A stretch of 37,406 bases of DNA, from positions 1 to 37,406 of the forward strand of contig JAUWSG010000007.1 in NCBI GenBank assembly GCA_030610155.1, given 5' to 3'. A program made the position numbers and the translations under genes. Source of the stretch: Gammaproteobacteria bacterium (GTDB lineage Bacteria > Pseudomonadota > Gammaproteobacteria > SG8-11). The notes beneath the pieces were generated by a model, which saw nothing but the letters and a program-made list of their open reading frames with translations, did no database searches and was not told the origin of the DNA. This document shows positions 1 to 37,406 of the stretch, piece after piece; position 1 is the stretch's first letter, and each line of letters starts with the position of its first letter.

Positions 1-111
1 CAAAGGCGCAAAGTACGCAAAGGTAAATATAATTTTTTTGTTTAAAGAGAATGTAGTATGTTTTTAAATAATATAAGGTTTTCTTTGCGTACTTCGCGCC
101 TTTGCGGTGAA
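1..111. repeat. Palindromic repeat family A, copy 1 (cut by window start)
   Basis: The left arm (1-23, CAAAGGCGCAAAGTACGCAA...) and the right arm (about 81-111, ...GCGCCTTTGCGGTGAA) are inverted copies separated by about 57 AT-rich bases. The same arms recur at 28875-29057 and 30698-30829. The right arm ends about 10 bp beyond the stop codon of the minus-strand DUF2797 gene, so a transcript of that gene would carry the hairpin at its 3' end. The left arm lacks its first bases because the window starts inside it. Confidence 0.85.
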
Positions 112-120
112 TACAATCTT

Positions 121-945
121 TTAAAATACCACGTCAATCTCATACCCCGCGAATTTGCGGATGTTGAGCACACCACAGTCCAGGATCAGGTATTGTCCCT
201 TGATGCCTAAAAGTGTTCCGGATATTTCAGGTGTTTTATCAAAGTTCAGTGAGGAAATCTTTTCTGGGAATGCCTGCACCGGATAGTTGATGTTGGTTAT
301 ATCCTGATCAATTAATAATTCGATATTATCTTCACCCAGCTGTTGTCTGAGTTCATTGACCCTGGTGGCGGCCAAAGATAACAACGCATCCTTTTTTGCT
401 CTTAATTCATCGGCCGGTATATCGTGATTGGCCTGCAACATTTTGCGCCAGTTTGTTTTGTCTGAAACATGCTCTGACAAGGCGATTTCAATCAGTCCTG
501 ATTGTAAGCGGGTTTGTACTTTGAAAATGGGTATCGCCTGGGTGGCACCCTGATCTATCCAGCGAGTTGGTATCTGGGTATGGCGTGTGATACCGACCTT
601 GATGCCGGAACTGACCGCCAGATAAACATAATGGGGCTGCATACAGTGCTTCACTCCCCAATCAGGCTCACGGCATGTGCCCTGATCAAAATGACAACGT
701 TCCGGGCGAACAATACAAATATCACATTCGGCCAGTTTCTGGACGCAAGGAAAGCAATAACCCTGGTTATAGCTCTTCTTGATCAAGCGATTACAGGCAA
801 TACAATTAATCTTGCCCGTATGGGTTAACGTGATATTTCCCCCCAGGTGTGGATTGACGGGTAAGGAATCACTGCCGACAGGAAGTGCATATTGCACCGG
901 CATTTGTAATTCTGCCGTCATTTTTCGAATGTTACCTTGTGACAC
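121..945 (-). CDS. DUF2797 family zinc-ribbon-like protein
   Basis: A 274-residue protein matching the DUF2797 pattern as I know it: an N-terminal G-x-[IL]-x-KM segment, cysteine pairs at 48/51, 64/67 and 74/77, further cysteines at 84, 91 and 101, then YVYLAVSSGIKVGIT followed by PTRWIDQGA (about residues 106-133). The cysteines suggest bound zinc. The VYLA...KVGIT block loosely resembles the core of GIY-YIG-type domains, which is only an inference. The biochemical role is unknown to me. The start is a GTG at 945 with the Shine-Dalgarno-like AAGGGAG (954-960) 8 nt upstream; this gives the family N-terminus and leaves a clean divergent gap to the DUF349 gene. The frame stays open to an ATG at 1251, but that would overlap the divergent gene. 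Confidence 0.88.
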   Translation of the reverse strand: MSQGNIRKMTAELQMPVQYALPVGSDSLPVNPHLGGNITLTHTGKINCIACNRLIKKSYNQGYCFPCVQKLAECDICIVRPERCHFDQGTCREPDWGVKHCMQPHYVYLAVSSGIKVGITRHTQIPTRWIDQGATQAIPIFKVQTRLQSGLIEIALSEHVSDKTNWRKMLQANHDIPADELRAKKDALLSLAATRVNELRQQLGEDNIELLIDQDITNINYPVQAFPEKISSLNFDKTPEISGTLLGIKGQYLILDCGVLNIRKFAGYEIDVVF

Positions 946-1075
946 GTTCGGGTCTCCCTTTAATTGGTGTATTATTCTGGAATCGACAGCTGGACGCGAG
1001 TGAAATCCTGATGGTCTGACTGAGTTTATATAACTATTTTTATACAGGTTTTTTGTAATTAATTTCGGATGATAT

Positions 1076-4000
1076 ATGGCACTTAAAAAATTATTAAAGC
1101 CCTTTTTCAAACCTAAATGGCAGCATAAAAAAGCGGATGTTCGCAAACAGGCGTTGCGTTCACTGAATGCACAAAAGTCACAGGATTTGCCCATCATCGA
1201 ACAATTGGCAATGGGTGACCTGGATGCAAGTGTACGCCGTTTGGCGGTCAAGCGTGTCCTTGATCTGGATAAGTTATTACAAATTGCGGCAAACGATACT
1301 GATAAAAGCGTCTGCCAGGCGGCAACAACACGTTTTAATAATCTGTTTGCGGGTCTTGAAGCGAATGGGCCTGAGCTATCAGCGCGGCTGGTGCGCCTGG
1401 AAGCAGTAAAAGATCAGGCGCTTATTGAGTTTCTCAGCAAGCAGGGCAAGGAAACTGCATTACGTCTGGCAACCCTGGCGCATCTGGACAGGGAAGCTTT
1501 ACTCGGGGATATCGCCATTCATGATCCGGATCCGGATGTGCGCCTGGCGGCGGTCGATAGAATCAGCAAGCAGTCAACACTGGAACGTGTATTGAAAAAT
1601 ACCCGTTCAAAAGACAAAAAGGTCAGCAAACAGGTAAAACAGAAAATTGCAATCCACGAAGCCGAACAGGCACGTCCAACACGATTAACGCAACGGGCCA
1701 GGCAATGTTGTATTGAGCTCGAAGCCATGCGCAATACCGGGAACCGGGTAAATGCCAGCAAGCAACTGCAAGACATTGAAACAAACTGGCAGACAGCCCG
1801 TGAGGAATGGGATGAGCATATCAATGAAGCCTGGGATGAGGCGCTCACCACGCGTTATACAGGCGCCAGGGCAGATGTTGTTAGCAAGCTTGAAGAACAT
1901 GAAAAGCAGTTAGAGAAAAAAAAGGTACTGGAAGCTGAACGTTACCCGCTAAGAGCAGCTAAAACGGCCTGGTGTGAGGAATTGGAGCAAACGCTGACAG
2001 ATTTACAGCAAGCTGGATTATCTGCCCGCGAAATCAGCTCGCAAACACAACAGGCAATCGATGCGAAGCGGGCAAAATGGAAAGAATCAGCTGAACTATC
2101 CCCTGAAGAGGAGTCGTCGCTTTATTCCCGTTTTAATACTGCATGCCAATCACTGGAACAGCTGACAGAAGAAACAGACCAGCGCCAGGCGTTAGGTAAC
2201 AGATTGCAGGCACTGGTGGATTCAATAAAACAACAGCTGGAAAACCCTCGACCTGTCACGTCTGCAGCAGTAGCAAAACTGGAAAACCGTTGGGAAAAAG
2301 ATAAACAGGCTGCTGCAAAGGTAGCTGAATTTCAGGCCCGGTATTCTGTTCAGGACTTGCTCAAACAAATACATGGCAGGTTATCGGCAGAACAGGAAGA
2401 ACGAAAACAGAATATTGAAAAATTAAAGGTATCTGTGATCAGCCTGGAAGAGGCGCTTGAGCAGGGCAAATCCCGGCAGGCGATTAAATTACAGCAAAAA
2501 GCACAAAAAATACTGAAAAATATGCCGCCACCAGATGTTCAGGTTGTGGGTAAACAAGGGTTAGATCGTCGCTTGAATGCGTTAACGAAGCAAATTAATG
2601 AGTTACGGGACTGGAAACGTTGGGCAAGTACCCCATTGAAAGAAACGCTGGTAGAAGAGATGGAAGCATTGGTGGCGGATTTGAGTCGCGATGAAAACAA
2701 ACATACGGATATTGCGATGTTGGCCAGTCAGATCAGGTATGCGCGTGCTGAATGGAAGAAGCTGGGTGAATCGGAGCCTGATTCGGCAGAAGCACTTTGG
2801 GAGCGTTTTGATCAGGCATGTAACCGCGCCTATGAACCTTGTCAGGTCAGTTTTGACGAACAGTCGCAGGCCCGAGCTGAAAACATGGCAAAAAGACAAG
2901 TGATATGCAATGAGTTAGAACGCTTTCTGGATACTGCTGACTGGGAGACTGTGAATTGGAAAAAAGCCGAACGCATATTACGCGTCGCCCGGCATGAGTG
3001 GAATAATGCCGGGACGGTAAACAGAAAGGATTGGGCAACGCTAAACAAGCGATTTCATGGTGCGATGCAGACATTACAGCAAAAGACGATTGAAGAACGC
3101 AGCAGAAATGTGTTGTTGAAGGAGAATCTGATCAAGCAGGTCGACAAATTAATACTCTCTCTGGATGAAAATAACGGTGCAACAAACCTTGATGAAGTTA
3201 TTGGTAAGGTAAAAAACATACAAGTTAAGTGGAAAGAGGTGGGCGTTTCAACAAAGGAAAGTAAACTCTGGAAACAATTCAGAGCCGCTTGTGATGCGGT
3301 TTTCGAGCGTCGACAAGCGCAGTTCCAGGCTAATGAGCAGGTATTACAGGAGAATTTATCAGTAAAACAGGCGATTTGTGAATTACTGGAAAGCCTGTCT
3401 CGACGTGAGGGGGATACTTTTAAGCAAACGCGTGGAGAATTTGAGAAGGCGAAAAAAGACTGGGTAAAATCAGGACAGGTGCCCCGTGATGCTTTGAAAG
3501 CGATAAATCAGCGTTACAAAAAAGCAATTGCGGCTTATCAAGAAAAAGAACATCAAAGTATCATCGCAGAAAAGCAGGAACAGCTTAATATTTTGATTCA
3601 TAAAGTAAAATTATGTGAAGAAGTGGAGCTTCTTGGCGCTGAAATAATTGAAAACAAGTTTGAGATGGGTGATGGGCTGGAAAAACTTCATTCAATTCAA
3701 AAGCAATGGCAGGAAACGGCTACGATGGATGATCACACTGAGCAGGCGATACAGGCACGATTTCAGGATGCAATTAATGTGGTGATCGGCTTTTCACGCG
3801 GAGATAGCCAGGATATTAAAAATCAGCTGGATGAAACAAAACGCAGCAATTTTGCCCTCAGACAAATAATGTGTATCCGCATGGAGATCATGGCCGGTGT
3901 TGATTCTTCTGTAGAAGACAGGAAAATGCGCATGGAATACCAGGTGTCTCAACTCGCGGACAAAATGAAACAAGGCGATATTCTGGAGAAGGAAGACAGA

Positions 4001-4141
4001 CTCAAGTCTGAATCAGCAGAGGCGTTTTCGTTGTTACACGAGTGGTCGACTACGGGGCCGGTACCCGACGATCAGTTGTCGCAATTGGTTCGACGGTTTG
4101 AGGCGGCACGTTCAGCATTTTTAATGAAAAATACGGAGTAA
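1076..4141 (+). CDS. Large DUF349 repeat protein with HEAT-like N-terminus
   Basis: A 1021-residue, strongly charged, helix-rich protein without signal peptide or membrane segment, so probably cytoplasmic. The first 200 residues contain HEAT-like helical pairs (phrases such as DLDASVRRLAVKRV and DPDPDVRLAAVDRI). The remainder carries about eight or nine repeats of the DUF349 type: long helices around a conserved Trp (KW/EW) followed by a [RQ]F-x-x-A motif, for example AEWKKLGES...LWERFDQAC and VKWKEVGVS...LWKQFRAAC. The molecular role of DUF349 proteins is not settled. The ATG at 1076 has only a weak ribosome site. The gene is divergent from DUF2797 (130 bp between starts) and ends at a bidirectional terminator at 4261-4283. 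Confidence 0.88.
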   Translation: MALKKLLKPFFKPKWQHKKADVRKQALRSLNAQKSQDLPIIEQLAMGDLDASVRRLAVKRVLDLDKLLQIAANDTDKSVCQAATTRFNNLFAGLEANGPELSARLVRLEAVKDQALIEFLSKQGKETALRLATLAHLDREALLGDIAIHDPDPDVRLAAVDRISKQSTLERVLKNTRSKDKKVSKQVKQKIAIHEAEQARPTRLTQRARQCCIELEAMRNTGNRVNASKQLQDIETNWQTAREEWDEHINEAWDEALTTRYTGARADVVSKLEEHEKQLEKKKVLEAERYPLRAAKTAWCEELEQTLTDLQQAGLSAREISSQTQQAIDAKRAKWKESAELSPEEESSLYSRFNTACQSLEQLTEETDQRQALGNRLQALVDSIKQQLENPRPVTSAAVAKLENRWEKDKQAAAKVAEFQARYSVQDLLKQIHGRLSAEQEERKQNIEKLKVSVISLEEALEQGKSRQAIKLQQKAQKILKNMPPPDVQVVGKQGLDRRLNALTKQINELRDWKRWASTPLKETLVEEMEALVADLSRDENKHTDIAMLASQIRYARAEWKKLGESEPDSAEALWERFDQACNRAYEPCQVSFDEQSQARAENMAKRQVICNELERFLDTADWETVNWKKAERILRVARHEWNNAGTVNRKDWATLNKRFHGAMQTLQQKTIEERSRNVLLKENLIKQVDKLILSLDENNGATNLDEVIGKVKNIQVKWKEVGVSTKESKLWKQFRAACDAVFERRQAQFQANEQVLQENLSVKQAICELLESLSRREGDTFKQTRGEFEKAKKDWVKSGQVPRDALKAINQRYKKAIAAYQEKEHQSIIAEKQEQLNILIHKVKLCEEVELLGAEIIENKFEMGDGLEKLHSIQKQWQETATMDDHTEQAIQARFQDAINVVIGFSRGDSQDIKNQLDETKRSNFALRQIMCIRMEIMAGVDSSVEDRKMRMEYQVSQLADKMKQGDILEKEDRLKSESAEAFSLLHEWSTTGPVPDDQLSQLVRRFEAARSAFLMKNTE

Positions 4142-4260
4142 ACCAGGCGTATCCGGGATTGACAGGTGTTTCATCTGTTGGTCTGATAGCCTGCTAAAGA
4201 CTGCATATATAGTCTATTTGTAATGATAAAGCGCTGAAAATACAGGTGCCAGATAAAACA

Positions 4261-4285
4261 AAAGGCCCGCAATGCGGGCCTTTCT
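4261..4285. terminator. Bidirectional Rho-independent terminator
   Basis: The stem AAAGGCCCGC / GCGGGCCTTT has a three-base AAT loop. It is followed by CTTTT on the plus strand and by TTGTTTT on the minus strand. It lies between the converging DUF349 gene and the histone-like gene and can serve both. Confidence 0.88.
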
Positions 4286-4309
4286 TTTACCAAGCTTTAA
4301 GCTTAAAGA

Positions 4310-4621
4310 TTAACGCTTTTTCTTAGCGGTCTTCTTTTTAGCTTTCTTCTTAGCTACTTTCTTTTTAGCCTTTTTCTTGGCTACTTTCTTTTTAGCTTTC
4401 TTCTTAGCTACTTTCTTTTTAGCCTTTTTCTTGGCTACTTTCTTTTTAGCCTTTTTCTTGGCTACTTTCTTTTTAGCTTTTTTCTTAGCTACTTTCTTTT
4501 TAGTAGCTTTTTTCTTAGCTACTTTCTTTTTAGTAGCTTTTTTCTTAGCTACTTTCTTCTTCGTAGTTACCTTCTTCTTAGCTACCTTCTTCTTGGTAGC
4601 TGCTTTCTTTTTCTTAGCCAT
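4310..4621 (-). CDS. Histone H1-like Lys/Ala/Val repeat DNA-binding protein
   Basis: A 103-residue protein made almost only of Lys, Ala, Val and a few Thr, arranged as near-perfect KKKVAKKKA repeats, ending KTAKKKR. Such compositions occur in bacterial histone H1-like proteins (the C-terminal part of AlgP, Hc2-type proteins), which bind DNA through charge and can act in nucleoid compaction. The start is the ATG at 4621, with a GGAGGA site 8 nt upstream; an upstream in-frame ATG at 4654 lacks this. The coding repeats make a 27-bp DNA tandem repeat, so length variation between strains is likely. The complementary frame is also open (poly-Phe/Leu) but is an artefact of the repeat. Function is inferred from composition only. 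Confidence 0.85.
   Translation of the reverse strand: MAKKKKAATKKKVAKKKVTTKKKVAKKKATKKKVAKKKATKKKVAKKKAKKKVAKKKAKKKVAKKKAKKKVAKKKAKKKVAKKKAKKKVAKKKAKKKTAKKKR
4353..4547. repeat. 27/30-bp coding tandem repeat in the histone-like gene
   Basis: Five 27-bp units (4353-4487), starting GCTACTTTCTTTTTAGC on the plus strand, are followed by two 30-bp units (4488-4547) that carry an extra TAG triplet (a Thr or equivalent codon on the coding strand). The units differ by a few silent changes. All lengths are multiples of three, so gain or loss of units keeps the frame. Confidence 0.85.
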
Positions 4622-4654
4622 ACTTTGGATCCTCCGGTTAATGTACGTACTCAT

Positions 4655-5354
4655 GCAAGAGTATAGTCAAATAGTTTAAATAGTCCATAATTTTTCGATA
4701 CTTATGCGTTTGCTTTCAATCAAGCTGTGAATATTAGCGGCCAACAAGTTTTAATTCTTTAGAATTTAGATACTTTTTTGCTCTTAAGTGTTAATTTTTT
4801 TAAAAATTTTGCCTTTCAACTAACTAATTTCTTAAAATTTATTAGTTGAAAGGCAAAATATTATAAAAATAATCACTAAATTGAGTTTTGAAGAGTGAAA
4901 AATATGTTTTTATGACTCAAACAGTGCAATTTTTATAAAATATTTTGAAATGTTTAACAAAAATCATGTTTAAAGTAAAAAATTGAAGAATATTGACTGT
5001 TGAGAAGCAATATTATGCTTTTATTAATAAAAAATGTGCTCTCAGCGTGTGTTGTACGTGTTACGAATGATAATTTTTAGAAAATTTTGTTATATGGGAG
5101 CAGGAAACTAACTGTTTTTACGTTTTGTATCTGTTCATAGTTGTAAATTTACAAAAAATTGAGTTAAGAAGCACTTAATGGGTGTAATTGCGGTGTGATT
5201 AGTGTGATGAAGTACGCAAATGATGTGTCACAGGACTCTTTTTTGATGTTCAACGCAATATTTTAGTTTTTGTTAGACATATTTTGTTGTTTGATTGTTT
5301 TATTTCAGTTCATTTAGTAAAATTTGCGCCCTTTTAGCATTTCCGATAGCCATT
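4655..5354. other. AT-rich intergenic region before prfC
   Basis: About 700 bp with very low GC and no convincing gene. It must hold the promoters of the divergent histone-like gene and prfC. The only strong structure is the long inverted repeat at 4806-4859. No well-formed sigma70 promoter with good spacing was recognised. Confidence 0.7.
4806..4859. repeat. Long perfect hairpin in AT-rich gap
   Basis: A 17-bp perfect inverted repeat, ATTTTGCCTTTCAACTA (4806-4822) against TAGTTGAAAGGCAAAAT (4843-4859), with further partial pairing inside the 20-base loop. On the minus strand it is followed by a short T-run. It could be a terminator of an unseen small RNA or a protein-binding palindrome. No gene lies directly beside it. 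Confidence 0.7.
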
Positions 5355-6938
5355 ATGACTGATTTCAACAACGAAATAGCCCGTCGACGTACGTTCGCAA
5401 TCATCTCTCATCCTGATGCGGGTAAAACCACGCTGACTGAAAAACTTTTACTGTTCGGTGGCGCAATTCAACTGGCAGGGACAGTCAAGGGACGAAAAGC
5501 GGCTCGACATGCAACGTCGGACTGGATGGAGCTGGAAAAGCAACGCGGTATCTCGGTGACCACGTCTGTTATGCAGTTCCCGTTCAAAGATAAAATGTTT
5601 AATCTGCTGGACACGCCCGGGCACGAGGATTTCTCTGAGGATACCTATCGCACATTGACGGCAGTTGATGCTGCGTTAATGGTGATTGACTGTGCCAAGG
5701 GTGTTGAGGCCCGCACTGTCAAATTGATGGAAGTATGCCGCTTGCGTAATACACCTATCATTACGTTTATTAATAAACTGGACCGTGAGGGCCGTGACCC
5801 CATCGAGTTACTGGATGAAGTTGAAGAAGTCCTGAATATCCAGTGTGCCCCGATTACCTGGCCAATTGGTATGGGCTCCAGATTCAAGGGGGTTTTTAAC
5901 TTGCATGATGACCGTATTCACATGTTTAGCCCGCAACATGGTGGCAGGATACAGGCAGGAGAGCTGATCCAGGGACTGGACAATAAATTACTTGATGAAA
6001 AAATCGGTGCTGATGTTGCAGAGGAAATAAGAGAAGAAATTGAGCTGGTCAAAGGGGCAAGTCATGCATTTGATCTGGATGCCTTTTTGGCAGGCAAGCT
6101 TTCACCGGTATTTTTTGGTTCAGCGATTAACAATTTTGGCGTGAATGAATTGCTGGAAGCATTTTCGCAATATGCGCCGCCACCAAAGGTGCATGAGACC
6201 CGAACGCGAGAGGTCAATCCTGAGGAAGAAAAGTTCACCGGCTTCGTATTCAAGATTCAGGCAAACATGGACCCCGCCCACCGGGATCGTGTGGCCTTTT
6301 TACGAGTCTGTTCCGGAATATATACTGATGGAATAAAGATGCTTCAGGTCAGAACAGGTAAGAATGTGAAAATTAATAAAGCCATCACCTTCATGGCGGG
6401 TGATCGTGCGCAGGTCGAGACCGCTTATCCCGGCGATATTATCGGACTGCATAACCATGGCACTATTCAGATTGGTGATACCTTCACGCAAGGTGAAGAC
6501 TTGAAGTTCATTGGTATTCCACATTTTGCACCTGAATTGTTCAGGCGGGCGCGTCTACGTGATCCTCTGCGCCTCAAAGCGCTTCAGAAAGGTCTGGATC
6601 AACTTTGTGAAGAAGGCGCTTCACAGTTGTTTAAACCGCTTAGTAGTAATGAGCTGATTGTGGGTGCGGTGGGTGTTTTGCAGTTTGATGTTGTTGTTTA
6701 TCGGTTACAACATGAATACGGCGTCGAATTTACATTTGAAAGTGTTAATGTGACGACTGCGCGTTGGGTTCAGTGTGATGATGACAAGATGTTAGAAAAT
6801 TTCAGGAGAAAGGCATTTGATAACCTGGCAATAGATGGTAATGGCAACCTTACCTATCTGGCACCTAGTCGGGTCAATCTGGATTTAACAATAGAGAGAT
6901 GGCCTGATATTCGTTTTGAGGCGACAAGCGAGCATTAG
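5355..6938 (+). CDS. prfC: Peptide chain release factor 3 (RF3)
   Basis: A 527-residue translational GTPase, close to the 529 residues of E. coli RF3. RF3 recycles RF1 and RF2 from the ribosome after peptide release. The G1 loop is [10 protein letters not shown]3 is DTPGHEDF and G4 is NKLDRE; the RF3-typical stretch [24 protein letters not shown] follows G1. The start is taken at the ATG at 5355 ([14 protein letters not shown]), which matches RF3 proteins; an in-frame TTG at 5295 would add 20 residues not seen in the family. There is no strong Shine-Dalgarno site. It is a single gene flanked by long AT-rich gaps. Confidence 0.97.
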
Positions 6939-7549
6939 AAAAGTGGGCTATATATTCTCTGGTTCGGTTTATTTTTTTATTAATCGCCAGAATATTAAAC
7001 GAGCAACAGGTCGTGTTCAGCTTGTTTTTTCACATAAATAAAATTAATTGCATTTGTTGATAACGCATTCCCCCTTCATATTTTTACCTGTCTTTTTACC
7101 TGCTATGCAGAGACCTTGTTGACACAATAAATATCTTGCGCTCGCTTAAAAATAAAAATCCAACTATATTTTGTTGATGCCCGGTTTTGTGATGGGCTAT
7201 CTGATAGCACTTATATAAAAGAGCTAACTCATAATCCGGGTAATGACATGGGTTGCGTTTTTATCTTTACACTTTCACGATCCGGCATTTAATTTGAATT
7301 GCATAGATTACATGGCGTGTCTCTTGTTTAGCACAAAGGGTGTTATGAGAGTATTGCGGCTATTAGTTATATTTATGGTTGAGAAATAATTTAATGGATT
7401 CGATTCGACCTGGTGATACTTGCGAGCCAGGTGTCATGTAGGTGAACCAACGAGTTGAGCGTAAAAATATTCCCGTTAACCGAGAACGTTTAAATCGCGT
7501 TAACGCAATACAAAACGATCCATCTTCCAACTTAGCGCTCGATCACGGG

Positions 7550-7582
7550 TGATTGATCAAAAATCAATCATGCTGATTGATT
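7550..7582. repeat. Mutually exclusive ATTGAT hairpins
   Basis: Three arms: TGATTGAT (7550-7557), ATCAATCA (7563-7570) and TGATTGATT (7574-7582). The middle arm can pair with either neighbour; the 3' option has a 9-bp stem with a 3-base loop and is followed by GTTTAAAT. This has the form of an attenuator, but no leader peptide or adjacent gene supports that. Confidence 0.45.
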
Positions 7583-7732
7583 GTTTAAATATTAAGCAAT
7601 ATGAGCCCGAAAGTGACTAATCGTTATAAATGCGCGCATTTAGCCGGTAACTATATGAAAATAAAGAGTATTTCAACTGATTTGCAATGTTTATCGCGGT
7701 TAATATGATGTAACACTATGATTATAATAGAT

Positions 7733-8057
7733 TTATAGCGAAAAAGATGGAAGTTGTAAGTGCCTATATATAGTAGGCGCTAAAAAACAAATTCTAACCT
7801 GAATGTTGTCAAAATCCCGCCTGATATGTGGTGTATCATAGCCGGCTTGTAAATAGTGAACCTGGGCGCGTATTTCGTACCTGTGGCGAGGGCAGGATGC
7901 GTAGGCTTTGAATTCAAACGAAATTTTTTCCAGTCGGCAATACAGCCCGTGCTGTCTTCCTGAAAAATACCCTCTGTGAATTCAAATCCGGGCGTGAAGA
8001 AACTCTTTTTTGGTGAGAAATACAGGCTAATGCCCTTTAACGATGCAAGCTCGCATT
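7733..8057 (-). pseudogene. Possible frameshifted gene remnant
   Basis: Reading the minus strand, an ATG at 8057 opens MRACIVKG and then stops. A neighbouring frame continues ISLYFSPKKSFFTPGFEF up to DWKK at a run of six A (7924-7929). A third frame continues SFEFKAYASCPRHRYEIRAQ to about HIRRDFDNIQVRI and stops at 7733. One base removed near 8036 and one added in the A-run would give a single product of about 107 residues. The stretch is less AT-rich than its surroundings. I recognise no family. It may instead be chance open frames, so confidence is low. Confidence 0.3.
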
Positions 8058-8090
8058 ATTTATATTGTACAAGCATGGAACAAAAGTAGG

Positions 8091-8096
8091 TATAAT
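8091..8096 (+). promoter_or_regulatory. Candidate -10 element of the gsp operon
   Basis: A consensus TATAAT lies about 90 bp upstream of gspC. The best -35 match, TTGTAC (8065-8070), is at a poor 20-bp spacing, so this is only a candidate. Confidence 0.35.
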
Positions 8097-8184
8097 TGGC
8101 CTAAAATCAGATACATATGTATGATTACGGTAATTTTGATTAAGTTTTTGAGTAAGTGGTCCGAATAGTGAGAAATTGCATCAG

Positions 8185-9099
8185 ATGAGCAGGGATTGGA
8201 AGGCGGTTATACAGCCTTTGATCAATAGCGGTGTTATCGGTCGGTTGCCTATGGCGGCCAATATTGTATTGGTTATTGCGCTAGCGTATACGTTTGCCCA
8301 GTTAACCTGGAAAGTGTTGCCGCTACCGGAATTAAATGAATCTTTACCTGTTATTGATGTTAAAAAAATTAGCATAGCAGGGAAAAGTGGAGAGAAAACA
8401 AAACAGACATCCGTTAGTCAATTGCATTTGTTTGGTGAGGCGAAAGTTGAAAGGCAAAGCAAGAAAGTAGCGCGGGCAAGCAAGGCACCTATCACGCGTC
8501 TTAACCTGACCTTGCGAGGTGTTATTGCATCCGGGTCACCTGACGTTGCTAAAGCTATCATTGCGGATTCAACTGGACATGAAAATTTCTATTCCCTGGG
8601 CGCAAAAATACCGGGGGGCGCCATACTCGAAGAAATTCATGTCAGTCACGTAATATTAAAACGTAATAATCGTTTGGAAACATTACAGTTACCTAAAGAA
8701 GTCCCTAAAAACCAGTCATTCAGAGGCAAACGCAGGACAAGCAGATCAACAGCAGCAAGGATTTCAAGCTCTGCCAATAAAGATACCGGCACTTTATTGC
8801 GTGAATACCGGGAGACACTAAAGACGGATCCGCAACAATTAATGGATCTGGTCCGGACACAGCCTTATAGAGAAAATGGCAAGCTGGTGGGTTATAAAAT
8901 ACGGCCGGGTAAAGACAGAAAGTTGTTACGCAAGTTTGGCCTGAGATCAGGTGATGTCGTCACGGCAGTCAATGGTGTCGCATTGGATAATCCAATAAAA
9001 GGACTTGAGATATTAAGAGATCTGTCAACCTCCAGTCAGGTGTCTGTCAGTATAAAACGAAATGGTATCGCGCAAAACTTATCATTTCAAATTGATTAG
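8185..9099 (+). CDS. gspC: Type II secretion protein GspC
   Basis: A 304-residue inner-membrane protein that links the cytoplasmic-membrane platform of the type II secretion system to the secretin. It has a short cytoplasmic N-terminus, one membrane segment (about 24-42), a periplasmic homology region (about 72-175, with LNLTLRGVIA, AIIAD, YSLGAKIPGGAILEEI and VILKRNNRLETLQLP) and a C-terminal PDZ-like domain (about 210-304, with GLRSGDVVTAVNGVAL). The ATG at 8185 is chosen; an in-frame TTG at 8176 is possible and neither has a strong ribosome site. It is the first gene of the gspCDEF run, 81 bp before gspD. Confidence 0.95.
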   Translation: MSRDWKAVIQPLINSGVIGRLPMAANIVLVIALAYTFAQLTWKVLPLPELNESLPVIDVKKISIAGKSGEKTKQTSVSQLHLFGEAKVERQSKKVARASKAPITRLNLTLRGVIASGSPDVAKAIIADSTGHENFYSLGAKIPGGAILEEIHVSHVILKRNNRLETLQLPKEVPKNQSFRGKRRTSRSTAARISSSANKDTGTLLREYRETLKTDPQQLMDLVRTQPYRENGKLVGYKIRPGKDRKLLRKFGLRSGDVVTAVNGVALDNPIKGLEILRDLSTSSQVSVSIKRNGIAQNLSFQID

Positions 9100-9180
9100 A
9101 GCAGGCCGTAAAGGACTGTGTAATAACAATGAGTAAACAAACTAATTATAAGAATTGATTTATATTGAGGTTAAGGTCTT

Positions 9181-11220
9181 TTGAATAAGAAAGTAAATTT
9201 ATTTTTTCCTGTGTTAATACTGTTTTCGCAGATATTTTTGTCGCAGGCATATGCAGAGAGTGTGACACTGAACCTGAAAGGGGCTGATATTAATGCCGTT
9301 ATCGGGACAGTGGCAGATATCACTAACAAGAATTTTATTGTTGATCCGCGGGTAAAAGGCAAGGTGACAATAATTTCTTCCCGCCCGATGAATGAGAAAG
9401 AAATTTATCAGGTCTTTTTATCCGTGCTTGAAGTGCATGGATTTACCGCCGTGAAGGTAGGTAAAATTATAAAAATTCTGCCGGATGCAGATGCCAAGCA
9501 CAGCGCAATTCCGGCCTTGCCTGCTAACAGGACCGGAAAAGGTGATGAAGCGGTCACAAGAGTGATCGAGATTGAGCATGTGACCGCTGCGCAACTGGTG
9601 CCGATTCTCAGGCCCCTGGTACCACCTCAAGGACATCTTGCGGCGTATCCTGCTTCCAATATGCTGATTATCTCGGACCGTGCCGCCAATATTAATCGCC
9701 TGGTCGAAATTATTAACCGTATCGACCAACCAACCAGTGGTGAGATCGAGTTTGTTCAGTTGCAACATGCTGCAGCGTCTGATGTGGTCAGGGTCCTGAA
9801 CAGTATGCAGCAACAACGTAAAAAGGATGCTAAATCCAGTGCGCCTATACTCGTTGCGGATGAACGAACTAACAGTATATTAATTGGTGGAGAAAAAGCA
9901 CGACGTTTGCAATTACGCGCTATTATTGCCCATCTGGATACGCCTTCTGAAACAGTGGGTGATACTCATGTTATCTATCTGCGTTATGCAAAGGCGGCTG
10001 ACCTGGTGCCGGTTTTAACCGGGGTGCAGCAATCCCAGGCAAAATCATCCAAGACGGGTGCGATAAAAGGAGGCGTAAAAGCAAGGACATCAGCCAGATC
10101 ATCACAGCAAAATTCCCCATTCAGCATACAAGCCGATGAAAGTACCAATGCGTTGGTGATCACGGCCTCTCCGGGTATTTTCAGATCCTTGCAGCAGGTG
10201 ATCAGTAAGCTCGATGTGCGACGCGCGCAAGTAATGGTGGAGGCGATTATTGCTGAAGTGTCTATGGGTACTCAAGGGGCCCTGGGGGTTGAATGGATTG
10301 CGCTTGATCGTGATTCAGGAAATACACCTGCAGCCGCAACAAATTTTAACAATGGATTAACGAACATTGTCGGTGCGATAGCCGGCGGCACGGGTGCCGC
10401 CGGCGCGACTTTACCAACAGGTGCTATATTAGGTGCCGGGTCAATATCAAAGACCGGACTCAGTTTCGCCGGTTTATTAACTGCACTTAAGACAGACGGA
10501 TCGACCAATGTTTTGTCGACCCCCAATCTGGTCACACTGGACAATGAAGAGGCCGAGATGTTTATTGGTCAGGAAGTCTCGATTCCTACTGGCAGTTTCA
10601 CCAGTGCAACAAGCGATTCAACTGATCCGTTTACCACTTTCAATAGACAAAAAATTGGTTTGACATTAAAGGTCAAACCCCAAATCAGTGAAGGTGATGC
10701 TGTTAAACTGGAGGTTGATCAGTCTATTCAAGGTATTATTGCCGGTTCAGCGGGACAGAATGATTTGCAAACCAGTGAAAGATCGGTCAAGACAACGGTG
10801 ATAGTGGATGATGGCAAAGTACTGGTGCTGAGTGGTTTGATTAGAGACGATGTGCTTGAAACTGAATCGAAAGTACCTTTTCTGGGCGATATTCCTGTAT
10901 TGGGTGCCTTGTTTCGCTCCAAATCGACGGATGAGAAAAAAATCAATCTGATGATATTTCTGAAGCCGACGATTTTGCGTGATGCCAACAAAGGGTTAGA
11001 GCTGACGCAAAGTAAATATGACTTTATCCGCGGGAAACAATTAGAGATCCAGGATAAGGGTATCTCTTTTATAGCTGATGAAGATTTGCCTGTCCTGGAA
11101 ACGTTTGAAGAATACCTGGATTTACCACCGCCTTTCGAAGGAGAAAAAGGGAGCGTGAATGTACCTCCTGGCGGGGTAAGTAATCCCGGTAATGCCGCTG
11201 CTCCCGCTAATGAAGAATAG
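9181..11220 (+). CDS. gspD: Type II secretion secretin GspD
   Basis: A 679-residue outer-membrane secretin that forms the exit channel. It has a signal peptide with a likely cut after AYA (residue 25), then the N0 domain (LKGADINAVIGTVADITNKNFIVDP), repeated N1-N3 domains (for example HLAAYPASNMLIISDRAANI and ILVADERTNSILIGGE) and the secretin core ending with the family motif VPFLGDIPVLGALFRS (from residue 565). A Gly/Ala-rich loop lies in the core. The start is a TTG at 9181 with GAGGTTAAGG just upstream; the next ATG would remove the signal peptide. The C-terminus is Pro/Gly/Asn-rich. gspE follows after 17 bp. Confidence 0.97.
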   Translation: MNKKVNLFFPVLILFSQIFLSQAYAESVTLNLKGADINAVIGTVADITNKNFIVDPRVKGKVTIISSRPMNEKEIYQVFLSVLEVHGFTAVKVGKIIKILPDADAKHSAIPALPANRTGKGDEAVTRVIEIEHVTAAQLVPILRPLVPPQGHLAAYPASNMLIISDRAANINRLVEIINRIDQPTSGEIEFVQLQHAAASDVVRVLNSMQQQRKKDAKSSAPILVADERTNSILIGGEKARRLQLRAIIAHLDTPSETVGDTHVIYLRYAKAADLVPVLTGVQQSQAKSSKTGAIKGGVKARTSARSSQQNSPFSIQADESTNALVITASPGIFRSLQQVISKLDVRRAQVMVEAIIAEVSMGTQGALGVEWIALDRDSGNTPAAATNFNNGLTNIVGAIAGGTGAAGATLPTGAILGAGSISKTGLSFAGLLTALKTDGSTNVLSTPNLVTLDNEEAEMFIGQEVSIPTGSFTSATSDSTDPFTTFNRQKIGLTLKVKPQISEGDAVKLEVDQSIQGIIAGSAGQNDLQTSERSVKTTVIVDDGKVLVLSGLIRDDVLETESKVPFLGDIPVLGALFRSKSTDEKKINLMIFLKPTILRDANKGLELTQSKYDFIRGKQLEIQDKGISFIADEDLPVLETFEEYLDLPPPFEGEKGSVNVPPGGVSNPGNAAAPANEE

Positions 11221-11237
11221 GCTATGAAGGTTAGATA

Positions 11238-12779
11238 ATGGAGCTGACACAAGACAAGCTGTCGCCACACCAGGACAATCCTGCGCCTGATCTGGAATCC
11301 CGTCCATCCAAATCAAAACATTTGCCATTTGCATTTGCGAAGCGGCATGGTGTGCTCATTGAAGAAAATCAGGATGAGAAAGTAGTGATCTTGTGTAAAC
11401 GGGGAATGTCGACGCCAGTCCTGTCTGAAGTCAGGCGCTATCTGGGTGTGCCTGTCGCATTAAAAGTCATTGATTCCGAGGAGTTTGATGTCCGGCTACA
11501 GCAAGCCTATGAGCTGGGTGGCAATCAGGCGATGGATATGATGGACGATCTGGACGATGAGGCAGATCTAAATCAGGTTGCACAGGAACTTGCCGAGCCT
11601 GAAGATCTGCTTGAGAGCGAAGATGATGCCCCCATCATTCGTTTAATCAATGCTTTGTTAACCCAGGCGATAAAAGAAAACGCGTCAGATATCCATGTCG
11701 AGTCTTTTGAATCAAGATTGGTGGTTCGCTTTCGTGTTGATGGTGTGTTGCGTGAGGTACTTGAACCTAATCGTGCGTTGGCGCCGTTAATCGTTTCCAG
11801 AATTAAAGTGATGGCGAAGCTGGATATTGCGGAAAAACGTTTGCCCCAGGATGGACGAATATCCATTCGCATCGCCGGTCGTGCTGTTGATGTGCGTGTC
11901 TCGACGATACCAACAGGACAGGGTGAGCGGGTTGTATTACGTTTGTTAGACAAACAGGCAGGTCGATTGAACCTCGAACAACTTGGTATGGAAGCAGGTT
12001 CACGGGACTTGTTTGATAAATTAATTCATCGTCCTCATGGCATCGTTCTGGTGACGGGACCAACCGGTTCAGGTAAAACGACAACACTGTATGCCGGTCT
12101 TACACGTATCAATAACAAAAAACGTAACATTATGACGGTGGAAGATCCTATCGAATATTATCTGGACGGGATAGGACAAACAAATGTCAATACAAAGGTT
12201 GATATGACATTTGCACGTGGCTTGCGCGCCATACTCCGCCAGGACCCGGATGTTGTCATGATAGGTGAAATCCGGGACCTGGAAACTGCTGAAATTGCAG
12301 TGCAATCAAGTCTCACCGGACATCTGGTTTTATCCACATTGCATACCAATAGTGCAGTGGGCGCGGTCACAAGATTGCGAGATATGGGGGTTGAACCTTT
12401 TTTGTTGTCTTCGACTCTGATTGGTGTCCTGGCACAGCGGCTGATTCGCAAACTCTGCCCCCATTGCAAACAACCTTATCAGCCGAATGAGGTGGACCTG
12501 GAAAATTTCGAACTTGATAAGGGTGAGGCTCTGGAAATTTTTCGTGCGGAGGGTTGTGAGCAATGTAATTTCCAGGGTTATATTGGACGCACCGGCATAT
12601 ATGAACTTGTTCTGGTCGATGAAGAGATGCGAACCATGATTCATGATGGTGCCAGTGAACAGGAACTAGAGGCACATGCCCGTAAAAAAACGGGCAGTAT
12701 TAGTGATGATGGTGTGCGCCTGGTGTTGGCGGGAGAGACCACGCTTGAGGAAATATTACGGGTGACGAGAGAATCATAA
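11238..12779 (+). CDS. gspE: Type II secretion ATPase GspE
   Basis: A 513-residue cytoplasmic ATPase that powers pseudopilus assembly. It has an N-terminal GspL-binding type domain, Walker A GPTGSGKT (274-281), Asp box region around MTVEDPIEY, Walker B VVMIGEIRD (339-347), a His box (LSTLHTNSA) and the zinc-binding tetracysteine domain of GspE (CPHC 407/410 and CEQC 440/443). All key residues are present. The ATG at 11238 has a GAAGGTTAG stretch upstream and follows gspD after 17 bp. A palindromic element is inserted between its stop codon and gspF. Confidence 0.98.
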   Translation: MELTQDKLSPHQDNPAPDLESRPSKSKHLPFAFAKRHGVLIEENQDEKVVILCKRGMSTPVLSEVRRYLGVPVALKVIDSEEFDVRLQQAYELGGNQAMDMMDDLDDEADLNQVAQELAEPEDLLESEDDAPIIRLINALLTQAIKENASDIHVESFESRLVVRFRVDGVLREVLEPNRALAPLIVSRIKVMAKLDIAEKRLPQDGRISIRIAGRAVDVRVSTIPTGQGERVVLRLLDKQAGRLNLEQLGMEAGSRDLFDKLIHRPHGIVLVTGPTGSGKTTTLYAGLTRINNKKRNIMTVEDPIEYYLDGIGQTNVNTKVDMTFARGLRAILRQDPDVVMIGEIRDLETAEIAVQSSLTGHLVLSTLHTNSAVGAVTRLRDMGVEPFLLSSTLIGVLAQRLIRKLCPHCKQPYQPNEVDLENFELDKGEALEIFRAEGCEQCNFQGYIGRTGIYELVLVDEEMRTMIHDGASEQELEAHARKKTGSISDDGVRLVLAGETTLEEILRVTRES

Positions 12780-12784
12780 AAAAG

Positions 12785-12840
12785 ACAGAGGAAAGAGAAC
12801 AGGGAGCAGGGTAAAAAAATCAAAGGAAAGAGAAAGCTCT
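12785..12840. repeat. Purine-rich repeat family C, short copy
   Basis: The stretch starting AGAGGAAAGAGAACAGGGAG directly after gspE shares AGAGGAAAGAGAA and GGGAGCAGG with the inverted repeat after gspF (14356-14472). It looks like a partial or decayed copy. Confidence 0.5.
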
Positions 12841-12842
12841 TC

Positions 12843-12976
12843 GTCATTCCGGCGCAGGCCGGAATCCATCGATGATGACAGGGACGATGTGCGACAATTG
12901 TTATGCGTAGTGGGAAGTAAGGTAAATATAGAGGGTGCAGTGGTAGCCTGGATTCCGGTATACACCGGAATGACGG
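12843..12976 (+). repeat. Palindromic repeat family B, copy 1
   Basis: A 134-bp element. The left arm is GTCATTCCGGCGCAGGCCGG and onward to AATCCA; the right arm is TGGATTCCGGTATACACCGG followed by AATGACGG. Each arm is itself palindromic (ATTCCGG...CCGGAAT) and the arms are inverted relative to each other. The interior shares AGGGTGCAGTGGTAG with copy 2. It has no coding capacity, so it resembles REP/dRS3-like or MITE-like non-autonomous repeats. It separates gspE from gspF. Confidence 0.88.
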
Positions 12977-13135
12977 GCATTGTTTGCGCTCAGCACTACA
13001 CTATTTAGTATTTGGACACTACAGGCACGCAGGAAAGACGGAAGATTAATCTGTTTTTTCTTGTGTTAAGTGTCATTCAGGTGAGGAGTCAGAAATCATC
13101 ACCTGATATTGGAAGATAGGAACTCACTACTATAT

Positions 13136-14353
13136 ATGGGCGCATTTGAATATACAGCATTGGATGCCAAAGGGCGTGAGACGAAAGGTGTTCTGGAAGG
13201 GGATACGTTTCGCCAGATACGTCAAAGTCTGCGTGAGCAGGGCATGGTGCCGTTGTCTGTTGAAGAAGTGCAACAGCGTGAGGAGCGGAGCAGCCAGCAA
13301 AGCGCATTATTTCGCAGAGGTGTCAGTGCGACTGATCTGGCATTAATTACCCGTCAGCTGGCAACGTTGGTGCGTTCCGGCTTGCCTGTTGAAGAAGCAC
13401 TACGTGCTGTCTCTCAGCAAACTGAAAAGGCACGGCTGAAAAGTATGCTCGTCGCCGTTCGCTCAAGAGTAATGGAAGGCCATGCATTGGCCGCTGCATT
13501 GGGTGATTTCCCGCATGTATTTCCTGAGCTCTATCGTTCAACTGTTGCAGCAGGTGAACAGTCCGGTCATTTAAATGTAGTGCTCGATCGTCTTGCAGAC
13601 TATACCGAGTCAAGACATCAGTTAAATCAAAAAATGATGTTAGCGTTGATTTACCCTCTCTTGTTAACGTTAGTGGCTATTGGTGTTGTGGTTGGATTAT
13701 TGGCGTATGTCGTGCCACAAGTTGTATCCGTGTTTGATAATGTGGGTCAATCACTTCCCGCCCTTACTGTCGGTTTGATTACAGTCAGTGATATTGTGCA
13801 TGACTACGGATTGCTGATGTTTTTTATAATTGTCGTGGCTGTTCTTGTATTTAACTATTTGATGCGTTTTGAAACTGCGCGTTTTCAATTTCATGGAATT
13901 TTACTGAAAGTCCCTTTGGTTTCTCGTCTTGTAAGGGGCCTGAATACCGCGCGATTTGCACGTACTTTCAGTATTCTTGCGGCCAGTGGTGTGCCTGTAC
14001 TGGATGGCTTACGCATTTCGGCGCAGGTGATTGAGAATTTACCCATGCGACAGGCGGTCGACAAGGCTGCCCGCAAAGTCCGCGAAGGCACTAATTTACA
14101 TACAGCGTTGGAGGCCAGCGGTTATTTTCCGCCGATGATGCTTCACTTGATTGCCAGTGGTGAAGCCAGCGGTAATCTTGAAGAAATGCTGGAACGGGCG
14201 GCAATCAGCCAGGAAAGTGAGATGGAGACCTTGCGCGGTGCATTGCTTGGCATTTTTGAGCCGGTTATTATCCTTGTCATGGGCGGGATCGTGTTGGTGA
14301 TCGTCATTGCCATATTATTACCCATTTTCGAACTCAATCAGTTGGTACAGTAA
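13136..14353 (+). CDS. gspF: Type II secretion platform protein GspF
   Basis: A 405-residue polytopic inner-membrane protein, the usual GspF length. It starts MGAFEYTALDAKGRETKGVLEGDT, as GspF proteins do, and has two GspF cytoplasmic domains (about 60-165 and 265-370; the second includes FARTFSILAASGVPVLDGL). Membrane segments lie near 169-195, 223-243 and 375-400. The ATG at 13136 is preferred over a TTG at 13109 by family length, though the ribosome site is weak. It lies 356 bp after gspE because of the inserted repeat. No gspG-N genes follow; the next gene is a nucleotide cyclase. Confidence 0.96.
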   Translation: MGAFEYTALDAKGRETKGVLEGDTFRQIRQSLREQGMVPLSVEEVQQREERSSQQSALFRRGVSATDLALITRQLATLVRSGLPVEEALRAVSQQTEKARLKSMLVAVRSRVMEGHALAAALGDFPHVFPELYRSTVAAGEQSGHLNVVLDRLADYTESRHQLNQKMMLALIYPLLLTLVAIGVVVGLLAYVVPQVVSVFDNVGQSLPALTVGLITVSDIVHDYGLLMFFIIVVAVLVFNYLMRFETARFQFHGILLKVPLVSRLVRGLNTARFARTFSILAASGVPVLDGLRISAQVIENLPMRQAVDKAARKVREGTNLHTALEASGYFPPMMLHLIASGEASGNLEEMLERAAISQESEMETLRGALLGIFEPVIILVMGGIVLVIVIAILLPIFELNQLVQ

Positions 14354-14355
14354 GG

Positions 14356-14472
14356 CAGGGGAAAGGGAGCAGGTAACAGAGGAAAGAGAAAAACGGATAA
14401 ACCTGGTGTCATCATAATAGTCGTATTCGAACTTGTTTTTACTTTTCCCTTTCCTCTGACATTTTTTCCCTG
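14356..14472. repeat. Purine-rich inverted repeat family C
   Basis: The left arm (14356-14394, ending CAGAGGAAAGAGAAAAAC) is an imperfect inverted copy of the right arm (14435-14472, containing TTTTCCCTTTCCTCTG). It lies directly after the gspF stop codon and could form a long hairpin in the transcript. Part of the left arm resembles 12785-12840. Confidence 0.7.
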
Positions 14473-14488
14473 ATTCTTTGTAGATTTG

Positions 14489-14516
14489 TAACAAATAGAC
14501 GATATAGTATTTGTTA
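14489..14516. promoter_or_regulatory. Operator-like inverted repeat upstream of cyclase
   Basis: TAACAAATA (14489-14497) and TATTTGTTA (14508-14516) form a perfect 9-bp inverted repeat with a 10-bp spacer. A possible extended -10 (TGGTATGAT, 14607-14615) lies about 100 bp downstream. This is a candidate regulator-binding site; no regulator gene is adjacent. Confidence 0.4.
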
Positions 14517-14789
14517 CTATTAATGCACGTATAAAATTAATTTTATTAAAAACAGTAAGTTACAAGCACGCAAAACAAAAAAGTGCTACTGTCTAATAAA
14601 TAACCATGGTATGATTGTAGATATTCGTTAACATTTGGGGGCTTTAAGTGATAGCGCGTTTGCCAACAACCAAGTCAGTCCAGCTGAATGGGTGCCGATA
14701 TGTTGGCGTCTGAGAACAGTCGCAAGGCCCGGCAATCGCATCAGGCTAGTGCTGATACTCGTCGAGCGGGCAGCAGGCAAGAGGAGGCA

Positions 14790-16388
14790 ATGGAAACGCC
14801 TGCGGATGCTGCGCATACTGATCTTTTTTCCCGTTTATTAAAACCTTTCATTCCTAAGCGCTTTCCGGTTGCGATCAAGCTGGCATTTTCGATTGGTGTT
14901 CTGATTACCGTTGGTATGTCGCTGCTGGGTGCAGTTATTATTCATAATCAAATCGATTTGTTAAATAAACAAATCTACTCAAACGGGCGTACCGTTGTTG
15001 TGCAAATGGCAGAATCAGCAAAGGAGCCTATTCTTGCCAATGATTCACTGGTGCTGGATGTTCTCAACTATAGCCTGGCATCAGCGGATAATGTCTTAGG
15101 TACAACTATCTACTCAGCAGACAGAAAAGTTATTTCAACAGCTGGTTATAACCCCTTCGACCTGAATGCACCATATGCAAACCGGACACGGCAATATTTA
15201 AATTCTTCTCTTAATACGCTTGAATGGAAGTGGGAGAATTCACCAACTGGAAACGTGGATGCGATTACGTTCATTAGTCCAGTTCAATTCGAAGGGGTTG
15301 TGGTGGGTTATGTTCTGACCTCTTTTAGTCGTCAGGCGATGTCGCAGTCGATCAATGATGCTGTCAGGTCTATTATCTCTACAACGGTATTGCTGATTAT
15401 TCTCGGCATCATTATGTCCTATTTTCTGGGGTGGCGTCTTTCAAAAACGCTGCATTCCCTGCTGGCCGCCAGTCGTGCGATAGGTATGGGACGTTATAAC
15501 TATCGTATAAAAGAACGACGCAATGATGAAATTGGTGATCTCATCAATTCCGTCAACGCGACAGCACGCATGCTTGAACTGAAATCAAATAGAATGGCTT
15601 TGGGTATTCTACAGAAAAAACAGGTAGAGGATGCATTTTCGCGTTATGTTTCACCGAATATTGTAAAAGAGGTAATGGGTAATTTAAATGCCGTGAAAGT
15701 AGGTGGTGATTTTTCACCTAATGTGGCTGTGGCCCGTGAAATGATGGGTAATGCAACTGATATGGCTGTTGGTGGCAAATTTGTAACTGGAACGGTTGTA
15801 TTTATTGATATCGTTGGTTTTACATCAAAGTCTGAAACTATGAGCCCGCAAGGTGTTGCGAAGCTGCTAAATGAATTTTATTCAAACATTACCCGTACCG
15901 CTGCTCTTTTTAAAGGGACTATTGATAAATATATAGGTGATTGTGCGATGATCTTGTTCGGTATTCCTGAAGAAGATAAAGATCATGTTTTTCATTCCAT
16001 TGCTTATGCAATATTTTTTAGACGGTTAATGGAAGAGATGAACAAGGCCAGGGTCGAACGAGGTGATTTTCCAGTGCATTTTCGTGTCGGTATAAATTCC
16101 GGAGAAATGATGGCGGGTAATATGGGAACAGCAGAGCGAATGCAATACACCGTGGTGGGTGACACGGTCAACCTGTCCTCCAGGTTGTGCTCGGCGGCCA
16201 GTACAGACCAGATTATTATTACTGAGGACATCTATAATATTTCAGGTATACGCAATAAGGTCATTGCAACGGAATATCAGTCCATTCAGGTCAGGGGTAA
16301 AGTAGAGCCGGTCAACACCTATTTGGTGCATGGTGTAAAAGGTGTCTATAAAACGGTTATGGAACGGCAGCTCGAAGAGTTTTTCTGA
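14790..16388 (+). CDS. Membrane-bound class III adenylate/guanylate cyclase with HAMP domain
   Basis: A 532-residue protein with TM1 (about 31-52), an extracytoplasmic sensor region, TM2 (about 194-216), a HAMP domain (about 215-270) and a class III cyclase domain (about 335-510). Metal-binding aspartates are in FIDIVGFTS (D340) and DKYIGD (D384); Lys380 is at the usual purine-reading position, and N461 and R465 in NLSSR are the transition-state residues. All catalytic residues are present, so an active adenylate cyclase is likely, though substrate choice is inferred. Residues 288-331, between HAMP and catalytic domain, are a duplicated linker. The ATG at 14790 follows a GAGGAGG tract; ATGs at 14688 and 14700 are alternatives. 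The next gene starts 20 bp downstream. Confidence 0.93.
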   Translation: METPADAAHTDLFSRLLKPFIPKRFPVAIKLAFSIGVLITVGMSLLGAVIIHNQIDLLNKQIYSNGRTVVVQMAESAKEPILANDSLVLDVLNYSLASADNVLGTTIYSADRKVISTAGYNPFDLNAPYANRTRQYLNSSLNTLEWKWENSPTGNVDAITFISPVQFEGVVVGYVLTSFSRQAMSQSINDAVRSIISTTVLLIILGIIMSYFLGWRLSKTLHSLLAASRAIGMGRYNYRIKERRNDEIGDLINSVNATARMLELKSNRMALGILQKKQVEDAFSRYVSPNIVKEVMGNLNAVKVGGDFSPNVAVAREMMGNATDMAVGGKFVTGTVVFIDIVGFTSKSETMSPQGVAKLLNEFYSNITRTAALFKGTIDKYIGDCAMILFGIPEEDKDHVFHSIAYAIFFRRLMEEMNKARVERGDFPVHFRVGINSGEMMAGNMGTAERMQYTVVGDTVNLSSRLCSAASTDQIIITEDIYNISGIRNKVIATEYQSIQVRGKVEPVNTYLVHGVKGVYKTVMERQLEEFF

Positions 16389-16408
16389 TTAATACCTCGA
16401 ATTCCATT

Positions 16409-17647
16409 ATGAAATTATACCAAGCATTTTTCCCTGTGTTATTTGTCTCTCTTGTTGCATGCCAGACTCAGCCTGTAGTTGATAAGCCTGTAGTTGATAA
16501 GCTTGTAGTTGACACGGCTGTAGTGGGTAAGGCTGATGTTGATACGGTTGCTGATGAGTCACAGGTTAAAGCGGCTTCCAAAATAGGTGCAGTCAGAAAA
16601 GTCAGTCAGGACCTTATTGATAAATGGCTGGCAGAAGAAAAATACAGCAAAGTGCTGGGATCTTTAGAAAGTGTGCCGCAATCAAAGCGTGCGAAACAGG
16701 ATCGCGCCCAATTAAAAAAAATAAAAGAATTGGCTGATGAGTACGACAGGAAGCAGTCCGATACTATAGAGCAACTGTATGAGGCCGGTGACAGAAAAAC
16801 TGCGATGGCGTTGTTGGAAAAATCATTTAACAATTATTCTGATGGTTCGCGTCTATGGTTTGTTAAGAAACAAATTCAGAAGAAACAGAAGAATTATGTG
16901 AGGGAAATTGAGAGTCAATTATTATTGGCCAGAGGGGAATGGTTATTACAGAGTGTTCCTTTGTATAAGGAATTGCTCAGGGTTGAGCCTGATGATATGA
17001 AAATTGTTGTTGCACAAAAACAGGCGAAAGAAGACATTGCAGTAGTCGCAACCCGGCTAACCGCATTGGGTATTCATGCCTTGTCAGCAAATGACTATGA
17101 CCTGGCCTCGCAGCGCCTGAATATGGCAAATACATTGGCCCCTACCAGTGAGAATATTGCGGCCTTAGCGCGGTTGGATCAGTTAATTTATGAAAAACGC
17201 GTAATAGAACGCGACCTTGTTCAGCTTCAGGAAGAGAAGCAACGGCGACTTGCAGCCAGAAAACGTGTGAAGGATCAACGTGCGAGGCAAGCGCAAGTCG
17301 ATAAAGCGGGTACTCAACTAGTTGATAAAATACATCATGCATTTGCAAAAGAGGAGCTTTTGCAGGCGAAAATACTAATTGCTAAATTAAAAAGAGTTGA
17401 TAAGCACAATGTTGATTTGCCGCGATTACAGAAAAATCTGAATAAATCTGTTGTCAAGAAGGTTGATGCCTTGCTTGAAAAAGGCAGTGAGCTTTATAGT
17501 AATGGTCAAATTGAGAAAGCCAAAAATTTATGGGGGTCTGCATTGGCGCTGGACCCAAATAACAAAAAAGCCAAAGCCAGGATCAAGCGAGCAGAGCAGG
17601 TGTTGAGTAAATTGCGTGAGCTGCAATTTAAAAGCACGGGAAAATAA
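16409..17647 (+). CDS. Lipoprotein with PVVDK repeats and TPR-like C-terminus
   Basis: A 412-residue predicted lipoprotein: the signal peptide ends in the lipobox LVAC (Cys18). Five degenerate PVVDK-type pentapeptides follow (residues about 22-46). The rest is highly charged and helical, with weak TPR-like helical hairpins; the clearest is ALLEKGSELYSNGQIEKAKN followed by ALALDPNNKKA near the end. It starts 20 bp after the cyclase stop codon and is probably co-transcribed with it, so it may be a periplasmic partner of that receptor. I do not recognise a specific family. Confidence 0.8.
   Translation: MKLYQAFFPVLFVSLVACQTQPVVDKPVVDKLVVDTAVVGKADVDTVADESQVKAASKIGAVRKVSQDLIDKWLAEEKYSKVLGSLESVPQSKRAKQDRAQLKKIKELADEYDRKQSDTIEQLYEAGDRKTAMALLEKSFNNYSDGSRLWFVKKQIQKKQKNYVREIESQLLLARGEWLLQSVPLYKELLRVEPDDMKIVVAQKQAKEDIAVVATRLTALGIHALSANDYDLASQRLNMANTLAPTSENIAALARLDQLIYEKRVIERDLVQLQEEKQRRLAARKRVKDQRARQAQVDKAGTQLVDKIHHAFAKEELLQAKILIAKLKRVDKHNVDLPRLQKNLNKSVVKKVDALLEKGSELYSNGQIEKAKNLWGSALALDPNNKKAKARIKRAEQVLSKLRELQFKSTGK
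16472..16546 (+). repeat. 15-bp tandem repeat in the lipoprotein gene
   Basis: Five units of 15 bp: two perfect copies of CCTGTAGTTGATAAG (16472-16501) and three progressively diverged ones. They encode PVVDK-like pentapeptides right after the lipid-anchored cysteine. In-frame length variation is possible. Confidence 0.8.
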
Positions 17648-17671
17648 TATTAAGAGATTTGTACTGGAGGG

Positions 17672-18214
17672 TCAGGACTCCGGTTCTGTAATCTGGCTAT
17701 AAAGCGCTTTATATTTATCCTGTATTGATTGCCCGAATAAAGGGTCGTCCTGTTTTGTCAGAGTTGGTTCGATAGACTTCCAGTCCTCGTTTGTCAGTGT
17801 TTTTAAAACCAGCGGGAAGATGGTTTTTTCTTCTTTTTCCAGGTGTTTCCTGTTTTGTTTTATGAAGTCATGACCTTGCCTGGATACAGACTCCCTTGAA
17901 ATAACGGAATCCAGAACGATTTCTTCCAGGATCAAGGTCAGGTCCTTCGTCAAGGAAGACAGTTGTTTATGTTCTTTATGTAATTCATCGACCAGATTTT
18001 TATAGCTCGGGTCCCGGTTTTCCAGGGCGGCATAAATAAGATCTTCTTTTGGATGATGTACGCTATCTGTGTACTCTGACATGTAATCAACAATACTCTG
18101 CATCAGGCTAAAATCTGTTTCCTCGCCTTTGTCAAACGCATCCATCTGCTTTTGCAGTAAAACCAGTAGTTTACTGGTATTAACATGATCCTGATGTAAT
18201 TGGTCAATAAACAT
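17672..18214 (-). CDS. Hemerythrin-like (HHE domain) protein
   Basis: A 180-residue four-helix-bundle protein with the iron-ligand pattern of hemerythrin/HHE proteins: H10 in LHQDH, HHPKED (53-58), HKEH (79-82) and HLEKEE (124-129). The full set predicts a non-heme di-iron site able to bind O2 or NO or sense redox state. No signal peptide is seen, so it is probably cytoplasmic. It converges with the lipoprotein gene (24 bp between stop codons). The ATG at 18214 has no strong ribosome site. Confidence 0.9.
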   Translation of the reverse strand: MFIDQLHQDHVNTSKLLVLLQKQMDAFDKGEETDFSLMQSIVDYMSEYTDSVHHPKEDLIYAALENRDPSYKNLVDELHKEHKQLSSLTKDLTLILEEIVLDSVISRESVSRQGHDFIKQNRKHLEKEEKTIFPLVLKTLTNEDWKSIEPTLTKQDDPLFGQSIQDKYKALYSQITEPES

Positions 18215-18576
18215 AACACGTCGCCGTAAACAGTTTCTCTGAATATAAGTATAGTCAATAGTCCTGTATTTTTAATCCAACTGTGCTTGTTTTGTAAGCG
18301 TATACACCCATTTTTAGTCAATTGAGTTGATATCAATTCTGGGGCGGAGGCTCCTCAGGCAGGTAACTCTTGTTTGTTTGTGCGATATCGCCACTATATT
18401 ATGGCCACATTGACGTCTCAGTCGCGGCATAATACTCATGTTACTTTTTGAGCGGGTGTATAATCAGACGCTATAGCCAGAACTATTAGTGATACTATTT
18501 ATGTTTATAACAAAATATAATCACTGCTTGTGTATTCGTGTAAACACCTGTTACGGGTAGTTGTTGAAGAAATCAG
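18215..18576. other. Divergent intergenic region, hemerythrin / spermidine-synthase-like gene
   Basis: A 362-bp gap between two divergent genes, so it must contain promoters in both directions. A TATAAT hexamer is at 18459-18464 on the plus strand with no good -35, and TATACT occurs on the minus strand near 18250. No RNA gene or recognisable riboswitch was seen. Confidence 0.5.
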
Positions 18577-21500
18577 ATGAAAAACCTGAAATTATTTTTA
18601 TTCTTTATATTTTTCATGTCCGGTTTTTCGGGGCTTATTTATGAATCTATCTGGAGCCATTATTTAAAACTGTTTCTTGGGCATGCTGCTTATGCACAAA
18701 CGCTCGTTATTGCGATTTTTATGGGTGGCCTGGCTTTAGGTTCGCTTGTATGCAGTAAATATTCATTGCGCTGGAAAAATGTTCTGCTGTTGTATGCGCT
18801 TGCCGAAGGCATTATTGGCCTGTTTGCACTCGGTTTTCATAACGTATTTGTTGCATTTACCTCTTATTCATATAATGAGGTTATTCCCGCCCTGGGATCG
18901 CCTGCATTGGTCACGCTGTATAAATGGACGACTTCAAGTCTTTTGATTCTGCCGCAATCCATTCTTCTGGGAATGACTTTTCCCTTAATGAGTGCCGGTA
19001 TTATCCGCTTGTTCCCACGAAAACCGGGTGAATCACTTTCTGTTTTATATTTTACCAATAGTTTTGGCGCTGCGATTGGTATTTTGGTGAGTGGTTTTTT
19101 CCTGATAAGAAGCCTGGGTCTTCCAGGATCAATGACAGTGGCCGCTGTGATGAATATCATTATTGCCGTAGTTGTTGGTGTAACGATATACCTGTTGCGT
19201 TCGACTGTGTTGCCGGGTGATGTACAGCAAGATATTGATGTGTCGCATGAAGGAGCAGGAGTAAAGGCCGATGCTGCGTTGGCAACGGACAAAGAATCAT
19301 CTGTTGCTTCCAGATATCTTCTTATTATTGCCTTTGTCACGGGTCTTGCCTCATTTGTATATGAGATATCCTGGATTCGTATGTTAAGCCTGGTGTTAAG
19401 CAGTTCGACCCATGCATTTGAATTAATGTTAAGTGCGTTTATTTTTGGTCTGGCATTTGGCGGTTACTGGATAAAACGACGAATAGATCAACTGGAAAAT
19501 CCTGCAAGATTTCTGGCGGTGATTCAGATTGTGATGGGCATGTTTGCCTTAAGTACACTCATTTTATATAACCACACATTTGATTTTATGCAGTCAATAC
19601 TGCAGGTCCTGTCCAGAACGGAAGAGGCTTATGGTGTTTTTAATTTTTCCAGCCATTTGATTGCACTTGCAATTATGTTGCCAACAACTTTTTGTGCGGG
19701 AATGACCTTGCCACTGATTACCTATACTTTAATCAGGCAAGGAAATGGTGAAAAGAGTATTGGTGCTGTTTACGCCAGTAATACCCTGGGTGCGATAGTC
19801 GGTGTGTTTTTCGCCGTTCATATCGGTATGCCACTTCTGGGTTTACAGTATGTTGTCTCTTTTGCTGCGGCACTGGATATTGCGCTGGGCCTGCTCCTGC
19901 TCTGGTATTTGAGTACGTCTGTAAACAAGACAAAAGTATCCTACGTGATAGCAGGGTGTATCGTCATATTTATATCAGTTAATCTGTTAACAAATTTTGA
20001 CAGCTATAAAATGGCCTCAGGCGTTTATCGGCAGGGTAAATTAATCGATGCCGAAAAAGTGCAAATCAAGTTCCATAAAGACGGTAAGACAGCGTCAATT
20101 GATTTGCTGGAATATGCAAACAATTTATTGTCAATCAGAACCAATGGTAAATCAGATGCCGCGATAAATATGTCACCCGATAATCCGGCCAGTCGGGATG
20201 AAGCAACCATGGTCCTGGCAGCAGCAGTACCGCTTGCATTAAAACCGGATGCGAAGACTGTCGCAAATATTGGCATGGGGTCGGGCTTAACAGCCCATAC
20301 CTTGCTCACGGCCCCCTGGCTGGAAACTGTCGACACGATTGAGATTGAACAGGCCGTAGTCGATGCGGCACAGGGATTCAGGCCGCGCGTCGAGCTGGTA
20401 TACAGTGACCCGAGAAGCCATATCCATATCGAAGACGCGAAGACTTTTTTTTCTTCCCGCAATAAACAATATGACATTATCGTCTCGGAGCCTTCGAACC
20501 CCTGGGTAAGTGGTGTATCAGGACTTTTCTCTGATGAGTTCTATCACATTATCAAGCGTTATATGACTCGTGATGGCCTGTTGGTCCAATGGCTGCAACT
20601 TTACGAAATTGACATTAATCTGGTCGCGTCCGTCATGAAAGCATTCTCACAGAATTTTTCCGATTATGTGGTTTATGCTTCTGATGAAAATAATATTTTG
20701 ATCGTCGGCAAAAAAGAAGGTGTGATGAATGCGCCTGATTTTCGAGTGTTTGAGGAATATAAGCTGGCAAAAGAGCTTAATATTATTTCAGTCAATAACA
20801 ACCAGGATTTCAACTTGCATAAAGTTGGCAGTAAAAAAGCGCTGGATCCTTTTTTCAATTCATTCCGTGTGCCGGCTAATTCTGATTATTACCCGGTCCT
20901 GGATCAGAATGCGGCGAAAGCCCGATTTTTGGGTTTAAATGCAGAAGATGTGGTGAAGCTGGCTAATGCGCCATTACCGATTATTGCGCAACTTGAACAG
21001 GATGTTCAACAACAGGGTGGTACACAGACGACATACAATCCCTATTTTATGAAGTCGGTCGATTCGGGCTACGCTATTGCGATCCGGAATTTTGTTATGC
21101 AAGGCCGTCCCGGGGAGAATGATCTACCGATTCCTGAAGATGTGCGTAAGGATTTGCAATATATCAAGACTATTTTTAATCAATGTGATTCAGTCGCTGA
21201 GTCGGAAGGCATGATTGACAGCTTGTTGAATATTGCGGTGACAACAATCCCTTACTTGTCAGCTGAGGAATTGTCGCGCTTATGGCAGCAGCTTCAAATC
21301 GATGCATGCGCTGACAACATGACGGCTGAGCAAAACCAGTGGGTCATGTTAATTAATGCAATAAGTCATAGAAACAATGAGAGAACCAGGCAGATATCGG
21401 TACCTTTGCTGGCGGCTCAGAATCCGGCCAATGTGATGCGATTTGGCTATTTATTAATGGCAGGCATGTTGAGTAACCTGGCATTGGATGATAGACAGTC

Positions 21501-21633
21501 CAGTCTCAAGCTTTGGAATCGCTATTCGACTCACATTTACGGTAAAAGCCAATTGGATATGTTGCTGTTGTTGTTGGCTGCGCATTCTTCCGGCGCTACA
21601 GACGCCTCAGGGGTAACAGGCGTAGCACCATAA
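18577..21633 (+). CDS. Polytopic membrane protein fused to spermidine synthase-like domain
   Basis: A 1018-residue protein. The first about 470 residues are many membrane helices in two related halves: GLIYESIWSHYLKL (near residue 19) and SFVYEISWIRMLSL (near residue 261) open them. A spermine/spermidine-synthase-like Rossmann domain follows, with the SAM/dcSAM loop NIGMGSGLT (564-572), the acidic strand TIEIEQAVVDAA and the SEPSNPWVSG motif (near 636). The last 250 residues are helical and not recognised. Such fusions are widespread in bacteria; a role in polyamine synthesis or export is not established. The ATG at 18577 opens directly into the first membrane helix. No polyamine gene is adjacent. 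Confidence 0.88.
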   Translation: MKNLKLFLFFIFFMSGFSGLIYESIWSHYLKLFLGHAAYAQTLVIAIFMGGLALGSLVCSKYSLRWKNVLLLYALAEGIIGLFALGFHNVFVAFTSYSYNEVIPALGSPALVTLYKWTTSSLLILPQSILLGMTFPLMSAGIIRLFPRKPGESLSVLYFTNSFGAAIGILVSGFFLIRSLGLPGSMTVAAVMNIIIAVVVGVTIYLLRSTVLPGDVQQDIDVSHEGAGVKADAALATDKESSVASRYLLIIAFVTGLASFVYEISWIRMLSLVLSSSTHAFELMLSAFIFGLAFGGYWIKRRIDQLENPARFLAVIQIVMGMFALSTLILYNHTFDFMQSILQVLSRTEEAYGVFNFSSHLIALAIMLPTTFCAGMTLPLITYTLIRQGNGEKSIGAVYASNTLGAIVGVFFAVHIGMPLLGLQYVVSFAAALDIALGLLLLWYLSTSVNKTKVSYVIAGCIVIFISVNLLTNFDSYKMASGVYRQGKLIDAEKVQIKFHKDGKTASIDLLEYANNLLSIRTNGKSDAAINMSPDNPASRDEATMVLAAAVPLALKPDAKTVANIGMGSGLTAHTLLTAPWLETVDTIEIEQAVVDAAQGFRPRVELVYSDPRSHIHIEDAKTFFSSRNKQYDIIVSEPSNPWVSGVSGLFSDEFYHIIKRYMTRDGLLVQWLQLYEIDINLVASVMKAFSQNFSDYVVYASDENNILIVGKKEGVMNAPDFRVFEEYKLAKELNIISVNNNQDFNLHKVGSKKALDPFFNSFRVPANSDYYPVLDQNAAKARFLGLNAEDVVKLANAPLPIIAQLEQDVQQQGGTQTTYNPYFMKSVDSGYAIAIRNFVMQGRPGENDLPIPEDVRKDLQYIKTIFNQCDSVAESEGMIDSLLNIAVTTIPYLSAEELSRLWQQLQIDACADNMTAEQNQWVMLINAISHRNNERTRQISVPLLAAQNPANVMRFGYLLMAGMLSNLALDDRQSSLKLWNRYSTHIYGKSQLDMLLLLLAAHSSGATDASGVTGVAP

Positions 21634-21712
21634 GAATTGTTGAACCCCGGATAAGAAAAATGTAAACGCATTGTTATATACAGCTAAAAAAATGATCTAA
21701 GGAAATGATATT

Positions 21713-21798
21713 ATGTTGAATTAAATGTTGGCATTATTGTCTCACCTATATTAGTCTCTATGCTAGTCGCGGGTGTGCTGTATATAAGCAAGTTCTAA
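21713..21798 (+). pseudogene. Possible small single-helix membrane peptide with frameshift
   Basis: An AGGA site (21700-21703) precedes an ATG at 21713 that reads only MLN-stop. The -1 frame from 21718 encodes ELNVGIIVSPILVSMLVAGV followed by LYISKF and a TAA at 21796-21798. One extra base after TTG would give a 28-residue single-helix membrane peptide. The good ribosome site next to a hydrophobic frame suggests a true small gene with a sequence error, a decayed gene or a rare frameshift; chance is also possible. Confidence 0.35.
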
Positions 21799-21898
21799 TA
21801 CTTTTTTATTGGTAACAAATCAAGTGCAGTAGCGTCTAGTGGTAATAAACATTGTGTTTATAGAGTCATTTAGTTAAGTTCTTCGCTACGGAGGTTTT

Positions 21899-22372
21899 AT
21901 GATGAGTAAGTTATTTTTGTTACTAACCGGGGCATTCTTTATTGTTGCCTCAGCACATGCAGCAAAAGATGTGCAACACCCTAATCGTGTTACCACAAAG
22001 CCTGAAGCAACAGAAGCCAAGCCATTTGCTGAGCACCATGTTGTATTTCATATTTCAACAGGCGATGCGTTTGCACAAAAACTGATACTGAATAATGCAC
22101 AGAATCTTTCCAAGCATTATGGTCCTGACAAGGTTGAAATCGAAGTCGTTGCCTACGGACCTGGTCTGAGATTATTGTTTAAAGAGAATGAGCAGGCTAA
22201 ACGTATCAAGTCTCTGGCATCCAGTGGTGTGACATTTTCAGCTTGTGGTAACACAATGAAGAAAATGAAACGACACGATGGTGATTTGATCAGTGTTGCC
22301 AGTCCGGTTCCTGCCGGCGTTGCGCGCATTGTAGAACTCCAGGAAGCTGGCTGGACATACGTAAGGCCTTAG
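21899..22372 (+). CDS. Periplasmic DsrE-like protein
   Basis: A 157-residue exported protein: signal peptide to about residue 21 (AHA), then a DsrE/DsrF-like fold with VVFHISTGD, VEIEVVAYGPGLRLL, one conserved cysteine in FSACGNTM (Cys116) and the ending PAGVARIVELQEAGWTYVRP. Family members related to DsrE handle sulfur on a cysteine, but the role of these exported versions is unknown. A strong GGAGG (21890-21894) precedes two adjacent ATG codons (21899 and 21902); either may be used. A terminator-like hairpin follows at 22448. The porin gene is 203 bp downstream. Confidence 0.85.
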   Translation: MMSKLFLLLTGAFFIVASAHAAKDVQHPNRVTTKPEATEAKPFAEHHVVFHISTGDAFAQKLILNNAQNLSKHYGPDKVEIEVVAYGPGLRLLFKENEQAKRIKSLASSGVTFSACGNTMKKMKRHDGDLISVASPVPAGVARIVELQEAGWTYVRP

Positions 22373-22447
22373 TACCAGAAACTAAAGTACCAGAAAATAA
22401 AATAATAATCAGGCGGCAGAATATTATACTAATTACACTGTCGCCTG

Positions 22448-22499
22448 AATTCCGGTAAATATAATGCTGCCGCTAACGGCACAACAGCCGGAATTTTTC
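22448..22499 (+). terminator. Terminator-like hairpin after the DsrE-like gene
   Basis: The outer stem AATTCCGG (22448-22455) / CCGGAATT (22488-22495) runs into a short T-run. An inner hairpin TGCCG-CTAA-CGGCA sits in the loop. It lies between two same-strand genes and probably ends the DsrE-like transcript. Confidence 0.6.
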
Positions 22500-22575
22500 A
22501 CTGCAAATAAAAGTTCTTAATATTAGTTGTTCATCACCTACATGATTGTAGGACATACGGTTAGGGGAGGCTTGT

Positions 22576-24138
22576 ATGATTAGTAGTATTAGTGCCAGAC
22601 GTTCTTTCATTTCGACTTTTTATTCTAAACAAACATTAACATTTCTGCTTTTATTATTGCTTGGATCGATCTATTCAAGTTCAGTGTTCGCGGCTAACTG
22701 GTTTAAATTAAGGGGTACAGAACCAGGTGGTACGGCGCATACACTGCAAGTCTGGGGTTTTTTACAACCTGCATTCGCGCATGATTACAGCGACCCAATT
22801 GAAGGTGCTGTCAAAGCAGCAGGGCCTGTTAACGGAACAGTTGCTGTGCCGGGTACTCTTCCTCCGGAAAGAAAGGTGCAAGACAGTTTTTATCTGCGTC
22901 GGGCACGCCTCGGTATTCGCGGTACCATGGTTCCAATTAATAATGATATTGATTATTTTATCCTGACCGAGTTTGGCCAAAATGGTACTAACCGGGAAGG
23001 TCATGAAATGGTCATGCTGGATGCGTCAGTGACGTTTAACCAGTTAGCGCGCGGAAAAGATGATAATGAATTGCATAATCTCGGTGCTCGTTTTCGTGTA
23101 GGTCAGTTTCTTTTCTCGCAGACTACGGAATCCTTGTCTCAATCCACACCCGGTCGTCGTGTGCATATGTGGATGCCGGAAGCCACACTTGCTAATGCTT
23201 TGACCCGACGTGTGCATGATAATGGTCAGGGAAACTTTGATGATGTGAAAGTCAATGGTGCCAGGGACATCGGTGTTGAAGTATTTGATTTCGTTGAGTT
23301 CGGTAATCCTGACAGCCCTTTTGAGTTCACCTACTCAGCTGCAATTGGTAATGGTGATACCATCGGTCAGATGAACCAGGATGATAATTACCGCACCTAT
23401 TACTGGTTATCTATATCTAAATTATTGGATAATACCCGTGGTGCTCGTCGACATGCATGGAAGACATATGGTTGGTATCAGAATGGTGATATTAACTTCA
23501 ATAATGACATTAATGGTGACGGCTTACCGGATAGTACTCAACCGATACCAACAGGCGGAATTCATCCTATTAATGGATTGGGTGGTACTGTCGATCGCGT
23601 CGCTAATGCAGGCAATGCAGAAGATTATCGTCAGGAGTATATGGGTGCGGGCTTTGACTATTTTGATAAAGTCGGCAAGTCACAGCTGCGTTTTAATGCG
23701 GAATATCAGGTCATGAAGGGACTGGTGTTTGACGGTGTGCAGTCACCCTCATCTTTCTGGAATGACGCAAATGATCTGGGTCTTCGCTATAATCCAAAAA
23801 GTGAAAATACCGGTTGGTATGCTGATATTGGTTATGACATCAATCATTGGTGGAAAGGATCAAAACGTACAACCATCAATTTACGTCATGATGTCTTTGA
23901 TCGAAATACAGAAGATAAGTTGAGAACGGTGCAGTTCAATACCACAACTTTCAGTATGGAGTATTTCTTTCACAAGAAAGCACGTTTGACCTTCTCTTAC
24001 CAGGCCAGAGACTTCAATGCTGATGACCGTACTGCGGGAACACCTCAGGCAACAAACGGTGAAGCAGTGATGAGTTCCATTGGCAACCGCGTTGGTCTGC
24101 AAGTGACTTATATCTTCAAAAATGTATTGCTGCGCTAA
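22576..24138 (+). CDS. Phosphate-selective porin O/P-type outer membrane protein
   Basis: A 520-residue outer-membrane beta-barrel. It has a long signal peptide (about 1-39, ending SVFA), a first strand LQVWGFLQPAFAHDY, the family-typical FYLRRARLGIRGTMVP segment, and many alternating strands with aromatic girdles. It resembles the OprO/OprP (Porin_O_P) family; anion selectivity is inferred from the family and not from identified lysines. A GGGGAGG site (22564-22570) lies 5-6 nt before the ATG. The C-terminus ends VTYIFKNVLLR and not in Phe, slightly unusual for a barrel. A strong terminator follows at 24181. Confidence 0.85.
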   Translation: MISSISARRSFISTFYSKQTLTFLLLLLLGSIYSSSVFAANWFKLRGTEPGGTAHTLQVWGFLQPAFAHDYSDPIEGAVKAAGPVNGTVAVPGTLPPERKVQDSFYLRRARLGIRGTMVPINNDIDYFILTEFGQNGTNREGHEMVMLDASVTFNQLARGKDDNELHNLGARFRVGQFLFSQTTESLSQSTPGRRVHMWMPEATLANALTRRVHDNGQGNFDDVKVNGARDIGVEVFDFVEFGNPDSPFEFTYSAAIGNGDTIGQMNQDDNYRTYYWLSISKLLDNTRGARRHAWKTYGWYQNGDINFNNDINGDGLPDSTQPIPTGGIHPINGLGGTVDRVANAGNAEDYRQEYMGAGFDYFDKVGKSQLRFNAEYQVMKGLVFDGVQSPSSFWNDANDLGLRYNPKSENTGWYADIGYDINHWWKGSKRTTINLRHDVFDRNTEDKLRTVQFNTTTFSMEYFFHKKARLTFSYQARDFNADDRTAGTPQATNGEAVMSSIGNRVGLQVTYIFKNVLLR

Positions 24139-24180
24139 TACAGTTAATGTAATAGTGTAACGCTAATGCTGTATAGAAAA

Positions 24181-24208
24181 TGGGCTCCGTAAGGAGCCCA
24201 TTTTTTTT
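24181..24208 (+). terminator. Rho-independent terminator after porin
   Basis: Perfect 8-bp stem TGGGCTCC / GGAGCCCA with a GTAA tetraloop, followed by eight T. It lies 43 bp after the porin stop codon. Confidence 0.95.
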
Positions 24209-24284
24209 GTTGTTGCAGGGTTCGCACCTCACAACATCTAACCGTATTATATTCATAAGGTAATGATATAGGCGTCTTATTTTT

Positions 24285-25319
24285 ATGTATAAAAAGTTAA
24301 CCAGAATCTGTTTGTGTTTCTTCATTGTCCCCCTGGCATTATCCGCCTGTACCTCAAATTTTGTCGTGCATGAAACATCAGATGTAGAGGATGATGCTCT
24401 TAAAACAGTCTCAACGTTAATGAAAGCAGGCGATATTAATGCTAGCTGGGATTTGCTGCTCAGCGCATTGCAGCGCTTGAATGTTGCTATTGAAGAAAAA
24501 AATGCGGACCGGCATGAGGTAACAACCCAGTGGGTTAATTTTGCGAATGACCCGAAAACCCAGTCCATAAACCTGAATCAGACAATAAAGTGGACATCAC
24601 AGGGGACGAGGGAGAGGCATAAATTTCAGCTGCGCCTGGAGCCTGATCCATCCTCAGGAGGTGTATTTTTAAGCGTGCTGGATGTGCAGCGTCAGCTTAA
24701 AATTGATTTGTCTGACAGTGAGGTTACTTATTTACAATGGTATGATTATCCAACGCTGCGAATCGTTGCAATAACATTTCTCGAATTTGTACAGCAGGGA
24801 ATTAAGGCTGCTTCTCATACTGAAATCAAAATAGCAGAAACACAACATGAAGGAATAAGCAAAGCAGTCAGTGCAACAAGCCTTAAAGGCAGTCAATTAC
24901 ATTATGCAGCTGTCAATAAGGAAACACTCTGGCAAGCTGCTCGCAAGGTGTTATATGAAAAAAAAATCAAGTTTACTATCCTGGAAGACTCACAAAAAAC
25001 AATCGCTACACAATGGAGAGCATTTGACTGGGATGCAGAAAAACAACGGTTGACTCAAAAGACCGATAAAGGAGCAAGCTGGGGTTTTAATGTTAAGGGT
25101 GAAGGTCAACAGCAGCACCGTTTTAATATAGAAATTCATGAAGATCGGAATAATGGCGCTACACTCGATGTGTATCATAAAGGCTGGAGAGAGCGGGTTG
25201 ATCTTACACCGGGTGAGTCGATGACCACATTAGAATGGCAAGAAAGGCCGATCGATGAGAAGGTGGGGGAAGCTTTTCTGAAACTTTTATCGCTGGAATT
25301 ACCTGATTTTCTCAAGTAA
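24285..25319 (+). CDS. Lipoprotein with two BamC-like (helix-grip) domains
   Basis: A 344-residue predicted lipoprotein: lipobox LSAC with Cys22. The mature part has two related domains (about 50-165 and 205-344). Each has a helix with Trp and Leu (SWDLLLSALQRLN; TLWQAARKVLYEK), a TQW strand, and a barrel-like part: RHKFQLRLEPDPSSGGVFLS against QHRFNIEIHEDRNNGATLDV, then YLQWYDYP against TLEWQERP. This is the arrangement of BamC/NlpB, a lipoprotein of the beta-barrel assembly machine, but sequence similarity is weak and the usual neighbour dapA is absent. It could be a paralogue with another role. Confidence 0.65.
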   Translation: MYKKLTRICLCFFIVPLALSACTSNFVVHETSDVEDDALKTVSTLMKAGDINASWDLLLSALQRLNVAIEEKNADRHEVTTQWVNFANDPKTQSINLNQTIKWTSQGTRERHKFQLRLEPDPSSGGVFLSVLDVQRQLKIDLSDSEVTYLQWYDYPTLRIVAITFLEFVQQGIKAASHTEIKIAETQHEGISKAVSATSLKGSQLHYAAVNKETLWQAARKVLYEKKIKFTILEDSQKTIATQWRAFDWDAEKQRLTQKTDKGASWGFNVKGEGQQQHRFNIEIHEDRNNGATLDVYHKGWRERVDLTPGESMTTLEWQERPIDEKVGEAFLKLLSLELPDFLK

Positions 25320-25375
25320 TAAAACTTGCCAAAAAGAGTCATATAGGGAGTTAAGTGCTTAGCACTACCAGCCCC

Positions 25376-25509
25376 GTCATTCCGGCGCATGCCGGAATCC
25401 AGGGGTGATGACAGGGGCGATATGTTACGACAGTTCTGTGTAGTGGAAAGTAAGGTGGTTATAGAGGGTGTAGTGGTAGTCTGGATTCCGGTATACACCG
25501 GAATGACGG
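25376..25509 (+). repeat. Palindromic repeat family B, copy 2
   Basis: Same architecture and orientation as 12843-12976: the left arm GTCATTCCGGCGCATGCCGG and the right arm CTGGATTCCGGTATACACCGG (without its first base) followed by AATGACGG. The interior is AGAGGGTGTAGTGGTAG. It is flanked on both sides by AGTTAGCACT/TTAGCACTA words that also link copies 3 and 4. It lies 56 bp after the BamC-like gene. Confidence 0.88.
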
Positions 25510-25574
25510 TTATTAGTTAGCACTCAGCACTCAGCACTAAGAAGTACTTAACACATAATTTACTGATATCAGAT

Positions 25575-26162
25575 ATGAAACCATTTTTGTTTATCATTTT
25601 ATTTTTCCTCTACGCCATGCCTGTTCAGGCGGCGGATTTTGCATACGGCTTAAGGGCCTATAATGCCAATGAGTTCGAGATTGCCCGCCAAACCTGGTTA
25701 CCGCTGGCATTGCAGGACAATCACATGCAGGCACAATATTATCTGGGCCAGATATATAGCGCTGGGGTCGGTGTCCCACTGGACAATGTACAGGCGATGA
25801 TCTGGTATAAAATGGCCGCAGTTCAAGGATATGCGAAGGCGCAAGCCCGTTTGGCCTGTTTGTATGAACGCGGTTTGGGTGCACCTGTTGATCACAAAAA
25901 AGCGCATTCCTGGTATTTGAAGGCGGCTAAACAGGGCGATCTGTACAGCCAGCATAAATTGGGATTTTTGTATGCAGAAGGGCGGGGTGTTAAGAAGAGC
26001 CCTGCTGAAGCTTACAAGTGGTGGGGGGTTGCAGCATTGTGGGGCGACCCGGATGCACCAGAGGATCGTGACAGGATTGCTGATAAGCTGACAAAAGAAG
26101 AACAAGCCAGGCTGGATAAAATCATTGATGCATGGCGGCTTGAAAAAACCTCAACAAAATAA
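25575..26162 (+). CDS. Exported Sel1-repeat (SLR/TPR-like) protein
   Basis: A 195-residue protein with a signal peptide (cut near VQA, residue 19) and three Sel1-like repeats (about 50-156), each with the pattern A-x-x-x-LG/LA-x-x-Y-x-x-G-x-G-V-x-x-D/K followed by A-x-x-WY-x-x-AA. These helical repeats mediate protein-protein contacts in the periplasm; the partner is not evident. The C-terminal helix (DKLTKEEQARLDKIIDAW) is typical of many small Sel1 proteins. It lies downstream of repeat B copy 2 and upstream of the kinase gene. Confidence 0.9.
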   Translation: MKPFLFIILFFLYAMPVQAADFAYGLRAYNANEFEIARQTWLPLALQDNHMQAQYYLGQIYSAGVGVPLDNVQAMIWYKMAAVQGYAKAQARLACLYERGLGAPVDHKKAHSWYLKAAKQGDLYSQHKLGFLYAEGRGVKKSPAEAYKWWGVAALWGDPDAPEDRDRIADKLTKEEQARLDKIIDAWRLEKTSTK

Positions 26163-26384
26163 AGACCGGATCCGGGCCTTTCGCGTTCGCGCCATCCCCG
26201 TTCACTTCCTGCGGCCAGTAAGTGCATGATATGCTCAATAATTTGCTTATTAAACGACTTGATTATTAAGTGACCAATTTCCCGTTGATTTGTCTTTTAT
26301 CGTATATTGATTTCCTGATTTTGGCCGATATTCTTATGGATAAAAGTGACAACCTGTTAATGCGATTAATATCAAAAAGGCGTG

Positions 26385-28859
26385 ATGAAACAAGCAGATA
26401 AAAAATGGAAAAAGCCGGGGAGTTTATGGGGGCTGAGTCTTGTATTCTGTTTGCTGGCGACATTTTTTGCCGGGCAGTATCAAGGGTTCCAGTGGCTGGA
26501 TAGCCAGCTTTTCAAAGTCGCATCAAATCTGATTGCAACACCACAGAAGAAAGATGATGTGGTTGTCATTCATTTGCCTGAATCAGAAACACCTCTAATC
26601 AAATCACCATTACAGCGCCAACAACATCTGGCTCGGCTTATTACAAAGGTAGCAAAGGTCAAACCGGCCGCAATGGTGCTCGTATTGGATCAACTACCGC
26701 CACAGTATCCTGCATTAGATGAATTTGACACACTTAATTCCCAATTAAAGTCAGTCACAAAAAGTTTGAAGGGCAAACGAAACAGGAAAACCAGAAAAGA
26801 ACTACAGGACATCAACAAGAATCTGAGTTTGTTAACAAGCAAGGACCAGAATCTGATAGAAGTCATTCTGAAACACGATGTGCTGGTTGTGATGCCCACT
26901 CATGAGTCCGGTAAGCACTATATTGATCCGCAACAAAAATTGTTTGTTGAATGGCCTGATGATAAAAAACCACCCGCTTTATATCTGTCGAAGCTGCCCA
27001 GGCTCACCTTTCCTGTTGTAAAGGAAATCCATGGGAAAATTGATCTGGATAAACCACGATTCCCTGTGCAGCCTGTCTATTCGCGCTTGTCACAATCTGC
27101 CAGCAGTTGGCCATTGGTCTGGCGGGAAGGAGAAAACTTTTACCCGGATTTAGTGGCGACACTATTTGGACGTCTGGAAGGCAGTGCATCATTGGGATGG
27201 GTAGAAGGTCAGGGTGTGCAATACAGTTCCCAGATGATAAAAACGGATATGGCCGGTCAGGTTGTACCCTTGTTTTCTCTTGCCAGTGCCAAACAACATG
27301 ATTTGCCAATATTTAATTTCGACAATATTCCTAACAAGGAACTGTCCGGCTTCAAAAGAAAGGTAGTGTTAATCGGGCATGAAGGTAATGTTGAATTGGC
27401 AAATATCGCATTTGCTGTCAATAGCCTGCGTGAGCATGTTGCTTTCCATACGCCATTATGGGGAATGATCGCTGAAAAAGTGGTGCTGGTTTTAATATTT
27501 TTCTATTTTCTATTTGTTGCCTCAAGACTAAGGAAAAGCGCTGAAATCATCCTCGGTACTTTCCTGCTTTTTATTCTGATAACGGTGCAGTTCGGCCTGT
27601 TAATTATCAAAGGTTATTGGGTCCCTGTTGGGGCATGTATATCTTTATTATTTGTTGGACATTTAATTACATTTATTCAAAAACAGTTGAATCAGAAGTT
27701 TGAGAATTTACACCAGCAGGTTCATGATGCCAGATGGTTGCTTGGTAAGAACCAGTATGAGCAGGATGATTTTACACATGCATTTGAATCTTTAAAACAC
27801 TGTTATCCTACCACTGATGTTATAGACAGGATTTATAAAACAGGCCTGGAGTTTGAGCGCCAGCGACAATATGAAAATGCACTGGAAACATTCAATTATA
27901 TTCGCGCGACCAGCAAAGGATATAAGGATGTAGAAAGGCGAATACAGACCTTGATGAATATCAGTGGTAACAAGCCGACGATTATTTCACCTTTTAATGG
28001 TGAAAAAACCCTGGTTATGTCTGACCATGACCTGGAGAAGCCAGTCATAGGGCGTTATGAGCTGATACGTGAATTGGGGCGTGGTGAAATGGGTATTGTG
28101 TATCTTGGAAAAGATCCGAAAATTATGCGTGAGGTCGCGATCAAGACGCTTAATTTTGCCCAATTTGAAAAACGTGAATTAAAAGTTATAAAAGAGCGTT
28201 TCTGCAAAGAGGCAGAAACGGCCGGCAGACTGAATCACCCGAACATTGTCACTATCTATGATGTTGGCGATGAGCGAGACCTGGCCTTTATTGCCATGGA
28301 TTATATACTCGGAAGTGATATGTCTGCTTTTGTAAAAGCTGAAGCGCTTTTACCTGCAGATGTTGTGTTTAAATGCATAATACAAGTTGCCGATGCGCTT
28401 GATTATGCGCACCAGCAAGGCGTCGTTCATCGTGATATCAAACCAGGCAATATTATTTATAATCAGGAAACCAGATTGGTGAAAGTAACCGATTTTGGTA
28501 TTGCCCGTATTATGGATACTGAACATACTCGCACCGGGACAATACTGGGGAGCCCGGCTTATATGTCTCCCGAGCAGCTTGCGGGCTCAAAAGTGAATGG
28601 GACTGCTGATCTGTTTAGTCTTGGTGTAACACTGTTTCAGTTGCTCTCAGGGGAATTTCCATTTAAAGGCGATACTATTGCCAGTCTCGCCTATAAAATT
28701 GCCAACGAGAAACACCGGCCAATACGGGACTTATGCCCCGATTTACCTAAAGGCTTAACGAGATTGATTAACAAAGCGCTGCAAAAAGACCCGGCTAAAC
28801 GTTTCACATCGGGCAAAGAAATGAAACAGGCTCTGGTGAAAATATTACAGGAGTTGTAG
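26385..28859 (+). CDS. CHASE2-type membrane receptor Ser/Thr protein kinase
   Basis: An 824-residue protein: TM1 (about 14-34), a large extracytoplasmic CHASE2-like domain (about 35-360), three membrane helices (about 365-381, 388-408, 414-430), a helical/TPR-like linker (about 440-530) and a eukaryotic-type Ser/Thr kinase domain (558-824). The kinase has a Gly-rich loop GRGEMG, VAIK (K587), HRDIKPGN (D684), DFG (D703) and GSPAYMSPEQ in the activation segment; all catalytic residues are present, so it should be active. The CHASE2 part contains a Lys-rich helical stretch (LKSVTKSLKGKRNRKTRKEL). The ATG at 26385 is preferred to the GTG at 26382; AAAAAGG lies upstream. The transcript would end in family A copy 2. 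Confidence 0.93.
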   Translation: MKQADKKWKKPGSLWGLSLVFCLLATFFAGQYQGFQWLDSQLFKVASNLIATPQKKDDVVVIHLPESETPLIKSPLQRQQHLARLITKVAKVKPAAMVLVLDQLPPQYPALDEFDTLNSQLKSVTKSLKGKRNRKTRKELQDINKNLSLLTSKDQNLIEVILKHDVLVVMPTHESGKHYIDPQQKLFVEWPDDKKPPALYLSKLPRLTFPVVKEIHGKIDLDKPRFPVQPVYSRLSQSASSWPLVWREGENFYPDLVATLFGRLEGSASLGWVEGQGVQYSSQMIKTDMAGQVVPLFSLASAKQHDLPIFNFDNIPNKELSGFKRKVVLIGHEGNVELANIAFAVNSLREHVAFHTPLWGMIAEKVVLVLIFFYFLFVASRLRKSAEIILGTFLLFILITVQFGLLIIKGYWVPVGACISLLFVGHLITFIQKQLNQKFENLHQQVHDARWLLGKNQYEQDDFTHAFESLKHCYPTTDVIDRIYKTGLEFERQRQYENALETFNYIRATSKGYKDVERRIQTLMNISGNKPTIISPFNGEKTLVMSDHDLEKPVIGRYELIRELGRGEMGIVYLGKDPKIMREVAIKTLNFAQFEKRELKVIKERFCKEAETAGRLNHPNIVTIYDVGDERDLAFIAMDYILGSDMSAFVKAEALLPADVVFKCIIQVADALDYAHQQGVVHRDIKPGNIIYNQETRLVKVTDFGIARIMDTEHTRTGTILGSPAYMSPEQLAGSKVNGTADLFSLGVTLFQLLSGEFPFKGDTIASLAYKIANEKHRPIRDLCPDLPKGLTRLINKALQKDPAKRFTSGKEMKQALVKILQEL

Positions 28860-28874
28860 TGTTCTACAGTCGAT

Positions 28875-29057
28875 TTCACCGCAAAGGCGCAAAGGACGCA
28901 AAGTTTTTTATATAAAACCTAAATACTTACAAGTATCTTATTTTTCGTCCTTCCGGTTTCTTCCTGTCCAGACATTCTTTGCGTTCTTGTCGCTCCGCAC
29001 ATCCATGTGCTCACGCGACATAAGAACTTCCCTGTTCAAATGCGCCTTTGCGGTGAA
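28875..29057. repeat. Palindromic repeat family A, copy 2, with nested hairpin
   Basis: The left arm TTCACCGCAAAGGCGCAAAG (28875-28894, continuing GACGCAAAG) has its inverted partner split: CTTTGCGTTCTT (28978-28989) and TGCGCCTTTGCGGTGAA (29041-29057). Between the two parts is about 50 bp that contains its own inverted repeat (28983-28993 with 29015-29027, core GCACATCCATGTGC). The element lies between the converging kinase and thioredoxin genes. Confidence 0.85.
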
Positions 29058-29074
29058 ATCTTGAAGTATGCGGA

Positions 29075-29614
29075 TTAATTGCTGGCGTTTTTAGCGGCTT
29101 TTTCCTGTTCGATTAATGCGGCTTCACTTACCATGAATTGTTCAATTAAATCGGTGGGTACTGCGCCGACCTGTTGTGCGCGCAAGTCACCATCAGGGGA
29201 AAAGATCAGGAAGGTCGGTGTGCCACGGAAAGAATCACCTGTCAGATCACGATAAACTGCTGCCACGTCTGTCGGTTCGCCAATAAGGTTGGGGAAATTA
29301 AGATTATGTTTTTTGAGAAAACCTTCGGCATCGGTCTTTTTTTCTGCTCCGTCTAATGAAATACCCAGAACCGTCGCATCCTTGTTTGCATGCTTCTTAT
29401 GAAAATCTACATACTGATGTGCTTCCTGATTGCAGACATGGCAGTCAGATGCCCACATCATCACGATAGTCCATTTGCCTTTACCCTTGTAATCATTAAG
29501 GGTATGTGAGTTTCCTTTAAAATCCTGCAAGCCGGTCATTGCTGCAAAAATCATGGGCGTAAATAGAAGTATGGCGGTTGCAAAAAACCATCTTGGCTTA
29601 ATGGAAAAAGGCAT
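29075..29614 (-). CDS. TlpA-like exported thioredoxin-fold protein
   Basis: A 179-residue thioredoxin-fold protein with an N-terminal membrane/signal segment (about 9-25). The active site is WASDCHVC (Cys58, Cys61) and the cis-Pro loop is GTPTF (Pro133), placing it in the TlpA/ResA/AhpC-TSA group of periplasmic disulfide reductases, which often serve cytochrome c maturation or oxidative stress. No cytochrome maturation gene is next to it, so the substrate is unknown. The ATG at 29614 follows an AGGAG site at 6 nt spacing. Confidence 0.9.
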   Translation of the reverse strand: MPFSIKPRWFFATAILLFTPMIFAAMTGLQDFKGNSHTLNDYKGKGKWTIVMMWASDCHVCNQEAHQYVDFHKKHANKDATVLGISLDGAEKKTDAEGFLKKHNLNFPNLIGEPTDVAAVYRDLTGDSFRGTPTFLIFSPDGDLRAQQVGAVPTDLIEQFMVSEAALIEQEKAAKNASN

Positions 29615-29872
29615 AAAAGTCTCCTGATACTGGGTTTTCAGTATGTCAAAGTATTACATATTAGTTGCGTCAGGCGGTTAAATGTTACGCCTTTCAGCGG
29701 AGTTTGTAGTCTTCAGCTACTGTGACAATAAAAAAGCAGAACAATTCAGTCACTGCTGGAAACGGCTGAATTACGTCACGTGTATCGTTTGTTAATTTAC
29801 AGTTATGGAGAATAGTGCCGATTTCCATTATGGTTACTATTGGACACTGCCATTCGAGTAAGGAATACACTA

Positions 29873-30646
29873 ATGCCGAGTTATAAAGAAATTGTCAATA
29901 ATTGGTTGCCCCGTTATACAGGGATGTCTATCGATCAGTTCGGGGATTACATCCTGCTAACCAACTTCCATCATTATGTCACGAGTTTTGCCGAGCAGTT
30001 CAAATGTGATATTTATGGTGAAGACAGACCCATGCAGGCGGCGACAAATTCCAATGGTCTGACGATTGTGAACTTTGGCATTGGTTCGCCCAACGCCGCC
30101 ACGTTTATGGATTTATTAAGTGCGCGACAACCCAAAGGAGTCTTGTTCCTAGGTAAATGTGGTGGACTGAAATACTCCTCTGAAATTGGACATTTTATCC
30201 TGCCTGTCGCCGCTATTCGAGGTGAAGGGACTGGCGATGACTATTTTCCTCCAGAAGTACCTGCATTGCCTTCATTTAAATTGCACAAGTTTGTTTCTCA
30301 AAAAATGGTTGAAAAAGGCCATGATTACCGCACCGGTGTGGTGTACACCACTAACCGCCGGGTATGGGAGCATGATAAAGATTTCCTGGCACGATTGAGA
30401 AAGTTGAAGTCGATTGCAATTGATATGGAAACAGCCACTATTTTTATAGTGGGCCACCATAACCAGATTGCACGCGGTGCACTTTTACTGGTATCTGATG
30501 TTCCGGTTATACCGGAAGGTGTTAAGACAGAAAAATCAGATACAGGGGTGACTGAAAAATGGGGCGAAACCCACCTGCAACTTGGTATAGAGGCCATGAC
30601 CGAAATAGACAGCAAAGGCGAAAAAATAAAACACTTCAAGTATTGA
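29873..30646 (+). CDS. amn: AMP nucleosidase (short form)
   Basis: A 257-residue phosphorylase-fold enzyme that would split AMP into adenine and ribose 5-phosphate. It matches the short AMP nucleosidases and lacks the N-terminal extra domain of the 480-residue E. coli Amn. Visible motifs: TIVNFGIGSPNAAT, LFLGKCGGL, IRGEGTGDDYFPPEVPALPS, the substrate-binding SIAIDMETATIF (D184, E186) and LVSDVPVIPEG with the likely catalytic Asp209. The ATG at 29873 follows AAGGA at about 8 nt; an in-frame upstream start at 29840 is not supported. The adenine deaminase gene lies 223 bp downstream and would use its product. Confidence 0.93.
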   Translation: MPSYKEIVNNWLPRYTGMSIDQFGDYILLTNFHHYVTSFAEQFKCDIYGEDRPMQAATNSNGLTIVNFGIGSPNAATFMDLLSARQPKGVLFLGKCGGLKYSSEIGHFILPVAAIRGEGTGDDYFPPEVPALPSFKLHKFVSQKMVEKGHDYRTGVVYTTNRRVWEHDKDFLARLRKLKSIAIDMETATIFIVGHHNQIARGALLLVSDVPVIPEGVKTEKSDTGVTEKWGETHLQLGIEAMTEIDSKGEKIKHFKY

Positions 30647-30697
30647 GATTTTATACGAGTAAAATTTATATTCTTGCGATTAATTCCCGTTATTTAT

Positions 30698-30829
30698 TTC
30701 ACCGCAAAGGCGCAAAGCACGCAAAGAAAATCTGGATAGAATAAATAGCAAGACCAAAAAACAAGTCACTTAAAGTTTTTAGCCTTTATATACAAAAAAA
30801 CTTTGCGCTCTTTGCGCCTTTGCGGTGAA
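30698..30829. repeat. Palindromic repeat family A, copy 3
   Basis: A complete copy: left arm TTCACCGCAAAGGCGCAAAG (30698-30717, continuing CACGCAAAG), right arm CTTTGCGCTCTTTGCGCC (from 30801) ending TTTGCGGTGAA (30829), with an AT-rich interior of about 75 bp. It separates the AMP nucleosidase and adenine deaminase genes and begins 51 bp after the former's stop. Confidence 0.88.
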
Positions 30830-30869
30830 TACCTGTTCTTGATCTCCATATAAAAAGGAAAACTGTTAA

Positions 30870-31874
30870 TTGCAAGAATTTATCCAGGGCCTGCCTAAAG
30901 TAGAACTTCACATCCATATTGAAGGCTCATTAGAGCCGGAACTGATGTTCCGTATTGCCGAACGAAACAAAATTTCCCTGCCTTATGCTTCAGTGGATGA
31001 ACTGCGCCAGGCGTATGACTTTTCTAATTTACAGTCATTCCTGGACATTTATTACCAGGGTGCAAGCGTGTTGTTGTATGAGCAGGATTTTTACGACATG
31101 ACCTGGGCCTATCTGGAAAAAGCACATGCCCAGAATGTGCGACACACAGAAATATTCTTTGATCCCCAGACGCATACCGACAGAGGTATTGAATTTGAAA
31201 TCGTCATATCCGGTATCCATCGGGCGCTAACAGATGCACAACAGACATTTGGATTGTCTTCTTCGCTGATTATGTGTTTTTTACGCCATCTCAGTGAGGC
31301 GGCTGCGCAACAAACGCTGGATCAGGCTCGCCCTTATAAAGAGAAAATTATCGCAGTCGGCCTGGATTCATCAGAGCAGGGAAACCCACCGGAAAAATTC
31401 AAAAATGTGTTCGAAACAGCGCATAAAGAAGATTATCTGGCGGTTGCCCATGCAGGCGAAGAGGGGCCAGCTGATTACATCTATCAGGCAATTGAACTGT
31501 TACAGGTCAAGAGGATAGATCATGGGGTGCGATGTATGGAAGATGAAGCCCTGGTCAGGCTGTTAAGAGAGTCGCAGATTCCCCTGACCGTCTGTCCATT
31601 ATCAAATATCAAGCTGCGGGTGTTTGATGACTTAACACAGCATAACCTGAAACAATTACTTGATTATGGTTTATGCGTAACGATTAATAGCGATGATCCC
31701 GCTTATTTTGGTGGTTATATTTCGGAGAATTATCTGGCCTGTGAGCAGGCGCTATCATTAACAAAAGAAGATATTGTCATGCTGGCAAAAAATGCAATTA
31801 AGGCCGCTTTTCTGCCAGATGCCAGGCGGGAGGCGCTGTATCTTGAGCTTGATCAATATGTGCAATCTTGCTGA
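30870..31874 (+). CDS. Adenine deaminase (adenosine deaminase-like family)
   Basis: A 334-residue TIM-barrel metal hydrolase of the ADA superfamily. Zinc ligands and catalytic residues are in place: HIHIEGS (H14, H16), [10 protein letters not shown] (H194, E197), RIDHGVR and [10 protein letters not shown]. The phrases [32 protein letters not shown] are typical of the subgroup, including Pseudomonas PA0148, that deaminates adenine to hypoxanthine and not adenosine. Placement after AMP nucleosidase, which makes adenine, supports this. The start is a TTG at 30870 with AAGGA 10 nt upstream; the family N-terminus (LPKVELHIH) requires it. Confidence 0.92.
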
Positions 31875-31965
31875 GTTTATGAGGAACTGAGAGAAAATCG
31901 ATTTTTATCGAAAAACTTTATGAAATTATTTGCCAACGTAACCTGGGATTATTTCTCCTGACATC

Positions 31966-32100
31966 GTCATTCCGGCGTATGCCGGAATCCAGGCTACCAC
32001 TACACCCTCTATAACCACGTTACTTTCCACGACTCATGACTGTCGTACCATATTCATCTCTGTCATCATCCCTGGATTCCGGCATGCGCCGGAATGACGG
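31966..32100 (-). repeat. Palindromic repeat family B, copy 3
   Basis: A 135-bp element in the orientation opposite to copies 1 and 2 (interior reads CTACCACTACACCCTCTATA). Its arms are GTCATTCCGGCGTATGCCGG and TGGATTCCGGCATGCGCCGG, each followed or preceded by the AAT of the terminal motif. It is followed after 30 bp by copy 4. Confidence 0.88.
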
Positions 32101-32130
32101 TTTTAGTTAGCACTTAACACTACTAAGCCC

Positions 32131-32268
32131 GTCATTCCGGTGTATACCGGAATCCAGGCTACCACTACCCCCTTTTTAACCACCTCACTTCCAGCTATCT
32201 AATGTTTCAAATGTTTCATGCCTCGACCCGTCATCATCTCTGGATTCCGGCATGCGCCGGTGTGACGG
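32131..32268 (-). repeat. Palindromic repeat family B, copy 4
   Basis: A second element in the same orientation as copy 3, starting GTCATTCCGGTGTATACCGG. Its distal arm is decayed: the GGAATGACGG end reads GGTGTGACGG. The 30-bp link between copies 3 and 4 contains the TTAGCACT-like flank also seen around copy 2. Confidence 0.8.
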
Positions 32269-32784
32269 AGTGACGGGAAGTAAGGAAAAATTACCCATAA
32301 ATTATCCCAAGTAAGGAGGCCATTTCTAAATATCTACACATCAGCCCATCATGAATTTGTGACGCAGTTCAAACTTCATTAATCCTGATTAAATTTCCTT
32401 TAGAATCCGTCCAACAGATAAGTTGATTTGTTTTGCAATTTAAATGTGACTTAAGTCCTTAGATTTTCATAAAATAGTTCAAAGGCAGTGCTGTATATAA
32501 TGTTCTGTTATTTAAAAAATATTTTTAGTAATAATTCAATGTAACTGTGAGAGTCATCACATCCCTCTTCAAGTCCAAATGTGAATATCGAATCCAATCA
32601 AAGATGATCAAAAACCAATTTGGGAATTTTTTACCAATATGATTTTTGTGACGAAAGTAGAAGTTTTCAGTCTTTGAGATCAGATAGGGTTAGGGCGAAT
32701 GCAAAACATTGAGAAATGGTTTTGTGATTCTAACGAACTCAGCCGATATTCGGTCGTGGTGTATAACAAACTCAGGTGTGGGCT

Positions 32785-33987
32785 ATGGACATGAAAAAAA
32801 CATTTATAAATTCAAATATCGTTGCCAGGAGTAAGACAAGTTTATTGCTGGCGGTTTTACTGTTGATTGGATCCTCTGTTACTTTTGCCAGTTCGCGTGA
32901 TCAGGCAAAAAGAATTCATGACAGATTAGCGGCAACGCCACCGTCTGAAGCAGTGCTTTCTTCCATGGCGGTAAAAATTAATGCAGGTAATAGCATAGGC
33001 GCCGCGATGGAAGCAATGGACAACCCGGGCTTCTACAATATTTTTCTGAAGAATTATATTACGCCCTGGACCAATAAGGCCCAGACAGTCTTCATGCCTT
33101 TGAATGACTACACGGCGACGGTGATTGGTATTATCCGGGATGATGCTTCATTCAAGGATATATTGACTACGGATGTCGTTTACGTTGGTGCGAATGGTTT
33201 AGGCTTAACCGCTTATGCTCATACTGATAATGCACATTACCAGGAGCTGGAAGACAGTGGCGTTAACCTGGGCAATCCTGCCAACCTGGTCGCGGTTGCA
33301 CAATCCGGTTTGCCAGGAGCGCAGATAAACGCTAACCAGGCGGCGGGCATATTAACATCACGTGCTGCGGGCGAGGCATTTTTATTTGCGGGTACCAACC
33401 GCGCGATGTGGGAGTTCACTGCCAAAAATCATCTGTGCACCGAAATGCTGGACCTTAATGATCCCTCACGCACACCTGACCGGGTTCAACAGGATGTCAC
33501 TCGCAGCCCGGGTGGTGACAGCACTATCTTTCTGAACTCCTGTGTTGGTTGTCATGCAGGTATGGATCCTCTTGTACAGGCTTTTGCTTATTATGAGTGG
33601 GATGCCGATCTTCAAAGAGTGGTTTATACCGATGGTGTCGTACAGGCCAAGTATCTGAATAACGCGACAACTTTTCCACTAGGGTATATCACCGAAGATG
33701 ACAACTGGGACAATTCCTACTGGCGCTCTGGTAAGAACGCCCTGCTTGGCTGGAGAGGTGCAAATTCCAGTGGTAATGGTGTGCAAAGCCTGGGGCAAGA
33801 AGTCGCTTCAAGCAGAGCATTTTCCACTTGCCAGGTACAAAAAGCATTCAAGCAGGTTTGTTTCCGTGATCCTGCCAACCCTGCAGAACGCACAGAAGTG
33901 GATCGTATCGCGGATGTGTTTGAGGCGAACAACTACAGCATGAAACGGGTTTTCGCTGAAGTCGCAAGCTTCTGTATGGGTAATTAA
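32785..33987 (+). CDS. Exported protein with a single c-type heme motif (PSCyt/DUF1588-like CxxCH-xx-MDP)
   Basis: A 400-residue protein with a signal peptide (about 1-35, ending TFA). It contains one heme-attachment motif CVGCH (Cys253, Cys256, His257) followed by AGMDP and then AYYEWD, an arrangement like the CxxCH-x-x-MDP motif of cytochrome-like domains found with DUF1592/DUF1588-type proteins. Other cysteines (HLCTEM, FSTCQVQKAFKQVCF, ASFCMGN) may form disulfides. The rest is not recognised. The ATG at 32785 has AGG 8 nt upstream; ATG 32791 is an alternative. It is the first gene of a three-gene cluster, 103 bp before the LamG lipoprotein gene. Confidence 0.75.
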   Translation: MDMKKTFINSNIVARSKTSLLLAVLLLIGSSVTFASSRDQAKRIHDRLAATPPSEAVLSSMAVKINAGNSIGAAMEAMDNPGFYNIFLKNYITPWTNKAQTVFMPLNDYTATVIGIIRDDASFKDILTTDVVYVGANGLGLTAYAHTDNAHYQELEDSGVNLGNPANLVAVAQSGLPGAQINANQAAGILTSRAAGEAFLFAGTNRAMWEFTAKNHLCTEMLDLNDPSRTPDRVQQDVTRSPGGDSTIFLNSCVGCHAGMDPLVQAFAYYEWDADLQRVVYTDGVVQAKYLNNATTFPLGYITEDDNWDNSYWRSGKNALLGWRGANSSGNGVQSLGQEVASSRAFSTCQVQKAFKQVCFRDPANPAERTEVDRIADVFEANNYSMKRVFAEVASFCMGN

Positions 33988-34090
33988 TGTTAGCGGTGTG
34001 AAAGGGTTTTTTGTCAGGCCTTTAGTGGAATAGCTTGTCGAGGTTCTGATAAAGATAAGTCCAGAATAAGTAGGTACCAGGAGTATTACA

Positions 34091-36298
34091 ATGATAAAGC
34101 AAACTAAAAATTCAAAAATTTTAAAGGCGGAGAATGGCCAGTCCTGTATTAGCAGTGATGTTCAGCCATTCAGCCTGAGTCGGGTTCTGGTAATGGCCGC
34201 GGCATTAACCTTAGCAGCTTGTGGTGGTGGCGGTGGTGGTGATCTGACTGCAGTCAATGCCGGAACAGGTGGAACAGGTGGAACCGGTGGCGGCACAGGT
34301 GGTGTTGCAACTCAAACCGCATTTGAAACCACATTGTATCCCGTGGTGGTTAATCGTTGTGGTGGTTGTCATGCCAGTCAGGGCCCGGGTGGTACACCTG
34401 ACTTTGCACATGAAACGGTAGCCACAGCTTTAAGTGTTGTCGAATCGAATACGCTGGCGAACCTGGGTAATCCCGCCAACTCGCGTCTGGTTACCAAGTT
34501 GACGCTTGAACTGCATCGCTGCGGCACAGATTGTCAGGCATGGGCAGATGAAATTCGCCTTGCCATTGAAGCCTGGTCAGGCCTGGTGGGCGACACGGGT
34601 AGCGGTTCTGGTGTAACGGGTGCTGACATCGTCAGCTCAGCACTAACACTTGCTGATGGTGCTCAAAATGCAGGTGCAGGTCGTGTTGAGAATTCCATTA
34701 TCGCCAAGTATGAGTTCAAGGCCGGTACAGGTACAACCGCATTTGACACAAGTGGTGTTGCACCCGCATTGAACCTGGAGTTGAGCGTGGATGTTAACTG
34801 GGTTGAAGGCCAGGGTATTGACATCACAGATCCGAATAATGCCGGGGTCAGCAAGGCTGTCGGTACACAGGCGGATAGTAAAAAGTTGTACGACATGATC
34901 GCGGGCCCCGCTGGATCCAAGGAATATACGATCGAAGCCTGGATTATCAATGCGGCAACCGATCTTGCTGGTCCTGCGCGTATTGTCAGTTATTCACAGG
35001 ATTCTGCCAATCGTAATTTCACCATGGGGCAGGTGACCGATTATTATAATTTCCGCAACAGAAGTGATTTGACAGGTAATAACGGTTCAAATCCGGCTCT
35101 GGAAACAGATAATAATGCCGCTGATTTAAAAACCGAATTACAGCATGTTGTGTTTACCTTTGATCCTGTAAATGGTCGTAATATCTATATCAATGGTGGA
35201 AAACCAGCATACGATGTAGCATCAGACCCTTCTGTTCCTGCAGATATTTCCAACTGGAACGAAAACTATACTTTCCTTTTAGGTAATGAAGTTAACGTTG
35301 ACCGTCAGTGGTTAGGCAAGATGTTTTTCGTCGCGATTCATGACCGTGCTTTGACACCTGCCGAAATATTGCAAAATACCCTGGCAGGTACAGGTGAGAA
35401 GTTCTCTTTGCAGTTTGATGTCAGTGCCTTGCTGGACGCAACAGGTGCGACGACGTCTACTATCAGCATGGATGTCTCTGAGCTTGACGCATTCAGCTAT
35501 GTATTTGGCACACCTGTGCTGACAACTGACATGGCTGTCCCCAACGTTCCTGTCAAAAATATCAGGATCGCTGTGAACGGTAATATCCCTGCTACCGCAC
35601 AAGCGTTCCGTAACGTGGACGTGACAGCAACTTCATCGCCAATGGAATTATCACGACTGGGTGCCGTCATACCGAAAGATATGGGCCCTGAGTCTGATCA
35701 GTTCTCACTGGTATTCGAAGTGCTGGGTAATAACACTAACGTTGTGATCGAAGCGGTCCCGGTTGCTGTAACGGATACCAGCGTCAATGACCCTTCACCA
35801 GAACATGGTCTGCGTACCTTTGAGCAAATCAATAATACGATGGCCACGTTGACCGGTGTTAGCAAGAATGTAACCAGTGCGACTTTCAATGGTCTTAGAC
35901 AACAGTTACCAGGCGCACCTAATTTGGGTTCATTTGTTTCCGCTCATCAAGTGGGTGTTGCCAAACTGTCACTTGAATATTGTGATGCATTAGTCGAAAG
36001 CGGCTCATTACGCACTGCCTTCTTTGGTAGCTTTGAGTTCAATTCTGCGGTGACCACTGCTTTTAGTAATCAGACCAAGCGCAACATTATTATCAATAAT
36101 CTGGTTAATAAAATGGTAGGCACCAATCTCGATAGCCAGCCGACTATGGCTGATATACAGCCTGAACTGGATATGCTGATCGATCAGTTGACGCTGGGTT
36201 GTAATGTGGCGGCTGATTGTGATGCAGCGCGAACCAGAACAGTAGTAAAGGCAGCTTGTGCAGCGGTATTGGGTAGTGCTGCGGTCTTGATCCAGTAA
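34091..36298 (+). CDS. Lipoprotein with c-type heme motif and LamG-like domain
   Basis: A 735-residue predicted lipoprotein: lipobox LAAC with Cys44, then a poly-Gly and GTGG-rich linker. A heme-attachment motif CGGCH (Cys90, Cys93, His94) lies in a small cytochrome-like domain (about 75-165, with a second pair CGTDC). Residues about 195-435 look like a LamG/concanavalin-like jelly roll (IIAKYEFKAGTGTTAFDTSG, YTIEAWIINA, HVVFTFDPVNGRNIYINGG, WLGKMFFVAIHDRALTPAEI), a fold that often binds glycans or proteins. The C-terminal 300 residues are unassigned. AGGAG lies 7 nt before the ATG. The n-region of the signal is long. It is probably surface- or periplasm-facing. Confidence 0.8.
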   Translation: MIKQTKNSKILKAENGQSCISSDVQPFSLSRVLVMAAALTLAACGGGGGGDLTAVNAGTGGTGGTGGGTGGVATQTAFETTLYPVVVNRCGGCHASQGPGGTPDFAHETVATALSVVESNTLANLGNPANSRLVTKLTLELHRCGTDCQAWADEIRLAIEAWSGLVGDTGSGSGVTGADIVSSALTLADGAQNAGAGRVENSIIAKYEFKAGTGTTAFDTSGVAPALNLELSVDVNWVEGQGIDITDPNNAGVSKAVGTQADSKKLYDMIAGPAGSKEYTIEAWIINAATDLAGPARIVSYSQDSANRNFTMGQVTDYYNFRNRSDLTGNNGSNPALETDNNAADLKTELQHVVFTFDPVNGRNIYINGGKPAYDVASDPSVPADISNWNENYTFLLGNEVNVDRQWLGKMFFVAIHDRALTPAEILQNTLAGTGEKFSLQFDVSALLDATGATTSTISMDVSELDAFSYVFGTPVLTTDMAVPNVPVKNIRIAVNGNIPATAQAFRNVDVTATSSPMELSRLGAVIPKDMGPESDQFSLVFEVLGNNTNVVIEAVPVAVTDTSVNDPSPEHGLRTFEQINNTMATLTGVSKNVTSATFNGLRQQLPGAPNLGSFVSAHQVGVAKLSLEYCDALVESGSLRTAFFGSFEFNSAVTTAFSNQTKRNIIINNLVNKMVGTNLDSQPTMADIQPELDMLIDQLTLGCNVAADCDAARTRTVVKAACAAVLGSAAVLIQ

Positions 36299-36349
36299 TA
36301 AGACAGAGCTAAAAAATAGTAACCTTGAGAAAAATGAGAGGAAGTAAAA

Positions 36350-37406
36350 ATGGCTAAGAATATAGAAAATAAACGTTACCTGGACTTTGATGAGCCATTA
36401 CGTCATGAAAATCACAAGCGGCCTGTTACTCGTCGAGATTTCATCGGACAGGGCCTGATGGCCGGTGGCGCCGCGGTGGTAGGACCAGCATTGCTGGGCA
36501 TGGTCGGATCAAACGCCTACGCGGCAGTGACCGAGGCGGATTGTGGCATCGTTGCCGGTGGTAGCGGCGGTAATGGCAAAGTGCCCTTTATTGCAGTTGA
36601 TTTATCCGGGGGTGCCAATATTGCCGGGTCCAATGTCCTGGTCGGCGGTCCTAATGGACAGATGGATTTCATTAGTGATGCAGGTTATGAAAAGCTGGGA
36701 TTACCAGCCGGTTTCATTCCGGGCAAGGATGCCAATACGATCAATACCGAACTTGGCATTGCCTTTCATGGTGACAGTGCGATGCTCAGAGGTATTAAAC
36801 AGATGGCATCTGCTGACACCTTATCGAGAGTCAATGGCTCTGTAATCTGTGCGCGCTCCAGCAACGACACCAGCGACAACCCGCATAACCCGATGTACGG
36901 CATCTATAAAGCAGGTGCGGATGGTGACATTGTTTCATTAATCGGAAGCAGGAGTTCTGATTCTGGCGGGCGTTCTGTGGCACCTGATTCGATGATTGAT
37001 TTGAGCGTACGTCCCACAAAGATCTCCAGTGGTAACGATGCACGTGGCCTGGTGGACACCGGTAAACTGGCGCAGTTGTTACCCGACGGTGACGATGCGA
37101 AAAACGTGATGCAGGCAATTGAACGTATCAGTGAAAAGAAACTCACCAGGATCCAGGAAGATGCGGTGCTCGAAAAACTGATTCAATGTGGATATCTTGA
37201 AAGCACAGTTGCCGCATCCGGTGATCCGACACGCACCGATATTAATGCCGATGCTGATTTGAACGCAGTATTCACAGACGCAGGCAGAGATATCAGTGAT
37301 TTTCAGAAAACCGCTGCCGTTTCCAAGCTGGTCGTGAATGGCCTGGCAGGTGCCGGTACAATTCAGTTTGGTGGTTATGATTATCACAACAGTAGCCGGT
37401 CAACCG
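36350..37406 (+). CDS. Tat-exported DUF1501-like protein (partial, runs off the window)
   Basis: At least 352 residues; the 3' end lies beyond the window. The N-terminus has a twin-arginine signal (TRRDFIGQG, Arg28-Arg29, then a hydrophobic stretch and a likely cut at AYA, residue 58), so it is exported folded. The mature part begins with a Gly-rich FIAVDLSGGANIAGSN segment and contains AFHGDSAMLRGI and a SNDTSDNPHNP stretch. The layout is reminiscent of DUF1501-type secreted proteins (alkaline-phosphatase-like fold), but this is a tentative match. A GAGGA site lies 5-8 nt upstream, and the gene follows the LamG lipoprotein by 51 bp, suggesting one operon. Confidence 0.7.
   Translation, partial: MAKNIENKRYLDFDEPLRHENHKRPVTRRDFIGQGLMAGGAAVVGPALLGMVGSNAYAAVTEADCGIVAGGSGGNGKVPFIAVDLSGGANIAGSNVLVGGPNGQMDFISDAGYEKLGLPAGFIPGKDANTINTELGIAFHGDSAMLRGIKQMASADTLSRVNGSVICARSSNDTSDNPHNPMYGIYKAGADGDIVSLIGSRSSDSGGRSVAPDSMIDLSVRPTKISSGNDARGLVDTGKLAQLLPDGDDAKNVMQAIERISEKKLTRIQEDAVLEKLIQCGYLESTVAASGDPTRTDINADADLNAVFTDAGRDISDFQKTAAVSKLVVNGLAGAGTIQFGGYDYHNSSRST

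Follow-up and report, generated by a model that had tools for sequence, protein, structure and literature searches.

The window, a stretch of 37,406 nucleotides from a gammaproteobacterial contig, ends in three genes (g1, g2 and g3) on the same strand, separated by gaps of 103 bp (g1/g2) and 51 bp (g2/g3). As read from the sequence, each gene product has a different export route, with a Sec signal on g1, a lipobox on g2 and a Tat signal on g3. This agrees with the preliminary description, whose coordinates and signals we re-read. The features of the cluster are as follows.

32785..33987, + strand: g1, open reading frame (ORF) for a 400-aa protein, predicted to be Sec-exported, mono-heme and of PSCyt3/PSD2 type
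32785..32886 (end approximate), + strand: g1 Sec signal peptide, LLLAVLLLIGSSVTFAS, from sequence reading; relatives have a hydrophobic stretch ending in AxA
33541..33555, + strand: g1 CVGCH, heme c attachment motif, then AGMDP; C253, C256 and H257 are invariant in a 60-row alignment
33772..33966, + strand: g1 C-terminal PSD2 (DUF1585)-like region, from the PSD2 match
34091..36298, + strand: g2, ORF for a 735-aa lipoprotein with a c-type heme domain, a LamG domain and a conserved C-terminal domain
34211..34222, + strand: g2 lipobox LAAC (Cys44), from sequence reading; most relatives have a lipobox-like motif
34358..34372, + strand: g2 CGGCH, heme c attachment motif; C90, C93 and H94 are invariant in a 22-row alignment
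34916..35368, + strand: g2 Laminin_G_3/concanavalin-like domain, PF13385 over residues 276-426, E 2.3e-14
36350..37406, + strand: g3, ORF open at the 3′ end, truncated by the contig end; Tat-exported, with a predicted alkaline-phosphatase-like fold
36431..36448, + strand: g3 twin-arginine motif RRDFIG (TRRDFIG); R26-R27 (numbered as in relative L093) are invariant in 62 rows
37370..37387, + strand: g3 GGYDYH, putative metal-site Asp/His; D342 and H344 (L093 numbering) are invariant in 62 rows

The three genes are best explained as one operon. Neither gap contains a terminator-like site, and Shine-Dalgarno-like sites precede all three genes; the good ribosome sites initially reported hold for g2 (AGGAG) and g3 (GAGAGGAAG), while that of g1 (CAGGTG) is weaker. 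The upstream neighbours (adenosine deaminase, nucleosidase-like) look like housekeeping genes, and in the surroundings that we read we recognised neither an LPMO gene nor a glycoside hydrolase gene. A short palindromic repeat, cattccggcgtatgccggaatccagg..., occurs in several copies between the adenosine deaminase gene and g1 (31960-32280) and resembles a dispersed element of the REP type. Further away, the window carries a gene for a 1018-aa protein that combines an MFS-like part with a spermine synthase domain (18577-21633), as well as the type II secretion genes GspD, GspE and GspF (9181-14353), a system that could take folded exported proteins to the surface.

Domain make-up of the three proteins

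The PSD2 match of the window g1 (E 0.0098) scores 16 bits, below the Pfam cut-off of 25.8. Among 16 aligned members of the family, PSD2 was found in 12 (best relative E 1.6e-7), PSCyt3 in 8 and PSCyt2 in 3. Profile-profile comparison using hhalign aligned residues 36-392 of g1 to proteins found via the PSCyt3 family (97.4% probability, E 1.1e-11, 298 columns, spanning columns 34-386), with the CxxCH of g1 falling on the CxxCH of the PSCyt3 proteins. On the strength of the Pfam matches in relatives and this motif-on-motif alignment, g1 is, judged by sequence homology, a shortened and divergent planctomycete-type cytochrome-domain protein (PSCyt3/PSD2), homologous over most of its length. It begins at the PSD part and lacks the usual N-terminal cytochrome domain; g2 carries a cytochrome domain instead. 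A fold search with the predicted g1 model (pLDDT 88.5) returned no PDB relative (best E 2.8), a PDB sequence search with the g1 profile gave no credible match, and a plasmid search with g1 gave no match.

Our analysis bore out the placement of a LamG domain on a lipid-anchored g2, given the LAAC lipobox and a PF13385 score of 54.3 bits against a cut-off of 27.6. Laminin_G_3 was present in all 22 aligned g2 members, accompanied by weak Cytochrome_CBB3 matches in 9 and Haem_bd in 4, and a g2 profile (A5) reached sialidase lectin-like chains (E 6e-4). A role in contacts between proteins is likewise possible for LamG_3 domains. Each of the two window proteins carries one CxxCH (CVGCH in g1, CGGCH in g2), as first described, and both motifs are conserved; covalent heme on g1 and g2 is putative, as suggested by the motif. 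The number of CxxCH motifs in g2 varies, with three in the closest relative (L093, whose g1 is 71% identical to that of the window), two in most others, and one in the window and a minority. We also considered g2 as a relative of the rubber oxygenase RoxC, which was rejected at 11.7 bits against a cut-off of 900. A genome of the same genus (G001, 68% complete assembly), in which neither g1 nor g3 was matched, has frames of ~1,100 aa in which the g2-type cytochrome region is present more than once (contigs C26 and C83; L069).

The part of g3 within the window encodes 352 aa, the contig end cutting the gene, while relatives have ~500-550 aa. Its Tat signal matches TAT_signal_seq (TIGR01409) above the cut-off, and D79, D171 and H177 are invariant in addition to the Asp/His pair of GGYDYH. 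Apart from matches of the Tat-signal type, no credible Pfam family, DUF1501 included, was found in 16 aligned members, and a PDB sequence search with the g3 profile gave no credible match. We modelled the full-length g3 relative from L093 (pLDDT 78.9). Using Foldseek, we found that the 50 matches listed all belong to the alkaline phosphatase superfamily (best E 2e-4, with whole-chain TM-scores of just 0.15-0.37), among them sulfatases, alkaline phosphatases, phosphoglycerate mutases and lipoteichoic acid synthase. The model of this relative lends tentative support to an alkaline-phosphatase-type fold for g3, with low TM-scores for the whole chain; its metal site and nucleophile are putative and unproven.

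Aligned to DUF1501 with hhalign, g3 gave E 0.00057 with the Tat signal and E 0.028 for the mature parts without it. Several DUF1501 proteins from related genomes have GGWDTH or GGFDTH where g3 has GGYDYH. On two contigs (G014:C16 and G040:C70, the PSCyt3 match of the latter being below the cut-off), PSCyt3-type genes precede DUF1501 genes in the same orientation, which is the order of g1 and g3. DUF1501 (PF07394) presumably has an alkaline-phosphatase-type fold, going by its Pfam clan. Elsewhere in the window genome (L195, G000:C204, 6011-10586), a DUF3570 gene adjoins a DUF1501 gene and a gene for a 533-aa lipoprotein without CxxCH; we tested whether this lipoprotein is a g1 relative that lacks heme and rejected the idea.

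Conservation and gene neighbourhood of the trio

In a survey of 94 gammaproteobacterial genomes, nearly one per family, g1 was matched in 18 and g3 in 20, with full-type g2 at the same places. Reading of the contigs showed that in almost every genome with g1 the three genes are direct neighbours with their order kept, so that the trio stays together across many families; the apparent exceptions are contig ends or frames missed by a simple ORF caller. When one genome per species was scanned, at least 538 g1 relatives came up, of which the best 80 were kept as loci. As these were chosen by g1 similarity alone, the choice does not favour any neighbours. The preliminary description had made its case depend on homologues being adjacent and on the CxxCH motifs being conserved, and both hold: the three genes occur together and in order in 65 of the 80 loci (the other 15 being mostly short contigs or cases where a wrong overlapping frame was picked), exactly one CxxCH is present in every labelled g1 from these best 80 loci (74/74), and the motif is invariant in the 22-row g2 alignment. 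Gaps in collinear loci are mostly within ~50 bases of zero, although ORF starts were set mechanically and overlaps are approximate. The best 80 loci come mostly from Gammaproteobacteria, including Pleionea strains (records L116, the two-heme-type locus of Pleionea mediterranea DSM 25350, and L142), with some from Deltaproteobacteria/Myxococcota metagenome-assembled genomes (MAGs). In one deltaproteobacterial (Myxococcota) MAG, a 310-aa ORF with 11 CxxCH motifs lies directly 5′ of g1 (L096, 1880-2809).

A tree of 60 g1 proteins split 47 from 13 (100/100), the window g1 being among the 13. A gene for a protein resembling the hydrazine synthase alpha subunit (HzsA-like) lies beside g1 in 43 of the larger group and in none of the window group. 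This neighbour is the unexpected part of our finding. We defined long sister loci as those with a two-heme g2 and at least 17 kb (n = 34). All 34 contain the HzsA-like gene, and further neighbours are a beta-barrel protein (c6) in 33, DUF3570 in 32, SH3 in 28, TlpA in 27, c10 and TPR proteins in 16 and ApbE in 9. In L098, L103, L107, L116, L145, L150, L155 and others, a divergent operon comprises HzsA-like, SH3, beta-barrel, TlpA and DUF3570 genes. The HzsA-like protein (c3) matches the middle domain of hydrazine synthase alpha (PDB 5c2v, E 1.5e-8), and 45 of 49 copies have two C-terminal CxxCH motifs. Both kinds of locus, window-type and two-heme, occur together in one genome (G040).

Searches of the window genome by family and by protein gave no HzsA-like gene (85% complete assembly; no positive control). 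DUF3570, ApbE, thioredoxin and DUF4266 genes are absent from beside the window trio, DUF3570 being present elsewhere in the genome. The [ST]GA[ST] flavinylation motif is missing from most DUF3570 proteins of the sister loci (12 of 42 have one and 3 have two), and we rejected a flavinylated DUF3570 as a general partner because the motifs are mostly absent. DUF4266 was not found in the sister loci, the tested c10 protein having no Pfam match. A search of 55 genomes for DUF1552 (HXXSHH) gave no match, with controls equally silent.

A candidate redox assembly and its alternatives

Starting from the observed gene order, export signals, heme motifs, g1-PSCyt3/PSD homology and LamG domain, we tentatively propose that the trio is a cell-envelope redox assembly of planctomycete-type cytochrome parts, which passes electrons as it processes a ligand bound by LamG; although we favour this reading, it falls a little short of being probable. 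The lipid anchor of g2 would hold it at the membrane and display the LamG domain, whose ligand is probably a glycan or another polymer. The c-hemes of g1 and g2 would form a short electron path, with g1 as the conserved PSCyt3/PSD partner contributing its own heme. Exported folded via Tat and perhaps metal-bound, g3 with its conserved Asp/His residues could be a hydrolase-like or substrate-handling partner. Electrons would move to or from the periplasm, and the ligand held on LamG would probably be processed. We infer that the three proteins form a complex, as well as its ligand, the direction of electrons and catalysis by g3. Linkage of the sister-lineage trio to the redox proteins HzsA-like (mostly diheme) and TlpA supports such an assembly, and Cellvibrio Cbp2D offers an analogy, joining a carbohydrate-binding module to cytochrome domains able to supply electrons to a polysaccharide oxidase. 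The housekeeping look of the upstream genes, the lack of a recognised LPMO or glycoside hydrolase gene nearby, the alternative role of LamG_3 domains and the low whole-chain TM-scores of g3 weigh against it.

It is less likely, with about one chance in four by our estimate, that the trio is a respiratory conduit, in which electrons exit via the periplasmic and outer-surface hemes of g1 and g2 to an extracellular acceptor, LamG holds the parts together or onto a surface, and additional carriers are supplied in the sister lineage by the HzsA-like, TlpA, beta-barrel and DUF3570 proteins. The HzsA-like gene in every long two-heme locus, along with beta-barrel and DUF3570 genes in nearly all, fits this explanation, as does the finding that DUF3570 is a substrate for flavinylation by ApbE in Chlorobium (Meheust et al. 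2021, PMC8238504), with ApbE close by in 9 of the 34 loci. However, hemes are few and come without a porin-multiheme conduit, most DUF3570 proteins lack [ST]GA[ST], and the window trio has no such neighbours, nor was an HzsA-like gene found in its 85% complete assembly. Moreover, a conduit leaves the conserved phosphatase-like fold unaccounted for.

Alternatively, the trio may build or modify a surface polymer or appendage, with g3 acting as a phosphatase-, sulfatase- or transferase-like enzyme and the hemes serving as redox sensors or structural parts. We consider this improbable. The sulfatases and lipoteichoic acid synthase among the g3 fold matches, and the TPR and c10 proteins downstream in roughly half of the long sister loci, are in its favour, but the heme motifs, invariant in two of the proteins, and the link to HzsA-like and TlpA genes indicate redox chemistry. 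Finally, accidental adjacency or a chance CxxCH has next to no probability, as the neighbourhood survey, with its kept gene order and invariant motif, refutes it.

Returning to the redox assembly, we raise as a possibility, less likely than the assembly itself, that an undescribed envelope oxidoreductase has the trio as its core and is completed in the two-heme lineage by the divergent HzsA-like/SH3/beta-barrel/TlpA/DUF3570 operon, often with ApbE, TPR and c10. If so, two operons would together encode a redox machine of at least eight parts, which would be widespread in Gammaproteobacteria and have a chemistry without a match among characterised systems. The strict HzsA-like linkage in one lineage places ‘hydrazine synthase alpha’ relatives in a physical setting that lies outside nitrogen chemistry.

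Relation to known systems

We found no published description of the trio or of the two-operon locus, in a search mostly outside subscription journals that does not establish absence from the literature, and none of the papers found assigns a function to PSCyt/PSD or DUF1501 proteins. Among the closest known systems is DUF1501 (PF07394), which shares with g3 the Tat signal, GGxDxH and a gene position downstream of a PSCyt3-type gene. It differs in that none of the 16 aligned g3 members has a Pfam match and that the mature-part profile match is not significant. Thus, the resemblance to DUF1501 noted at the outset stands for the motif, the listed fold matches and the gene order seen elsewhere; by sequence comparison we regard g3 as DUF1501-like, membership of the family being unproven.

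The sister-lineage c3 resembles HzsA (PDB 5c2v) in its middle domain and has mostly two C-terminal CxxCH motifs; c3 is not beside the window trio, and no hydrazine synthase beta or gamma subunits were recognised beside it in the sister lineage. HzsA-like homologues of this sort are thought incapable of making hydrazine (PMC12758564). The sister loci share DUF3570, thioredoxin-like and sometimes ApbE genes with the ApbE/DUF3570/thioredoxin/DUF4266 flavinylation clusters, but DUF4266 was not found in them and most flavinylation motifs are lacking; the main text of the Chlorobium study mentions neither DUF1501 nor LamG.

Cbp2D of Cellvibrio japonicus comprises CBM2, the X158, X183 and X132 cytochrome domains and DUF1587. 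When isolated, one of its cytochrome domains reduces LPMOs (PMC8981238). Like the trio, it is exported and combines a carbohydrate-binding module, c-heme domains and a planctomycete-type domain. Unlike the trio, it is a single polypeptide with another CBM and a quinone-binding YceI domain, whereas the trio contains neither YceI nor CBM2 and no LPMO was seen alongside.

The PSCyt1-3/PSD1-5 proteins (DUF1549, DUF1585, DUF1588) of Planctomycetes and Verrucomicrobia share the PSCyt3 heme motif and PSD2 end with g1. They are multi-domain single chains, whereas the trio divides the parts between g1 and a lipid-anchored g2 (heme plus LamG), occurs in Gammaproteobacteria and Myxococcota and, in the window g1, falls below the Pfam cut-offs. 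In Verrucomicrobia, PSCyt/PSD proteins occur combined with Laminin_G_3 and with further binding modules, and PSCyt2 and PSCyt3 genes adjoin two families of unknown genes (He et al. 2017, PMC5615132). The initial remark that no characterised system of this exact composition is known had missed this precedent. The trio is a three-gene Proteobacterial version of the combination of PSCyt/PSD with Laminin_G_3 that is known in Verrucomicrobia, and this compact form (for example in Pleionea, L116 and L142) offers a simpler target for establishing the function of these cytochromes than the paralogue-rich Planctomycetes and Verrucomicrobia.
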